Source of the DNA: Clostridium sp. BJN0001
GTDB lineage: Bacteria; Bacillota; Clostridia; Clostridiales; Clostridiaceae
NCBI RefSeq assembly: GCF_022869825.1
Contig: NZ_CP094971.1
Location: 17,501 to 81,500 of the forward strand
Direction of reading: 5' to 3'
DNA length: 64,000 nt
How positions within the stretch are numbered: position 1 is the first letter of the stretch; every line of letters begins with the position of its first letter. The notes below the pieces were generated by a model, which was given only the letters and a program-made list of their open reading frames with translations, ran no database searches and had not been told where the DNA came from. A program made the position numbers and the translations under genes. Positions 1-64,000 of this stretch are shown one piece after another.

Positions 1-2244
<2,244 letters not shown>

Positions 2245-2306
2245 TTAAAAAAGTTGTAATACATGATTTATATGCAATTTTGAAAGAACAAATCTTTCAA
2301 AAAAGT

Positions 2307-2335
2307 TTGACAAACTTAAATATTTGTAATATAAT
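2307..2335 (+). promoter_or_regulatory. Consensus sigma-A promoter between 23S and 5S rRNA
   Basis: TTGACA at 2307-2312 and TATAAT at 2330-2335 are separated by exactly 17 bp. Initiation would fall around 2342, about ten bases before the 5S gene. A hairpin at about 2277-2302 (TGAAAGA / TCTTTCA) lies just upstream. The elements are seen directly; that they drive separate transcription of 5S and the two tRNAs is inference. Confidence 0.7.
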
Positions 2336-2350
2336 ATTAAGTGTTGTAAA

Positions 2351-2467
2351 TCTGGTGATGATGGCATAGAGGTAACACTCCTTTCCATACCGAACAGGAC
2401 AGTTAAGGTCTATAGCGCTGATGGTACTGCATGGGTGACTGTGTGGAAGAGTAAGACGTCGCCAGGT
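2351..2467 (+). rRNA. 5S ribosomal RNA
   Basis: About 117 nt with the 5S pattern: ends that pair (CTGGTGATGAT with the GCCAGG side), the CCATACCGAAC loop around 2385-2395 and the TACTGCATGGGTGAC region near 2425. It follows 23S and precedes two tRNA genes. Ends are good to a few bases. Confidence 0.95.
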
Positions 2468-2510
2468 ATTCTTGTAAATACAAGATTGTTAATTTTATAA
2501 ATTAGCAAAT

Positions 2511-2587
2511 GGATCTTTAGCTCAGTTGGTTAGAGCAACCGGCTCATAACCGGTAGGTCTAGGGTTCGAGTCCCTGAAGGTCCACCA
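2511..2587 (+). tRNA. tRNA-Met (CAT anticodon)
   Basis: A 77-nt cloverleaf with encoded CCA. Acceptor GGATCTT pairs with AAGGTCC allowing one G-U, and the anticodon stem ACCGG/CCGGT encloses loop CTCATAA. It is not an initiator-type acceptor. CAT could also be a lysidine-modified tRNA-Ile2; the sequence alone does not settle this, and elongator Met is the default. Confidence 0.9.
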
Positions 2588-2590
2588 TAC

Positions 2591-2666
2591 GGGGGTATAG
2601 CTCAGTTGGGAGAGCACCTGCCTTGCACGCAGGGGGTCAAGAGTTCGAATCTCTTTATCTCCACCA
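2591..2666 (+). tRNA. tRNA-Ala (TGC anticodon)
   Basis: A 76-nt cloverleaf with encoded CCA. The anticodon stem CCTGC/GCAGG encloses CTTGCAC (TGC). Acceptor GGGGGTA pairs with TATCTCC through two G-U pairs. Three bases separate it from the tRNA-Met gene, so the two are cotranscribed. Confidence 0.95.
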
Positions 2667-2668
2667 TT

Positions 2669-2699
2669 AAAAGTTATGATTTATTCATAACTTTTTTTT
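2669..2699 (+). terminator. Rho-independent terminator of the rRNA/tRNA operon
   Basis: An 11-bp stem, AAAAGTTATGA/TCATAACTTTT, with a 5-nt loop runs into a T tract immediately after tRNA-Ala. Confidence 0.9.
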
Positions 2700-2773
2700 A
2701 TTACAAAAAATTATTTTGTTATTATTTGATATAATATAAGTATATTTATATTAATAATAAGGAGAAATATAAA

Positions 2774-3292
2774 GTGGAATCAAAGCAAAGAAGAGAAAAT
2801 ATTTATAAATTATTAGTGGAAAGCAATGTTCCTATAAAAGGAAGTGAAATTGCAAAAAAGTATAATGTAACAAGACAGGTAATAGTTAAAGATATTGCAA
2901 TATTGAGAGCAAAAGGCGATAAAATAATAGCTACTCCAGATGGTTATATTATACATACACATACAGATTCTGAGAGAGTAAAAGCAGTTATAGCTGTAAT
3001 GCATAATGATAAAGGATTATATGATGAGATGAGTACTATAATTAAATATGGTGGAATTGTTGAAGATGTAATTGTTGAACATCCTCTTTACGGAGAAATA
3101 AGAGGTATGCTTATGGTAAAAAACTATAATGAAGTGACTAAATTTTGCGATAAATGCAAAAAGAAGAAAGCAAAGCTTTTGTCAGTTTTAACAAATGGAA
3201 TTCATCTTCATACAATTTCAGCAGAAACAAAAGAACAAATTAATGATATAATAAAAGAGCTTAAAGAGAAAAAAATTATTATTTCAGAGTAG
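2774..3292 (+). CDS. niaR: NiaR-type transcriptional repressor (HTH_11 + 3H domain)
   Basis: 172 residues starting at GTG, with AAGGAG about 10 bases upstream. Residues 1-55 form an HTH_11 winged helix (GSEIAKKYNVTRQVIVKDI). Residues about 75-165 match the 3H domain with its conserved histidines (VEHPLYGEI, NGIHLHTI). In the known family this protein binds nicotinate and represses NAD-precursor uptake or synthesis genes. No nad or nia genes are adjacent; the next gene, an FAD oxidoreductase, starts 13 bp downstream and is probably cotranscribed. Family assignment is firm; the ligand is inferred from the family. Confidence 0.88.
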   Translation: MESKQRRENIYKLLVESNVPIKGSEIAKKYNVTRQVIVKDIAILRAKGDKIIATPDGYIIHTHTDSERVKAVIAVMHNDKGLYDEMSTIIKYGGIVEDVIVEHPLYGEIRGMLMVKNYNEVTKFCDKCKKKKAKLLSVLTNGIHLHTISAETKEQINDIIKELKEKKIIISE

Positions 3293-3305
3293 GGGATATT
3301 AAAAA

Positions 3306-4706
3306 ATGGATTATGATGTATTAATTTTGGGCGGAGGAATTATAGGATGTGCTATAGCTTATAATTTATCTAAATATAATATAAATATAGCACTTATAGA
3401 AAAGAAATCAGATATAGCTGATGACATATCTGTAGCTAATACTGCTGTAATATATGATGGAGCAGAAACAGATGATGACATAATGGCTTCTTTAGAAAAG
3501 TGTGGTATGGAAATAATAAAAAATGATTGTAAAAAATTTGATGTTTATTACAAAAAAACTGGAGCTTTTAGAATTTCAAAAGATAAGACTGAAGTTAATA
3601 AAATTGATAAGATATTAAATCGTGCAGTTGGAAGAAATATAAAAGGAGTATCAATAAAATACCCTGAAGATATAAAAAAAATAGATCCAAATTTTAATAT
3701 AAATGTTAATAATGCATTGTATTCAGAGAATGTATCGGTTATAAACCCTTATGATCTTACTATTTCATATGCAGAAGTTGCTGCAGATAATAATGTAACA
3801 TTTAAACTTGAAGAAAAAGTAATTAATATAAAAAGTATATCTCAAGGTTTTAAAGTTACTACGAATAAAAATAAATTCACATGTAAAATAGTAATTAATA
3901 CAATACCAAGTGAATTTTGTGAAAATATTGATAAAGATGATACTTATAAGAGTTTAGACAGAAAAATGAATTATATTCTTTTTAATAATATGGATAATGC
4001 GCATATGCCTGATAGTGTAATAATAAATGATATTAATAGTAATTTATTTATTATAAGTATTCCTACATCATCTAAAGCTACTCTTATAGGAATAAAAGGA
4101 AAAAAACAGAAGCCTACTCTTAATGAAAGTATTAATTATGCAAAGCAGATTTTTGGCAATATAAAACCTGAACAAATATTAAATGTTTTTACTGAAAATT
4201 ATGGTAAAGATAATATTCGTATAGATAATAGTAATATAGATGAGGGTTATATAAAAGTTACTGGAAGTCATTATAGCAAAATAACAATTGCTCCTGCGAT
4301 TGCATCTATAATTGAAAAAAATTTAAAAAATAAAATTAATATAACATTAAAAAAAGATTATGTGGATAAAAGAAGAGAAACTTATGTTTTTAATAATATG
4401 ACTAATGAGGAAAGAAATAATATTATAAAAATAGATAAAAGGTATGGGAATATAGTATGTACATGCCATAATATAACAGAAGGTGAAATAATAGATTCTA
4501 TTAGAAGACCTTTAGGTGCAAGGACGTTAAAAGGAGTAAAAAGACGAACAGGTATATCTATTGGAAACTGTAATGGCTCATATTGTAATATGAAAATAAT
4601 GAAGATATTAGCTAGAGAGATGGATACAAGTTTAATAAATATAGTTGAAGATTCAGCAGATTCACAAATTATAACTAGCAAAATAAAACAATTTAATGAA
4701 ATATAG
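3306..4706 (+). CDS. FAD-dependent oxidoreductase, GlpA-like with C-terminal BFD [2Fe-2S] domain
   Basis: 466 residues. The N-terminus carries a Rossmann dinucleotide motif (GGGIIG, residues 9-14) and a DAO-type fold as in anaerobic glycerol-3-phosphate dehydrogenases. The C-terminus (from about residue 380) holds a BFD-like iron-sulfur domain with VCTCHNIT and GNCNGSYC cysteines. In clostridia this enzyme usually sits with a second pyridine-nucleotide oxidoreductase and a DUF1667 protein. Here the second oxidoreductase is absent and only part of DUF1667 follows, so whether a working complex forms is doubtful. Glycerol-3-phosphate as substrate is inferred from the family. Confidence 0.85.
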   Translation: MDYDVLILGGGIIGCAIAYNLSKYNINIALIEKKSDIADDISVANTAVIYDGAETDDDIMASLEKCGMEIIKNDCKKFDVYYKKTGAFRISKDKTEVNKIDKILNRAVGRNIKGVSIKYPEDIKKIDPNFNINVNNALYSENVSVINPYDLTISYAEVAADNNVTFKLEEKVINIKSISQGFKVTTNKNKFTCKIVINTIPSEFCENIDKDDTYKSLDRKMNYILFNNMDNAHMPDSVIINDINSNLFIISIPTSSKATLIGIKGKKQKPTLNESINYAKQIFGNIKPEQILNVFTENYGKDNIRIDNSNIDEGYIKVTGSHYSKITIAPAIASIIEKNLKNKINITLKKDYVDKRRETYVFNNMTNEERNNIIKIDKRYGNIVCTCHNITEGEIIDSIRRPLGARTLKGVKRRTGISIGNCNGSYCNMKIMKILAREMDTSLINIVEDSADSQIITSKIKQFNEI

Positions 4707-4735
4707 CATAAATGTAATGAGATAGGGTGAGATTC

Positions 4736-4963
4736 ATGAAAGAAGATATATTTACAAGTGTTGTAAGAGTAAAAGGAAATGATAAGTATAAGATAGTTCC
4801 TGTAAAGAGTAGTAAAAAAATGCGATTATCATTATGGAAAGAAGTTTCAAAAGTATTAAGCAGAATATATGTAAGTACTCCTATAGAAAGTGGAAGTATA
4901 ATTTGTAAAAATATATTAAATACAGGAATAGATATAATTGCCGTTAAAAATATATTGACATAA
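4736..4963 (+). CDS. DUF1667 protein lacking its N-terminal cysteine half
   Basis: 75 residues from ATG 4736, chosen because AGGGTGAG lies just upstream; a GTG at 4727 is less likely. The sequence matches the second half of DUF1667 (VVRVKG, VPVKSSKKM, GSIICKNILNTGIDI). Full-length members are about 120 residues and begin with a Cys motif thought to bind metal; that half is absent and I find no trace of it in the short upstream gap. Most likely a remnant of the GlpA-GlpB-like-DUF1667 trio. The promoter of the next tRNA overlaps its last codons. Confidence 0.65.
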   Translation: MKEDIFTSVVRVKGNDKYKIVPVKSSKKMRLSLWKEVSKVLSRIYVSTPIESGSIICKNILNTGIDIIAVKNILT

Positions 4964-4983
4964 TTATATATTGATGATATAAT
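4955..4983 (+). promoter_or_regulatory. Sigma-A promoter of tRNA-Ser cluster, copy 1
   Basis: TTGACA (4955-4960), a 17-bp spacer and TATAAT (4978-4983) lie 18 bp before the tRNA. The -35 box overlaps the end of the preceding coding sequence. Confidence 0.8.
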
Positions 4984-5001
4984 AATATTTGTGTTGGAAA
5001 T

Positions 5002-5092
5002 GGAAAGATGGTCGAGTTGGTTTAAGGCACCGGTCTTGAAAACCGGCGTGCGCGTAAGCGTACCTAGGGTTCGAATCCCTATCTTTCCGCCA
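5002..5092 (+). tRNA. tRNA-Ser (TGA anticodon), copy 1
   Basis: A 91-nt class II tRNA with a long variable arm. Acceptor GGAAAGA pairs with TCTTTCC, anticodon stem CCGGT/ACCGG encloses CTTGAAA, and CCA is encoded. Identical to the copy at 5316-5406. Confidence 0.96.
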
Positions 5093-5123
5093 TTTTTTTT
5101 TATATTTTTTAATTGTAGAGCAT

Positions 5124-5216
5124 GGAGAATTACTCAAGTGGTTGAAGAGGCGCCCTTGCTAAGGGTGTAGGTCGGGATTAACCGGCGCCCGAGTTCGAAA
5201 CTCGGATTCTCCGCCA
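5124..5216 (+). tRNA. tRNA-Ser (GCT anticodon), copy 1
   Basis: A 93-nt class II tRNA. Acceptor GGAGAAT pairs with ATTCTCC, the anticodon loop is TTGCTAA, the variable arm is long and CCA is encoded. Identical to the copy at 5435-5527. Confidence 0.96.
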
Positions 5217-5246
5217 AGCATCTAACGAAAGTTGGATGCTTTTTTG
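5216..5246 (+). terminator. Terminator after tRNA-Ser pair, copy 1
   Basis: Stem AAGCATCTAAC/GTTGGATGCTT (one G-U) with loop GAAA, followed by a T run. Confidence 0.88.
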
Positions 5247-5274
5247 TTTACATAAAAAAAGTTATATAAACATA

Positions 5275-5303
5275 TTGACAGTTTCCAAGTTGGTTGTTAT
5301 AAT
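5275..5303 (+). promoter_or_regulatory. Sigma-A promoter of tRNA-Ser cluster, copy 2
   Basis: TTGACA (5275-5280), a 17-bp spacer and TATAAT (5298-5303). Being downstream of the first terminator, it makes the second pair an independent transcription unit. Confidence 0.82.
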
Positions 5304-5315
5304 AGTATATGTCTT

Positions 5316-5406
5316 GGAAAGATGGTCGAGTTGGTTTAAGGCACCGGTCTTGAAAACCGGCGTGCGCGTAAGCGTACCTAGGGTTCGAATCCCTATCTTT
5401 CCGCCA
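5316..5406 (+). tRNA. tRNA-Ser (TGA anticodon), copy 2
   Basis: Identical to the gene at 5002-5092, with long variable arm and encoded CCA. Confidence 0.96.
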
Positions 5407-5434
5407 TTTTTTTATATTTTGAATTGTAGAGCAT

Positions 5435-5527
5435 GGAGAATTACTCAAGTGGTTGAAGAGGCGCCCTTGCTAAGGGTGTAGGTCGGGATTAACCGGCGCC
5501 CGAGTTCGAAACTCGGATTCTCCGCCA
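5435..5527 (+). tRNA. tRNA-Ser (GCT anticodon), copy 2
   Basis: Identical to the gene at 5124-5216, with CCA encoded. Confidence 0.96.
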
Positions 5528-5558
5528 AACATCTAACGAAAGTTAGATGTTTTTTTTT
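5527..5558 (+). terminator. Terminator after tRNA-Ser pair, copy 2
   Basis: Stem AAACATCTAAC/GTTAGATGTTT with loop GAAA and a T run. Confidence 0.88.
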
Positions 5559-5633
5559 ATTTAATTTAAAATTAGAATAAAAATATTAGAGTATAATTAG
5601 ATTAAGAAAGAAATTCTAGAAGGGGTTAGTGTT

Positions 5634-8600
5634 ATGAGTTTTAGGTTTATTTATGGAAGATCAGGTTCAGGCAAAACAATGCAATGTATATTAGAGATAA
5701 AAAACATTATAGACAAAGCTGAAAATGATTCTAAACTTCTTTTAATAGTTCCAGAACAATATACATTTGTTACTGAAAATAAAATACTAAAATATATAGG
5801 TGAAAAAGCTCTTTTAAGGACACAGGTATTAAGCTTTAAAAAAATGGCTCATATGGTGTTTGATGAGATAGGTGGAAGAGCTAAAAGTATAATCAATGAA
5901 TCAGGAAAAAGAATGCTTATAAATAAAGTTTTAAATCAAAATATTGAATCACTTGATTATTTAAAAAAAATATCAAAAAGACATGGTTTTAATGATGTTG
6001 TCTCTGAAATAATATCAGAATTTAAAAAATATAATGTATCATATGATAGCCTTTATAATGTTTCACAGGAAATAGATAAAAAGGAACTATCGGAGAAATT
6101 AAATGATCTTGCAACTATCTATCAGAAGCTAGATGAAAAAATGCATGCAAATTATATAGATAGTGATGATGAGCTTACTTTATTATATAAGCTTCTCATG
6201 AAAGATAATATATTTAAAGATTCTTATATATGGGTGGATGAATTTTCTACATTTATTCCGCAACAGCTTAACATATTAGAAATACTTGCAAAAGGTGCTA
6301 AAGAGATGAATGTTACTCTTACTCTTGATAAAAAGTCTTCTAATGAATCGATATTTTTACCAGTATTAAAAACAGAATCAAAATTATTAAAACTTGTAGA
6401 AAATAATAATATATCATATAAAAAACCTATGTTTCTAAGTGAAAGTGATAATTTTAGATTTAAGAATAGTAAAGAACTTTTATATATTGAAAAGTATTTT
6501 TTTGCTTATCCAATAAAAACATATGATGGTAAAGTAAATAATGTTTCCATATATAAGGCTAACAATACTTATGAAGAGATAGAAAAAGTGGCTCAAAGAA
6601 TTATAGAATTTGTAAGAGATAAGAATTATAGATATAAAGATATTTGTGTAGTATGTAGAAATATTGATGATTATGATAAAATAACTGCTGCTATTTTTGA
6701 CGAATATGATATTCCATATTTTATAGATAGAAAATTAAATCTTGCAGGAAATCCTCTTATTATTTTTATAACTTCTATTTTTGAAATTCTTATTAGTAAT
6801 TTTTCATATGAAAGTATGTTTAGATATCTTAAATCTGGACTTTTAAATATTGATAGGGCTGATATTGATAATTTAGAAAATTTTGTACTTGAGCGTGGCA
6901 TAAAGGGATATTCATGGATTGAATACAAAAAAGATGATCAAATTGAGGAAAATGAAAAAGAAATGTGTTGCCTTATGAAAAAAATTTCTCATCCGCTTAA
7001 AGATTTTTTTGATAAAATATCTAAGAAAAATACTGTGAAAAATATTTGTACAAATTTATATAATTTTTTAAATGATATGAACGTATTTGAAAAAATTGAC
7101 TCATGGATAGATGAGTTTAGTGAAAAAAAACTTGAATATAAAGTAAGAGAATATAGTCAGATAGAGCAAATAGTAATGGATACATTAGATCAAGCAGTAG
7201 ATGTTATTGGAGATGACATTATTGATGTAAAGGAATTTTATCAGATACTCAATTATGGATTTTCAAATCAAGAAATAGGAGTTATTCCTGTAGCGCTTGA
7301 TCAGGTAAATATAGGAGATGTAGGAAGAGTAAAGGGCAAAGATGCTAAGATAGTATTTATTGTTGGAGTAAATGATGGTGTATTCCCTAGTAATAGAAAA
7401 GAAGAGGGAATATTAAAAGATGATGATAGAAATATTTTAAATTCATTAGGAATTACTCTTGCGTCTGATACTAGAAAAAAAGTTTATGAAGAAGAATTTA
7501 CTCTTTATACAGCACTCACTATAAGTAGTGAATATTTATTTTTATCATATCCAATTGCGGATTTTGAAGGAAAATCTTTAAGACCATCAGTAGTAATTCC
7601 TAAAATGAAAAAAATATTTAAAAATATTCATGAACAAAGTAGTATTTATGATTTGCAAAATGAAGATAATAATTATAAAAAAATTGTTGCACCAATACCA
7701 ACTTTTAATGATCTTATTCTTGCAATAAGAAGGGACTTTGAAAAAAAAGATGTAGAAAGATATTGGCCTTCAGTTTTCAAATGGTATAAAAATGATGATA
7801 GATTTAAAGGCAAAATAGAAATAATGTTTGATGGTATTAATTATACTAATATAGGAGATACTGTTAATAAAAATAAACTTAGAGAATTATATAAAAATGA
7901 TGTAGGAAAACTTTCTTTTAGTGTATCAAGAGTAGAAAAGTATGCATCGTGTCCATTTTCATATTTTATACAATATGGTTTAAAAGCAAAGAATAGAAAA
8001 TTATATGAGTTTACCCCACCAGACATTGGCTCATTAGTACATGATATATTAGATAGATTTACGAAGAGAATAAAGAGTGAAGGGATATTATGGTCAGAAC
8101 TTGATAATACTAAATGTAAGAATTATGTTGATTCATTGATTCAAGAAAGACTTGATCAAAATAATAATTCTATTTTATTGAGTTCTAAAAGGTATAAACA
8201 TTTTGCTAAAAGAATTACAAATGTAATTTCAAAATCAATTTTAGTATTATCAAAACAGATATCTAATGGACAATTTGAAGTTTTTAAAACAGAATATCCA
8301 TTTACAGATAAATCTCTAGAACTTAATGATAATGAAAAAGTATATTTTGAAGGTAGAATAGATAGAATTGATACTTTGGATTTAGATGGAAATGTTTATA
8401 TAAGAATAATAGATTATAAAACAGGGAATAAAAAATTTGATTTAAATGAATTATATTATGGCATTCAGATTCAGCTTCTTGTATATCTTGATATTCTTTT
8501 AAAGAATTCAGAAAAAATATTAAATTCTCAGGCAAGGCCAGGAGCAGTATTATATTTTAAAGTAGATGATCCTATTATACAAACTAATTCAACAATATCA

Positions 8601-9026
8601 AAAGAAGAGGCTGAACGTAAAATATTAGAAAAATTGAAATTAAAGGGGCTTCTCATAAAAGATATAAAGGTTATTAAAGCGATGGATAAAGATATAGGAA
8701 CTTCATCTCTTATAATTCCGGCTTCTATAAAAAAGGATGATAGCTTTTATGCTAAAAGTAGTGTAATTACCGAAGATGATTTTGACATATTAAGAAATTA
8801 TGTAAATAAGAAAATGAAAGATTTATGTGAAGAAATGCTTAGTGGTAAGATAAGCATTAATCCTATAAAGAATTGTAATATAACATATTGCAGCTATTGT
8901 GAATATGCAGCTATATGTCAGTTTGATACTAATATTTCTGGCAATAAATATAATGCTATAAAAGCAAGGTCTAAAAAGGAAGTTTGGCAAGATATAAAAG
9001 ATAAATTAGAAAAGGAAAAAAAGTAG
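5634..9026 (+). CDS. addB: ATP-dependent helicase/nuclease subunit B (AddB)
   Basis: 1130 residues, normal for clostridial AddB. Walker A GRSGSGKT is at residues 8-15. The C-terminal RecB-type nuclease shows IIDYKTGNKK followed by YYGIQIQLLVYL. Four cysteines that would bind the [4Fe-4S] cluster are present: Cys773 and Cys1086/1089/1095 in the C-x2-C-x5-C arrangement. With AddA it resects double-strand breaks up to a Chi site and loads RecA. addA starts 18 bp downstream, so the two are an operon. ATG follows AGAAGGGG. Confidence 0.97.
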   Translation: MSFRFIYGRSGSGKTMQCILEIKNIIDKAENDSKLLLIVPEQYTFVTENKILKYIGEKALLRTQVLSFKKMAHMVFDEIGGRAKSIINESGKRMLINKVLNQNIESLDYLKKISKRHGFNDVVSEIISEFKKYNVSYDSLYNVSQEIDKKELSEKLNDLATIYQKLDEKMHANYIDSDDELTLLYKLLMKDNIFKDSYIWVDEFSTFIPQQLNILEILAKGAKEMNVTLTLDKKSSNESIFLPVLKTESKLLKLVENNNISYKKPMFLSESDNFRFKNSKELLYIEKYFFAYPIKTYDGKVNNVSIYKANNTYEEIEKVAQRIIEFVRDKNYRYKDICVVCRNIDDYDKITAAIFDEYDIPYFIDRKLNLAGNPLIIFITSIFEILISNFSYESMFRYLKSGLLNIDRADIDNLENFVLERGIKGYSWIEYKKDDQIEENEKEMCCLMKKISHPLKDFFDKISKKNTVKNICTNLYNFLNDMNVFEKIDSWIDEFSEKKLEYKVREYSQIEQIVMDTLDQAVDVIGDDIIDVKEFYQILNYGFSNQEIGVIPVALDQVNIGDVGRVKGKDAKIVFIVGVNDGVFPSNRKEEGILKDDDRNILNSLGITLASDTRKKVYEEEFTLYTALTISSEYLFLSYPIADFEGKSLRPSVVIPKMKKIFKNIHEQSSIYDLQNEDNNYKKIVAPIPTFNDLILAIRRDFEKKDVERYWPSVFKWYKNDDRFKGKIEIMFDGINYTNIGDTVNKNKLRELYKNDVGKLSFSVSRVEKYASCPFSYFIQYGLKAKNRKLYEFTPPDIGSLVHDILDRFTKRIKSEGILWSELDNTKCKNYVDSLIQERLDQNNNSILLSSKRYKHFAKRITNVISKSILVLSKQISNGQFEVFKTEYPFTDKSLELNDNEKVYFEGRIDRIDTLDLDGNVYIRIIDYKTGNKKFDLNELYYGIQIQLLVYLDILLKNSEKILNSQARPGAVLYFKVDDPIIQTNSTISKEEAERKILEKLKLKGLLIKDIKVIKAMDKDIGTSSLIIPASIKKDDSFYAKSSVITEDDFDILRNYVNKKMKDLCEEMLSGKISINPIKNCNITYCSYCEYAAICQFDTNISGNKYNAIKARSKKEVWQDIKDKLEKEKK

Positions 9027-9044
9027 GGGAGAAGGTATTATTTT

Positions 9045-12000
9045 ATGGGATGGACAGATGAGCAGTTAGATGCGATAAAAACAAGAGGGAAAAATCTCTT
9101 AGTCTCAGCAGCAGCAGGTTCAGGAAAGACAGCTGTATTAGTTGAAAGAATAATAAAAATTATAACAGATTCAGATATTGGGGTTTCAATAGATAAACTT
9201 CTTGTTGTGACATTTACAAATGCAGCAGCATCAGAGATGAGAGAGAGGATAGCTTCTGCAATTTCAGAAAAACTACAAGAAAATCCTATGTCAGAGAATT
9301 TAAAACATCAACTTACTCTTTTAAATAGAGCGAATATTACTACTATGCATTCATTTTGTCTTGATGTAATAAGAAATAATTTTTATAAAATTGATATTGA
9401 TCCAACTTTTAGAATAGGTGATGACACAGAAATAAGATTAATAAAAAGCGATATTCTAGATGAGTTATTTGATGAAAAGTATGAGAAAGAAGATGAAGAA
9501 TTTAATAATCTTGCAGAAGTAATAAATACCTATAGAAGTGATGATAAATTAAAGGAACTTATTTTAAATGTATATAATTTTGTAATGTCAAATCCATGGC
9601 CTGAAAAATGGCTAAATGAGAAGTCAAATGATTTTAATATAAGTACCGTTTCTGAGCTTGAACATACTAAATGGATTACTGTTTTAAAAGAAAATATGAA
9701 AATTGAATTAGATGGAATGATAAGGCTTTTAGAAAAAGGCGTTGAAATTATAAAAGATACTCCTGAACTTAATGCATATTTAGATACATTTAATGATGAT
9801 CTTTTAAGAATAAAGAATGCATATTCAAGTATTGACGAGGGATTAGATTTATTATATAAAAATCTTTTAAAAATGAATGATTTTGGAAGATTAAAAACAA
9901 TAAAAAAGAATACAATTTCTGATGAAAGAACATTAGATTCTGTAAAAGGAATACGAGATAATGTAAAGAAAAAAGTAAAAGAATTATTAAATGGAGTCTT
10001 TTCTCAGAGTCCTGAAGATATGGCTAATAATATAAAAAATTGTTATCCTTATATGAAAGAATTATCGAAGGTTGTTATAGACTTTAAAAATAAATTTACT
10101 GATAAGAAAAAGGAAAAAAATATAGTTGATTTTAATGATCTAGAACACCTATGTCTTGAGATTTTATCAGAAAAAGATGAGGATGGAAATATAAAGCCTT
10201 CAGAAACAGCTTTAAGTTATAGAGATTATTTTGATGAAATTCTTATAGATGAATATCAAGATTCAAATGATGTACAGGAGGAAATAATTAATTTAATTTC
10301 AAAAAAACATTCGACTGAGCCTAATGTTTTTATGGTTGGAGATGTAAAGCAGAGCATATATAGATTCAGACAGGCAAAACCACAGTTATTTATAAAAAAG
10401 CAGAATGAATATGCAAGTGAGATTAACCAAACAAATAAGTTAATAAGACTTAATAAGAACTTTAGAAGTAGAGAAGAAATAATAAATGGAATTAATTTTC
10501 TTTTTAAAAATATTATGTCTCCTATAGTTGGTGAAGTAAACTATGATGAAGATGAAAAATTGAATTTAGGAGCAGAATATGATGAAGTTTCAGATGATTC
10601 ATATTCAGGAGGAGCTATCGAGGTTAAGATAATAGATAAAGGTTCAGATGAAGTTTTAGATGATGATTCAGATAATGATTCAAATGTTGATTTAGAAGAG
10701 GTTCAAAATTCAAATATTGAAGGTATTGTTATAGCTGAAAAAATAAATAACCTTATGTCTCAATCTGAAAATAAGAAATTTAAAATATATGATAAAAATA
10801 TTAGTAGTTATAGAGATTTGCAGTATAAAGATATTGTTATTCTTTTAAGAGCAACAAAAAATTATACAGAAGGTATTATGGAAGAGCTGGGCAAGAGGGG
10901 AATTCCTGCATATGCAGATACAGGAACAGGATATTTTGATACGATTGAAATAAAAACTATAATGTCACTTCTTAAGATAATAGATAATCCAATTCAAGAT
11001 GTTCCACTTATTGCAATATTAAAATCTCCTATTATGAACTTTACTATGGAGGATTTAAGCAGTATACGTCTTGTAAATAAAAATGATTATTTTTATAACA
11101 ATATAGTACAAATAGCTGATAATGAAGATACTCATAATGAATTATCAGGTAAATGCAAATATTTTTTAACAAAGCTTATTCAGTGGAGAAAAAAATCATT
11201 ATATGTTTCTATTGATGAATTTATATGGTATTTATATATGGATACTTCATATTATGGTTTTGTAGGAGCTATGCCAAATGGAGTTTTAAGACAGGCTAAT
11301 TTAAGAATATTATTTCAAAGAGCAAGGCAGTTTGAATCAACAAGTTTTAAAGGATTATTTAACTTTATAAATTATATTAATAAGTTAATAAAATCTTCAG
11401 GTGATATGGGTAGTGCTAAAATTATTGGTGAGAATGAAAATGTAGTAAGAATAATGAGTATTCATAAAAGTAAAGGGCTTGAATTCCCTGTAGTGTTTTT
11501 AGCAGGAACAGGTAAAAGATTTAATCTTATGGATATGAACGGCTTAATACTTTACCACGATGAGCTTGGTTTTGGACCTGATTATGTTGATTTATATAAT
11601 AGAACAAGTATAGGAACAATAGCTAAAAATGCAATTAAGAAAAAAATAAAATTTGAAACTTTATCTGAAGAAATGAGAATACTATATGTTGCATGTACAA
11701 GAGCACGTGAAAAGCTAATTATAACAGGTTGCCTAAAAAATGCTTCTAAAAGTATAGAGAAATGGTTTAATTCTTCATGTATTAATGAAGGAAATATTCT
11801 TCCATCAGAGATATTAAGATCAAATTCATTTTTAGATTGGATAGGAATGGCTCTTTGCAAGAATCAAGAGGGAAATAAGATGTCTCAATATATAGGAGCT
11901 ACTCAAAATACATTTTCTCTTTCAGAATCAAAATGGGATATTGATATAATAAAAAATGGCAGTATACAGATTGAAAATGAAGATGATTCTGAAGATAAAA

Positions 12001-12767
12001 AAGAAGTATATGAGATTAATGATGAGACAAGAGCTCAAGATGATAAAGAAGTTCAGCGTAAACTTGGCTTTGAATATAAATTTAAAGAATTAACAACATT
12101 AAAAAGTAATGTATCTGTTTCTGAATTAAAGAGAAAAAATGAAGAACAAAATTATGAGATATCAGATAATATATTTAGAAAGAAGAATAGGAATGTCTTA
12201 GTTCCTAAATTCTTGAGAGAAGATAAAGGATTATCTGCAAGTGAAAAAGGAACAGCTATGCATTTTGTTATGAAAAAATTAGATTTCTCTAAAGCTGATA
12301 GTGAAGAAAATATAAAGAAACAGATAGAGGATCTTTATAATGATAAATTTATTACTAAAAAAGAAGCAGAAAGCATAAATGTTAAAAAAATAATTATGTT
12401 TCTTAAAAGCAAGCTAGGAAAGATGATGCTTGAATCATATAAAAATAATGAAAAAATATATAGAGAATTTTTATTTTACACTAATATAAGTGCTTTAAAA
12501 GTTGATAAAAATCTAGGCGAAAAATATAAAGATTCTACAGTTAGACTTCAAGGAATAATAGATTGCTTTTTTGAATATAAAGGAAATATAATACTTTTTG
12601 ATTATAAAACTGATTATGTTAAGAATAATGATGAACAAAGTTTAATTTTGAAATATAATAGTCAGATAGATTATTATAGCAATGCTATATTAAAAGTAAC
12701 AGGCAAAAAAGTCTATAAAAAATATATATATTCATTCTATTTAAATAAAGAAATAGAAGTTAGTTAA
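9045..12767 (+). CDS. addA: ATP-dependent helicase/nuclease subunit A (AddA)
   Basis: 1240 residues, a UvrD/RecB-type superfamily 1 helicase fused to a nuclease. Walker A AAAGSGKT is at residues 22-29, Walker B ILIDEYQDSN and motif III GDVKQSIYRFRQA are in the middle, and MSIHKSKGLEFPVV and ILYVACTRA are motifs V and VI. The C-terminal nuclease keeps LFDYKTD. Partner of AddB in recombinational repair. The 3' end overlaps the convergent L,D-transpeptidase gene by 8 bp. Confidence 0.97.
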   Translation: MGWTDEQLDAIKTRGKNLLVSAAAGSGKTAVLVERIIKIITDSDIGVSIDKLLVVTFTNAAASEMRERIASAISEKLQENPMSENLKHQLTLLNRANITTMHSFCLDVIRNNFYKIDIDPTFRIGDDTEIRLIKSDILDELFDEKYEKEDEEFNNLAEVINTYRSDDKLKELILNVYNFVMSNPWPEKWLNEKSNDFNISTVSELEHTKWITVLKENMKIELDGMIRLLEKGVEIIKDTPELNAYLDTFNDDLLRIKNAYSSIDEGLDLLYKNLLKMNDFGRLKTIKKNTISDERTLDSVKGIRDNVKKKVKELLNGVFSQSPEDMANNIKNCYPYMKELSKVVIDFKNKFTDKKKEKNIVDFNDLEHLCLEILSEKDEDGNIKPSETALSYRDYFDEILIDEYQDSNDVQEEIINLISKKHSTEPNVFMVGDVKQSIYRFRQAKPQLFIKKQNEYASEINQTNKLIRLNKNFRSREEIINGINFLFKNIMSPIVGEVNYDEDEKLNLGAEYDEVSDDSYSGGAIEVKIIDKGSDEVLDDDSDNDSNVDLEEVQNSNIEGIVIAEKINNLMSQSENKKFKIYDKNISSYRDLQYKDIVILLRATKNYTEGIMEELGKRGIPAYADTGTGYFDTIEIKTIMSLLKIIDNPIQDVPLIAILKSPIMNFTMEDLSSIRLVNKNDYFYNNIVQIADNEDTHNELSGKCKYFLTKLIQWRKKSLYVSIDEFIWYLYMDTSYYGFVGAMPNGVLRQANLRILFQRARQFESTSFKGLFNFINYINKLIKSSGDMGSAKIIGENENVVRIMSIHKSKGLEFPVVFLAGTGKRFNLMDMNGLILYHDELGFGPDYVDLYNRTSIGTIAKNAIKKKIKFETLSEEMRILYVACTRAREKLIITGCLKNASKSIEKWFNSSCINEGNILPSEILRSNSFLDWIGMALCKNQEGNKMSQYIGATQNTFSLSESKWDIDIIKNGSIQIENEDDSEDKKEVYEINDETRAQDDKEVQRKLGFEYKFKELTTLKSNVSVSELKRKNEEQNYEISDNIFRKKNRNVLVPKFLREDKGLSASEKGTAMHFVMKKLDFSKADSEENIKKQIEDLYNDKFITKKEAESINVKKIIMFLKSKLGKMMLESYKNNEKIYREFLFYTNISALKVDKNLGEKYKDSTVRLQGIIDCFFEYKGNIILFDYKTDYVKNNDEQSLILKYNSQIDYYSNAILKVTGKKVYKKYIYSFYLNKEIEVS

Positions 12768-13719
12768 TAATTACTTTGGTATCTTTTGGAATGTTTTTAA
12801 AAATCCATTTTGAATTATCAGTTGATAGCCTAATACATCCGTGAGAAAGTGGAGTACCTAAAGTACTATCAATAATGGTTTCTTTATCTTTAGAAAATGG
12901 ATATGAATGAAAAAGTATATTCCCATTTATTTGAGACCAATATTTTGCTCCTTCATTATACTTTTTTGAAAAGAACCAGTTACCTTTTTGCTGTATTGAA
13001 AAAATGCCTTCAGGAGTTTTATTTTGTTTAGTTCCTGTTGAACATGAAAATGTTTTTAATTTGTTCCAATTATTTTTATCACCTTCATATATATAAGTTT
13101 TTTGAAGGTCGGTGTCTACAAATATTAAATAATCTGTATTACTTTCTATATATGATGAATTTATATTTGAATCTGAAATACTATTAATATTATTTAAACA
13201 TGATTTTGCTAAATAGTCATCTTTGGTAGTTTCTATTGTACTTTTACTATTTTCTATTTCAGAGTCATTTGGAAATAGGATGGACATTTTGTCTAAGGTA
13301 TTTAAGGCTATAGAATAATAATCTTTTTTTACAAGTAATGATATATGGTTTAAAAGAATTTTTTTAACTGTACTTTTTGAGTATGTGTAATTACAAAGTT
13401 CATAAAGATGCCCTAATGCTTCATCATCAGAAATTTTATCTTCATTTATTTCATAAAATACTTGGAGAACTTTCCTATTAAAAAAATTATTTAAATCTTT
13501 ATCTAAAAAAAGTTTTTTATAAGGGTTAAAGTTATCATTATGCATTAAAATAGAGTTTGCATATGAAAGATTTCTATTATTATAAGCAGTTTTAAATTCT
13601 TCTAAAAAAAGTTTATATGATATAAAACTTTTATAATTAAAAAAGCTGAAAGTAATAAAAAATATTAAAAATAGATTTATAAAATGTTTGTGAGTTTTAT
13701 TAAGTTTCAAAATTATCAT
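12760..13719 (-). CDS. L,D-transpeptidase (YkuD domain) with N-terminal membrane anchor
   Basis: 319 residues. A hydrophobic stretch at about 13-30 looks like a signal anchor. Residues about 35-165 are helical and TPR-like (an ALNTLDKMSILFPND-type repeat). The last 125 residues are a YkuD catalytic domain with SHGCIRLS, placing the nucleophile at Cys295 and a conserved His at 293. Known YkuD enzymes form 3-3 cross-links or attach proteins to peptidoglycan outside the membrane. Convergent with addA; upstream it is divergent from the DUF1189 gene. Confidence 0.88.
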   Translation of the reverse strand: MIILKLNKTHKHFINLFLIFFITFSFFNYKSFISYKLFLEEFKTAYNNRNLSYANSILMHNDNFNPYKKLFLDKDLNNFFNRKVLQVFYEINEDKISDDEALGHLYELCNYTYSKSTVKKILLNHISLLVKKDYYSIALNTLDKMSILFPNDSEIENSKSTIETTKDDYLAKSCLNNINSISDSNINSSYIESNTDYLIFVDTDLQKTYIYEGDKNNWNKLKTFSCSTGTKQNKTPEGIFSIQQKGNWFFSKKYNEGAKYWSQINGNILFHSYPFSKDKETIIDSTLGTPLSHGCIRLSTDNSKWIFKNIPKDTKVIIN

Positions 13720-13847
13720 CCTATTCTATCAAATTATATATATTTAATTATTGACACAAAACATGATTTATAAACATATCGGGTTTAATGTATTTTGATT
13801 ATGTGGTAATATAATTTAGTAAGTCTTACAGCATAAGGAGGAGTTTA

Positions 13848-14660
13848 ATGAAAGGAAGGACAGATTTTTTTAAAAAGTTTATTACTTCAATATACGATTT
13901 GAGATTTTTTCCTGAATATATTCAGGAAGGCTTAAAAAAAACTATAATATATGGATTTTGTATATGTTTAATTTTAGGAACTGTGAAAGGTATATTCTTA
14001 GCAAATAGAATAAATAGCGAAGCAGATCTATTTTATAATAAATTAAGTAATTATGAATATAATATAAATATAAAAGATGGAACTTTAAGTTCTCTTAAGT
14101 CACCGATAGTATTAAAAAATAGAGATATTTTACTTTATTTAGATAATAATATAAATTGTGATGATTCAGAAAATATAAAAATTATATCAGTAAATCAGAA
14201 TGTTAATTTATTTTTCTTAAAAGATGGATTATTATTAAAGAGTGATAAAATTAATAAAAAAATTAATTATAAAAATTATCTTAATAATATTACTTTAGGT
14301 ACAGATAAAGCAAATAAAATGTTTAAAAGCGGTAAACTTATAATTATGGCTTCGGCATTAGTATTTACTATAGTAGAAACTTTTGCATCGCTTATATTAA
14401 ATTGTATTATAGTAGCATGCATTACATATCTTATTGCCATTTTTATGAAGATGATTGTGAAGTACATGGCGTTATTTTCAATTTCGGTATATGCAGCAAC
14501 ACTTCCACTTATTATTACTACGATATTAGAATGTTTTAATTTAGGTGTAAATTTGGATATAGTATTTATAGTTGGAAATACTATGTATGTATGTTTTTCA
14601 CTTTTTAATATAAAACAAGAATTAATTAATAATTTAAGGAAAAAGAATAAATTTAAATAA
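13848..14660 (+). CDS. DUF1189 family membrane protein
   Basis: 270 residues preceded by GGAGG. One transmembrane helix lies near residues 30-50, an extracytoplasmic segment covers about 55-155, and three further hydrophobic helices fill residues 160-255. This matches the DUF1189 pattern seen in Firmicutes, whose function is not established. It stands alone and ends at a strong hairpin. Confidence 0.65.
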   Translation: MKGRTDFFKKFITSIYDLRFFPEYIQEGLKKTIIYGFCICLILGTVKGIFLANRINSEADLFYNKLSNYEYNINIKDGTLSSLKSPIVLKNRDILLYLDNNINCDDSENIKIISVNQNVNLFFLKDGLLLKSDKINKKINYKNYLNNITLGTDKANKMFKSGKLIIMASALVFTIVETFASLILNCIIVACITYLIAIFMKMIVKYMALFSISVYAATLPLIITTILECFNLGVNLDIVFIVGNTMYVCFSLFNIKQELINNLRKKNKFK

Positions 14661-14700
14661 GAAAATGGTCTGAGGATAGATTTATCTTCAGACCATTTTC
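14661..14700. terminator. Bidirectional hairpin terminator after the DUF1189 gene
   Basis: A perfect 13-bp stem, GAAAATGGTCTGA/TCAGACCATTTTC, begins directly after the stop codon. The T-rich flank is moderate on both strands. Confidence 0.75.
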
Positions 14701-14730
14701 TTTAAGTTTTAAGTTTTAAGTATTTGCGAG

Positions 14731-14799
14731 TTGTATTTATATTACATACACATGTGTTTTGTATAAATACAATATACACTTTTATTTGGAATAAGTCAA
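14731..14799 (-). promoter_or_regulatory. Minus-strand promoter with nested dyad, no gene downstream
   Basis: On the minus strand, TTGACT (14794-14799), a 17-bp spacer and TATATT (14771-14776) form a promoter. The presumed start region is covered by an 11-bp inverted repeat (14731-14741 with 14762-14772) that encloses the palindrome ACACATGTGT (14748-14757). Transcription would run left into the hairpin at 14661-14700, giving about 100 nt without an ORF. The same layout occurs upstream of the symporter gene at 21.4 kb. Confidence 0.45.
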
Positions 14800-14825
14800 T
14801 ATTTATATAAAAATATAAAAAAAAC

Positions 14826-14854
14826 TTGTGGAAAAAAAAGGAACATGATATTAT
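14826..14854 (+). promoter_or_regulatory. Promoter of the orphan histidine kinase gene
   Basis: TTGTGG (14826-14831), a 17-bp spacer and TATTAT (14849-14854) lie 43 bp before the start codon. The -35 box is only a partial match. Confidence 0.5.
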
Positions 14855-14896
14855 AGTATATAGGGTTGTATTTAATAAATTAAAGGAGAAAAATTA

Positions 14897-15793
14897 ATGG
14901 TGGATAATAAAGTTTTAGACTATAGGGACTCAAAAGAAGAGATTAACTTAAGATTAGAACTAAAGAAATTATCAAAAGATGAACTTATAGACAAAGTAAT
15001 TAATGTTTGTGATAAAGAAAAGAAAAAACAAGATTTTATTCTTAACATATCACATGATTTAAGAACGCCATTAAATATAATACTTAGTGTACTTCAGTGT
15101 TATAGAGGGGATTTTAATGAGGGGAAAAATACCGAGAAATATTTATCATGCATAAAAAGAAACTGCTATAAGATATTAAAACTTGTTAATAATCTTATAG
15201 ATGCAACAAAACTTGAAAGTAATTATTATCATTTAAAAAAAGTAAATGTAGATATAATAAATATAATTGAATGGAATGTTTCTGCAATTGATAAATATGC
15301 AAAGCAGAAAAACATATCGCTTATTTTTGATACTAACGTTGAGGAATGTATAATGGCAGTTGATGTAGAGGCTCTTGATAGAATAATTGTAAACCTTTTA
15401 TCAAATGCTATTAAATTTTCGAATAAGAATGGAAATATTTATATAAATGCTCTAAAAAAGAACAATAATATTTGTATCTCAGTTAGAGATGAAGGTATAG
15501 GTATACCTAAGGATGAGCAAAAAAACATTTTTTCAAGATTTGTAAAATCAAGAAAGAACAAAGAAAGTGAAGCTTGTGGAAGTGGAATAGGTCTAGATTT
15601 AGTTAGATATCTTGTTAATGCTCATGGTGGTGACATAGCATTAAAAAGTAAGGAAAATGTAGGATCAGAATTCATAGTATCGTTACCAATAATTAAGTTT
15701 AGTGATTCTAACGGAAATGATAATAAAAAAATAGTAAGCAGAAATAAAGTTGATATTTTAGATGTCGAATTTTCTGATATATATCTTGAATAG
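14897..15793 (+). CDS. Orphan soluble sensor histidine kinase (HisKA + HATPase_c)
   Basis: 298 residues. The phospho-acceptor is His53 in NISHDLRTPLN. The ATPase domain has an N box (NLLSNAIKFSN), a G1 box (VRDEGIGIP), an F box (FSRF) and a G2 box (GSGIGLDLVRYLVNAHGG). No transmembrane helix or sensor domain precedes the kinase core, only about 45 charged, coiled-coil-like residues, and no response regulator is adjacent. A cytoplasmic input or a phosphorelay role is possible; the partner is unknown. ATG follows AAAGGAG. Confidence 0.85.
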   Translation: MVDNKVLDYRDSKEEINLRLELKKLSKDELIDKVINVCDKEKKKQDFILNISHDLRTPLNIILSVLQCYRGDFNEGKNTEKYLSCIKRNCYKILKLVNNLIDATKLESNYYHLKKVNVDIINIIEWNVSAIDKYAKQKNISLIFDTNVEECIMAVDVEALDRIIVNLLSNAIKFSNKNGNIYINALKKNNNICISVRDEGIGIPKDEQKNIFSRFVKSRKNKESEACGSGIGLDLVRYLVNAHGGDIALKSKENVGSEFIVSLPIIKFSDSNGNDNKKIVSRNKVDILDVEFSDIYLE

Positions 15794-15812
15794 AATTCTA
15801 TATAAAAAATAA

Positions 15813-15863
15813 AAAGGCCTGCATCAAAATGATTTTTAAAAATCATTTTGATGCAGGCCCTTT
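15813..15863. terminator. Bidirectional terminator between kinase gene and asd
   Basis: A perfect 44-bp palindrome (15816-15859, arms of 22 bp) flanked by A and T tracts separates the two convergent genes. Confidence 0.88.
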
Positions 15864-15872
15864 TGTTTTAAA

Positions 15873-16958
15873 TTATTTAGTTTTAATATATCCTGCTGCT
15901 GTTAAAAGTTCTGCGGATAAAACTCCGCCGCCAGCTGCACCTCTTAATGTATTATGTGATAAACATACGAATTTGTAATCATAGAGTACATCTTCTCTTA
16001 ATCTACCCATGCTGATTCCCATTCCGTTTTCATAATCACGGTCAAGTTTTGGCTGAGGTCTATTATCTTCCTGCATATATCTTAAAAATTTCTTTGGTGA
16101 AGATGGAAGATTTTTAACTATTTCTGGTACTTTGTAATTTTCCCATGCCTTTATTATTTCTTCTTTTGAAGGCTTCTTATCGAATTTAACAAATACGGCT
16201 GCAATATGTCCATTACTTACAGGTACTCTTAAACACTGTGTTGTAATAACTGGATTAGTTGCATTTACAATCTTTCCATCTTGAACTGTTCCCCAAATTT
16301 TAAGTGGTTCTTTTTCACTTTTTTCTTCTTCACCACCAATATAAGGAATAACATTATCAAGAATTTCAGGCATTTCTTTAAAAGTTTTTCCTGCTCCTGA
16401 TATTGCTTGATATGTGCATGCTAAAATAACCTTTGGACCATATTCTTTTAAAGCATTAATTGCAGGAACATAACTTTGTATTGAGCAATTTGGTTTTACT
16501 GCAATAAATCCTCTCTTTGTACCAAGTCTCTTTTTCTGAGTTTCAATTACTTTCATATGATCTGAATTGATTTCAGGAATCATCATTGGAACATCTTCTA
16601 CACCTCTATTTGCAGAGTTATTTGATACAACTGGTGTTTCATGTTTTGCGTATTTTTCTTCAAGCTTTTTTGTATCTTCTTTATTTAAAGATACTGCACA
16701 GAAAACAAAATCAACCTTTTCACAAACTGCATCTACATCATCTGCATCCATTACTACCATATTTTTAGCAGTCTCTGGTATATCAGAATCCATTTTCCAT
16801 CTTCCGTCTACTGCCTTTTCATAAGGTACTCCTGCAGATCTTTTACTTGCAGCTAAAGCAGTAACTTCAAACCATGGATGGTTTTCAAGTAAAGTTATTA
16901 ACCTTTGACCTACCATTCCTGTGGCTCCTATTACTCCAACTTTTAGTTTCTTTTCCAT
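15873..16958 (-). CDS. asd: Aspartate-semialdehyde dehydrogenase
   Basis: 361 residues. It reduces aspartyl phosphate to aspartate semialdehyde for lysine, threonine and methionine synthesis. The NADP-binding motif GATGMVGQ is at residues 11-18 and the catalytic Cys158 lies in KPNCSIQ. LSHNTLRGAAGG near the C-terminus belongs to the longer archaeal/clostridial-type Asd. It diverges from a LysR gene across about 125 bp, which suggests local control by that regulator (inference). Confidence 0.95.
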   Translation of the reverse strand: MEKKLKVGVIGATGMVGQRLITLLENHPWFEVTALAASKRSAGVPYEKAVDGRWKMDSDIPETAKNMVVMDADDVDAVCEKVDFVFCAVSLNKEDTKKLEEKYAKHETPVVSNNSANRGVEDVPMMIPEINSDHMKVIETQKKRLGTKRGFIAVKPNCSIQSYVPAINALKEYGPKVILACTYQAISGAGKTFKEMPEILDNVIPYIGGEEEKSEKEPLKIWGTVQDGKIVNATNPVITTQCLRVPVSNGHIAAVFVKFDKKPSKEEIIKAWENYKVPEIVKNLPSSPKKFLRYMQEDNRPQPKLDRDYENGMGISMGRLREDVLYDYKFVCLSHNTLRGAAGGGVLSAELLTAAGYIKTK

Positions 16959-17082
16959 TATAAAATCACCCCAAATATTTATTTCTTTATTTATGTTTAT
17001 ATGATATCATTTAATTATAAATTAGTAAAATTGATAATTTTTATTGTTTGTATCAATTTTTTTTGATAATGGAGATGAATAT

Positions 17083-17979
17083 ATGGACTTTAGAGAACTT
17101 ACAGCTTTTGTTACGATAGGAAAGCTTCAGAGCTTTACAGATACTGCAAATGAACTTGGATATGCACAATCAACTGTTACTACGCAGATTAAAAGTTTAG
17201 AAACAGAGCTTGGTGTAAAGTTATTTGATAGAATAGGAAAAAATGTTACTCTTACACATGAAGGAAGAAAAATACTTCCTTATGCTAAACAGATACTTAA
17301 ATTATCAAACGATATAAAGACAGAACTTTCTGATGATAAAGTTCCGTCAGGTACAATTACAATAGGTGTTGCAGAATCTCTTTGTGTAATAAGGCTTCCT
17401 GAAATATTGAAAGAGTATAGAAAAATGTATCCTCAGGTAGAAGTTTCTTTGAAATTTGGAAGTTGTGCAGATTTTAGACATTATCTTAGAAATAATGTAA
17501 TTGATGTTGCATTTTCACTTGGAGTTAAAATTGATTCAGAAGATTTTATATCTGATGTAGAAATAGAAGAGCCGATGCTTCTTCTTACATATAAAGATCA
17601 TCCTCTTGCACATAAATTAGAAGTTACACCACACGATATAGTAGATGAACCTCTTGTTTTAACTGAAATGGGATGCAGCTATAGAGCGGCATTTGAAAAT
17701 CTTCTTACTCAGTGTAATATAAAGCCTAATGTAGTTCTTGAAACAGGAAGCGTTCAGGCAATTAAGCAGCTTACAATAAGTGGTCTTGGAATTACACTTC
17801 TTCCTGAAGTTGCTGTAGATGATGAGATAAAGAGTGGAAGGCTTATTCCTCTTAACTGGACAGGACCTAAACTGCATGTGATTTCACAAGTTTTATATCA
17901 TAAAGATAAATGGATTTCGCCTGCACTTAGTGAATTTTTAAAACTTAGTAAAAAAATAATAAAATCAAAATCAAGATAA
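17083..17979 (+). CDS. LysR-family transcriptional regulator
   Basis: 298 residues from ATG 17083, chosen because GGAGATG precedes it; a TTG at 17044 would add an unconserved tail. Residues 1-60 are the LysR winged helix (TANELGYAQSTVTTQIKSLE). Residues 90-295 form a periplasmic-binding-like effector domain. Divergent from asd, the classical arrangement for a LysR regulator and its target; the effector is unknown. A terminator follows. Confidence 0.88.
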   Translation: MDFRELTAFVTIGKLQSFTDTANELGYAQSTVTTQIKSLETELGVKLFDRIGKNVTLTHEGRKILPYAKQILKLSNDIKTELSDDKVPSGTITIGVAESLCVIRLPEILKEYRKMYPQVEVSLKFGSCADFRHYLRNNVIDVAFSLGVKIDSEDFISDVEIEEPMLLLTYKDHPLAHKLEVTPHDIVDEPLVLTEMGCSYRAAFENLLTQCNIKPNVVLETGSVQAIKQLTISGLGITLLPEVAVDDEIKSGRLIPLNWTGPKLHVISQVLYHKDKWISPALSEFLKLSKKIIKSKSR

Positions 17980-17990
17980 ATGAAAGATTT

Positions 17991-18030
17991 AAACTGCTGA
18001 ATTTATTAATATAAGTTCAGCAGTTTTTTT
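17991..18030 (+). terminator. Terminator of the LysR gene
   Basis: Stem AAACTGCTGAA/TTCAGCAGTTT followed by a T run. Confidence 0.88.
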
Positions 18031-18050
18031 ATAAAAAATATATATTACTG

Positions 18051-18106
18051 TTGACAAGTACATATTATTATATTATTATAATATTGTATTAAGTAATTAG
18101 TACAAT
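18051..18106 (+). promoter_or_regulatory. Promoter and operator of the YtrA-type ABC operon
   Basis: TTGACA (18051-18056) with TATTAT (18074-18079) at 17-bp spacing. Just downstream, ATTGTA (18083-18088) and TACAAT (18101-18106) form an inverted repeat 12 bp apart, the kind of site bound by YtrA-subfamily GntR repressors. The autoregulation is inferred. Confidence 0.6.
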
Positions 18107-18127
18107 AATTCAATAGGAAGTGACTTT

Positions 18128-18493
18128 ATGACATGGCAGTTTAATGGAGATAAACCAATATACCAACAAATTATGACATATATTAAACTAAAGATAATAT
18201 CAGGAGTATATAAGCCTGGGGATAAGCTTCCTACAGTCAGGGAACTTGCAAATGACGCAGCAGTTAATCCTAATACGATGCAAAAAGCACTTACAGAGCT
18301 TGAAAGGGAAAATCTTGTATTTAGTGTTCGTACAACAGGTAGGTATATAACAAAAGAAAAAGACATAATAAATAATGTAAAAAAAAGCATGGCCGAAGGC
18401 GAGATAAGAAAGTTTATTAAGACAATGAAAAGCATAGGTCTTTCTAAAGAAGATATACGTATTCTTGTGTCTGATATGTTAAAGGAGATGTGA
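18128..18493 (+). CDS. GntR-family regulator, YtrA subfamily
   Basis: 121 residues: an N-terminal GntR winged helix (PIYQQIMTYIKLKIISG, LPTVRELANDAAVNPNTMQKAL) and a short helical tail in place of a ligand-binding domain, which defines the YtrA subfamily. Such proteins repress the ABC transporter genes that follow them, and here the ATPase gene begins 2 bp after the stop codon. Signal unknown; cell-envelope stress is common in the family. Confidence 0.88.
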   Translation: MTWQFNGDKPIYQQIMTYIKLKIISGVYKPGDKLPTVRELANDAAVNPNTMQKALTELERENLVFSVRTTGRYITKEKDIINNVKKSMAEGEIRKFIKTMKSIGLSKEDIRILVSDMLKEM

Positions 18494-18495
18494 AA

Positions 18496-19227
18496 ATGGA
18501 AAATGTAAATAATAATGTAAATAATAACGAAGTACCAATTCTTGAATGTAAAAATTTAAAAAAAATATTTTCTAATAAAAAAGCATTAAAGGGGATAAAT
18601 TTAAAGTTTCCAAGAGGTAAAATAGTTGGACTTTTAGGACCAAATGGAAGTGGTAAAAGTACACTTATTAAACTTGCTAATGGGCTTCTTACCCCTACAT
18701 CAGGAAAAATATTGATTAATGGAGAGGAACCTGGCATTAAGTCTAAGTCAGTAATATCATATCTTCCAGAAAGAACTTATTTGAATGACTGGATGAGAGT
18801 CAGAGAAATAATTCAATTTTTTTGTGATTTTTATAAGGATTTTGATAAAGAGAGAGCATATAAAATGCTTGAAAATTTAGATATAAATCCAGAAGACAAA
18901 TTAAAAACAATGTCAAAAGGAACTAAGGAAAAAGTACAGCTTATTTTAGTAATGAGTAGACGTGCTCAAATTTATTTTCTAGATGAACCTATTGCTGGAG
19001 TTGATCCTGCTGCAAGAGACTACATTTTAAATACTATAATAAATAACTATGATAAAGATGCTACTGTAATAATATCTACTCACTTAATAAGTGATATTGA
19101 AAGAATATTAGATGATGTTATTTTTATTTCATATGGAGAAATATATCTTCAAAAAAGTGTAGATGAAATAAGAGAAAAAGAAGGGAAAAGCGTTGATGCT
19201 TTATTTAGGGAGGTATTTAAATGTTAA
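18496..19227 (+). CDS. ABC transporter ATP-binding protein (YtrB-like)
   Basis: 243 residues from ATG 18496; the GTG at 18490 is too close to AAAGGAG. Walker A GPNGSGKST is near residue 47, the signature MSKGTKEKVQLILVM is degenerate as in BcrA/YtrB proteins, and Walker B is IYFLDEPIAGVDP. It powers the permease encoded next, which it overlaps by 7 bp. Probably an exporter for a peptide or envelope compound. Confidence 0.9.
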   Translation: MENVNNNVNNNEVPILECKNLKKIFSNKKALKGINLKFPRGKIVGLLGPNGSGKSTLIKLANGLLTPTSGKILINGEEPGIKSKSVISYLPERTYLNDWMRVREIIQFFCDFYKDFDKERAYKMLENLDINPEDKLKTMSKGTKEKVQLILVMSRRAQIYFLDEPIAGVDPAARDYILNTIINNYDKDATVIISTHLISDIERILDDVIFISYGEIYLQKSVDEIREKEGKSVDALFREVFKC

Positions 19228-20048
19228 AAAATCTTATAAAATACGAATTTAAAGCGACAGGAAGACTGCTTATTCCTGCATATATAGCACTTATAGTACT
19301 TGCATTTTTAAATAAATTTTTAATATCATATCAACTTGTAGAATCAATAATGCACAGTTATACAGCAATAATTCAAGTAATAACTATGAGTGCATATGTT
19401 GGTACTATGGTTACTACAATAGTAATTACGCTTCTAATAATAATACAGCGTTTTTATAAAAATCTTTTAGGAAATCAAGGATATTTAATGAATACATTGC
19501 CTGTAAAAACATGGCATAATATTACAGCAAAACTTATAGTATCATCAATTTGGACTATAGCAAGTGGGTTTGTAGCTATAATATCTGTTCTTTTAATGTT
19601 CTCTAACTTTTCAGATTTTGGATGGCATGTAAGAAATTTTTTTACTTCAGTCTCTTATGCATTAGAAGAAGTGTATTTGCATGTTGGTATAAATATGTTT
19701 TTCTATTTTGCTGAAGCACTTATTTTATTTATAATTGTAGTTGCATCATCTATACTTAGAATATATAGTGCTATAGCAATAGGACATCTTGTATCACATA
19801 AAATAATAGCATCTTTTGGTGCATATATAGGACTTGGATTTATTTTCTATATATATCTCTTCATTTCACAAATAATAGGTATATTTGATGAAAATATTAG
19901 TGATAATATAAGTATATTTATAAAGAACAATCCTAATACTAGTGCTCACATAATTCTTTGGGGAATAATACTTGCAATCGGAATAGTAACAGCAATTTAT
20001 TGGATTATTACAAATTATATTTTAAAAAATAAATTAAATCTTGAATAA
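19221..20048 (+). CDS. ABC transporter permease (YtrC-like)
   Basis: 275 residues with about six hydrophobic helices (around residues 15-35, 50-80, 105-130, 165-185, 190-225 and 245-270) and no recognisable catalytic motif. Overlapping its ATPase gene and sharing one operator, it should form the membrane channel of that exporter. The substrate cannot be deduced. Confidence 0.82.
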   Translation: MLKNLIKYEFKATGRLLIPAYIALIVLAFLNKFLISYQLVESIMHSYTAIIQVITMSAYVGTMVTTIVITLLIIIQRFYKNLLGNQGYLMNTLPVKTWHNITAKLIVSSIWTIASGFVAIISVLLMFSNFSDFGWHVRNFFTSVSYALEEVYLHVGINMFFYFAEALILFIIVVASSILRIYSAIAIGHLVSHKIIASFGAYIGLGFIFYIYLFISQIIGIFDENISDNISIFIKNNPNTSAHIILWGIILAIGIVTAIYWIITNYILKNKLNLE

Positions 20049-20052
20049 TAAA

Positions 20053-20098
20053 AATAAGCTATTACACTAGTTGCGTTTAGTGTAATAGCTTATTTATT
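20053..20098 (+). terminator. Terminator of the ABC operon
   Basis: A 17-bp perfect stem (20053-20069 with 20078-20094) with an 8-nt loop; it may also serve the convergent symporter gene. Confidence 0.88.
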
Positions 20099-20125
20099 AT
20101 ATAGAAGTTAAATTTATTTTTTGTA

Positions 20126-21337
20126 TTATTCAGCTACTGCTTCTAAATCTTCTGAAGATTCTGCTTCAATTTTTTTCTCTTTTCTTTTAAGAAAATAATC
20201 TATTATTAAAGCAAGTGCACCATCTCCTGTTATGTTAGTTGCAGTTCCAAAACTATCTTGTGCAGAATGAAGAGCAATCATTATAGGTTTTTCTATATCA
20301 CCAAATCCAAGCATACTTTCAAGAAGTCCTAATGCTGCCATAACTCCACCACCTGGAACTCCTGGAGCAGCAACCATTGTTATACCAAGCATAAATATAA
20401 ATGGCATAATTACTGCAAATGTAGGATTATCTCCTCTGAGAAGCATAACTCCCATAGAAGCAAGAACAAGTGTTATTGTATCTCCTGCAAGATGTATAGT
20501 TGCACATAAAGGAATAACGAGTTCTGCAACTTCTGTCTTTACATCATTATTTTTAGTACATTCAAGTGTAACTGGTATTGTAGCAGCTGAAGACTGAGTA
20601 CCTACTGCTGTTAAATATGCAGGGATCATTGTTTTAATTTTCTTAAATGGATTTTCTTTTCTAAATATAGCGGCAACTGAATATTGTAATATAATATAGA
20701 ATATATGAAGGGAAAATATTATAACATAAACAGCTGCAAATGATTTTAATGTTGTAAAGATTTCGCCTGTCATACTTAGTTTAGCAAAAACTGTTCCTAT
20801 ATATACTGGAACAAGAGGAATTAAAATTTTGTTAATTATCATTGCAATTACTTGACTAAATTCTTCAAATCCCTTTAAAAGAGAACTATTTTTTATTTTT
20901 GAAAGACCTATTCCGAATATAAAAGCAAAAACTAATGCTGACATTACATTTAACATCGGTGGAATATCTATTTTAAAATATGGATCAATATTAAATGATG
21001 ATTCAGAAGCGAGCGAAGCATTTGTTATTAAATTAGGAAGAAAAGTTGTACCTAATACGAATGCTAAAGTTCCTGCTATTATTGTTGATGTATATGCAAG
21101 AATAGTTGTACCCAAAAGGACTCTACCAGATTTTTTACCAAGTGAAGCTATTCCAGGAACTATAAATGCTATTATTATTAGAGGAATTACAAAGGAAAGA
21201 AATGTTCCAAACAATGTTCCGAATGTTGAGCATAATTTTATAGGGAATTCGAAACTTGCATTTCTACATAAAAGACCAAGTGAAATTCCGAGTATTAGTG
21301 CTATTGCTATACGTTTTATAAGTGTAAAATTTTTCAA
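20126..21337 (-). CDS. Dicarboxylate/amino-acid:cation symporter (DAACS family)
   Basis: 403 residues from a TTG start with GGGAGG upstream. Family hallmarks are the serine-rich hairpin SSAATIPVTLE, PLCATIHLAGDTITLV, GVPGGGVMAALGLL and the cation/substrate segment NITGDGALALIIDYF. About eight transmembrane helices are evident. Likely a Na+- or H+-coupled importer of glutamate, aspartate, serine/threonine or a dicarboxylate; the exact substrate is not fixed by sequence. The promoter region carries two ACATATGT palindromes. Confidence 0.9.
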   Translation of the reverse strand: MKNFTLIKRIAIALILGISLGLLCRNASFEFPIKLCSTFGTLFGTFLSFVIPLIIIAFIVPGIASLGKKSGRVLLGTTILAYTSTIIAGTLAFVLGTTFLPNLITNASLASESSFNIDPYFKIDIPPMLNVMSALVFAFIFGIGLSKIKNSSLLKGFEEFSQVIAMIINKILIPLVPVYIGTVFAKLSMTGEIFTTLKSFAAVYVIIFSLHIFYIILQYSVAAIFRKENPFKKIKTMIPAYLTAVGTQSSAATIPVTLECTKNNDVKTEVAELVIPLCATIHLAGDTITLVLASMGVMLLRGDNPTFAVIMPFIFMLGITMVAAPGVPGGGVMAALGLLESMLGFGDIEKPIMIALHSAQDSFGTATNITGDGALALIIDYFLKRKEKKIEAESSEDLEAVAE

Positions 21338-21380
21338 AAAAATTCCTCCCTAGATTATTAATTTCTGTTTTTATATAACG

Positions 21381-21455
21381 AACATATGTGTTTTTTGCAA
21401 AAACATATGTATTCCATCTAAGTACAATATACTACAAAAGTAAGTAGTTAGTCAA
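21381..21455 (-). promoter_or_regulatory. Symporter promoter with two ACATATGT palindromes
   Basis: On the minus strand TTGACT (21450-21455) and TATATT (21426-21431) are 18 bp apart. Downstream, AACATATGT occurs at 21381-21389 and 21402-21410, that is 21 bp or two helical turns apart. The left copy reads CGAACATATGTG, close to a LexA box. An operator is likely; the regulator is unknown. Confidence 0.5.
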
Positions 21456-21461
21456 ATGAAC

Positions 21462-21490
21462 TTGATTAATATAATTTTATGTGCTATGAT
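21462..21490 (+). promoter_or_regulatory. Promoter of tRNA-Arg
   Basis: TTGATT (21462-21467), a 17-bp spacer and TATGAT (21485-21490) lie 14 bp before the tRNA. Confidence 0.7.
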
Positions 21491-21504
21491 AAAAGCTGTA
21501 TTAT

Positions 21505-21579
21505 GGAGTGTTAGTTAAACGGATATAACACACCGCTACGGACGGTGGGTTGAGGGTTCGATTCCTTCACGCTCTACCA
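21505..21579 (+). tRNA. tRNA-Arg (ACG anticodon)
   Basis: A 75-nt cloverleaf. The anticodon stem CACCG/CGGTG encloses CTACGGA (ACG, read as ICG). The acceptor GGAGTGT pairs with ACGCTCT with wobble pairs, and CCA is encoded. An integrase remnant lies about 100 bp downstream, so this gene probably marked an integration site. Confidence 0.93.
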
Positions 21580-21591
21580 GATTGAATGAAG

Positions 21592-21628
21592 AAACGGCTT
21601 AACTATGAGGGTTGAGCCGTTTTTGTTT
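21592..21628 (+). terminator. Terminator of tRNA-Arg
   Basis: Stem AAACGGCTTAAC/GTTGAGCCGTTT (one wobble) with a 7-nt loop and a T run. Confidence 0.85.
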
Positions 21629-21636
21629 TGTCATAA

Positions 21637-21654
21637 GGGGACAAAAAGGGGACA
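21637..21654. repeat. Paired GGGGACA repeats, left boundary of integrated element
   Basis: GGGGACA occurs at 21637-21643 and again at 21648-21654, an 11-bp period. A near-identical pair with the same period and orientation is at 28070-28087. They flank the mobile-gene interval and sit beside the integrase gene, so they are candidate integrase arm sites or att repeats (inference). Confidence 0.5.
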
Positions 21655-21681
21655 CTTAAGAATAAAAAAATTTTAGATGAT

Positions 21682-22734
21682 TTATTCAAAAATATCATCT
21701 AATAAATTTGCAGTTTTACTTTTCATATTTTCCATTACATGAGTATATGTATTTAAAGTCATTCTTATATCAGTATGTCCTAGCCTTTCGGACACAACCT
21801 TTATGTTTTCACCGCTAGATATTAATATTGTAGCATGGGTATGTCTTAATCCATGAAATGAAATTTGACTAAGATGTTTATAGCCTTTTGAAATATTTCT
21901 TTTTTCTTTTTTTATATCGTCAATTGATTTTTTATATTTAGTAATTTTTTTAGTAAAGTTCATTGATAAACTTCGAGGTATATACCTTTGTCCACTTTTA
22001 TCAAGTACCACATAATCTAAATTATCTGCATTTCGGTTTTTTTTAAGTTCTATTAAGTGGCTTATTAATACTTTAGGAATACTAATAATTCTATAACTTG
22101 ATGAGGTTTTTAAATCAGCTAACATTAAAACTTTTAAACTCTTATCATGGACAAGCTGATTATTAACTGTAATAGTTGCTTTTTCTAAATCAATATCACA
22201 CCATCTTAATCCACATAATTCTCCGATTCTTAATCCCGTAAGGACATCTATAAATATAGGTGTATATAAATAATTGTCTTGTATTTCTGATAAAAAGAAA
22301 TTAACTTCATCTTTTGTCCAATACTTAATTTTAGGTTTTTCTAGTTTTTGCTTTTGTATATCGGTAGGTAATTCATAAATTAATTTACTTGTTTTTGCAT
22401 ACTTTAAACAACCAGTTATAATATCCATAACCTTTTTAGCAGAAACAGCCTTAATTTTTTTCTCATTAATCAGCTTATTATAAAATTCTTGCATTACTGA
22501 TGTGGTTAATGCAGTTAATTTATAATGTCCTAACATTGGGATTATGTGTGTATTCATTCGACTAATGTAATCATTTTTGGTATTCATAGATATAAGATGT
22601 ACTTTATATTCAGAAAACCATTTATCAACTAAATAATCTTTAAATAATATATTGCTTTCAGTTGTAGCTACATAACCTTTATGTTTTTGGGAAGTAATTT
22701 CAGTTGCCCATCTTTCAGCCTCCTTTTTTGTTAC
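21682..22734 (-). pseudogene. Tyrosine recombinase (integrase), N-terminally truncated
   Basis: About 350 codons stay open from 22734 to the stop at 21682. The catalytic domain is complete: LTGLRIGELCGL (Arg), FHGLRHTHATIL (His-x-x-Arg), LGHTDIRMTLNTYTHV (Tyr). The core-binding domain precedes it, and TKKEAERWATEI at the 5' edge is the end of the Arm-DNA-binding domain. The rest of that domain, about 50 residues, is missing: the frame meets TGA at 22735-22737, where the sequence becomes an unrelated transporter gene read from the other strand. The ATG at 22587 would give a protein lacking all arm-binding residues. Confidence 0.85.
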
Positions 22735-23002
22735 TCAACACATAGCTCAAGCAGCGGCATTAGCGGCTATTATTCCAAAAGCTTTTGTAGGTGCAGCAAA
22801 GCATCATAAAAATGGTTTGATAAATTATAAAGTTGGAATATATTTAGCTATTGGAGGCATTATTGGGAGTCTTATTGGAGCAAATTGTGCAAATATACTT
22901 AGTGAAGATATGTTGTGTAAAATTTTTAGTGTCTTTTTTGCAGTCATAGGAATTCAATTATTAATAACTTCATTTAAAACAGTAGAAAAAAATAAAATTT
23001 AG
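22730..23002 (+). pseudogene. TauE/SafE (TSUP) transporter, C-terminal fragment
   Basis: An in-frame segment of about 90 codons from 22730 to TAG 23002 with no start. It reads TQHIAQAAALAAIIPKAFVGA, then GLINYKVGIYLAIGGIIGSLIGA, ending in a hydrophobic helix around FFAVIGIQLLITSF. This is the second half of a TauE/SafE anion exporter; the first half is absent. The 5' edge coincides with the edge of the integrase remnant, so one deletion or recombination joined them head-to-head. Confidence 0.78.
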
Positions 23003-23114
23003 ACTTATAAAAATAAAGTTTTACAAATGAATAAGAAGTTTATGTTAATCATGGATGAATTATATGATACGTGAGTGATAAATTTACTAAAATTGAATAC
23101 TAAGTTAAGGAAAA

Positions 23115-23153
23115 AGCTTGCCATATTCAATGTAATATGGTGAGTTTTGTTTT
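23115..23153 (+). terminator. Terminator after the TauE/SafE fragment
   Basis: Stem CTTGCCATATT/AATATGGTGAG (one wobble), loop CAATGT, then a T-rich run. Confidence 0.75.
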
Positions 23154-23213
23154 ATTTGAATATAATGATTAGTAAAAACATCAGAAATAAGTTGATAAAG
23201 TCAAACAATATGA

Positions 23214-23243
23214 TTGACAAAAGCAAGCATTTTTTATTATAAT
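23214..23243 (+). promoter_or_regulatory. Promoter of the MarR-GNAT gene
   Basis: TTGACA (23214-23219), an 18-bp spacer and TATAAT (23238-23243). GGAGG follows before the ATG at 23275. Confidence 0.75.
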
Positions 23244-23274
23244 TTCATTATAAGTGGTAGGAGGTTATTTTGCT

Positions 23275-24204
23275 ATGAATAAAAATCTTAAACGAAGTAT
23301 TAGTGTTATTAGAAGATTCAATCGCTATTATACAAATGTATTAGGTCTATTAGACCAACATATTTTAGAAAGTGACTTATCATTATCAGAAGTACGTGTC
23401 TTACATGAAATTGAAAAAACGGAGCAATGCACGTCTAGAAGGCTATCAGATATTTTGTGTATGGACTCAGGATATTTAAGCAGAATACTGAAAAAGTTTT
23501 ATAAAATGGGCTTTTTGACGAAAGAAAAATCATCTAAAGATGGTAGAGTACAATATTTATATCTTACATCAGATGGAAAAGAAAAAATGGATGATTTAAA
23601 TAATAGTTCAGATGAACAAATTGCTCAAATTATAAAGTCATTGCCAGAAGCTGATAGGAATTGTTTAGTTCAGAATATGACATCAATAGAAACTATTTTA
23701 ACGAATGGTGCAAATATTAAGTTATAGGACATTACTATTCGCACAGATATTCGTCCTGGAGATATAGGGTATATTACATATATGCATGGATGGATTTATC
23801 GAGAAGAATATGAATATTCTACTGCTTTTGAAGGATATGTAGCTGAATCATTTTATAAGTTTTGGCTCAATTATAATCCTGATAACGACTGTTTATGGTG
23901 TGCAGAACATAATGGAATTATAATAGGTTGTATTGGTATTGTAGGTTGTGGAGAACGTGCACAACTCCGATGGTTTTTGATTGACCCACATTATCGTAGT
24001 ATTGGTCTTGGTAAGAAACTATTAGAGGAATCACTTGATTTTGTAAAAATGAAAAACTATAAGAGTGTTTATTTGGATATAACAAATGATTTAGAGAAAG
24101 CAATTAGCATGTATACAAGAGTCGGTTTTGTAAAGAAATTAGAGAAAGCAAATAATTTATGGCGAGAAGGGTTGACTGAACTTGAGTTTCAAATGAAGTT
24201 GTAG
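23275..24204 (+). pseudogene. MarR-GNAT bifunctional regulator/acetyltransferase split by an in-frame amber codon
   Basis: ATG 23275 has GGAGG upstream. Residues 1-150 are a MarR winged helix (RLSDILCMDSGYLSRILKKF). A TAG at 23725-23727 ends this part, but the same frame continues without interruption as DITIRTDIRPGDIGYITYMHGW and a full GNAT domain (RWFLIDPHYRSIGLGKKLL) to 24204. Together the parts have the length (about 309 codons) and order of the widespread MarR-GNAT fusion. The GNAT part has no ribosome-binding site of its own near ATG 23782, and starting there would lose its first strand. A nonsense mutation is the simplest reading; sequencing error or readthrough remain possible. Confidence 0.82.
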
Positions 24205-24722
24205 TAAAAAATTAAAATTCCAATTTATGTTTGAGTTTTATAAATAGTAAATTCGAAAGGAAATTATAATATGGAAATAGAAATTAAACTTGCTTATGAA
24301 AATAATAGAGAAATTAAAGAATTGTTTTTAGAATATATAGAAATGTTGCTTAAAAATGACTCGGATTTTGCAAAATACTTGGAATTGCAGAATTATGATT
24401 CTGAACTTCAACATTTATCAGATAAATATGGATTACCAAATGGTAGATTGTATATAGTAAAAGTCGAAAATGAATTTGCGGGATGTATTGGTTTAAGAAA
24501 AATAGATGATGAAAACTGTGAAATGAAGAGATTATATGTTAGACCTAAATTTCGTGGACATAAAATTGCAAATAAGTTGGTAGAAATGATTATTAATGAT
24601 GCTAAAAGAATTGGATATAAAAGTATGCTTTTAGATACACTACCTTTCTTAGAAAGAGCTATATTATAGAATAGCATTTTATATGATGTTAAAAAATTTA
24701 AATATCTTCAAAATAAATAAAG

Positions 24723-24780
24723 AGCAAGCATTATTTGCATGACTAAATTTTAGTCAAAGTATTTAATGCTTGCCTTTTTT
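24723..24780 (+). terminator. Stem-loop terminator inside the transposon left end
   Basis: Outer arms GCAAGCATTA/TAATGCTTGC and an inner hairpin GACTAAATTTTAGTC are followed by a T run. It would stop readthrough from the host gene into the transposase genes. Confidence 0.65.
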
Positions 24781-24820
24781 AGTATATTATTATTTTATAT
24801 TATTCTTAGAAAGGAAAAAA

Positions 24821-24858
24821 GCAGAGCAACACCACCGACCAAAGTTTTGTTGCTCTGC
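24821..24858 (+). other. 11-bp inverted repeat upstream of the first transposon gene
   Basis: GCAGAGCAACA (24821-24831) and TGTTGCTCTGC (24848-24858) form a perfect stem with a 16-nt loop, ending 14 bp before the DUF6431 start codon. There is no T run after it, so a leader structure or protein-binding site is more likely than a terminator. Confidence 0.55.
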
Positions 24859-24872
24859 TAACCATAAATTCT

Positions 24873-25406
24873 ATGATAACTAATATTTATGATACAAAAA
24901 TCATATCTAATTTAGATTCAAAAATCAAGTCATTAACGCAAAAATCCTATGATAAATTTATTAAAGACATAGATTTTCACAAACTTACTTGTTCCTGCGG
25001 AAGGTCCGGGCAGCTTGTAAAGCATGGTTATTACAAGAGAACTGTTAAAAACAGTGATGGCAAGATATCTATAACAATTCTTAGAGCAAAGTGTACATGT
25101 TGCAATAAAACTCATGCTATATTTCCAGAGTGTATTGTACCTTATTCTCAAATTCTTTTATGTGATCATATTTCAATTATTAATGCTTATAATTCCAAAG
25201 CTTCTTTTGAACCCATTATGATAGCTAATGAATTTATCGATGAAAGCAATATTTTTTATATAATAAAACAATATCTAGAGCATTGGAAGGAACGTATTAC
25301 TTCATTTAAAATTTCATTAGATTTAAGTATTTCAAAGCAATGTTTAAAAAACTTTAAAAGACAATTTATGCAAATTAAATGCATCAATAATATTTTATTT
25401 TCGTAA
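24873..25406 (+). CDS. DUF6431 zinc-finger-like protein of the transposon
   Basis: 177 residues. The N-terminal half has paired cysteines (LTCSCGRSG and KCTCCNKTHA) separated by a basic KHGYYKRTVK stretch, the DUF6431 pattern, suggesting a zinc-bound DNA-binding domain. The C-terminal half is helical and lacks motifs. This family regularly precedes rve-type transposase genes in clostridial elements; its role is unproven, possibly target or end recognition. No strong ribosome-binding site is visible. Confidence 0.65.
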   Translation: MITNIYDTKIISNLDSKIKSLTQKSYDKFIKDIDFHKLTCSCGRSGQLVKHGYYKRTVKNSDGKISITILRAKCTCCNKTHAIFPECIVPYSQILLCDHISIINAYNSKASFEPIMIANEFIDESNIFYIIKQYLEHWKERITSFKISLDLSISKQCLKNFKRQFMQIKCINNILFS

Positions 25407-25487
25407 AACCACATAACTTAGTTTTACTGTTAATTTATGTAGATATAAGCTTATATTGTAATAAAACAAAGGAGGCTTTTTCAAAAT

Positions 25488-26732
25488 ATGGACGAAAAAA
25501 CTAGAAAAGAAATAGCACTTTTCAGGTACGGAATCTTGGCTCCTCTGATAAGTGGTACTTATGATGAAAATAAAAGTGTTAAACAATTTTTCCGAGATGC
25601 CGCAGGCAAAGTATATCAGACTCCAGATGGTGAAGATACTAAGGTAGCTGCTGCTACTCTTGAACGTTGGTATTACAATTACAAGAATAAGGGCTTTGAG
25701 GCACTCATACCTGTAAAACGATGCGACACTGGAAGAACACGTAAATTAGATTCTGATATTACAGAACAGATTAAATATTTAAAACAAGAATATCCAAGAA
25801 TCCCAGCAACACTTATCTATCAAAAGCTTATTAACAATGGAACTATTGTTAAAGGAGATATTTCACTTTCAACAATTAATAGGTATGTTAATGTTCTTAA
25901 GCTTGAGAATAAATATTCTAAAAATAAAGATATGAAAAGATATGAGCGTGCTCATATAAATGAAGTATGGTGTGGTGACAGCAGCGTTGGACCTTATTTG
26001 AAGGTAGATGGTAAAAAGAAACGCGTTTACATAATAGCACTTATTGATGATGCTTCAAGATACATAACAGGAATAGATGTATTTTTTAATGATAATTTTG
26101 TAAATCTTATGTCTGTTTTAAAATCTGCTGTTACACGATTCGGGAAACCTAAAATCTTAAACTTTGATAATGGTGCTTCATATAAGAACAAGCAAATGGA
26201 ACTTTTAGCAGCTAGAATAGGTACAACTATTAGTTATTGTGCACCCTATACCCCACAATCAAAAGCTAAAATTGAAAGGTGGTTTCGTACATTAAAAGAT
26301 CAATGGATGTCCCAGCTTAATATGAATGATTTTAATAATTTAGATGAACTTAGGATAAGCCTTATTTCATATGTTAATAGCTATAATCAGCATATACATT
26401 CTTCTCTAGATGGACTATCTCCACAGGACAGGTTTTTCAAGGAATCTCACATGATTAAAAGGCTTACAGATGAACAAATTGAAACTTCCTTTTTACTTGA
26501 ATATGAAAGAAGAGTATCAGCCGATAACGTAGTTATGATAGATGAAACAGAATATGAAGTTGATTATAGATACTCAAAACAAAGAATAACCCTAAGATAT
26601 TCACCTGATTTAAGCAAAATTTATGTAGTTGATAAAAACACTTCTGAACTTACAGAAATAAAGCTTTTAAATAAGCATGATAATTCTGTTATAAAAAGGG
26701 AAAAAATAAAACTTACTGGAGGTCAAGAATAA
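25488..26732 (+). CDS. DDE-type transposase (rve/Mu-TniA-like)
   Basis: 414 residues with AAAGGAGG upstream. Residues 1-140 hold helix-turn-helix domains (AATLERWYYNYKNKGFEALIP). The rve catalytic core retains all three acidic residues: Asp in VWCGDSSVGP, Asp in LNFDNGASY and Glu in KAKIERWFRTLKDQ. The C-terminus is the Mu-type beta-barrel (YEVDYRYSKQRITLRYSPD). The next gene overlaps at its stop. Together they resemble TniA-TniB or MuA-MuB pairs, which cut DNA and choose the target respectively. Confidence 0.88.
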   Translation: MDEKTRKEIALFRYGILAPLISGTYDENKSVKQFFRDAAGKVYQTPDGEDTKVAAATLERWYYNYKNKGFEALIPVKRCDTGRTRKLDSDITEQIKYLKQEYPRIPATLIYQKLINNGTIVKGDISLSTINRYVNVLKLENKYSKNKDMKRYERAHINEVWCGDSSVGPYLKVDGKKKRVYIIALIDDASRYITGIDVFFNDNFVNLMSVLKSAVTRFGKPKILNFDNGASYKNKQMELLAARIGTTISYCAPYTPQSKAKIERWFRTLKDQWMSQLNMNDFNNLDELRISLISYVNSYNQHIHSSLDGLSPQDRFFKESHMIKRLTDEQIETSFLLEYERRVSADNVVMIDETEYEVDYRYSKQRITLRYSPDLSKIYVVDKNTSELTEIKLLNKHDNSVIKREKIKLTGGQE

Positions 26733-27535
26733 TGGATTATATAAGTAGATATGGAATGGATTTTAATCCGTTTATAAAAAATTCTAAGGAAATAGTAGTA
26801 GAAACTTCTGACTATAAAGAAGTTATTTGTAGACTTAATTATTTACTTAATAATAAAGGTTTCGGAATCCTGACCGGAGGTCCAGGGCGAGGTAAAAATA
26901 CAATAATAAGAAACTGGTCTAATAGCCTTAATTCATCACTTTATAAAGTTATTTATAGTTCCCTTTCTACACTTACTGTTGCAGAATTTTATAAAAATAT
27001 GGCTGCCCAGCTTGGACTAGAGCCAATGTGCAGAAAAATTGATAATTTCAAAATTATCCAAAATGAAATAACTAGATATTCAGTTGAAAAACGTATAACT
27101 CCTGTAATAATTATTGATGAAGCTAATTATGTAAGTAATGGAATACTTAATGATTTAAAAATGCTTTTTAATTTTGACATGGATTCAAGAGATCGTGCAA
27201 TAGTACTTCTTGTGGGGCTTCCTCAGTTAAATAATACCATGAGGCTAGTTGCTAATGAGCCTTTAAGACAACGTATAACAATGAATTATAATTTAGATAA
27301 TCTCACAAAATCAGAAACTAAAGACTATATATTAGCAAAGCTTACTGGTGCTAAATGTAATACTGATATTTTTGATGATACCGCTCTTGAAGCAATTGCT
27401 AACGCTTCGAACGGAGTTCCTAGAATTGTTAATAAAATCTGTGATTCTAGCCTTATGATAGGCAATACAAAAAATATGAATACAATTGATAGTGACATAA
27501 TAATGCTTGCTGTTAATGAAACTGAACTTGGATAA
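26732..27535 (+). CDS. AAA ATPase, ExeA/TniB-like transposition regulator
   Basis: 267 residues, overlapping the transposase stop codon (TAATG). Walker B is intact (VIIIDEANYV) and the sensor region LLVGLPQL and arginine-rich EPLRQRI follow. The Walker A reads GGPGRGKNT: the invariant Thr/Ser after the lysine is Asn, which normally breaks Mg-ATP binding. AAA proteins of this group (MuB, TniB, TnsC, IstB) bind target DNA with ATP. This copy may be inactive, making the element non-autonomous. Confidence 0.85.
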   Translation: MDYISRYGMDFNPFIKNSKEIVVETSDYKEVICRLNYLLNNKGFGILTGGPGRGKNTIIRNWSNSLNSSLYKVIYSSLSTLTVAEFYKNMAAQLGLEPMCRKIDNFKIIQNEITRYSVEKRITPVIIIDEANYVSNGILNDLKMLFNFDMDSRDRAIVLLVGLPQLNNTMRLVANEPLRQRITMNYNLDNLTKSETKDYILAKLTGAKCNTDIFDDTALEAIANASNGVPRIVNKICDSSLMIGNTKNMNTIDSDIIMLAVNETELG

Positions 27536-27541
27536 AAGTAA

Positions 27542-27579
27542 AATCTGCAAATATCAATAAGGTATTTGTGGATTTTTTT
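27542..27579 (+). terminator. Terminator of the transposon operon
   Basis: Stem AATCTGCAAATA/TATTTGTGGATT with two imperfect pairs, then seven T residues, 7 bp after the ATPase stop. Confidence 0.72.
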
Positions 27580-27831
27580 GTAATATTCAGAATATTTATC
27601 ATCATAAACCGTAACGAAGTAGCCTCATTTTCATTGAAGATTTTGAAGAATATATTCATTTTTAGCATCAAATAAAGTTATGATATTAGCATCAAATAAT
27701 TTGACGTTCAATACTATATATTTATATAAGAAATTTGGATTCTATGAAATTGAATCATATAATAATAGTCCAATGGATACGTCAATTTATATGAAATTAG
27801 ATTTGTACAGGTGAATTTCAATTTGTCTTAG

Positions 27832-27970
27832 TGAGTTAATAGATGCTTTTGTCATATTAACTCAGAACTTAAAAAGTATCAAAATAATATATAAGTATAT
27901 ATAGTATAATTAATGAGAAAAAGCAAAAGGAATACTTAGAGTAATAAGAGCTTTGAGTATTCCTTTTTCT
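27832..27970. terminator. Two stem-loops after the split GNAT gene
   Basis: TGAGTTAATA/TATTAACTCA (27832-27841 with 27855-27864) has no T run. AAAGGAATACT/AGTATTCCTTT (27926-27936 with 27956-27966) continues into TTTTCT and looks like a true terminator, usable on both strands. The rest of 27815-28135 holds only the repeat at 28070 and no gene I can support. Confidence 0.6.
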
Positions 27971-28069
27971 ATTTCAAATAGGAATAAAGATGATAAAGTT
28001 GTATAAAAAAGAACAACTAGGGGAATTAAAAGATTATGAATAGTAGAGTGAAAATATAAACACACAAAC

Positions 28070-28087
28070 AGGGACACAAAGGGGACA
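28070..28087. repeat. Paired GGGACA repeats, right boundary of integrated element
   Basis: AGGGACA (28070-28076) and GGGGACA (28081-28087) repeat with an 11-bp period, matching 16 of 18 positions of the pair at 21637-21654 in the same orientation. Beyond this point the gene content changes from mobile and decayed genes to PilZ and spore-type genes. Confidence 0.5.
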
Positions 28088-28135
28088 TTTTGCAAATTTG
28101 AGAGTAAAATTAAGTCAGATTATCATGAAGGCAAT

Positions 28136-28522
28136 ATGATGCGTATTTCAGAATTTGACTACATTCCATTTAAGGATTCGTTTGGCATTTTATGGAACTT
28201 AACAGGAGAAGTACAGTTGAATTTAAAAGAAAGCTATGATGTTGATATATACAAAATTGGTGGCAGCACATTTATGTTTTCTACAAGTGAAAAAGAAGTC
28301 AAAGAATATAAAATAGATAGAATTTTTAATTTAGAAGTTTATTTTGAAGATGAAGAAAGTTTAATTTTAAGTGGAAAAATAATTGCTGATTTTAAAGTCG
28401 CTGATAAAAACCATTATGAATTTTTATATTTAGATACGAGGGAAGCTATAAGGGATAAATTGTTTAAGAGAATATTTAGTAAGCAAGTACAAATGAAGCG
28501 TTTAATCAATAATAGAATTTAA
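28136..28522 (+). CDS. PilZ-like domain protein, possibly N-terminally truncated
   Basis: 128 residues. The pattern GGSTFMFST, a central LILSGKIIADF strand and the ending REAIRDKLFKRIFSKQVQMKR fit a PilZ domain, but the RxxxR c-di-GMP signature is not seen. The frame stays open upstream to about 28052, across the GGGGACA repeat, reading FESKIKSDYHEGN before the ATG, as if an original N-terminal domain was lost at the element boundary. The AAGG before ATG-ATG is weak. PilZ assignment is moderate; function unknown. Confidence 0.5.
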   Translation: MMRISEFDYIPFKDSFGILWNLTGEVQLNLKESYDVDIYKIGGSTFMFSTSEKEVKEYKIDRIFNLEVYFEDEESLILSGKIIADFKVADKNHYEFLYLDTREAIRDKLFKRIFSKQVQMKRLINNRI

Positions 28523-28537
28523 ATCTATGTTTAAAAT

Positions 28538-28849
28538 TTATCTATATCTAAAATTATATCCGCAAGGCTGCCTATTATTACATCTTATTGGAAAATATCT
28601 AGCTGGTGGAATTTTAAGTGACGTAATTAATTTTGCCATTTCTTTTTCTTTGTGAGCATATGCACAAAGCAAATTACTTGTAAGAGCAACTCTTTTTTCA
28701 ATTGGTTTTACGCATTTTAATTCTTCCATAAAACATTCACAAAAAAGTATTTGTAGACATTTAGACATTTTAGCTTCAGCTTCAAGAATCTCTAACAGAT
28801 ATTTTTCATATATTAGATAATAAGTCTTATCAGCACAAATGTTATTCAT
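28538..28849 (-). CDS. Small Cys-containing protein, third paralogue of the BclA-like cluster
   Basis: 103 residues, unrecognised by name. A helical body (ILEAEAKMSKCLQILFCECF) and SNLLCAYAHKEKEMAKLI align with the two genes upstream, sharing the pattern AEA-x(n)-LF-x(n)-LLC-x-YA-x-KE. The C-terminus is Arg/Cys rich (RCNNRQPCGY). It is the most diverged of the three, and AAGGATGG precedes the ATG. Same strand and close spacing with two paralogues and a BclA-type protein suggest a shared structural role, probably on the spore. Confidence 0.55.
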   Translation of the reverse strand: MNNICADKTYYLIYEKYLLEILEAEAKMSKCLQILFCECFMEELKCVKPIEKRVALTSNLLCAYAHKEKEMAKLITSLKIPPARYFPIRCNNRQPCGYNFRYR

Positions 28850-28876
28850 ATATTGACCATCCTTATGAGTTATATT

Positions 28877-29200
28877 TTAACAATCTTTACCACAGTAGCA
28901 AGTTAAGCATTTGCAAATTACTTGTGGTGAAATTCCTAAGTCAGCAGCTTCTTTTTTAGTAGCTGCTGCAATTACTGTAGCAACTGAATTTTCTTTAGAA
29001 GTATATCCACATAATATTTTTTTTAAATAAGATATTTGTTTTTCTACTTCATCTGCTGTTGGAGTTTCACTAACCACATCTTTTAATGATTCAACTAAGT
29101 GGTTACAAAATAAATCTGCCATACCTTGTACAATATTAACTTCAGATTCGATTATAGATCTTACAGACGCTAAGTCTGAATGAGTTGGTGTAACTGACAT
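28877..29200 (-). CDS. Small Cys-containing protein, second paralogue of the BclA-like cluster
   Basis: 107 residues after AAGGAGG. It shares with the next upstream gene the pattern ESE-x-x-x-VQGMADLF, a central LKKILCGYTSKEN and a Cys-rich tail (ICKCLTCYCGKDC). Mostly helical, without signal peptide or transmembrane segment, so it is made in the cytoplasm of whichever cell expresses it. Multiple C-terminal cysteines suit disulfide cross-linking as in exosporium and coat proteins (inference). I know no named family for it. Confidence 0.6.
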   Translation of the reverse strand: MSVTPTHSDLASVRSIIESEVNIVQGMADLFCNHLVESLKDVVSETPTADEVEKQISYLKKILCGYTSKENSVATVIAAATKKEAADLGISPQVICKCLTCYCGKDC

Positions 29201-29216
29201 TATTATTCCTCCTTAA

Positions 29217-29534
29217 TTATTTTATAGAACATTTACAATCACAGTCATCTTTAATTAAAGCACTTTCTAATGCAACTTTGCATGAAAGTGAATTGAAAAT
29301 ATCTGCTATTGTAAGTTCTTTACATGCATAAGTGCAAAGAATATCTTTTATCAAAGATGATTCTGTATCAATATCAGCTATTGATTTAACATTTTCTACT
29401 AGTGTTCCTTCAGGAGAGGCATTATTATAAAATAAATCACTCATACATTCTAATAAACCTGCTTCTGCTTCTGCTATTGCATTTATATAAACATCGTTAG
29501 TTTCTGTACCATTAACCAAACTTTGCCAAGCCAT
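29217..29534 (-). CDS. Small Cys-containing protein, first paralogue of the BclA-like cluster
   Basis: 105 residues after GGAGG. It shows AIAEAEAGLLECMSDLFYNN, then IKDILCTYACKELTIADI and a tail DDCDCKCSIK. Its two landmarks align with both following genes, so the three arose by tandem duplication and then diverged strongly. A sporulation-type -10 element lies about 50 bp upstream. No enzyme motif is present; a structural or scaffold role is inferred from the cysteines and the BclA-like neighbour. Confidence 0.6.
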   Translation of the reverse strand: MAWQSLVNGTETNDVYINAIAEAEAGLLECMSDLFYNNASPEGTLVENVKSIADIDTESSLIKDILCTYACKELTIADIFNSLSCKVALESALIKDDCDCKCSIK

Positions 29535-29583
29535 ACATAATTCCTCCGTTTTTTACATTTATTTTTTTCTTTCTACATAAAAC

Positions 29584-29611
29584 AGTATATGAAAATTAGA
29601 GAATATTGTTA
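29584..29611 (-). promoter_or_regulatory. Possible sporulation-sigma promoter of the small-protein genes
   Basis: On the minus strand CATATACT (29584-29591) matches 7 of 8 positions of the SigE -10 consensus and begins with the CATA of SigK -10 boxes. AACA (29607-29610) lies 15 bp upstream, near the SigK -35 position. No good sigma-A promoter is visible in the same gap. Weak but consistent with a spore role. Confidence 0.35.
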
Positions 29612-29629
29612 CTAAATTAATATAATATT

Positions 29630-30130
29630 TTAAATCGAGCAATCCAATCGCTTTATAAGAACTGAGAAAAGAATATCATCTTTTCCAGCATTGTTTAAAT
29701 TTATAGGAGACTGGGTATTTATAGACAAATTAAGGTTAGACATTGCTGAAGTTACTTTGATTATTGTCTGACCATAAAGAATTGTAGAAGAATTATCTAC
29801 AATGTAATTACTATCAGAAACTTTACTTCCATTTAATTTTATAAAAGCAGTTACATTACCTAAATCAAGTACATAATGAATTTCATATATGCCAGGCTCT
29901 AATATAATAATATCAGCTGATGATATTGCGTGAGATATGCCCTTTAAATTAGAATTTCCATTGAAAACTAAATTATTTTCTCCAGCTGGTAAATTTAATG
30001 AATCCCCATCTTCAAATAAAAAAAATATATATCCATATGCATGTTGACAAATGGAGGGAACATCTTCAAAACATTTAAAACATCTATCCATATAATTATG
30101 GAAGTCATAACAACAATACATTTTATTCAT
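29630..30130 (-). CDS. BclA C-terminal-domain-like (exosporium) protein without collagen repeat
   Basis: 166 residues after AGGAGATG. The first 30 residues carry five cysteines (6, 7, 17, 20, 28). Residues about 35-164 match the TNF-like jelly roll that ends BclA glycoproteins: LPAGENNLVFNG, ILEPGIYEIHYVLDL, AFIKLNGSKVSDSNYIV, TILYGQTIIKVT and the final SVLIKRLD. The Gly-X-X collagen-like stalk is absent, so the cap domain sits directly behind a Cys-rich leader. Heads the four-gene minus-strand cluster; a spore-surface role is inferred from the family. Confidence 0.78.
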   Translation of the reverse strand: MNKMYCCYDFHNYMDRCFKCFEDVPSICQHAYGYIFFLFEDGDSLNLPAGENNLVFNGNSNLKGISHAISSADIIILEPGIYEIHYVLDLGNVTAFIKLNGSKVSDSNYIVDNSSTILYGQTIIKVTSAMSNLNLSINTQSPINLNNAGKDDILFSVLIKRLDCSI

Positions 30131-30279
30131 CTCCTAGTGTAGTATAATAAATTTTATAAATATCTTTTTATATTCTTTTACTTTAAGATAATTTAAAAAT
30201 TTATTTGATGATTAGTTATAATATATATTATTCTTAGACTAGATTTTGTTTACTCAATAATTTATATGGTGAAATATGT

Positions 30280-30316
30280 ATTACAGACTATTTATAAATC
30301 ATAAATAGTCTGTAAT
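30280..30316. terminator. Hairpin overlapping the 3' end of recQ
   Basis: A perfect 16-bp stem (30280-30295 with 30301-30316) has a 5-nt loop and contains the last recQ codons and its TAA. There is no long T run, so termination strength is uncertain; it may stabilise the mRNA end. Confidence 0.6.
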
Positions 30317-32739
30317 ATACTGGCTCTTATTGAATCATAAGTAATAGAATCAGGAAGAGCTTTTTTTAATATAGAGATTTTTTCATATCCATGTTTTTTA
30401 ATAGCATTTATTATTTCATCATTATGTTCTTCATTTATATATTCAGAGTAATCTATAGGACAAACAAAGCTATTTCCATCACTTAGATAGTTTTCTATAT
30501 ATCCCATAATTGTTGAAGCAGATATTTCAAGTTCGTTTGATATATCTGATATTTTTTCTGAAGAATTTAATTTGTCTATAACTATTTCATCATTTTTTCT
30601 TGTTTCTCCATCAATAATTACTTTCATTTTATCTTTATATATAAATGAAGAGTTTATATTATTTTTATCTTTATATGAAGTTACAGTATTTATTATTTTC
30701 AAACCAAAATCTGATATCTTTTTAGGACCAAGTCCTGAAATATCTTTTAATTCATCGTTAGATGATGGATATCTCGCTGATATTTCCTTTAAAGTTTTAA
30801 GAGGAATAACGGTATATGGTAATTTACCTTTTGAATCTGCAATTTTTTTTCTAGTCTCAAATAGTTCCTTTAAAAGAGAATCATCAGTAGTTACGTTTAA
30901 TTCATTAGATGAAATTACATCTTTTGTTTTACTATCTAATGAGTCTTTAAAAGTGAAAGTTATATTAATATTTTTTTCTTTTATATAATCAGTAATTGCA
31001 TTTATAAATTTATCACCATATTTCTGTGATTTTGATTCTCCTACTCCTGAAATATCCATAAACTCTTTTATAGATGATGGGTATCTATTTGACATTTCAA
31101 GAAGTGCAGAATCAGAGAATATCATATATGGAGGTAAATTTTCTTCTTTAGAAATTTCTGCTCTTAATAATTTTAATTTAGCAAACAAGTCATTTGATTC
31201 AAATACACGATTTACTTTTTCGTCTTGAATTAAAAGAACTTTTTGTTCACCTTTAAGAATTTTATAGCTCATTTTATTTAATTTTATAACAGGAAACTGT
31301 CCTTCTACCATATCAAGATAGCCATTTCCTATTAGTTTATTTATAAATTCTTTAAGATCATTTTTGTTATATTCTTTCATAAGTCCATATGTTGTAAGAG
31401 TATTGAAATTAAAAGACAAAAGTCGCTGATTTTTAGAGCCTTTAAGTACATCAATTATCATAGTAGAACCAAATGGGTGCTTCATTCTAAATATACATGA
31501 TAATACTTTTTGTGCATCTATTGTTCTATCTTGCATTTCACCATTTCTATTACAGTTGCTACAATTATTGCAATTACTTTTAGGATTTTCTCCAAAATAT
31601 TTTAGAATAAAGTTTTTATAGCATCCATCTGTGTAGACATATTGAGTCATTAATTGAAGCTTTGCGTATTGATTTGCACGTCTTTCAGGATTTTCTATTG
31701 AATGTTCAATAAGGTATTTGCACATATGTACATCACCTGGTGCAAATAGAAGAATACATTCACTTTTTTCTCCATCTCTTCCCGCTCTTCCTATTTCTTG
31801 ATAATATCCTTCTATATTTTGCGGCATATTATAATGGATTACAAAACGAACATCAGATTTATCTATTCCCATACCAAAAGCATTTGTTGCAACTATTATA
31901 TTTGATCTGTCATAAACAAAATCATCTTGATTTTTTGCTCTTTCTTCAGATGATAAACCTCCGTGATATAAAGTAGCATTAAAATCTGCCTTTATTAGTT
32001 TTGAATATAATTTTTCGGTATCTTTTCTTGTAAGGCAGTAAATTATTCCAGAAACATTCTTATTTTCATTAAGAAATTTTAAAATGTATTTATCTTTATT
32101 TACTCCTTTTAATACGGTTAAGGAAAGATTTTCTCTATCAAAACCTGATATAAACAATTTTGGATTTTTAAGATCAAGAAGCTTTACTATATCTTCTTGA
32201 ACCTGAGTTGTTGCAGTTGCTGTAAAAGCACTTATTACTGGTCTTGTTTTTAAAAGATTTATAAAATCTTTTATGTATCTGTAACTTGTTCTAAAATCAT
32301 GTCCCCACTGAGATACACAGTGTGCCTCATCTATTGCAACTTGTGATATTTGAATAGATGATATTGCAGATAAAAATTCGTTAGATTGAAGTCTTTCAGG
32401 GGCAACATATATAAGTTTAAATTCACCAATAGAAGCTTTATAGAGAATATTTTTTATATCTGAAATGCTTAAGGAACTATTTATGTATGCAGCATCTATT
32501 CCTGAAGTTTTAATGTTATCAACTTGATCTTTCATAAGAGAGATAAGAGGAGAAATTACAAGTGTTACGCCTTTCATCATAAGCGATGATATTTGGTAGC
32601 ATATAGATTTTCCACCACCTGTTGGCATTATAGCAAGAGTATCGTTATTATTTACGATAGCATCTATTATTTCTTTTTGTTCTTTTCTAAAAGAATCATA
32701 TCCAAAATATTCTTTTAGTAGTTCTTGTGCAGTTTTCAA
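30292..32739 (-). CDS. recQ: ATP-dependent DNA helicase RecQ with two HRDC domains
   Basis: 815 residues from a TTG start behind AAGGAGTG. The helicase core has MPTGGGKSICYQ (Walker A), DEAHCVSQWGHDFR (motif II) and QEIGRAGRDG (motif VI). A zinc-binding RQC segment follows (NCSNCNRNG). Two HRDC domains are in tandem (PSSIKEFMDISGVGESKSQKYG and PSSNDELKDISGLGPKKISDFG, each within about 75 residues). The C-terminus is an HTH_40-type domain (ISDISNELEISASTIMGYIE). It unwinds 3'-5' in repair of stalled forks. Standard RecQ has one HRDC. Confidence 0.95.
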   Translation of the reverse strand: MKTAQELLKEYFGYDSFRKEQKEIIDAIVNNNDTLAIMPTGGGKSICYQISSLMMKGVTLVISPLISLMKDQVDNIKTSGIDAAYINSSLSISDIKNILYKASIGEFKLIYVAPERLQSNEFLSAISSIQISQVAIDEAHCVSQWGHDFRTSYRYIKDFINLLKTRPVISAFTATATTQVQEDIVKLLDLKNPKLFISGFDRENLSLTVLKGVNKDKYILKFLNENKNVSGIIYCLTRKDTEKLYSKLIKADFNATLYHGGLSSEERAKNQDDFVYDRSNIIVATNAFGMGIDKSDVRFVIHYNMPQNIEGYYQEIGRAGRDGEKSECILLFAPGDVHMCKYLIEHSIENPERRANQYAKLQLMTQYVYTDGCYKNFILKYFGENPKSNCNNCSNCNRNGEMQDRTIDAQKVLSCIFRMKHPFGSTMIIDVLKGSKNQRLLSFNFNTLTTYGLMKEYNKNDLKEFINKLIGNGYLDMVEGQFPVIKLNKMSYKILKGEQKVLLIQDEKVNRVFESNDLFAKLKLLRAEISKEENLPPYMIFSDSALLEMSNRYPSSIKEFMDISGVGESKSQKYGDKFINAITDYIKEKNINITFTFKDSLDSKTKDVISSNELNVTTDDSLLKELFETRKKIADSKGKLPYTVIPLKTLKEISARYPSSNDELKDISGLGPKKISDFGLKIINTVTSYKDKNNINSSFIYKDKMKVIIDGETRKNDEIVIDKLNSSEKISDISNELEISASTIMGYIENYLSDGNSFVCPIDYSEYINEEHNDEIINAIKKHGYEKISILKKALPDSITYDSIRASILQTIYDL

Positions 32740-32869
32740 AAGCAGACACTCCTTAATTTTTATTTATATATTAATTATAGACTATATTATTTTTATTCAA
32801 ACAATTTATGGAATAAATAATATATAAATGTGTATATTATATATTATAAAAGTAGATTGGAGAAGAAAT

Positions 32870-34012
32870 ATGGGAATTAATACACTTATTAATTTACTTG
32901 ATGAACATAATGAAGCAAACCTTATAGCAACAGATAAATTTATGCCACATAATGTTATTTATGTTTTTGATAAGCATCAATTTAAAATTTATAGACGAAT
33001 AGAAGCTTATTATAAAAGAGTATTCCCTAAAATAAATGTTAGATATTTTCTTATGAATAATTATAGTGCTAGATCAGCAGAAATACTGCTTAATAAAGTA
33101 AATGCTGATGATACTATAATCAATATAACAGGGGGAAAGAGGATAGATTCTCTGATAATATTAAATATGGCTAAGTCTTTAAATTTTAGAGTTATTTATA
33201 TTGATGCTTTGAAAAAAAAATTATATGAATTTGATGGCTTAGTTACAATTAGTAAAATAAAATTTAGAGATATGTTTCTTGAAGATATATTTAAAACAAC
33301 AGGAATTAAAATAATAAATGATTCAAGTTATCTTTTAAACAACCATGACATAGTCAGAATTTCAAACATTATACATAACAATCTTGAACTTTGGGATAAG
33401 TATAAGATAAAGCTTTATAATAATGAGATATTTGAACATACATCATCAGAATGTAACAAAGTAGTTGTTCATATGGATAATATAGATGAAGATGAAAAAA
33501 ATTTGATATCTAATTCGATAAGATATTTATATGAAAAAAAGATAATAAGATATAAGAATAAGAATAATCTTATAGAAGTTGATTTTATTAAAGAACATAT
33601 AAGGAGTTTTATTTTTAAAAGTGGTACATGGCTCGAAATATTTACGGCAAATATAATAAGAGAAATTTATCAGATTGATGAGGTAAAATGTGGAGTCACA
33701 TTTGTATGGAATAATGAAAAAATACGCGTTACAAATGAACTCGATGTTATCGCAGTGTATGATACAAATGTAATATGCATTTCATGCAAAGATAGTGAAA
33801 AATATGATGAAGATGCATTAAATGAACTTGATGTATATAGCAAAAGAATTGGAGGAGACAATGTTAAAAAGATACTTGTCTCAACAAAAATGCCCGCAAA
33901 AAGATGCGTTATAAAGAGAGCAGAAGCTATGAACATTCATATTATAATACTTGGTAAAAACATAAAAGAATTTAAAAATAAAATAAAAAAATATTGCAAT
34001 ATAAAATATTAA
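32870..34012 (+). CDS. Card1/DUF1887-like CARF-nuclease, CRISPR-independent locus
   Basis: 380 residues from ATG 32870 (GGAGAAG upstream; the 32828 start lacks one). The N-terminal part is CARF-like, with the nucleotide-binding motif NITGGKR near residue 85. A winged-helix segment follows, then a PD-(D/E)XK nuclease with GTWLEIF and NELDVIAV (Glu290, Asp292) and ISCK ending at Lys307. The glutamate expected in an ExK motif is Ser305. Known Card1/Can2 proteins are cyclic-oligoadenylate-activated nucleases of type III CRISPR, and the length matches. No cas gene or array is in the window, so ligand and role are open. Confidence 0.75.
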   Translation: MGINTLINLLDEHNEANLIATDKFMPHNVIYVFDKHQFKIYRRIEAYYKRVFPKINVRYFLMNNYSARSAEILLNKVNADDTIINITGGKRIDSLIILNMAKSLNFRVIYIDALKKKLYEFDGLVTISKIKFRDMFLEDIFKTTGIKIINDSSYLLNNHDIVRISNIIHNNLELWDKYKIKLYNNEIFEHTSSECNKVVVHMDNIDEDEKNLISNSIRYLYEKKIIRYKNKNNLIEVDFIKEHIRSFIFKSGTWLEIFTANIIREIYQIDEVKCGVTFVWNNEKIRVTNELDVIAVYDTNVICISCKDSEKYDEDALNELDVYSKRIGGDNVKKILVSTKMPAKRCVIKRAEAMNIHIIILGKNIKEFKNKIKKYCNIKY

Positions 34013-34018
34013 AAATAT

Positions 34019-34912
34019 TTATTTTATATATTTAGTTCCTATATGTTCTCCAAAGTTTACTTTACATTCAAAACCTATAGAAGACTGCTTTTTAATATCT
34101 TCATCTAGTACGATTGAATTTTTTTGAAAGAATAAAATAGTAGTTGAACCACCAAATTTGAAATATCCTTTTTCATCGCCTTTTTCAACTTTTGAATTTT
34201 CTTTGTAAGTTTGGATTATTGATCCTACGCATGTTGCACCAACTTCTATCATTAAAACATCATTAAAATTATCTGATTTAAGAATTGACCATTCACGTTT
34301 GTTTTCACAAAATAGTTTTGGAATTCTTTCAAGTGCTATAGGATTAACAGAATAATAATGTCCTTTTATTTTATGGTTTTCAGATACTGTGCCAGAATCT
34401 ATAAAATGAAATCTATGATAGTCAGTAGGACATAATCTTAGAATTATGCACGTACCACCTTGATATTTTTTTGCAATTTCATCATTATTAATAAGTTCTT
34501 TTAAGCTATAAGTTAAATGTTTTATTTGGATTATACTGTCTATATTTATATTCTCATGGGCTATAAGTCTTCCATCTCCAGGAGAAATTAATATATTTGA
34601 GTCATTAGAAAATGGTCTTGATGACTCTTTTAATTTTCTTGTAAAAAAATCATTAAAACATTTAAAATCATCTGATTTATTTTTACAGATATTCATGTCT
34701 ATATTAAAATCATCTATAAATGGTTTTATTTTTTTTATACTCATTTTAGAATTACAATATTTTCCATATAAAGATGAAAATATTCTCTTCTTTATAATAA
34801 GTTCAGTAAAACCTTTTCCAAGAGGAGATTCATATGTCCATTCTATAGCTTTTTTTCCTGCAATTAATTCTTCTTCATAAGAACATGTTTTTCTATTATA
34901 AAATTTAATCAT
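34019..34912 (-). CDS. psd: Phosphatidylserine decarboxylase proenzyme
   Basis: 297 residues from ATG 34912 (MIKFYNRKT), the conserved clostridial N-terminus; longer upstream frames are not conserved. It contains SPGDGRL, the [11 protein letters not shown] histidines and the self-cleavage/pyruvoyl site FGGST near residue 250, with Ser becoming the pyruvoyl group of the alpha chain. It makes phosphatidylethanolamine at the membrane. Its stop is 6 bp from that of the convergent Card1-like gene, with no evident terminator between. A pssA partner is not in the window. Confidence 0.95.
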
Positions 34913-35047
34913 AAAATCAAATGACACCACTCTTTCTATACAGATACAGTATAATTCTATCATAAAATTTATATATTAGAAACTCTTTAATGATGATAAA
35001 TGATATAATAATATTAGATTTCAATAAAAATAAATGGAGTGATATTC

Positions 35048-35635
35048 ATGAACAAAACTAAAGAACTGATTTTTAAGTCTGCTATAAAAGTATTTTCGAA
35101 TCAGGGCTACAAAGGGGCTACAATGGATGATATTGCTTTAAATGCGGGTCTTGCTAAAGGAACATTATACTATCATTTCAAAAGTAAGGAAGAGATCTTT
35201 CAATTTGTTATAAGAGAAGGCTTAAATGATCTTAGAAAGCTTGCGGAAAAGATAAAGAATTCTAATACAGATTATGTTTCTAAACTAATAGAGATATGTA
35301 AAGGTCAACTTACTTTTTTGTATACATTTACTGATTTGTGTAAAGTTGTAATGAGCCAGATATGGGGAAATGAACAAAGGCAGGAAAATTTAAGAAAAGA
35401 AGTTAGAGGATACATATATGTCTTGAAAGATTTACTTGAAGAGGGAAGATTGTTAAAAAAAATACAAGTACAAAATGTAGAACTCATGGCTTATCAGATA
35501 TTTGGAACCTTTGCATCTGCGGCTATTTATGAATCACTCAATGTAGAAAAGATGAATTCTGATGATATAACTACTCAGACAGTAGTGTTTGCACTTAAAG
35601 GACTTGGAATTAATATAGATAAGTCTGAAATATAG
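35048..35635 (+). CDS. TetR-family transcriptional regulator
   Basis: 195 residues from ATG 35048 (GGAG 8 bp upstream). The N-terminal TetR helix-turn-helix is clear (IFKSAIKVFSNQGYKGATMDDIALNAGLAKGTLYYHFKSKE, in two conserved blocks). The ligand domain is not identifiable. It diverges from psd and lies 132 bp before hydA on the same strand, so either could be a target. The effector is unknown. Confidence 0.88.
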   Translation: MNKTKELIFKSAIKVFSNQGYKGATMDDIALNAGLAKGTLYYHFKSKEEIFQFVIREGLNDLRKLAEKIKNSNTDYVSKLIEICKGQLTFLYTFTDLCKVVMSQIWGNEQRQENLRKEVRGYIYVLKDLLEEGRLLKKIQVQNVELMAYQIFGTFASAAIYESLNVEKMNSDDITTQTVVFALKGLGINIDKSEI

Positions 35636-35767
35636 GAAAATAAATAAATTTAGAATTTAATGAAAAATAATGTTTAATTTTTAACAATATATATGGTAAT
35701 ATATAATAAGGAAGACGTAGTTCTTTATTAATTTTTAAAAAATAAATATTTATGGAGGAATCTGGTT

Positions 35768-37495
35768 ATGATAAAAATCACAATTGATGATAAGCAGATA
35801 GAGGTGGATGATCCTAGTAAATCAATATTAAATGTTGCAGTTGAAAATGGTATCAACATCACAAGCTTATGTTATTTAAGAGACTGTTCAAATGTTGGTA
35901 AATGTGGAGTCTGTGCAGTAGAAATTGAGGGAAAACCTAATCTTGCACTTGCCTGTCTTACTAAAGTTCAAGATGGTATGGTTGTAAGAACAAATACTGA
36001 AAAAGTTCAAGAAAGAGTAAAGGCAAGAGTATCAGCATTACTTGATAAACATGAATTTAAATGTGGACAATGTCCAAGAAGAGAAAACTGTGAATTCTTG
36101 AAACTTGTTATTAAAACTAAAGCAAGAGCCAGCAAACCATTAATAATTAAAGATAAAACAGAATACATAGATAATAGAAGTAATGCAATTAAATTAGACA
36201 GAAGTAAATGTGTTCTTTGTGGAAGATGTGTTGCTGCATGTAAGAAGTTTACTGCTACAAATTCAATTCAATTTATAAAGAGAAATGGTGAGAGAGCAGT
36301 AGGAACAGTTGGAGATAAGTGTTTTGATGAGACAACTTGTCTTTTATGTGGACAATGTGTTGCTGCATGTCCAGTTGGAGCACTTCAAGAAAAGCCTCAT
36401 TTAGAAAGAGTAAAAGAAGCTTTAGCTGATAGCAAGAAACATGTTATAGTAGCAATAGCTCCAGCAGTAAGATCTGCTCTTGGAGAACTTTTCAATATGG
36501 GATTTGCACAAGATGTTACAGGAAAACTTTATACAGCTTTACGAAATCTTGGATTTGATAAAGTATTCGATATTAACTTCGGTGCAGATATGACAATAAT
36601 GGAAGAAGCAACTGAACTTGTTCAGAGAATAAAAAAAGGTGGACCATTCCCTATGTTCACATCATGCTGCCCAGGATGGGTAAGACAAGTTAAAAATTAT
36701 TTTCCTGAATATTTAGAAAATCTTTCATCAGCAAAATCACCTCAGCAGATATTTGGTGCTGCATCAAAAACATATTATCCATCAATTTCAGGTATAGATC
36801 CTAAAGATGTATTTACTGTAACTGTAATGCCTTGTAATTCTAAGAAGTATGAAGCAGATCTTGATGAAATGCAGATAGACGGATTAAGAGAAATCGATGC
36901 AGTAATTACAACAAGAGAAATTGCAAAGATGATAAAAGATGCAAAGATGAAATTTAAGGACTTAGAAGATGGCAAAGCTGATCCTGCAATGGGAGAATAT
37001 AGTGGAGCTGGAGTAATCTTTGGAACTACAGGCGGAGTTATGGAAGCTGCTTTAAGAAGTGCAAAAGACTTTGTTGAAGGAAAAGATCTAGAAGATGTAG
37101 ATTATAAAGAAGTAAGAGGTCTTAAAGGAATTAAAGAAGCAACAGTTAAATTTGGTGATAAAGAATATAATGTAGCTGTAATTAATGGAGCTGCAAATTC
37201 ATTTGAGTTCTTTAAGAGCGAAGAATTTAAGAACAAACAATACCACTTTATCGAAGTTATGGCATGCCCAGGCGGATGCGTTAACGGAGGAGGACAACCT
37301 CACGTAAATGCTATAGATAGAGAAAAATTTGACTATAAAGCTTTAAGAGCTTCAGTTTTATATAATCAAGATGAAAACTTAGAAAAGAGAAAATCACACA
37401 AGAACCCTGCTATAATAAAGATGTATGATGAATATATGGGCAAGCCTGGTGAAGGAAAAGCACATGAACTTTTACATCATAAATATACAAAATAG
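35768..37495 (+). CDS. hydA: Monomeric [FeFe]-hydrogenase (CpI type)
   Basis: 575 residues. Domains in order: a plant-type [2Fe-2S] domain (CYLRDCSNVGKCGVC), a His-ligated [4Fe-4S] segment (HEFKCGQCPRRENC), two ferredoxin [4Fe-4S] clusters (CVLCGRCVAAC and CLLCGQCVAACPVG), then the H-cluster motifs TSCCPGW, MPCNSKK and EVMACPGGCVNGGGQP. It disposes of fermentation electrons as H2 by oxidising reduced ferredoxin in the cytoplasm. Complete and typical. GGAGG precedes the ATG; a terminator follows at 37561. Confidence 0.97.
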   Translation: MIKITIDDKQIEVDDPSKSILNVAVENGINITSLCYLRDCSNVGKCGVCAVEIEGKPNLALACLTKVQDGMVVRTNTEKVQERVKARVSALLDKHEFKCGQCPRRENCEFLKLVIKTKARASKPLIIKDKTEYIDNRSNAIKLDRSKCVLCGRCVAACKKFTATNSIQFIKRNGERAVGTVGDKCFDETTCLLCGQCVAACPVGALQEKPHLERVKEALADSKKHVIVAIAPAVRSALGELFNMGFAQDVTGKLYTALRNLGFDKVFDINFGADMTIMEEATELVQRIKKGGPFPMFTSCCPGWVRQVKNYFPEYLENLSSAKSPQQIFGAASKTYYPSISGIDPKDVFTVTVMPCNSKKYEADLDEMQIDGLREIDAVITTREIAKMIKDAKMKFKDLEDGKADPAMGEYSGAGVIFGTTGGVMEAALRSAKDFVEGKDLEDVDYKEVRGLKGIKEATVKFGDKEYNVAVINGAANSFEFFKSEEFKNKQYHFIEVMACPGGCVNGGGQPHVNAIDREKFDYKALRASVLYNQDENLEKRKSHKNPAIIKMYDEYMGKPGEGKAHELLHHKYTK

Positions 37496-37560
37496 AAAAT
37501 ATTAAATGGGAGATATGGTGAAATAAGCGCTATTTTTCATTTTAAATAAGGGAATCATAA

Positions 37561-37593
37561 AAGAGAATTCAAAAATTTGAATTCTCTTTTTTT
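37561..37593 (+). terminator. Terminator of hydA
   Basis: A 13-bp stem AAGAGAATTCAAA/TTTGAATTCTCTT with a 2-nt gap and a T run. Confidence 0.85.
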
Positions 37594-37667
37594 GCATACA
37601 TAAATAGATCATATAAAAAATGTCGAAAATAGGATAAAAATTTTTTATAAAAAACTTAATGAAAACA

Positions 37668-37725
37668 TTGACAAAACATATACGTATAGGTTATGATAAT
37701 GTCATAGAGCTTATACGTATATGTT
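37668..37725 (+). promoter_or_regulatory. treP promoter with two TreR-type operators
   Basis: TTGACA (37668-37673) and TATGAT (37692-37697) form the promoter. Two inverted copies of AACATATACGTATA lie at 37675-37688 (in the spacer) and 37712-37725 (past the start site). Each contains the palindrome TATACGTATA. This is a clear repressor arrangement; TreR, encoded at the end of the operon, is the natural ligand-controlled repressor (inference). Confidence 0.8.
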
Positions 37726-37751
37726 TACTCTTATTTTAAGGAGGAAGTATT

Positions 37752-39173
37752 ATGGGAAAATATACTGGGGATGCAAGAGAGCTACTCAAATATGTCGGAG
37801 GAAAGGAAAATATAAATGCAGTAACACATTGTGTTACAAGAATGAGATTTGTATTAAACGATCCATCAATTGCAGATAAAGATAGCATAGAAAAATTAAA
37901 ATCAGTTAAAGGAACTTTTACACAGGCAGGACAATTTCAAGTTATTATTGGAAATGGCGTTTCAGATTTCTACAATGATTTTGTTGAAGTATCAGGAGTG
38001 TCAGGAGTTAATAAGGAAGATGCAAAAAAAGCAGCTAAATCAAACATGACACTACTTCAAAGAGTTATGGCAAATATAGCAGAAATATTTGCACCACTTA
38101 TACCAGCAATAATTGTTGGAGGACTTATTTTAGGATTTAGAAATATTATTGGAGATATAAAATTATTTGAAGATGGTACAAAAACATTAATAGAAATATC
38201 AGTTTTTTGGAGTGGTGTTCATTCATTTTTATGGCTTATAGGAGAGGCTATATTTCACTTCTTACCTGTAGGAATAACTTGGTCTATAACAAAGAAAATG
38301 GGGACAACCCAGATACTAGGTATTGTTTTAGGTATCACTTTAGTTTCACCACAGTTATTAAATGCATATGCAGTTGCAGGTACTGCAGCAGCAGACATTC
38401 CATCATGGAATTTTGGATTTGCTACGGTTCATATGATTGGATATCAAGCACAGGTTATACCAGCAATACTTGCAGGATTTGTTCTTGTATTCCTTGAAAA
38501 AAATGTTAGGAAAATATGTCCTAATGTTATTTCAATGATTGTAGTTCCGTTTTTATCTTTAGTACCAGCAGTAATAGTTGCTCATGTTGTTTTAGGACCT
38601 GTAGGTTGGGCAATTGGATCATTTATTTCAAAAGTTGTTTATACATCATTAACATCTGCATTCGGATGGCTTTTTGCAGGAGTATTTGGTTTTGCATATG
38701 CACCACTTGTAATAACAGGTCTACATCATATGACAAATGCTATTGATCTTCAGCTTATGGCAGAACTTGGAGGAACTCCTCTTTGGCCTATGATTGCATT
38801 ATCAAATATAGCACAAGGTTCAGCAGTACTTGGAATGATTCATCTTCAGAAAAAGCATGAAGAAGAAAAACAAGTATCAATACCAGCTTGTATATCAGCA
38901 TACTTAGGTGTAACAGAACCAGCTTTATTTGGTGTAAACATGAAATATGTATTCCCATTTTTCTGTGGAATGACAGGTTCAGCCGTAGCTGCTATAGTTT
39001 CAGTATCAAGTGGAGTTATGGCTAATGCGATTGGAGTTGGAGGACTTCCAGGAATTCTTTCAATTCAGCCACAACATATGATTATGTTTGCTTTCTGTAT
39101 GCTTATAGCAATTGTTATACCATTTGTATTAACAGTAATAGTAGGAAAAAAGAAATTAAAAGGATTTATATAA
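37752..39173 (+). CDS. treP: Trehalose-specific PTS EIIBC component
   Basis: 473 residues. The EIIB domain (residues 1-85) has the phospho-cysteine Cys27 in THCVTRMRF. The EIIC domain (from about 105) is a glucose-superfamily channel with about ten helices and the GLHHMTNAIDLQ loop. It imports trehalose as trehalose-6-phosphate; no EIIA domain is attached, so a EIIA from another system is needed. Trehalose specificity rests on the neighbouring treC and treR-type genes. AAGGAGG precedes the ATG. Confidence 0.92.
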   Translation: MGKYTGDARELLKYVGGKENINAVTHCVTRMRFVLNDPSIADKDSIEKLKSVKGTFTQAGQFQVIIGNGVSDFYNDFVEVSGVSGVNKEDAKKAAKSNMTLLQRVMANIAEIFAPLIPAIIVGGLILGFRNIIGDIKLFEDGTKTLIEISVFWSGVHSFLWLIGEAIFHFLPVGITWSITKKMGTTQILGIVLGITLVSPQLLNAYAVAGTAAADIPSWNFGFATVHMIGYQAQVIPAILAGFVLVFLEKNVRKICPNVISMIVVPFLSLVPAVIVAHVVLGPVGWAIGSFISKVVYTSLTSAFGWLFAGVFGFAYAPLVITGLHHMTNAIDLQLMAELGGTPLWPMIALSNIAQGSAVLGMIHLQKKHEEEKQVSIPACISAYLGVTEPALFGVNMKYVFPFFCGMTGSAVAAIVSVSSGVMANAIGVGGLPGILSIQPQHMIMFAFCMLIAIVIPFVLTVIVGKKKLKGFI

Positions 39174-39186
39174 AAATATTTTAAGT

Positions 39187-39220
39187 TTTATGGGCAGAAA
39201 AAAGACATTCTGCCCATAAA
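39187..39220 (+). other. Intercistronic stem-loop between treP and treC
   Basis: A perfect 13-bp stem (39187-39199 with 39208-39220; core TGGGCAGAA/TTCTGCCCA) and no long T run. It may lower treC expression relative to treP or protect the treP message. Confidence 0.65.
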
Positions 39221-39238
39221 TAAAAAGGAGAAAATAAG

Positions 39239-40897
39239 ATGAAAGATTTTAAAAAAAGTGTAGTTTATCAGATATATCCGAAATCTTTTAAAGATTCTAA
39301 TGGAGATGGTATTGGGGATTTAAAAGGAATAATCGAAAAACTCGATTATTTAAAAGAGCTTGGTGTTGATTATATATGGATTACACCATTTTATGTTTCA
39401 CCACAGAGAGATAATGGATATGATATTGCAGATTACTACAATATTGATCCTATATTTGGAACTATGAATGATTTTGAAAATCTTTCAAAAGAGTGTAAAA
39501 AAAGAAATATAAATATTATGCTTGACATGGTGTTTAACCATACATCAACTGAAAATGAATGGTTTAAAGAGGCGATTAAAGGAAACGAAAAATATAAGAA
39601 TTTCTATATTTTTAAAGAAGGAAAAGGTAATAAAGCGCCAACTAACTGGGTATCAAAATTTGGAGGTTCTGCATGGGAATATGTAGATAAGTTTAATGAA
39701 TACTATCTTCATTTATTTGATGTTACACAGGGAGATTTAAACTGGGAAAACAAAAATGTCAGAGATGAAGTTTATAAGATAGTTAATTTCTGGATAAAAA
39801 AAGGCGTAAAAGGATTTAGATTTGATGTAATAAATCTTATCTCAAAGCCTGAAGTTTTTGAAGATGATAATGAAGGTGATGGAAGAAGATTTTATACAGA
39901 TGGACATAAAATTCATCAATATCTAAAAGAACTTAATAAAGAAACTTTTGGAAAAGATGATCAAATAGTTACAGTAGGAGAAATGTCATCAACTACTATG
40001 GATAACTGCATAAAATATTCAAATCCAGATGAAAAAGAATTATCTATGGTATTTAATTTTCATCACTTAAAGGTTGATTATGAGAACGGAAACAAATGGA
40101 CATTGATGGACTTTGACTTTATGAAGTTAAAGCATATTTTTAAAGATTGGCAAGAAGGAATGGAAAAAGGAAACGGATGGAATGCTGTTTTCTGGTGCAA
40201 CCATGACCAGCCAAGAGCTGTTTCAAGATTTGGAAATGATAAAGAGTACCGCTCTATAAGTGCTAAAATGTTAGCAACATGTATACATCTTATGAGAGGT
40301 ACACCGTATATCTATCAAGGGGAAGAATTTGGAATGACTAATCCTTACTTTGATACTATTGAACAATATAGGGATATAGAATCAATTAATTATTACAATA
40401 TATTAAAAAAGCAGGGTGTAGACGAAGATAAGATAATGAAAATACTGCAATCTAAATCTAGAGATAATTCAAGGACACCAATACAGTGGACTGATGAAAA
40501 AAATGCTGGATTTACAGAGGGTACATCATGGATACCAGTTGCTAAATCATACAAAAAGATAAATGCAGAAAGTGCATTAAAAGATAAAGATTCTGTATTT
40601 TATCATTACAAAAAGCTCATTGCACTTAGAAAAAAATATGATGTAATAGCATATGGAAGTTTCAAGATGATACTTGAAGATGATACTAAAGTAATGGCTT
40701 ACGTTCGAGAATATAAGAATGAAAAATTAATTGTATTAAACAATTATTATGGAGAAAATACTGAAGTAAAATTAGACAAAGACCTAGAAAGTAAAGAAAG
40801 TTCAATATTAATTACAAATTATAAAGATAGTCAGAATTTAAAAGAAAAAGTAAAATTAAGACCTTATGAATCAATTGCATACTTAATAAGAAACTAA
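39239..40897 (+). CDS. treC: Trehalose-6-phosphate hydrolase (alpha,alpha-phosphotrehalase)
   Basis: 552 residues, glycoside hydrolase family 13. Conserved blocks are YQIYPKSFKDSNGDGIGDLKGI, DMVFNHTS, GFRFDVINL (nucleophile Asp), TVGEMSS (acid/base Glu) and WCNHDQPRAVSRFG. It splits trehalose-6-phosphate to glucose and glucose-6-phosphate in the cytoplasm. AAAGGAG precedes the ATG, and it is cotranscribed with treP and probably treR. Oligo-1,6-glucosidase is the main alternative; context favours TreC. Confidence 0.93.
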   Translation: MKDFKKSVVYQIYPKSFKDSNGDGIGDLKGIIEKLDYLKELGVDYIWITPFYVSPQRDNGYDIADYYNIDPIFGTMNDFENLSKECKKRNINIMLDMVFNHTSTENEWFKEAIKGNEKYKNFYIFKEGKGNKAPTNWVSKFGGSAWEYVDKFNEYYLHLFDVTQGDLNWENKNVRDEVYKIVNFWIKKGVKGFRFDVINLISKPEVFEDDNEGDGRRFYTDGHKIHQYLKELNKETFGKDDQIVTVGEMSSTTMDNCIKYSNPDEKELSMVFNFHHLKVDYENGNKWTLMDFDFMKLKHIFKDWQEGMEKGNGWNAVFWCNHDQPRAVSRFGNDKEYRSISAKMLATCIHLMRGTPYIYQGEEFGMTNPYFDTIEQYRDIESINYYNILKKQGVDEDKIMKILQSKSRDNSRTPIQWTDEKNAGFTEGTSWIPVAKSYKKINAESALKDKDSVFYHYKKLIALRKKYDVIAYGSFKMILEDDTKVMAYVREYKNEKLIVLNNYYGENTEVKLDKDLESKESSILITNYKDSQNLKEKVKLRPYESIAYLIRN

Positions 40898-41029
40898 GCC
40901 TATAAATATTAACTATATATTATAAAATAATGCTTAATTAATTTTATATTTTATCAATTAAAAAATTGGTATATAATTTATACATGAATAGGAATAAAAA
41001 TGATATACTAATAGTTTATGGAGGAATTA

Positions 41030-41746
41030 ATGAGCAGCAAGTATTTTAATATATATAATGAAGTAGTTAATAAAATTGAAAATGGAATATATAAGGTAAA
41101 TGATGCAGTTCCATCTGAAAGTGAAATAATGAAAGAATATAGTGTTTCAAGAGATACAGCTAGAAAAGCATTAACACGTTTAGAGCAGAATGGATATATT
41201 CTTAAGAAAAAAGGAAAACGTGCAACAGTTCTTGATATAAGCAAGTTTGATTTTCCTGTTTCAGGAGTCATAAGTTTTAAAGAATTAGCAAGTAATCTTG
41301 GTTCATCATCTAAAACAACAGTAGAAAGTCTTGAATGCACTAATCCAAGTGAGTCTATTAGAAGAAAGCTGGAACTTAGTTTAAATGATAAAGTATGGAA
41401 AATAGTAAGAGCACGAAATATTGACGGCGAAAATATTATTTTAGATAAAGACTATCTATCTAAAAAATATGTTGATAATCTTACTAAAGAAGTATGTGAA
41501 AATTCAATATATGAATATATTGAAGGCAAATTAAACTTAAAGATAGCATATGCCAAAAAAGAAATAGTAGTACAGAGCGCAACTGAAGAAGATAAAAAAT
41601 ATCTTGATATGAAAAGTTTTGATATGGTCGTTGTAGTAAAAAGTTATACATATCTTGATAATGCAAGTCTATTTCAATATACTGAATCAAGGCATAGACC
41701 TGATAAATTTAAGTTTGTTGATTTCGCTAGAAGACACAGAAGATAA
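41030..41746 (+). CDS. treR: Trehalose operon repressor, GntR/HutC family
   Basis: 238 residues from ATG 41030 (GGAGGAAT upstream). Residues 1-70 form a GntR winged helix (VPSESEIMKEYSVSRDTARKAL). Residues 90-235 are a UTRA ligand domain, with the YTESRHRPDKFKFVDFARR ending common in TreR proteins, whose known inducer is trehalose-6-phosphate. It follows treC by about 130 bp, and the treP promoter carries matching palindromes. Confidence 0.92.
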   Translation: MSSKYFNIYNEVVNKIENGIYKVNDAVPSESEIMKEYSVSRDTARKALTRLEQNGYILKKKGKRATVLDISKFDFPVSGVISFKELASNLGSSSKTTVESLECTNPSESIRRKLELSLNDKVWKIVRARNIDGENIILDKDYLSKKYVDNLTKEVCENSIYEYIEGKLNLKIAYAKKEIVVQSATEEDKKYLDMKSFDMVVVVKSYTYLDNASLFQYTESRHRPDKFKFVDFARRHRR

Positions 41747-41790
41747 AATAAAAAAGATCTCTATTAAAATTCTCAATTTAATATAAATAA

Positions 41791-41825
41791 AAGGGTGTAA
41801 CACTTCTCTCGTTACACCCTTTTTT
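41791..41825. terminator. Terminator of the tre operon
   Basis: Stem AAGGGTGTAAC/GTTACACCCTT with a 9-nt loop and T run, between the convergent treR and ABC-F genes. Confidence 0.87.
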
Positions 41826-41835
41826 GTATCTAATT

Positions 41836-43431
41836 TTATTTATTATTATTTAAGAAATTAATAAATTCATCAAATGCCATGTTTCTGTCTATTATAGATC
41901 CGTCATCATTTATCTTTATTATTCTATTTGCAATTGTTTGAACAAATTGATGGTCATGAGATGCAAAGATTAGATTGCTGTTAAAATCTCTTAAACCATT
42001 ATTTAAAGCAGTAATTGATTCAAGATCAAGATGATTTGTAGGCTGATCAAGCATAAGTACGTTAGCATTTGAAAGCATCATCTTTGAAAGCATACATCTT
42101 ACCTTTTCTCCTCCAGATAAAACATTTGATTCTTTTAAAGCTTCTTCACCAGAGAATAACATTCTTCCAAGGAATCCTCTTATATAGCTTTCTGATTTTT
42201 CCTCTGAATACTGTCTAAGCCAGTCAACAAGAGTTAAATTACAATCATCAAAGTATTTAGAATTATCACTTGGGAAATATGATGTAGTTATTGTGATACC
42301 CCATTTAAATGATCCTTCATCGGCTTCAAGCTCACCTGCAAGTATTTTAAAAAGCGTAGTTATTGCAATTTCATTTCCAACAAGGGCTGTTTTATCGCCT
42401 TTATTAAGAAGAAAACTTACATTATCTAAAACTTTAACTCCATCTATTGTTTTTGATAAATTTTTAACTTCTAAAATATCATTTCCGACTTCTCTTTCTG
42501 GTTTAAAGCCTACAAATGGATATTTTCTGCTTGATGGTCTTATATCATCAAGTTCTATCTTATCTAATAATTTCTTTCTTGATGTAGCTTGTTTCGATTT
42601 TGAAGCGTTGGCACTAAATCTTGCTATAAAGTTTTGAAGTTCTTTAATTTTTTCTTCTTTCTTTTTATTCTGATCTTTTGCCATCTGAAGTGCAAGCTGA
42701 CTTGATTCATACCAGAAATCATAATTTCCTACGTATAATTTAATCTTTCCAAAATCTACATCAGCCATATGTGTACATACTGCATTTAAAAAGTGTCTAT
42801 CATGGGAAACTGTTATTACAATTCCCTCAAAGTTCATAAGGAAATCTTCAAGCCATGTAACGGCATCTAAATCAAGACCGTTAGTGGGCTCATCTAAAAT
42901 TAATATTCCAGGATTTCCAAAAAGAGCCTGAGCTAAAAGAACTTTAACTTTTTGAGATTCTGTAAGTTCAGACATAAGCTTTGTATGTATATCTGTTGTA
43001 ATTCCAAGTCCTTGAAGTATATTTGAAGCGTCTGATTCTGCTTCCCATCCGTTTAAATCTGCAAATTCTCCTTCAAGTTCTGAAGCTTTAATGCCGTCTG
43101 CATCTGAAAAATCAGGCTTTGCATAAAGTTCATCTTTTTCTTTCATTATTTTATAGAGCTTTTCATTGCCCATTATTACTGTTTCTAAAACATTGTAGCT
43201 GTCGTATTTATAGTGGTCCTGTTTAAGTATTGACATTCTTATGCCAGGGTCTATAATAACTTCTCCAGTATTAGGCTGTATTTCACCTGATAAAATTCTA
43301 AGAAATGTACTCTTACCAGCGCCATTTGCACCTATAACACCATAACAGTTTCCTGGAGTAAATTTTAAATTAACTTCATCATATAGTTTACGTCCACCGA
43401 ATCTTAAACTAACATTTGATACAGTTATCAA
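41836..43431 (-). CDS. ABC-F family ATPase (YbiT-like)
   Basis: 531 residues starting at TTG 43431 (MITVSNVSLRFG in homologues), because GAGG lies at the right distance; an ATG at 43446 would overlap that site. Two ABC domains: the first has GANGAGKST and ILDEPTNGLDLDA, the second has a degenerate Walker A (ALVGNEIAITTLF) but an intact signature and MLDQPTNHLDLES. The linker is rich in Lys (ASKSKQATSRKKLLDK). Such soluble ABC-F proteins act on ribosomes; there is no membrane domain. Confidence 0.9.
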   Translation of the reverse strand: MITVSNVSLRFGGRKLYDEVNLKFTPGNCYGVIGANGAGKSTFLRILSGEIQPNTGEVIIDPGIRMSILKQDHYKYDSYNVLETVIMGNEKLYKIMKEKDELYAKPDFSDADGIKASELEGEFADLNGWEAESDASNILQGLGITTDIHTKLMSELTESQKVKVLLAQALFGNPGILILDEPTNGLDLDAVTWLEDFLMNFEGIVITVSHDRHFLNAVCTHMADVDFGKIKLYVGNYDFWYESSQLALQMAKDQNKKKEEKIKELQNFIARFSANASKSKQATSRKKLLDKIELDDIRPSSRKYPFVGFKPEREVGNDILEVKNLSKTIDGVKVLDNVSFLLNKGDKTALVGNEIAITTLFKILAGELEADEGSFKWGITITTSYFPSDNSKYFDDCNLTLVDWLRQYSEEKSESYIRGFLGRMLFSGEEALKESNVLSGGEKVRCMLSKMMLSNANVLMLDQPTNHLDLESITALNNGLRDFNSNLIFASHDHQFVQTIANRIIKINDDGSIIDRNMAFDEFINFLNNNK

Positions 43432-43532
43432 TATTTCATACCTCATTTCATATTTTTATATGGCTTAAAATAGCCAGTTATCAAATATTATATCATATAC
43501 TACAGTGATAAAAAACGGAAATTTTAATAAAT

Positions 43533-45230
43533 TTACATTTTTAAATCCCTGAACCTTGATATACATGATATAATGTCCTGCTTTCTTACCATTGCAAGGT
43601 TATATAACTTAAAATTACCTGAAAATAGAAAATTAAAGCCATCTTTTTGAAGAAGATTTAAAACTTCATCTGCAATTTCCTGTACTGTTTTTTTATTATC
43701 TGCAAGCTTTTCGTCAATATATTTAAGAATGTAACCAAGACATAAAAGCTGTTTAGAATCACAAATCTGTTCAACATATGACATGTCTATAGAGGACCTA
43801 TTTATTAATATATTTTGTGCAGTAGCTTTTATTTTTACTCCCTTTTTTGAGATTGGAATAAAACCTTTTTTTATAACTCTAGTAAATTTTATATTTATGT
43901 TTTCATTAGAGTCTTTTATTCTTTTTAATATATCTCCACTCATTAAAGATTTTGCATCTAAGGTAACATCATAAGGGATGTAATTGTCCATTTTAATAAC
44001 GGTATCTGCGATATCAAAGTAACCTCCAAAGCTTCCAACAACAATTACTGATGATATGCAAAGCTCTTTATATATAAGTTTTGCACGTTCTATAAATGGA
44101 GTTATAGGTTCTTTATCTTTTGATATTAATTTCTGCATTAAATCATCACGTATCATAAAGTTGGTTGCAGAGGTATCTTCATCAATAAGAAAAAGATTAG
44201 TTAAAGATTCAATAGCTTCAATTATATTTGCAGCCTGTGATGTGCTTCCACTTGCATTATCAGTTGAAAAAGATGTGGTGTCTTTTTTATTTGGAAGATT
44301 ATTAATAAAGAGGGATATATCATCGTTATCTATGTATCTACCATCTTCTGCACGAATTTTCACAGCGGTTTCATCAGTAACTAAGTATTCTCTGCCGTCA
44401 CCTTCTATATGATTATAGATACCAAGTTCAAGTGCTTTTAAAAGAGTTGATTTTCCGTGGTATCCGCCTCCTGCAATTAGTGTTATTCCTTTTTGTATAC
44501 CCATTCCAACTATTGTACCTGCATGAGGGAGAGTTATTTTAACTTCCATAGATTTAGGTGATACAAATTTTACTGCTGATTTTAAAGGATTTTGTGATAT
44601 TCCACTTTCACGAGGAAGAATTGAACCATTTCTTATAAATGCAATTAGATTTTTTTCTTTGATTTCTTTTCTTAAATAAAATTGATCTTCTGAAAGATTA
44701 ATACGGTTTTCTATTTCCTTTTTATTTAAATTTTTGTATAATAATGTATTATCAATTATTTTAGGAAGAACACTAAAAAATATTTTTTTAAGTTCATCTG
44801 AAAGAATAGTCCTTCCTCGTGCTGGAAAACCAATTTCAAAACCAACTTCAATATATTCATCTGTAATAGATAAAGCAGATTTTTCAATTATTTCTTGACC
44901 ACATGAAGAAATTTTTATTAGTCCGCTTTTACCAGAACCACTTAAATATGGTAAATATTTTTTTATATTGTTCGAAAAAAGACGTATAAGATAATCTTCA
45001 AGAGATATTTTTTTATATTTCTTATCATATAAATTATATGGAAACATTGCATAGTCATTTTTTACAGAAACTTTTACTCTAGATGGAGAGGCGAAAGGAT
45101 CTGATTGTATATGTTCTAGTGAAAGGATAAAATAATCGAAGTCATAAGAACCTTTTAAGGATTTATATTTAGGGTAGCCTTTATGATTTATGGAAGTTAA
45201 CATATCTTTTAAATAGGAACTACTTTTCAT
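43533..45230 (-). CDS. ABC_ATPase family protein (PF09818)
   Basis: 565 residues. The P-loop is LIAGGGYHGKSTLLKALELG near residue 255, the signature-like DNASGSTSQAANIIEAIE follows and Walker B is LFLIDEDTSATNFMIRD. N-terminal GSGKSGLIKI and FPARGRTI are typical of the "predicted ATPase of the ABC class" family. Biochemical function is unknown in bacteria; an eukaryotic relative takes part in RNA processing. The start codon overlaps the stop of the DUF1836 gene (TAATG), so the pair is translationally coupled. Confidence 0.88.
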   Translation of the reverse strand: MKSSSYLKDMLTSINHKGYPKYKSLKGSYDFDYFILSLEHIQSDPFASPSRVKVSVKNDYAMFPYNLYDKKYKKISLEDYLIRLFSNNIKKYLPYLSGSGKSGLIKISSCGQEIIEKSALSITDEYIEVGFEIGFPARGRTILSDELKKIFFSVLPKIIDNTLLYKNLNKKEIENRINLSEDQFYLRKEIKEKNLIAFIRNGSILPRESGISQNPLKSAVKFVSPKSMEVKITLPHAGTIVGMGIQKGITLIAGGGYHGKSTLLKALELGIYNHIEGDGREYLVTDETAVKIRAEDGRYIDNDDISLFINNLPNKKDTTSFSTDNASGSTSQAANIIEAIESLTNLFLIDEDTSATNFMIRDDLMQKLISKDKEPITPFIERAKLIYKELCISSVIVVGSFGGYFDIADTVIKMDNYIPYDVTLDAKSLMSGDILKRIKDSNENINIKFTRVIKKGFIPISKKGVKIKATAQNILINRSSIDMSYVEQICDSKQLLCLGYILKYIDEKLADNKKTVQEIADEVLNLLQKDGFNFLFSGNFKLYNLAMVRKQDIISCISRFRDLKM

Positions 45231-45823
45231 TATTTATCCTCCTTATCTGCGTTAAAGAAATTATCAATCATTTTTTCTGATGCGCGTCTATACATATTAC
45301 TCATATTTACAAAAGAAAGAATAAGAAGAAACTTCTGATAAAATTCATCGGAAGAATCAAGATTTTTATTCATTAATTTTTCAATATTTGTACATACTAA
45401 TTCTGAAGAATTTTTAAATTCATCTGTATTTAATTTATATAAATCAAGATATGTTTTATATAATTCTTCAAGCGGATATGCTGAGTCGTCTTCTAAAGAT
45501 TCAACAATAGGCAAAAGAAGTGATTTAATATCATTTAATGATAATGAACCTTTAAGATTATATATAAGACTCATAAGTATAAGATGGTTTTTTGTATATT
45601 TTTTATTTTTTATTTTCATTAAAAGATGATCTTTAGCATAATTATTAATCATTGTTTTAGTTAAGACTTTATCATCAGGATATCTTTTTGTATCAGAAAG
45701 CTTTGTTTCAAAAAGCTGCATAACCTGATCCATATATAAATCTATATCAGGTATGTCTGAAGGATTTAAATTATTATTTTTGGCTGCTTCATTTATATAA
45801 GCATCTGTATTTATATTATTCAA
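45230..45823 (-). CDS. DUF1836 family protein
   Basis: 197 residues. The hallmark blocks are present: DIPDIDLYMDQVMQLFE, DKVLTKTMINNYAKDHLL, KKYTKNHLILMSLIYNLKGSLSLNDI. The fold is expected to include an MerR-like helix-turn-helix; function is not established. It is coupled by a one-base overlap to the ABC_ATPase gene, which suggests the two proteins act together or that this one regulates the other. Confidence 0.85.
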   Translation of the reverse strand: MNNINTDAYINEAAKNNNLNPSDIPDIDLYMDQVMQLFETKLSDTKRYPDDKVLTKTMINNYAKDHLLMKIKNKKYTKNHLILMSLIYNLKGSLSLNDIKSLLLPIVESLEDDSAYPLEELYKTYLDLYKLNTDEFKNSSELVCTNIEKLMNKNLDSSDEFYQKFLLILSFVNMSNMYRRASEKMIDNFFNADKEDK

Positions 45824-45964
45824 ATGTATTCATCTCCAAATCTAGTTATTAAAACTATATGATATAACATATAAGCTAATATTAATAGAAAACAGGAGAA
45901 AATTCAAGTATATAAAAGATATTTTGAAATATTCAGAAGAGGTAACCATAAACGAGCATTGAAT

Positions 45965-45991
45965 TATAACTATTAATGTGAGATAGTTATA
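45965..45991. other. 9-bp inverted repeat upstream of the hemolysin III gene
   Basis: TATAACTAT (45965-45973) and ATAGTTATA (45983-45991) are separated by 9 bp, about 50 bp before the start codon. A possible operator. Confidence 0.4.
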
Positions 45992-46042
45992 TCATAATAA
46001 CAAGTAGTTTTTAAAACTATATATTGAATGGAGGATATATAT

Positions 46043-46690
46043 ATGAATAAATATTTAAGAGAACCTGTAAATTGTCTAACTCATTTAACTGGTGCGGTGT
46101 TATCGCTTTTTGCACTTATTGCAATGATAATAAAGGCATATACAAGTAACTCATCAGTAATTACTATTGTTTCTGTAATAATCTTTGGAGTAAGCATGAT
46201 CCTTTTGTATAGTGCATCTGCGGCATATCATTCTGTAATTGCAAAGCCTCAGATAATAAAAATATTTAAAAAAGTAGATCACTCTATGATTTTTATATTG
46301 ATTGCTGGTTCATATACTCCGTTTTGTCTTGTTGCATTACACGGTAAAATAGGACTTGAACTTTTTATTGCAGTATCAGCATGTGCAGTACTTGGAATAA
46401 TATTTAAAATATTCTGGGTTACATGTCCTAGATGGGTAAGCAGCACAATGTATATAGCAATTGGATGGTTTGCAATATTTGCATTTTTCCCTATAATGCA
46501 TGCAATTTCAACACTAGGTATATTTTATCTTGTACTTGGAGGAGTAATGTACACAATAGGAGGAGTTATATATGCACTTAAAACAGATAAAATAAGAATA
46601 GGATGTTTTGGCAGACATGAAATATTTCATGTTTTTATAATGATAGGAACATTGTGTCATTTTATATGCATATTTAATTATGTAATTTAA
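46043..46690 (+). CDS. Hemolysin III family (PAQR/YqfA-like) membrane protein
   Basis: 215 residues from ATG 46043 (GGAGG upstream). Seven hydrophobic helices and the conserved metal-ligand pattern are present: NCLTHLTGAV, SAAYHSV, KVDHSMIFILIAGSYTPF and FGRHEIFHVFIMIGTLCHF. Members are integral membrane proteins of the adiponectin-receptor superfamily; cytolytic activity is reported for some, but the general role is unclear. It appears monocistronic. Confidence 0.88.
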   Translation: MNKYLREPVNCLTHLTGAVLSLFALIAMIIKAYTSNSSVITIVSVIIFGVSMILLYSASAAYHSVIAKPQIIKIFKKVDHSMIFILIAGSYTPFCLVALHGKIGLELFIAVSACAVLGIIFKIFWVTCPRWVSSTMYIAIGWFAIFAFFPIMHAISTLGIFYLVLGGVMYTIGGVIYALKTDKIRIGCFGRHEIFHVFIMIGTLCHFICIFNYVI

Positions 46691-46777
46691 ATAAAATGAA
46701 TTGATTACATCTTAAAGCTATAGTAAGATTAATAATGAAACAAACGGAAAGTAAATTATTAAAGGGGATGTAAAATA

Positions 46778-47584
46778 ATGGCCTTTCGAGATCAGCTTAA
46801 GGATGTAAAAAGAATAGTTGTTAAGGTTGGTTCATCAACACTCACATATTCTAATGGAAATATTAATTTAAATAGAATAGAGAAGCTCACACGTGTTTTA
46901 TCTGATATAGTTAATTCTGGTAGACAGGTAGTTTTGGTATCATCAGGTGCAATAGCAGTTGGAGTAAACAAACTAAAACTTAAAAAGAAACCAGAGTCTA
47001 TACAGGAAAAGCAGGCAGTTGCATCTGTTGGACAGTGTGAGCTAATGCACGTTTATAGTAAATTTTTTGGAGAGTATAGTCATATCGTAGGTCAGGTCTT
47101 ATTAACAAGAGATGTTATTGAAGACCACCACATAAGAAAGAATGTATGCAATACATTTGAAACTCTTTTAAATAAAAATATAATACCTATAGTTAATGAA
47201 AATGATACTGTAGCAATCGACGAGATTGAGAATATAGTACGATTTGGTGACAATGATAATTTATCAGCAATAGTATCAAAACTTATAAATGCAGATCTTC
47301 TTGTGATTTTATCAGATATAGATGGTTTCTATAATGATGATCCAAGAAAAAATAAGAACGCTAAGCTTTTAGATGAAGTTTTAGAAATAACTTCTGAACT
47401 TGAAGATTGTGCCAAAGGAGCAGGTACAATTCTTGGAACTGGAGGAATGGCAACAAAGATTATGGCAGCAAAGATGGCTACAGAGGCAGGAGTAAATATG
47501 GTTCTTGCAAATGGAAGTGAACCGCATATTCTTCTTAACATATTAAATGGGGATGATGTCGGAACTTTATTTGTAGCCAAGTAA
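46778..47584 (+). CDS. proB: Glutamate 5-kinase
   Basis: 268 residues, the short form without a C-terminal PUA domain. Amino-acid kinase motifs are VVKVGSSTLTY, VSSGAIAVGV, IPIVNENDTVAIDEI, FGDNDNLSA and GTGGMATK. It phosphorylates glutamate as the first step of proline synthesis and is normally feedback-inhibited by proline. proA follows after 21 bp with its own GGGGG-type ribosome-binding site. Confidence 0.96.
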   Translation: MAFRDQLKDVKRIVVKVGSSTLTYSNGNINLNRIEKLTRVLSDIVNSGRQVVLVSSGAIAVGVNKLKLKKKPESIQEKQAVASVGQCELMHVYSKFFGEYSHIVGQVLLTRDVIEDHHIRKNVCNTFETLLNKNIIPIVNENDTVAIDEIENIVRFGDNDNLSAIVSKLINADLLVILSDIDGFYNDDPRKNKNAKLLDEVLEITSELEDCAKGAGTILGTGGMATKIMAAKMATEAGVNMVLANGSEPHILLNILNGDDVGTLFVAK

Positions 47585-47605
47585 GAAGGGGGATTATTTA
47601 TTACT

Positions 47606-48853
<1,248 letters not shown>

Positions 48854-48862
48854 ATTAATAAA

Positions 48863-48899
48863 AAAGAACTAAGACTGTAGTAGCCTTAGTTCTTTTTTT
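48863..48899 (+). terminator. Terminator of proBA
   Basis: Stem AAAGAACTAAG/CTTAGTTCTTT with an 11-nt loop and T run. Confidence 0.88.
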
Positions 48900-48911
48900 A
48901 TGGAAAATAAT

Positions 48912-48965
48912 AATATTCCTCTGGTCAGCTCATAGGGTTGTAGCTGCCAGAATTTTCAGAATATT
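48912..48965. other. Three-tier stem-loop between proBA and feoAB
   Basis: Pairing arms nest as AATATTC/GAATATT (48912-48918 with 48959-48965), CTGG/CCAG (48921-48924 with 48947-48950) and CAGCT/AGCTG (48926-48930 with 48942-48946), with asymmetric internal loops and an 11-nt apical loop. It is richer in G+C than its surroundings. I recognise no riboswitch class; it could be an element of the feoAB leader or a small mobile palindrome. Confidence 0.4.
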
Positions 48966-49081
48966 TATTTAATTTAATTATAACATATATAAAAAGAAAA
49001 TACAAATCGAACGGGTAACTATTTACATTTTTACTCATATCCTAATATTAATGAATAGTTATTTACTGAAAGGTGAAATAA

Positions 49082-49321
49082 ATGAACAAACAAACAGAAG
49101 TATTAAGTGAAGTTCATATGCATAAAAAAGCGGTAGTAGTTTTAATAGAATCAAATAAAATACTTAGAAGAAGATTCTTTGATTTAGGAATAATTGAAGA
49201 TACGATTATAGAGCCTTTATTTAAAAGTCCTATGGGAGATCCAACAGCTTATCTTATAAGAGGTGCTGTAATTGCACTAAGAAGCGATGAGGCAGAATAT
49301 ATAAGAGTATCATTATTGTAA
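49082..49321 (+). CDS. feoA: Ferrous iron transport protein A
   Basis: 79 residues, an SH3-like FeoA domain (LRRRFFDLGIIEDTIIEPLFKSP in two conserved parts, then PTAYLIRGAVIALR). FeoA assists FeoB at the inner face of the membrane. feoB follows 21 bp downstream. AAAGGTG precedes the ATG. Confidence 0.93.
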   Translation: MNKQTEVLSEVHMHKKAVVVLIESNKILRRRFFDLGIIEDTIIEPLFKSPMGDPTAYLIRGAVIALRSDEAEYIRVSLL

Positions 49322-49342
49322 AAATTGTGAGAGGAGTATTTA

Positions 49343-51466
49343 ATGGGTCTTACTAAAAATTCTACAGGAATAGAGATAGTTAAAGACGTAACTAAAGGAA
49401 AAGGCAGTGATTTAACTATTGCGCTTGCAGGTAATCCTAATGTTGGTAAAAGCACTGTGTTTAATGCAATGACAGGGCTTAATCAGCATACAGGAAATTG
49501 GTCTGGAAAAACAGTTTCAAATGCACTTGGAAAATATATTTACAAAGATAAAGCAGTTACTGTAGTTGATCTTCCAGGAACATACTCTCTGCTTTCAGAT
49601 TCAGAAGAAGAGGAGATTGCGAGGAATTACATCTGTTTTGAAAATCCTGATATAGTTGTTGTTGTAGCAGATGCAACATCACTTGAAAGAAATTTAAATC
49701 TCTTTCTTCAAATTTCTGAAATGACGGATAATGTCATTTTATGCGTTAATCTTATTGATGAAGCAAAAAAGCGTAATATAAATATCGATATAGATATGCT
49801 TTCTAATATATTAAATGTTACTGCTATAGAAACTGCGGCAAATAAAAAAATAGGAATAGAAGATTTAAAAAATGAGATTAATAATATGAGCGTAAGAGGA
49901 AGCAGAAAATCAAAAGTAATTAATTATAGTGAGAAGATAGAAAAAGCCATTTATGAAATCCAAAATTTATTAGGCTTTATTAATGCTACAGACAAAAAGC
50001 TTAGATGGATATCTTTAAGACTTCTTGAGGGAAATGAAAAAATAGTAAATATATTAACAGATACTTTTTATATATCAAAAGATATAATAAAAAAAATAGA
50101 TTTAATAAGAGAAAAGACAAATCAAAATATGAAGGATAAAAGTGTATCGTCTGAATTAATAAGAACAATAATAAAAGAAGCAGAATCGGTAGCAAAGAAA
50201 GTGGTTTCAAATAAAGAGTCATATGATAAAAAAAGTTATAAGATAGATAAAATCTTAGTTTCAGAAAAATTTGGAATCCCAGCGATGATACTTTTGCTTA
50301 TATTAATTTTATGGATAACAATATCTCTTGCAAATTATCCATCAGAACTTCTAAGCATTATGTTCGCTAAAATTAAAGAGTATCTGATAAATTTACTAAT
50401 AAACAGCAATACACCTTTATGGATTCAAGGAATGCTACTTGATGGAGTATACTCAACACTTACATGGGTTATATCAGTAATGCTCCCACCTATGGCGATA
50501 TTTTTTCCTATGTTTACGCTATTAGAGGATCTTGGATACCTTCCAAGAATTGCTTTTAATCTTGATAAATGCTTTAAGAGATGCTGCTCATGTGGAAAAC
50601 AAGCTCTTACTATGTGTATGGGGCTTGGATGTAATGCAGCAGGTATAATTGGATGCAGAATTATTAACTCTCCAAAGGAAAAATTAATTGCTATACTTAC
50701 AAATGTATTTATGCCATGCAATGGAAGATTTCCAACACTTATTGCTATATCAACTGTTTTTATAGCTGCAGTTTTAGGAAGTAAGGCAGGAAGTATAATG
50801 GCAGCAGTAATTGTTGCAGGTGTAATTGTGCTTGGAGTTTTGACAACGCTTCTTGTATCAAAGATATTATCAAAAACAATATTAAAAGGAATACCATCTC
50901 ATTTTATTTTGGAACTTCCACCATATAGAAGACCACAGATAGGAAAAATACTTGTAAGGTCTCTTATTGATAGAACACTTTTTGTACTTGGAAGAGCTGT
51001 TGTAGTTGCAGCACCAGCAGGTATAGTAATATGGCTTTTTGCTAATATATATATAGGTGATGCTTCTCTTCTTACTTTATGTGCAAATTTTTTTGAACCT
51101 TTTGCAAATCTTATAGGTGTGGATGGATATATTGTAGTAGCATTTATTTTAGGTCTTCCTGCAAATGAAATAGTTATGCCAATACTTATAATGAGTTATT
51201 TAAGACAAAAAACAATGGCTGACGTTGATTCTATTTTAGGACTTAGAGATATTTTAGTTTCTAACGGATGGACACTTTTAACTGCAATAAACGTTATGAT
51301 ACTTTGTCTTATGCACTTTCCTTGTGCAACCACTCTTTTAACTATAAAAAAAGAAACCAAAAGTATTAAATGGACAGTTATTGCATTCTTAATTCCTACC
51401 GTTCTTGGAATTTTAGTGTGTCTATGCACAACATTTTGTTATAATGTTATAAAGGCAATAATTTAA
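49343..51466 (+). CDS. feoB: Ferrous iron transport protein B
   Basis: 707 residues. The N-terminal G domain has GNPNVGKST (G1), VDLPGTYSL (G3) and CVNLIDEAKK (G4); a helical GDI-like segment follows. About eight to ten transmembrane helices from residue 310 onward contain the Gate motifs and conserved cysteines (GLGCNAAGIIGCRI, FMPCNGRFPT). It imports Fe2+ across the membrane with GTP hydrolysis. Start ATG follows GAGAGGAG. Confidence 0.96.
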   Translation: MGLTKNSTGIEIVKDVTKGKGSDLTIALAGNPNVGKSTVFNAMTGLNQHTGNWSGKTVSNALGKYIYKDKAVTVVDLPGTYSLLSDSEEEEIARNYICFENPDIVVVVADATSLERNLNLFLQISEMTDNVILCVNLIDEAKKRNINIDIDMLSNILNVTAIETAANKKIGIEDLKNEINNMSVRGSRKSKVINYSEKIEKAIYEIQNLLGFINATDKKLRWISLRLLEGNEKIVNILTDTFYISKDIIKKIDLIREKTNQNMKDKSVSSELIRTIIKEAESVAKKVVSNKESYDKKSYKIDKILVSEKFGIPAMILLLILILWITISLANYPSELLSIMFAKIKEYLINLLINSNTPLWIQGMLLDGVYSTLTWVISVMLPPMAIFFPMFTLLEDLGYLPRIAFNLDKCFKRCCSCGKQALTMCMGLGCNAAGIIGCRIINSPKEKLIAILTNVFMPCNGRFPTLIAISTVFIAAVLGSKAGSIMAAVIVAGVIVLGVLTTLLVSKILSKTILKGIPSHFILELPPYRRPQIGKILVRSLIDRTLFVLGRAVVVAAPAGIVIWLFANIYIGDASLLTLCANFFEPFANLIGVDGYIVVAFILGLPANEIVMPILIMSYLRQKTMADVDSILGLRDILVSNGWTLLTAINVMILCLMHFPCATTLLTIKKETKSIKWTVIAFLIPTVLGILVCLCTTFCYNVIKAII

Positions 51467-51492
51467 ATAAATGACAAAGGACAAATGAGGAA

Positions 51493-51572
51493 TTTTCTGC
51501 TAGGTCGCAGAAATTTAGAATTGATAATGTGTTAATTGATAATTGTGGTTGTTTCTGCTTAGACGCAGAAAC
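51493..51572. repeat. Pair of TTCTGC...GCAGAA hairpins downstream of feoB
   Basis: TTTCTGCTAGGTCGCAGAAA (51494-51513) and TTTCTGCTTAGACGCAGAAA (51552-51571) are two nearly identical short palindromes, separated by an AT-rich segment with two TTGATAAT copies. The arrangement is typical of dispersed clostridial intergenic palindromes; whether it recurs elsewhere in the genome cannot be seen here. Confidence 0.55.
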
Positions 51573-51582
51573 TAAAATATAT

Positions 51583-51632
51583 GGGGGCTGTCGCATTAGC
51601 AATTTAAAATTGCTATTGGCAAGCTCCTTTTT
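51583..51632 (+). terminator. Terminator-like long hairpin after feoB
   Basis: GGGGGCTGTC pairs imperfectly with GGCAAGCTCC around an inner stem AGCAATTT/AAATTGCT, followed by T residues. It probably ends feoAB transcription despite lying over 100 bp past the stop. Confidence 0.65.
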
Positions 51633-51655
51633 AAATAATATTTCATTTTAAGTGG

Positions 51656-52152
51656 CTAAATAATTAACTTTGGAACAACAACTGTTATTGTGCAGTTTTT
51701 TTGTGCTGGTCCATCATAGGTATGGTCAAATGTTCTATCAAAATACCATGGTTTATTCTGTACAAGTTTAATTGTATGCTCACCTGGAGTTAAATCAGGT
51801 ACTTTAAATATGACATAATTATGTCTACCATCAACGTCATGTCTAAGAAATAATTTTGAATCTGTAGATCTTCCTATATAGTTATTGTCTACATTTACAG
51901 CACAGTTATCAAAAGCATTAGTAACATAGTCAGTTACAATGAGTACAGTTTGACTATGTAAATAATATTTACCATTTTGCTCTTGTAGATCTTCTCCATT
52001 ACCATTTTTAAATTCTCCAACTTCAGTTATTCCAAAGCCCCATCCTACATAGTATTAATTCTTGTAGATGCACTTACTTTTGTAACTACACTTAAAGACA
52101 TAAGTAATACAGAAAATAAACAGATAGACATTACTTTGATTAATTTTTTCAT
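51656..52152 (-). pseudogene. Secreted protein gene broken by a one-base frameshift
   Basis: From ATG 52152 (GGGGGA upstream) the minus strand encodes a clear signal peptide, MKKLIKVMSICLFSVLLMSL followed by a VSA-type cleavage site, and then stops at TAG after RINTM (about 52045). In another frame from the same point a continuous sequence runs to TAG 51656-51658 (YYVGWGFGITEVGEF, YIGRSTDSKLFLRHDVDGRH, VPDLTPGEHTIKLVQ). One added base in the AATTAATAC stretch would restore about 165 residues. The mature part looks beta-rich; I do not recognise the family. Real mutation or assembly error. Confidence 0.72.
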
Positions 52153-52270
52153 ATACTATTCCCCCTTTAAAGTATATAATATACTTATTTTCTTTTTTTT
52201 TTCAATTATTATATTTTTTAGTTATTATACGATAATAAATTATAACTAAATTTAATAAAGGAGAATATCT

Positions 52271-52732
52271 ATGATTAATTTAAAAAAAGTAACAGAGAAC
52301 ATTATAAATAGTAACACCATTATAAAGAATGATGAAAATAATAATTTAAATCAAAATAACATTGCTAAATCAGATAATCAAAATATCAATACTGATTCAA
52401 TAGAAATAAGCACCAAAGCCAAAACAATTGCAGAACAGAAAGAAAGTATAGATATATTTAATAAAACTTGTGAAGAAATGAATTTATCTCCTGAAGATCA
52501 AAGCAATATGTCTATAGACTATTTTTTCACTTGTGCAATAATGAAATCTAAAGGAATGCAAGTGCCGTTTCTTAATTTTAGTAATAAAACAACTACCTTC
52601 TCATTTATAGATAAAATAAAAGATTTTGCAACAAAAATTATTAAAAATGATATACAAATAGGACCTGTTCAAATTGATAATAGTTTTTTAGATTTTTGCG
52701 ACAAATTCAAAAAAAATCTATCTCAAAAATAA
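52271..52732 (+). CDS. Hypothetical protein, Asn-rich N-terminus
   Basis: 153 residues with AAAGGAG upstream. Residues 1-40 are rich in Asn, Lys and Ile and look disordered. The stretch DSIEISTKAKTIAEQ near residue 43 resembles the short D-x-V/I-x-I/L-S motif seen in many small clostridial proteins, including flagellar ones. The remainder is helical, ending with PVQIDNSFLDFCDKF. No signal peptide, no enzyme motif; not recognised. Confidence 0.55.
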   Translation: MINLKKVTENIINSNTIIKNDENNNLNQNNIAKSDNQNINTDSIEISTKAKTIAEQKESIDIFNKTCEEMNLSPEDQSNMSIDYFFTCAIMKSKGMQVPFLNFSNKTTTFSFIDKIKDFATKIIKNDIQIGPVQIDNSFLDFCDKFKKNLSQK

Positions 52733-52744
52733 ATCATAATTTTT

Positions 52745-52840
52745 TTATTTTATAAGGGAGAACCTTCTCCCTTTGATCCTCTGATTAACGCATCCCATCA
52801 TAACTCTGACAAGCTCCGGTATATATCCTTTGAAATTGTT
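52745..52840 (-). other. G+C-richer fragment with coding look on the minus strand
   Basis: Read on the minus strand, a start-less frame gives GYIPELVRVMMGCVNQRIKG and ends in RRFSLIK then TAA, and the AAGGGAGAA/TTCTCCCTT hairpin (52755-52775) overlaps its end. The base composition differs from the neighbourhood. It may be the tail of a lost gene or mobile element; I cannot name it. Confidence 0.3.
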
Positions 52841-52927
52841 ATTTTAAAAAATAGTGAGAGAAAAAATTCTTTTTTACGTTATATTATATGTAAAAGCTTT
52901 TATGGAAATAAAAATGTGGAGGTCATT

Positions 52928-53488
52928 ATGAAAAGCAATGAAAAAAATTATATTAGGCGGCTTAAAAATAAAAAAGAAGATGCGTTAGAATTTGTTGTAG
53001 ATATGTATCTTCCTTTAATAAAATCCGCCGTATATAAAGTCTTATCTTCACTTAAAAAAGATGGCTTAATAGAAGAATGTATAAATGACGTATTTCTTTC
53101 TATTTGGAATAATTCAAGCAAGTTTAAGGGAGAAGAAGACGACTTTAAAAAATGGATATATAAAATATCAAAATACAAAGCTATAGATTATTACAGAAAA
53201 GAATGTAATAAAAACACACAGGAAATAGATGAAAATATGTATTCATCTAATGATACTGTTGAACAGAACTTAATAAATAAAGAGAATAGAAAAGAAGCGC
53301 TTAATCTTATTAATAAATTAGAAGAGACAGATAGAAAAATATTTATTATGAAGTTTTTCTTAGGAGATAAATCAGAGGCAATTGCTCAAAAGTTAAATTT
53401 AACAAGATCTGCAATAGATAATAGAGTTTACAGGGCAAAAAAGAAACTTTATAAAGATGCAGATATTATAAGGGAGGCGAATCTTTAA
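52928..53488 (+). CDS. ECF-type RNA polymerase sigma factor
   Basis: 186 residues from ATG 52928 (GGAGGT upstream). Region 2 (LPLIKSAVYKVL, INDVFLSIWNN, WIYKISKYKAIDYYR) and region 4 (LEETDRKIFIMKFFLGDKSE, RSAIDNRVYRAKKKLY) are both present, with the short linker of extracytoplasmic-function sigma factors. The stop overlaps the start of a DUF4179 membrane protein (TAATG), the usual sigma/anti-sigma arrangement. Its regulon is unknown; autoregulation is likely. Confidence 0.9.
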   Translation: MKSNEKNYIRRLKNKKEDALEFVVDMYLPLIKSAVYKVLSSLKKDGLIEECINDVFLSIWNNSSKFKGEEDDFKKWIYKISKYKAIDYYRKECNKNTQEIDENMYSSNDTVEQNLINKENRKEALNLINKLEETDRKIFIMKFFLGDKSEAIAQKLNLTRSAIDNRVYRAKKKLYKDADIIREANL

Positions 53489-54582
53489 TGAAAGATATAT
53501 ATGAATTATTAAATGATATAGAAGTAGATGATAAAGAAATGAAAGAAATTGAAGTTTCAGAAATTGAAAAAGAGAGAATAAAAAAGACACTTAGAAAGAA
53601 AATAAAAAAACAAAGCGTATTAAAAAAAGCTGTTATTGCAGCAGGACTTTCATCTGTATTTGTTTTAGGTGCAGTTTCATTTTCAATGAATAATCCTGTT
53701 TATGCAGAAAGTATACCGGTTATAGGCGATATATTTACATTTATTAATAGGGAAAATTCTAAGCTTTATTCAGGGTATCGTGAAAATGCAAATGAAATTA
53801 ATGTAACAAAAGAAGATAAAGGAATAAGCATAACAATAAAAGATGCTATTTTTGATGGCAGAACATTTACTTATACTTATGAAATAAAATCAAATAAGGA
53901 TTTAGGAGACAATATAACATTATCATCAGGACCTAGGATGATAAAAGATTATAGAGGAGGACTTGCTGGATCTTCAGGAGTAAAAAAAGTTTCAGACTGC
54001 ACATATGTCGGTCAAGACGCATATACAATTAATGAAAAAAGAGACAGTATAGATTTTTTAATTGATATAGATAAAATAATTGATGAAGATGACTCTTCAA
54101 TAATAACAGGAAACTGGAAATTTAATATAAATCTTGATGCTATAGAAGGTAAGACAACAGAAATAAATAAAGGTATAGAAAAAGATGGAATAAAAGTTAA
54201 TATAGATAAAATTACTGAAACACCAATATCATGTATTGTTGAATATTCATACAAAGTATCAGATGATATTAAAAATAAGTTCTTTAATAGTCATGTAGGT
54301 TTAGATGCAAAAGATAATCTTGGGAATGTATATGAATCGGAAGACGATGGTGCTTATGGAAATACAAATGATCAAATATATCATGCAACAATTACTTTTG
54401 AAAAAATAAATTCTGATGCTACAAAACTTATTTTGACACCAAAAGCAGATTTATCTAATACAGGTGGCGGAGTATCTGGAGATGAAAACGGAGTGACAAA
54501 AGATTTAACACCTGTTATTGATGAAAATCATCCTGAAAGAGAAGAATTTACAATGGATGATATAGTTATAGAACTTAAGTAA
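53488..54582 (+). CDS. DUF4179 membrane-anchored putative anti-sigma factor
   Basis: 364 residues. A charged cytoplasmic N-terminus (about 1-45, able to bind the sigma factor) is followed by one transmembrane helix near residues 46-66 (AVIAAGLSSVFVLGAVSF). The outside domain is DUF4179 (NNPVYAESIPVIGDIFTFIN, then GISITIKDAIFDGRTFTYTY). Translation is coupled to the sigma gene. A signal detected outside would release the sigma factor; the signal is unknown. Confidence 0.85.
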   Translation: MKDIYELLNDIEVDDKEMKEIEVSEIEKERIKKTLRKKIKKQSVLKKAVIAAGLSSVFVLGAVSFSMNNPVYAESIPVIGDIFTFINRENSKLYSGYRENANEINVTKEDKGISITIKDAIFDGRTFTYTYEIKSNKDLGDNITLSSGPRMIKDYRGGLAGSSGVKKVSDCTYVGQDAYTINEKRDSIDFLIDIDKIIDEDDSSIITGNWKFNINLDAIEGKTTEINKGIEKDGIKVNIDKITETPISCIVEYSYKVSDDIKNKFFNSHVGLDAKDNLGNVYESEDDGAYGNTNDQIYHATITFEKINSDATKLILTPKADLSNTGGGVSGDENGVTKDLTPVIDENHPEREEFTMDDIVIELK

Positions 54583-54590
54583 TTTATTAA

Positions 54591-54642
54591 AATAAGAAAG
54601 TTTTTTAATCTAAAGATTGAGGAACTTTCTTATTTTTTATAT
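54591..54642 (+). terminator. Terminator of the sigma/anti-sigma operon
   Basis: Stem AATAAGAAAGTT/AACTTTCTTATT with inner pairing of TTTAATC/GATTGAG and a T run. Confidence 0.86.
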
Positions 54643-54699
54643 CTTTTTTATGAGCAAAGCTTTAAAATTAATATAGAAATATTTTAAGGAGAATCTATT

Positions 54700-55482
54700 A
54701 TGAAGGATATTAATAAGTATACATTAATAACAGGTGCAAGCTCAGGATTTGGTTTTGAATTTGCAAAAATATTTGCTAAAGGTAATCACAATCTTATACT
54801 TATAGCAAGAAATATTCAAAAGTTAAAGTCTGCAAAAGAAGATATAAAGAGCTTATATAATGTGAATGTAGAGATATTATCAGTAGATTTATCTGTAGAT
54901 AAAGCATGGGAAAAGATAGCTTGTTTTGTGGATAAAAAAAATATTGTTGTGGATTATCTTATAAATAATGCAGGGATAGGTAGCTTTGGATATTTTAAAG
55001 ATGAAAAAGAAGGCTTTGAAGAAGAGATTATAAACATAAATATTACTTCATTAACTAAGCTTACAAAATATTTCTTTAAGAAAATGGCATTAAGAGGAGA
55101 AGGAAATATTTTAAATGTTTCATCAACAGCTGCATTTGTAGGAGGACCTAAAATGGCTCTTTATTATGCAAGTAAAGCTTATGTATTATCACTTACAGAA
55201 GCACTTCATGAAGAGGGAAAAGAGTTTAATGTTAATGTGTGCTGTTTATGTCCTGGCGCAGCTGACACTAATTTTCAAAAAAATGCAGGTATAAAAAAGT
55301 CGGACTTAGTAAAGAATTATTTAATGAGTGCTGAATTTGTAGCAAAAATAGGAGTGAATGGTCTTATAAAAAAGAAGGCAATTATAATTCCAGGGTATAA
55401 AAATAAATTGTTAATTTTTATAAATCGGCTTATATCTCGTTCATTTTCAAGGAAAATAATATTCAAATGTAATAAAAATTAA
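54700..55482 (+). CDS. Short-chain dehydrogenase/reductase
   Basis: 260 residues. Classical SDR motifs are the cofactor loop TGASSGFGFEFA (residues 9-20), NNAG, a catalytic Ser in NVSSTAAF and YYASKAYVL with the Tyr-x-x-x-Lys pair. The C-terminal PGAADTNF loop fits the DltE/YqjQ-like group. NADPH preference and substrate cannot be set from sequence. Monocistronic, with AAGGAG before the ATG. Confidence 0.9.
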   Translation: MKDINKYTLITGASSGFGFEFAKIFAKGNHNLILIARNIQKLKSAKEDIKSLYNVNVEILSVDLSVDKAWEKIACFVDKKNIVVDYLINNAGIGSFGYFKDEKEGFEEEIININITSLTKLTKYFFKKMALRGEGNILNVSSTAAFVGGPKMALYYASKAYVLSLTEALHEEGKEFNVNVCCLCPGAADTNFQKNAGIKKSDLVKNYLMSAEFVAKIGVNGLIKKKAIIIPGYKNKLLIFINRLISRSFSRKIIFKCNKN

Positions 55483-55522
55483 TAAAAAGTGAATAAAAAT
55501 ACATAAATTATTTAAAAATATC

Positions 55523-55551
55523 TTGACATAGAGATTACTATATCATAAAAT
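55523..55551 (+). promoter_or_regulatory. carAB promoter
   Basis: TTGACA (55523-55528), a 17-bp spacer and TAAAAT (55546-55551) lie just upstream of the PyrR element. Confidence 0.8.
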
Positions 55552-55570
55552 GTATTAAAAGGAATTAATA

Positions 55571-55737
55571 AAGTTAAGATACACTTTAACTTGGTCCAGT
55601 GAGGCCAGAAAGGGAGTATAACTATGAAATTTTTATATAAGGTATTTTTTAATACTTATTTTAAACAACAGTATACATATAAAAGAAAGATAGTGAAGAG
55701 AGCGTAGTTATGGTCTCTTTATTATCTTTTATTTTTA
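55571..55737 (+). promoter_or_regulatory. PyrR-type transcription attenuator of carAB
   Basis: The sequence at 55575-55620 (AGATACACTTTAACTTGGTC, then AGTGAGGCCAGAAAGGGAGT) matches the PyrR-binding anti-antiterminator: the TTTAA run, GTCC-x-GTGAGGC loop and AAGG. About 65 bp later, 55686-55737 forms a terminator (AAAGATA...TATCTTT around AGAGA/TCTCT, then T residues). In the known mechanism UMP-bound PyrR stabilises the first hairpin so that the terminator forms. pyrR is not in the window. Confidence 0.82.
55624..55707 (+). CDS. Possible 27-residue leader peptide inside the carAB attenuator
   Basis: ATG 55624 opens a 27-codon frame (MKFLYKVFFNTYFKQQYTYK then RKIVKRA) ending at TAG 55705-55707. 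Its Shine-Dalgarno, AAAGGGAG, is the 3' arm of the PyrR-binding hairpin, and its stop lies in the left arm of the terminator. Basic and aromatic-rich. Translation is not proven; the geometry could couple ribosome movement to attenuation. Confidence 0.4.
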   Translation: MKFLYKVFFNTYFKQQYTYKRKIVKRA

Positions 55738-55801
55738 TAAGGGTATAGAGTAGCTTCTAAGGTGTAATTTTAGCAAAAATATTTTTATAGGAGGCTTGAG
55801 C

Positions 55802-56851
55802 ATGAAGGCAAAGCTTATATTGGAAAATGGTATGATTTTTGAAGGTAAAGCCTTTGGTTACCTTAAAGAAAGCGTTGGGGAAGTAGTTTTTACAACAGGG
55901 ATGACAGGATATCAGGAAGTTTTAACTGATCCATCTTATTATGGTCAGATAGTAACTATGACATATCCTTTAATCGGAAATTACGGAATTAATCTTCAAG
56001 ATATGGAATCTCAATCTGTAAAGGTCAGTGGATTTATTGTGAGAGAAAAATGTGATTCTCCAAGTAACTTTAGATGTGAATTTGAACTTGATACTTTCTT
56101 AAAACAGTCAAAAGTAATAGGACTTGAAGGAATTGATACAAGGGCATTAACAAAAGTATTAAGAAATAACGGAACAATGAAAGGAATAATAGCATTAGAA
56201 GACATTGATGAAAAGACAGTAAAAGAAAAGCTTGATTCCCTTTCTCTTAAAGATGCAGTAAAGGAAGTTACAACAAAAAAGAAGTACATAATTGAAGGAA
56301 CAGGAAAACATGTTGCTGTTATAGATTATGGTATTAAAAATAATATATTAAGAAACTTCAAGAAAAGAGGATGTAAACTTACAGTATTCCCTGCAACAGC
56401 ATCAGCACAGGAAATATTAGATGTAAATCCTGATCTTGTATTCTTATCAAATGGACCTGGAGATCCAAGAGACTTAGATTATGCAATAGAAAACATAAAA
56501 CTTTTAATTGGAAAGAAACCAATAACAGGAATATGTCTTGGAAATCAGCTTATCGCACTTGCTTTAGGCGGAAAAATTGCAAAATTGAAGTTTGGTCATA
56601 GAGGATGCAACCATCCTGTTAAGGATCTTGAACAAAATATGGTTCATATTACTTCTCAGAATCATGGATATGTTGTTGAAACTCTTCCAGAAGATATGGA
56701 AATAACACACGTTAATATAAATGATGGAACTTGTGAAGGAATGAAACATAAGTCTCTTCCAATTTTCTCAGTTCAGTTCCACCCAGAAGCATCAGCTGGT
56801 CCAAAAGACAGCGAATATATATTTGATAAATTTTTACAATATGCACTATAG
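55802..56851 (+). CDS. carA: Carbamoyl-phosphate synthase small (glutaminase) subunit
   Basis: 349 residues from ATG 55802 (GGAGG upstream; the TTG at 55796 is too close). N-terminal CPSase domain (TGMTGYQEVLTDPSYYGQI) and a class I glutamine amidotransferase domain with nucleophile Cys245 in GICLGNQ and the His-Glu pair in SVQFHPEA. It hydrolyses glutamine and passes ammonia to CarB for pyrimidine and arginine synthesis. carB begins 12 bp downstream; expression is under the PyrR attenuator. Confidence 0.96.
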   Translation: MKAKLILENGMIFEGKAFGYLKESVGEVVFTTGMTGYQEVLTDPSYYGQIVTMTYPLIGNYGINLQDMESQSVKVSGFIVREKCDSPSNFRCEFELDTFLKQSKVIGLEGIDTRALTKVLRNNGTMKGIIALEDIDEKTVKEKLDSLSLKDAVKEVTTKKKYIIEGTGKHVAVIDYGIKNNILRNFKKRGCKLTVFPATASAQEILDVNPDLVFLSNGPGDPRDLDYAIENIKLLIGKKPITGICLGNQLIALALGGKIAKLKFGHRGCNHPVKDLEQNMVHITSQNHGYVVETLPEDMEITHVNINDGTCEGMKHKSLPIFSVQFHPEASAGPKDSEYIFDKFLQYAL

Positions 56852-56863
56852 GAGGTTAGAAAT

Positions 56864-59800
56864 ATGCCATTAAATAAAAGTATTAAAAAAGTTTTAGTTA
56901 TAGGTTCTGGTCCTATAGTAATAGGTCAGGCAGCAGAATTTGATTACTCAGGTACTCAGGCCTGTGAAGCATTAAGATCAGAAGGAATAGAAGTTGTACT
57001 TGTTAATTCAAATCCAGCAACAATAATGACAGATAAAGAGGTCGCAGATAAAGTATATTTAGAACCTCTTACTGTAGAATTTGTTGAAAAAGTTATTGCA
57101 AAAGAAAGACCAGATAGTCTTCTTGCAGGAATGGGCGGACAGACAGGATTAAATTTAGCAGTAGAACTTTATGAAAAAGGTGTTTTAGATAAATATAACG
57201 TAAAAGTAATCGGAACATCAGTTGAGTCAATAAAAGAAGGCGAAGACAGGGAACTATTCAGAAATATGATGAACAGAATAGGAGAACCTGTAATAAAAAG
57301 TGAAATTATAACAGATTTACAAGCTGGTCTTGATTTTGCAGATAAAATCGGATATCCAGTTATAGTAAGACCTGCATATACACTTGGTGGTTCAGGTGGT
57401 GGAATAGCTAATGATAAAGAAGAATTAAAAGTTATTTTAACAAATGGACTTCAGCTTAGTACAATTCATCAGGTACTTCTTGAAAAGAGTGTTAAAGGAT
57501 GGAAAGAAATAGAATACGAGGTAATGAGAGATTCATACGGTAACTGCATTACAGTATGTAATATGGAAAACATTGATCCAGTTGGTATTCATACAGGAGA
57601 CAGCATAGTTGTTGCACCATCTCAGACACTTTCAGATAAAGAATATCAGATGCTTAGAACTGCATCAATTAACATCATAAATGCAGTAGGAATTGAAGGA
57701 GGATGTAACGTTCAGTTCTCATTAAATCCTGATACATTTGAATATGCAGTAATTGAAATAAATCCTAGAGTTTCAAGAAGTTCTGCGTTAGCATCTAAAG
57801 CAACAGGATACCCAATAGCTAAGCTTGCAGCTAAGATAGCTCTTGGATATGGTCTTGATGAAATAAAAAATGCTGTTACAGGAAAAACTTATGCATGCTT
57901 TGAACCAGCACTTGACTATGTAGTAGTTAAAATACCAAAATGGCCATTTGATAAATTCTTTGGAGCAACAAGACAGCTTGGAACAAAGATGATGGCAACA
58001 GGAGAGGTAATGGCTATAGGTTCAAACTTTGAGCAGGCATTCTTAAAAGGTGTAAGAAGTCTTGAAATAGGTAAATTCTCATTAGACCATAAAAAGTTTA
58101 AAGAATTAAGTATGGAACAACTTAAAGAAAGAGTAATGTCACCAGATGATGAAAGAATATTTGCTTTAGCTGAAATGTTAAGACGTGATTATCTTCCTGA
58201 AAGTATACATAAAATAACAGGAATAGATATGTTCTTTATTGATAAGTTTAAGTGGATTGTTGATGAAGAACAAAGATTAAAGCTAAGCACAATAGATGAT
58301 CTTGATAAAGAATGGCTTTATGCTTTAAAGAAAAAAGGTTTTTCAGATAAAGCTATCTCAGATATGCTTAAAGTAAATCCTGATGATATTTATAAATTAA
58401 GAGATATATGGAATATAAAACCTTCATATAAAATGGTTGATACATGTGCAGGAGAATTTGAAGCAGTTTCACCATATTATTATTCAACATATGATAAGTA
58501 TGATGAAGTTAAGGTATCAAACAATAAAAAGGTAATAGTAATAGGATCAGGTCCTATAAGAATAGGTCAGGGAATAGAATTCGATTATGCATCTGTTCAC
58601 TGCGTAAAAGCACTTAAAAAGCTTGGAATTGAAACAATAATAGTAAATAATAACCCAGAAACAGTAAGTACAGATTTTGATATTTCTGATAAGTTATATT
58701 TTGAACCTCTTACTGAAGAAGATGTTTTAAATATTATAGATAAAGAAAAACCAGACGGAGTAATTCTTCAATTTGGTGGTCAGACAGCAATAAAACTTGC
58801 AAACTTCTTAAAGGAAAAGAATGTTAAGACTCTTGGAACTACTGCAGATCAGATTGATATGGCAGAAGATAGAGAAAAATTCGATGAACTTCTTGAAAAA
58901 CTTGATATTTCAAGACCAAAGGGTAAGGGAATCTGGTCAATTGAAGAAGGACTTGAAGAAGCAAGAAGACTTGGATTCCCAGTACTTGTTAGACCTTCAT
59001 ATGTAATTGGAGGACAGGGAATGGAAATTACTCATGATGAAGATGAGCTTACTTATTATCTTGACAATGCATTTGCTAAGGATAAGAAGAACCCTATTCT
59101 GATAGATAAATATCTTATGGGAAGAGAAATAGAAGTAGATGCGATTTCAGATGGCAGCGATGTATTAATTCCAGGAGTAATGGAACACTTAGAAAGAGCC
59201 GGAGTTCATTCAGGAGATAGTGTTACAATGTATCCAAGTCAAAATATTGAACCTTTCATGAAGGACAAAATTTTAGACTATACTAAAAAGCTTGCTTTAG
59301 AAATCGGAATTACAGGAATGATAAATATTCAGTTCATAGAATTTGAGCAGAATTTATATGTAATTGAAGTAAATCCTAGAGCATCAAGAACTGTACCATA
59401 TATAAGTAAGGTAAGTGGTGTACCTATAGTTGATATAGCAACAAAAGTAATGCTTGGTGAAAAGCTTAAAAATTTAGGATACGGTGTTGATATCTATAAA
59501 GAACCTAAATTAGTATCAGTAAAGGTACCAGTATTCTCAACTCAAAAGCTTCCAAACGTAGAAGTATGCCTTGGACCTGAAATGAGATCAACAGGAGAAG
59601 TTTTAGGAGTAGGAAGAAATGTTCATGAAGCCCTTTATAAAGGATTTATCGCAGCAGGAATGTATCCATCAAAAGAAAAAGGTGTAATCCTTGCTACAGT
59701 AAATAAACATGATAAGAAAGAATTCCTTCCAATAGCAAAAGAACTTGCAGAAGTAGGATATAAATTCATCGCAACAAAAGGAACATGCAAATTATTAAAA

Positions 59801-60079
59801 GATGAAGGAATTGATGCTGAGGAAGTAAGAAGAATAGAAGAAGAAAAACCTAATATACTAGATTTAGTTAAACAAAGAGACGTAGATTTAGTTATTAATA
59901 CTCCTACAAAAGGAAATGATTCAACAAGAGATGGATTCTTAATAAGAAGAGCTGCTGTTGAAAGAAATATAGGTGTAATAACTGCTCTTGATACATTAAG
60001 AGCTATTGCAGATGTAGAACTTCTAAAGCTTGATACAAGAAAAGATCTTGAAGTTTTTGATATAGCAGAAGGAAAATAA
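56864..60079 (+). CDS. carB: Carbamoyl-phosphate synthase large subunit
   Basis: 1071 residues, normal length. Two homologous ATP-grasp halves begin at [20 protein letters not shown] and [20 protein letters not shown], each with its [12 protein letters not shown] or [11 protein letters not shown] loop and [20 protein letters not shown] or [12 protein letters not shown] block. The C-terminal 130 residues are the MGS-like allosteric domain ([27 protein letters not shown]) that binds UMP or ornithine. GGAGGT precedes the ATG. Confidence 0.97.
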
Positions 60080-60189
60080 AGAATACAGATTTTAAGTTAG
60101 AAAAATCTATAAATGGAGGTTTTAGGCGATAAAGCTTAAAACTTCTGTTTTTTATTGCAAAAAATTGTCATATATTTAGATAAAATATG

Positions 60190-60247
60190 TTGACAAGGGA
60201 ATATATGTTCGGTATAATAAAAACATAAAATATAAGAACATATGTTT
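60190..60247 (+). promoter_or_regulatory. Promoter with two LexA-like boxes
   Basis: TTGACA (60190-60195) and TATAAT (60213-60218) are 17 bp apart. GAATATATGTTC (60199-60210) fills the spacer and GAACATATGTTT (60236-60247) lies past the start site. Each differs by one base from GAAC-N4-GTTC, the core of the Firmicute LexA (DinR) box. A repressed, strong promoter is expected; SOS control is an inference. Confidence 0.6.
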
Positions 60248-60265
60248 GCAAAGAGGTGATATGCT

Positions 60266-60505
60266 GTGGTTCAAGATAATTTTTTTGTTAGGCTACAATG
60301 TAAAAATATTAATGATGTGAGAAGTTTAATAATACAAAAGCACGAAGGAATAAAGAAGAAGAGTGGTAAGTACATAATGTGTTCAGGCAAGCATAATAAA
60401 GAAGGATGGACATTAATATTTAATGTGAAAAGTTCTAAAGAAGCAGAAATGATAGCGGATTTAAATCCATATATAAATAAAGTTAATGAATCTCTAAGAG
60501 TATAA
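60266..60505 (+). CDS. Small protein of unknown function with LexA-like boxes upstream
   Basis: 79 residues from GTG 60266, preceded by AGAGGTGAT at good spacing; an overlapping ATG at 60261 is out of frame. The protein is basic and soluble with an alternating pattern that suggests two beta-alpha units (FFVRLQCKNINDVRSLIIQK, GWTLIFNVKSSKEAEMIADL). Two cysteines (13 and 38), no signal peptide. I do not recognise the family. The strong promoter with LexA-like boxes points to damage-induced expression, for example an inhibitor of division or a repair accessory (inference only). Confidence 0.65.
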   Translation: MVQDNFFVRLQCKNINDVRSLIIQKHEGIKKKSGKYIMCSGKHNKEGWTLIFNVKSSKEAEMIADLNPYINKVNESLRV

Positions 60506-60528
60506 TCTCTTAGAGATTCATTAACTTT
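60479..60528. terminator. Bidirectional terminator between the small gene and the HD-GYP gene
   Basis: A perfect 22-bp stem (60479-60500 with 60507-60528) with a 6-nt loop contains the last codons of the small gene and touches the stop of the convergent gene. Confidence 0.85.
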
Positions 60529-61627
60529 ATTTCATATTTGCAATGACTATTGAAGGATTGTTTATTAAATCCAAAGTCTTTCCAATATTACCTTTTTCAT
60601 TACTTTTTATTATTTTAACAATAGGTCTTAATGGATAGTTTGGAAGTGTTTTTTCAACTTGTGCCATATCTCCATTACTTAAATCAACTATTGTTCCATG
60701 AGGAAATGGAATTGCTATTCTACAAAATATTGTTAAGAGTTCTGGATCAAAAAGTGTACCAGAATTACTCATCAAGTATTCAAGAGAATCTGTTGGTATA
60801 AGTGCTCTTTTATAAGCTCTATTTGATGTAAGAGCATCATAAACATCAGCTATACATACTATCCTTGCAAACCTTGATATATCTTTTCCTGATTTTTTGT
60901 ATGGATAACCATTTCCATCATAATGTTCGTGATGTTCAAGAACAATTTTTTTACTAGATATATTAAAATAAGGATTATCTCTTAAAAATTCATATCCAAG
61001 TTCAGAATGTTTTTTTACTGTCTCAAATTCCTTTTTTGTAAGCTTTCCTGGTTTAAGAAGTATACTTTTAGGAATAAAAGCTTTTCCAATATCATGTACA
61101 AGAGCACCTATACATAATGAAGTAAGGTCTTGTTCATTCATATTTAAAGCAATACCTAAAGTAAGAGAAATAATCGCAACATTAAGACTATGGGAATATG
61201 TATATATATCCATATTTTTTAAATCAACAAGTGAAAATATAACGTTATTGTTATTAGCTATGCTGTTAATAATGTTTTGAGCAATTTGATTTATTGAATT
61301 AAAATATTCGAGCTGTTTATCATCAATTTCTGATATGGTTAATTTATTATTATCATAACGTATACAAACTCTCTCAATATCTGAAAAAACTTCTTTAATT
61401 GTATGTATTGATTTACATATTAGTTCAGGTTTAATAATGTCTTCAACTTCGTAAAGACTGTATTCATCTATTATGTATGCTGAGGATATATGTAGACTCC
61501 TTAATTTATTTATTAACGAATCAGTAAGTGCAATTCCTGACTTTATAAGAATTTCACCGTCATAATTATATATGTTTTTGGCTAGTACAGAATTGTTTTT
61601 TAAACATTCAACAGGGACCAGTCTCAT
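60527..61627 (-). CDS. HD-GYP domain protein (putative c-di-GMP phosphodiesterase)
   Basis: 366 residues. Residues 1-120 are an unannotated N-terminal region with a DUF3391-like start (MRLVPVECLKNNSVLAKNIY). The HD-GYP domain covers about 130-320: YSHSLNVAIISLTLG, the metal pair in VHDIGKAFIP, HHEHYDGNGYP and IADVYDALTSNRAYK. Known active members linearise cyclic di-GMP. No membrane helix, so cytoplasmic. Shares the intergenic hairpin at 61715 with glnA upstream. Confidence 0.9.
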   Translation of the reverse strand: MRLVPVECLKNNSVLAKNIYNYDGEILIKSGIALTDSLINKLRSLHISSAYIIDEYSLYEVEDIIKPELICKSIHTIKEVFSDIERVCIRYDNNKLTISEIDDKQLEYFNSINQIAQNIINSIANNNNVIFSLVDLKNMDIYTYSHSLNVAIISLTLGIALNMNEQDLTSLCIGALVHDIGKAFIPKSILLKPGKLTKKEFETVKKHSELGYEFLRDNPYFNISSKKIVLEHHEHYDGNGYPYKKSGKDISRFARIVCIADVYDALTSNRAYKRALIPTDSLEYLMSNSGTLFDPELLTIFCRIAIPFPHGTIVDLSNGDMAQVEKTLPNYPLRPIVKIIKSNEKGNIGKTLDLINNPSIVIANMK

Positions 61628-61714
61628 AATTATACAGTCCTTTCATAAGAAATAATTAAGTATCACAGATATTATAGCATATAAATGTATAAAAATGTTA
61701 AAATAGCCAACTAA

Positions 61715-61764
61715 AAATAAACTGTTCTATAATTATACTCTAATTTATAGAACAGCTTATTTTT
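61715..61764. terminator. Terminator between glnA-type gene and HD-GYP gene
   Basis: Arms CTGTTCTAT/ATAGAACAG, extended by AATAA/TTATT with one mismatch, and A/T tracts on both sides. Confidence 0.78.
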
Positions 61765-61774
61765 AAAGATGTAT

Positions 61775-63673
61775 TTAAATGTCTAAAAGATTCTTTTTAT
61801 ACTGTGAATATAGATTTCTAAGGGCATCCATTTTATCTTCAAGTTCAAGATAAAGTCTTGAAGCTTCTTCGAAGTCTTCATTAGAGAAAGCTTCTTTTAT
61901 CTTTGTGAATAATCCTTTTTTAGTATATGTATCTTTCATTATATATTGTCTTAAATCATGTATCTTCATCCATCTTGATATATCAAGATCAAGAACCTTG
62001 TCAAGAGAGTGAAGAGGTACAAATGAACGAATTTCATCCATATAGTTATTTATAACTCTGTGAGATATTTCAGTATTCCATCTTTCAAGAGCAGCAAGCT
62101 TAAAGCTATGTAAAATCATATCTGTAAATACGTCATTTCTCTTTAAGCATTTGATTTTTTCTTGGTTCTTATCAAGCTGTGAAATATTTTCATAAACTGT
62201 AGCAGGAGCTTTTCCGAAGAATTTGTCTCTTTCTGCTTCTGTAAAGTCTTCAAATATATTATCCTCAGTTCTGTATTTACGAGATTTCTCAAGATAATCT
62301 GCACTGTCTCCAGCTTCTTTTGATAATTCCTTAAGAAGTTCTGCTTCTGATTTATTGCTATTTGCAGCATATAATATACCATCAAGCATAGCCATGCATG
62401 TAACAGCCATTGCAAGATAAGTATTAGTATGAGGATTTGGTGAACGAAGTTCGAATCTTGTTGCCATTTGAGAATGTTCATCTCTTATTAATCCAGCAAG
62501 AACTGTTCTGTTTCTTGAAGGAATTTCAGGTGCTCTTCCAAGTGATGTAACAACACATATTGGAGCTTCAAATCCTGGTTTTAATCTCTTTAATGAATTG
62601 TTTGTTGAAGAGATAAATGGATTCATTACTTCGTAGTTTTTAAGAATTCCCATTATGGCACCATATCCTACGATACTTAAGAATTGATCCTTAGGTCCAT
62701 TAAATATGTTAATTCTTTTTCCATTTTTTAATTTTATTATGATACTGAAATGAGTATGCATTCCTGAACCTGCAACTTTATCAATAGGCTTAGCCATGAA
62801 TGTAACATCAAGACCATTTCTTCTGAAAGTTTCTTGTATAAGAATTCTTACGAAAAGTTCATTATCAGCAGCCTGAAGTGCATCAGCATATTTCCAGTCA
62901 ACTTCCATTTGTTCCATTACGTGATCATAATCACCAGAAGAATTTACTTTGGCTTTTACACCACCAACTTCTTTATGACCCATTTCTGGTTCAAAACCAT
63001 ATTTATTCATTAATATAAGAGTTTCTTCAAGAGATGTTCTTACAGCACCCTTAGTACGTGTCCAGTAATGTTCATGTAGAACCTGTGAAGTAGAAAGTTC
63101 TTCAACCTGAGCTACATCATTTGGAGTCTTAACCCAACATTCAAGTTCTGTAGCAGAAGTAACTCCGATATCTTCTATATCATCAGCAGTAATATTAAAT
63201 ACTTTTAAAGTATTTGGATGTTCTTTGAATATTTTCATAAGATTTTCTTTTATTGCTTTTACGGCTGATACAAGAATGTGTCTTGAATCAACTGGCTTGT
63301 TGTTGTGATATAAAAAACAAGGAATTCTAAGAGTTCCTACTGGCTTATTAGTTTCTGGATCTATATAGTTATAATTATAATCTATAAGCCATTTGCAGTG
63401 TAAATCTGTTATCATATCAACTTTTGCATCATCAAGAGTTGCAATTCCTGGAAGAACAACTGATGAACCATCTGTCTGTATTGCTACGCCTTCAAGAAAA
63501 GAAGGTAAGTCTTCTAAGAAAAGTTTGATTGGAATTTTTTCATCAGTATCATTTCCTGATAAATCTATTCCAACGAAAGATGCAAATTTTATCTCCGGAT
63601 GGTTTTTTAATATTTCTCGTATATCTGTTTCGTTATGATTTTCTTCAAGTATTACATAAAGTAAATTATCCAT
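61775..63673 (-). CDS. Glutamine synthetase, long clostridial form
   Basis: 632 residues, about 190 longer than common GSI. The N-terminal beta-grasp region (1-110) is followed by the catalytic core with SATELECW (metal Glu), HTHFSI in GSGMHTHFSI, NPFISSTNNSLKRLKPGFEA and RFELRSPNPHTNTYLAMAV. The last 190 residues are a helical C-terminal extension (ending DALRNLYSQYKK) not found in GSI-alpha. It amidates glutamate with ammonia and ATP. Monocistronic, with a bidirectional hairpin after it. No GlnR site was recognised upstream. Confidence 0.9.
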   Translation of the reverse strand: MDNLLYVILEENHNETDIREILKNHPEIKFASFVGIDLSGNDTDEKIPIKLFLEDLPSFLEGVAIQTDGSSVVLPGIATLDDAKVDMITDLHCKWLIDYNYNYIDPETNKPVGTLRIPCFLYHNNKPVDSRHILVSAVKAIKENLMKIFKEHPNTLKVFNITADDIEDIGVTSATELECWVKTPNDVAQVEELSTSQVLHEHYWTRTKGAVRTSLEETLILMNKYGFEPEMGHKEVGGVKAKVNSSGDYDHVMEQMEVDWKYADALQAADNELFVRILIQETFRRNGLDVTFMAKPIDKVAGSGMHTHFSIIIKLKNGKRINIFNGPKDQFLSIVGYGAIMGILKNYEVMNPFISSTNNSLKRLKPGFEAPICVVTSLGRAPEIPSRNRTVLAGLIRDEHSQMATRFELRSPNPHTNTYLAMAVTCMAMLDGILYAANSNKSEAELLKELSKEAGDSADYLEKSRKYRTEDNIFEDFTEAERDKFFGKAPATVYENISQLDKNQEKIKCLKRNDVFTDMILHSFKLAALERWNTEISHRVINNYMDEIRSFVPLHSLDKVLDLDISRWMKIHDLRQYIMKDTYTKKGLFTKIKEAFSNEDFEEASRLYLELEDKMDALRNLYSQYKKNLLDI

Positions 63674-63953
63674 AAAATACTATATCACAGTTAAAACTGT
63701 AATATCTGTCACATCCTTTCTATAATATCGAACAAAAATACAAAAATATATATTAATGTTCGCATAAGTCTAATAAAATTTTATTATAACAACCAGTTGA
63801 TGTCAATATCCTTCATTAATATTATGATATTTAAAAATATATGACAATTATAGATAGAAAAATTACTTCAATTATAGATTTATTGCTAATAAAGTAATAA
63901 AATATGTATTAGATATTTATTTGAAAAATATTAAAGAGTGGAGTGAACGCACT

Positions 63954-64000
63954 TTGGATATAAAAGATAAACCTATAGGATTTTTTGATTCAGGGGTCGG
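63954..64000 (+). CDS. murI: Glutamate racemase, first codons only (cut by window end)
   Basis: A TTG start with GGAGTGA upstream opens DIKDKPIGFFDSGVG, the N-terminus of glutamate racemases including the catalytic-Asp loop FFDSGVG. It supplies D-glutamate for peptidoglycan. The remainder lies outside the window. Upstream, 63674-63953 is AT-rich and shared with the divergent glutamine synthetase gene; it contains CGAAC (63729) and GTTCG (63763) halves but no clear operator. Confidence 0.82.
   Translation, partial: MDIKDKPIGFFDSGV

Follow-up and report, generated by a model that had tools for sequence, protein, structure and literature searches.

What is assembled by four neighbouring genes of Clostridium sp. 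BJN0001, one of them encoding a BclA-type domain and the other three small cysteine-tailed proteins? The 64,000 nucleotides analysed here, called the window, are bases 17501-81500 of a single-contig genome of 2,688,791 bases, and the four minus-strand reading frames described in a first-pass annotation are all present in them (Table 1). The genes are referred to as the head and the paralogues A, B and C. A spacing of 95 bp separates the head from A, with 16 bp between A and B and 27 between B and C; stretches resembling ribosome-binding sites (GGAGG) lie upstream of A and B, and dN/dS values of 0.04 to 0.20, for nine pairs of genes drawn from two pairs of genomes, point to purifying selection. 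The answer proposed here is that the four genes probably build part of the outer shell of the spore.

Table 1. Positions in the window of the four-gene set, its elements and neighbouring features.
Feature	Position	Strand	Description
Head gene	29630-30130	minus	166-aa protein with a BclA C-terminal-type domain (C1q/TNF jelly roll); collagen stalk absent
Cysteine-rich leader of the head, residues 1-28	30047..30130	minus	Cys 6, 7, 17, 20, 28
Paralogue A	29217-29534	minus	105 aa, cysteine-tailed
Paralogue B	28877-29200	minus	107 aa; predicted helices 9-40, 49-87 and 92-100, plus a low-confidence Cys tail
Paralogue C	28538-28849	minus	103 aa; longest-branched clade of A/B/C
SigK-like promoter pattern	29612..29583	minus	GTAACA-N15-CATATACTG, upstream of A
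ORF just past gene C	28136-28522	plus	128 aa; no Pfam or NCBIfam family over cut-off
Transposon-like unit	24873-27535		Consecutive genes for a DUF6431 protein, an rve/Mu-type transposase and an AAA ATPase; about 1 kb separates the unit from the set
Card1-like nuclease gene	32828-34012		Pfam Card1_endonuc, 60.3 bits, over cut-off; adjoined by a recQ-like gene (name from reading the sequence)

The head is related to BclA by sequence, and a structure model, though weak, shows the same fold. Its match to the Pfam family BclA_C (E 2.4e-6, 27.9 bits) lies below the curated cut-off of 38, and its structure model, closer in fold to BclA than to ExsFA/BxpB, has a mean pLDDT of 53.9, which is low confidence; the nearest solved structure is F-BclA, the tip protein of F-ENA. 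Six cysteines are present, five of them within the first 40 residues and the sixth at position 164, and Cys 17 and Cys 20 of the leader are kept in all 13 aligned heads. The longest Gly-X-Y run amounts to one triplet in the window head and to at most two across the 13 heads, so that the stalkless BclA-type protein with a cysteine-rich leader read by the first-pass annotation stands as described. As for the N-terminal exosporium leader of BclA, which corresponds to NCBIfam TIGR03720 in the available part of PMC11952670, the window head gave no NCBIfam match up to E 1 in a scan whose HMMER filters drop weak matches, and which covered TIGR03720 only if the release scanned included it.

The three small proteins are rich in cysteine (6.7, 6.5 and 7.8 % in A, B and C), compared with a mean of 1.43 % for the 41 reading frames of 150 aa or more in the window, among which is the head, and the content ranges from 2.8 to 11.5 % across 41 sequences of the A/B/C type. 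Particular cysteines are conserved in each family, namely C71 of A in 13 of 14 sequences, C64 and C96 of B in 14 and 15 of 15, and C37 of C in 12 of 12. The description of all three as ending in cysteine-rich tails holds as far as their elevated cysteine content goes, but not for the tail of C, which has merely two cysteines among its last 20 residues. Judged by eye, a hydrophobic C-terminal stretch is seen in six of the 12 C relatives, those of G112, G159 and four Caloramator, but not in the C of the window. The model of B (pLDDT 77.3, pTM 0.53) is a two-helix hairpin followed by a third, short helix and a cysteine tail that is loose, and a Foldseek search with it returned nothing under E 0.001, the best match having an E of 1.5.

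Regarding their kinship, B used as query against its own genome retrieved A (E 3.4e-6) and C (E 0.014), with nothing else up to E 10; a B-family profile added a single hit (E 0.0037) in a frame interrupted by four stops, which was taken as chance. Profile-profile comparison gave E values of 6.7e-15 for A/B, 1e-12 for C/B and 7e-14 for A/C, with hhalign probabilities among the three family profiles of 98.4, 97.8 and 98.1 %. The proteins have variants of a common motif (YACKE, YTSKE and YAHKE), whose Lys-Glu pair, along with the alanine four positions further along, does not vary among the first 34 aligned members and is retained by 34 of the 41 members of a later set. On these alignments A, B and C are true paralogues, with a kinship beyond chance, in agreement with the common motif and relationship noticed in the first-pass annotation. 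A gene tree of 41 rows contains a C clade with support of 98/99, taking in 10 of the 12 C rows, those of G199 and G201 forming long branches beside B; since the split between A and B finds no resolution in this tree, the sole branching claim made from it is that C is an old branch.

A known family for the paralogues was sought in Pfam and PHROGs with 34 rows, and in NCBIfam with the three proteins of the window and three relatives, and was rejected after scattered weak matches only. No Pfam family was matched by more than three of the 34 rows (best E 0.0016), and no coat family appeared among the matches listed, which comprise 25 of 27 families. Likewise, NCBIfam gave no coat family for the A, B and C of the window up to E 1, nor for the three relatives up to E 0.1. 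The paralogues therefore fit no entry of Pfam, NCBIfam or PHROGs as scanned.

A word-based search of 5.8 billion proteins recovered 26 members at E 0.01, three being those of the window and the named ones belonging to Caloramator, Clostridium algidicarnis and Oceanirhabdus. Among 225 genomes of the order, a B profile matched 17 at E 0.01 and 13 at E 1.5e-12 or better, six of these 13 having contributed rows to the profile. The strong carriers are the genome of the window (G000), four Caloramator (G038, G040, G046 and G051), G112, G159, C. algidicarnis (G180), G181, G199, G201 and two genomes of the Oceanirhabdus genus (G213 and G214). G171 and G146, with E values of 0.003-0.006 and, in G171, one weak reading frame, are excluded from the carriers; the counts also omit L025, an almost identical second copy of a contig in G051, and the locus L029 of G026 gave no match. 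A class-wide sample yielded seven matches in 391 genomes, two of them strong and both among the known carriers, the weak ones being G404, G459, G540, G571 and G582 (E 7.9e-4 to 0.0098). At the level of the phylum, five of 398 genomes matched at E 0.001, namely G000, G749, G700, G646 and, weakly, G675. Within the genus of the window, no paralogue match better than E 0.11 was found in 35 other genomes.

Head, A, B and C occur together in nine of the 13 strong carriers, representing five genera (G000, the four Caloramator, G112, G201, G213 and G214), and the order head-A-B-C is kept in six of the nine. G201 has the order C-head-A-B, and in the two Oceanirhabdus-type genomes a DUF11 protein is accompanied by three heads, an A-B-A-B array and C. 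These counts bear out both the conserved linkage and the co-occurrence of paralogues with BclA domains expected from the window. A head profile with rows from five of the nine full-set genomes matched 25 of the 225 genomes at E 0.001, and its nine best genomes are exactly the nine with a full set, at 88.7 bits or more vs 59.4 for the next genome. In the remaining four carriers A/B/C genes are present with no head match at E 0.001, as three small proteins in G159 and G199, as B plus a short C in G180 and as one member in G181; the head is therefore not needed for the paralogues to persist. Because the distribution is scattered, horizontal transfer of the set is likely. Genera differ in the genes that flank the set, and in Caloramator (L024-L028) it adjoins a locus that looks catabolic, its members resembling microcompartment-shell, hydantoinase and PucR proteins as judged from reading the sequences. 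Fused forms are also seen, G219 (L067, 6527-8098) and G223 (L068, 6838-7599) having one larger protein each, in which a C-like domain bears long low-complexity or Cys-rich tails.

Heads are also found outside the set, as seen in six of the 16 further head-matching genomes and in one separate locus of G214. Some carry collagen stalks, of 45 and 15 triplets in G165, 32 in G160 and 6 in G015, and the separate G214 locus encodes a head with an 11-triplet collagen stalk and a cysteine-rich leader; in G089 a head-like domain is borne on an unrelated protein of 310 aa. Stalkless heads without A/B/C were met in G166 (L125, 5601-6101) and G162 (L126, 5734-6234), both of BclA_C type, so the stalkless head is not peculiar to the four-gene set, and stalk loss has probably happened in another line too. 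The ICTAPC leader of the G166 head is common to collagen-stalked proteins of the same genus (L127 and L131), which suggests loss of a stalk. A separate observation in G089 (L128, 4450-5443) concerns two small proteins with a common EEIGLSHI(L/I)NAEGEK motif, encoded beside a BclA-like-ended protein and a DUF11 protein and matching nothing in Pfam or NCBIfam up to E 0.1. The Oceanirhabdus DUF11 protein has a tail that hinted at sequence kinship with the paralogues (E 0.002), but the signal was not clear of 400 shuffled tails and the link was dropped.

The first-pass annotation had also reported a SigE/SigK-like -10 element for the cluster; a SigK-like pattern is indeed present, but it sits before A, and none was found within 200 bp before the head of the window. 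In the available part of PMC3789822, SigK promoters of C. difficile are described with AC at -35 and, in one promoter, CATATAAT as the -10 box, and bclA1 expression drops to 0.08 in a sigK mutant. A pattern of the form GTAnCA-N12..16-CATA, at most 160 bp upstream, precedes 10 of 20 hand-chosen unit starts, as against 1 of the 172 remaining genes of the same loci, in counts to which related genomes contribute non-independently. Expressed otherwise, it is found in nine of the 13 genomes and before 11 of all 54 set genes, and is absent in the other four genomes; in the counts by genome, a genome has as many as three tries where a background gene has one. Drawn up after viewing the window and Caloramator, the pattern is partly post hoc; in the eight genomes other than these, it was met in four. 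A looser form, AC-N15..17-CATAnnnT, occurs in seven of 13 genomes vs 5 of 172 genes.

The spore protein gene SpoIVA was found in all 17 genomes of the order matched by the B profile and in 16 of 16 strong carriers, counting the 13 of the order plus G749, G700 and G646. Since SpoIVA is widespread in the phylum, occurring in 336 of the 398 genomes sampled, its presence in carriers excludes little, and the expected restriction of the paralogues to spore-formers is put to a weak test here. G675, which lacks SpoIVA, gave a weak paralogue match (E 2.9e-4, one internal stop) in which a second look found no matching reading frame. More telling than SpoIVA are the spore-gene surroundings in G749, a remote lineage in which an 8 kb stretch contains three A/B-type members, a C-like one, sigG, two SipL-type proteins, one passing the cut-off with 33.3 bits and the other below it with 18.1, and a BMQ_0737-like coat-family protein (25.7 bits vs a family cut-off of 71). 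Two Cys-rich proteins of 372 and 268 aa are encoded together with the paralogues there (L137, 4388-9430). Altogether, promoter pattern and gene context make a spore role of the set well supported at the level of sequence.

By analogy, parts of the set would mirror the Bacillus exosporium, in which cysteine-rich proteins form cross-linked lattices according to the sections available of PMC7333573, and BxpB, a stalkless jelly roll with N-terminal-only cysteines, is proposed to bond to the cysteine-rich ExsY in those of PMC10470788; clostridia are described as lacking ExsF in the corresponding parts of PMC4942563 and PMC7333573. With BclA of Bacillus anthracis and F-BclA of B. thuringiensis the head has the jelly-roll C-terminal domain in common, by sequence and by the low-confidence model, but it has a cysteine leader instead of the collagen stalk and gave no exosporium-leader match in the NCBIfam scan. 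CsxA, CsxB and BclA of Clostridium sporogenes offer another parallel, as cysteine-rich spore proteins are likewise encoded near BclA-like proteins in the excerpts of PMC7333573. CsxA (299 residues, 25 Cys) and CsxB (151 residues, 10 Cys), as described in those of PMC4942563, differ in length and Cys number from the three paralogues A/B/C of 103-107 aa; the BclA of C. sporogenes has collagen repeats and, in the same excerpts, is not otherwise homologous to B. anthracis BclA, whereas the window head has no collagen.

A closer relationship to the Bacillus system would make the head a clostridial counterpart of ExsFA/BxpB, that is, a basal-layer trimer docking the N-termini of collagen-like hairs, with A/B/C replacing ExsY/CotY. 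The likeness extends to a stalkless jelly roll of similar length with N-terminal cysteines and cysteine-rich partners (available part of PMC10470788), but the cysteines of ExsFA/BxpB (about 167 aa) are only in its disordered N-terminus, unlike the extra one at position 164 of the head, and A/B/C match no coat family of the ExsY/CotY type in the scans made. Moreover, ExsFA/BxpB docks the leader of collagen-like BclA, and searches with collagen PF01391 gave no match at E 0.001 in seven of the nine full-set genomes, the window's own and six of the eight others, which makes such an anchor unlikely; for the same reason the head is more likely a surface end product than an anchor for hairs. Another reading takes the set for a spore appendage, or pilus, with heads as fibre tip or subunit and A/B/C as the base, and the cysteine leader does recall the CC motif of L-BclA and of S/L-ENA subunits (in the available part of PMC11952670), just as the closest solved structure to the head comes from the tip of F-ENA. 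No DUF4183 match, this being the F-ENA subunit, was obtained at E 0.001 in any of the 13 carriers in the DUF4183 search, the set is without an evident fibre subunit, and B is predicted to be helical and not a jelly roll, so that an appendage appears improbable.

A comparably improbable interpretation is that A/B/C are redox or metal-binding cysteine proteins in or on the spore, with no structural support role. CxC-type tails such as CKCLTCYCGKDC could bind metal, and the paralogues do persist without a head in four genomes, but the number and spacing of tail cysteines vary between orthologues, unlike a fixed metal site, and three diverged copies kept with a surface head would better fit a multi-part structure. 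Least credible is a system foreign to the spore, either a vegetative surface set or the cargo of a mobile element, for which speak the scattered distribution, the changing flanks and a transposase/AAA gene pair about 1 kb away (25488-27535). Such a system is at odds with the SigK-like promoter pattern, the sigG/SipL-domain neighbourhood in G749, the BclA-type head and the occurrence of SpoIVA in all strong carriers; a phage or mobile origin was rejected after viral contigs searched with B showed no relative of it.

The reading preferred here, with a probability of about 0.6, is that of a spore-surface assembly made by the mother cell, in which cross-linked A/B/C proteins support stalkless BclA-type heads. 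The four proteins would be made late in the mother cell and presumably assemble in the outer coat or exosporium. A BclA-type jelly-roll trimer, as the head presumably forms, would be displayed outward, its cysteine leader substituting for the collagen stalk and exosporium leader of BclA and being tied to the A/B/C support through disulfides or close packing. A and C may well have the fold predicted for B, in which case three helical-hairpin, cysteine-tailed proteins would assemble with each other, become cross-linked by disulfides and provide the seat of the head. As A/B/C are without a known relative and the B model is without a significant fold match, the scaffold role is proposed by analogy only.

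A bolder proposal, held tentatively and at somewhat less than even odds, is that A, B and C belong to a new family of building blocks for the spore surface, helical hairpins with cysteine tails that make up a support of three parts unrelated to catalogued coat families. In species without collagen-like hairs, this support would carry heads of the BclA type directly on the spore. The head represents a known kind of protein in variant form, and the three-part support is undescribed as far as the libraries scanned and the searches of open-licence papers reach, no description of such a set having been found in them, as the first-pass annotation had supposed. With A/B/C, a protein family without an entry in the scanned libraries is added. 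Caloramator are thermophiles not known to be pathogenic, and their head-plus-support is a compact, linked four-gene system amenable to expression and imaging. If the reading is true, A/B/C and the head would represent another solution to an exosporium-like layer in clostridia, a type of layer that would span Clostridiaceae and Caloramator and extend, with the paralogues alone, to a remote lineage.
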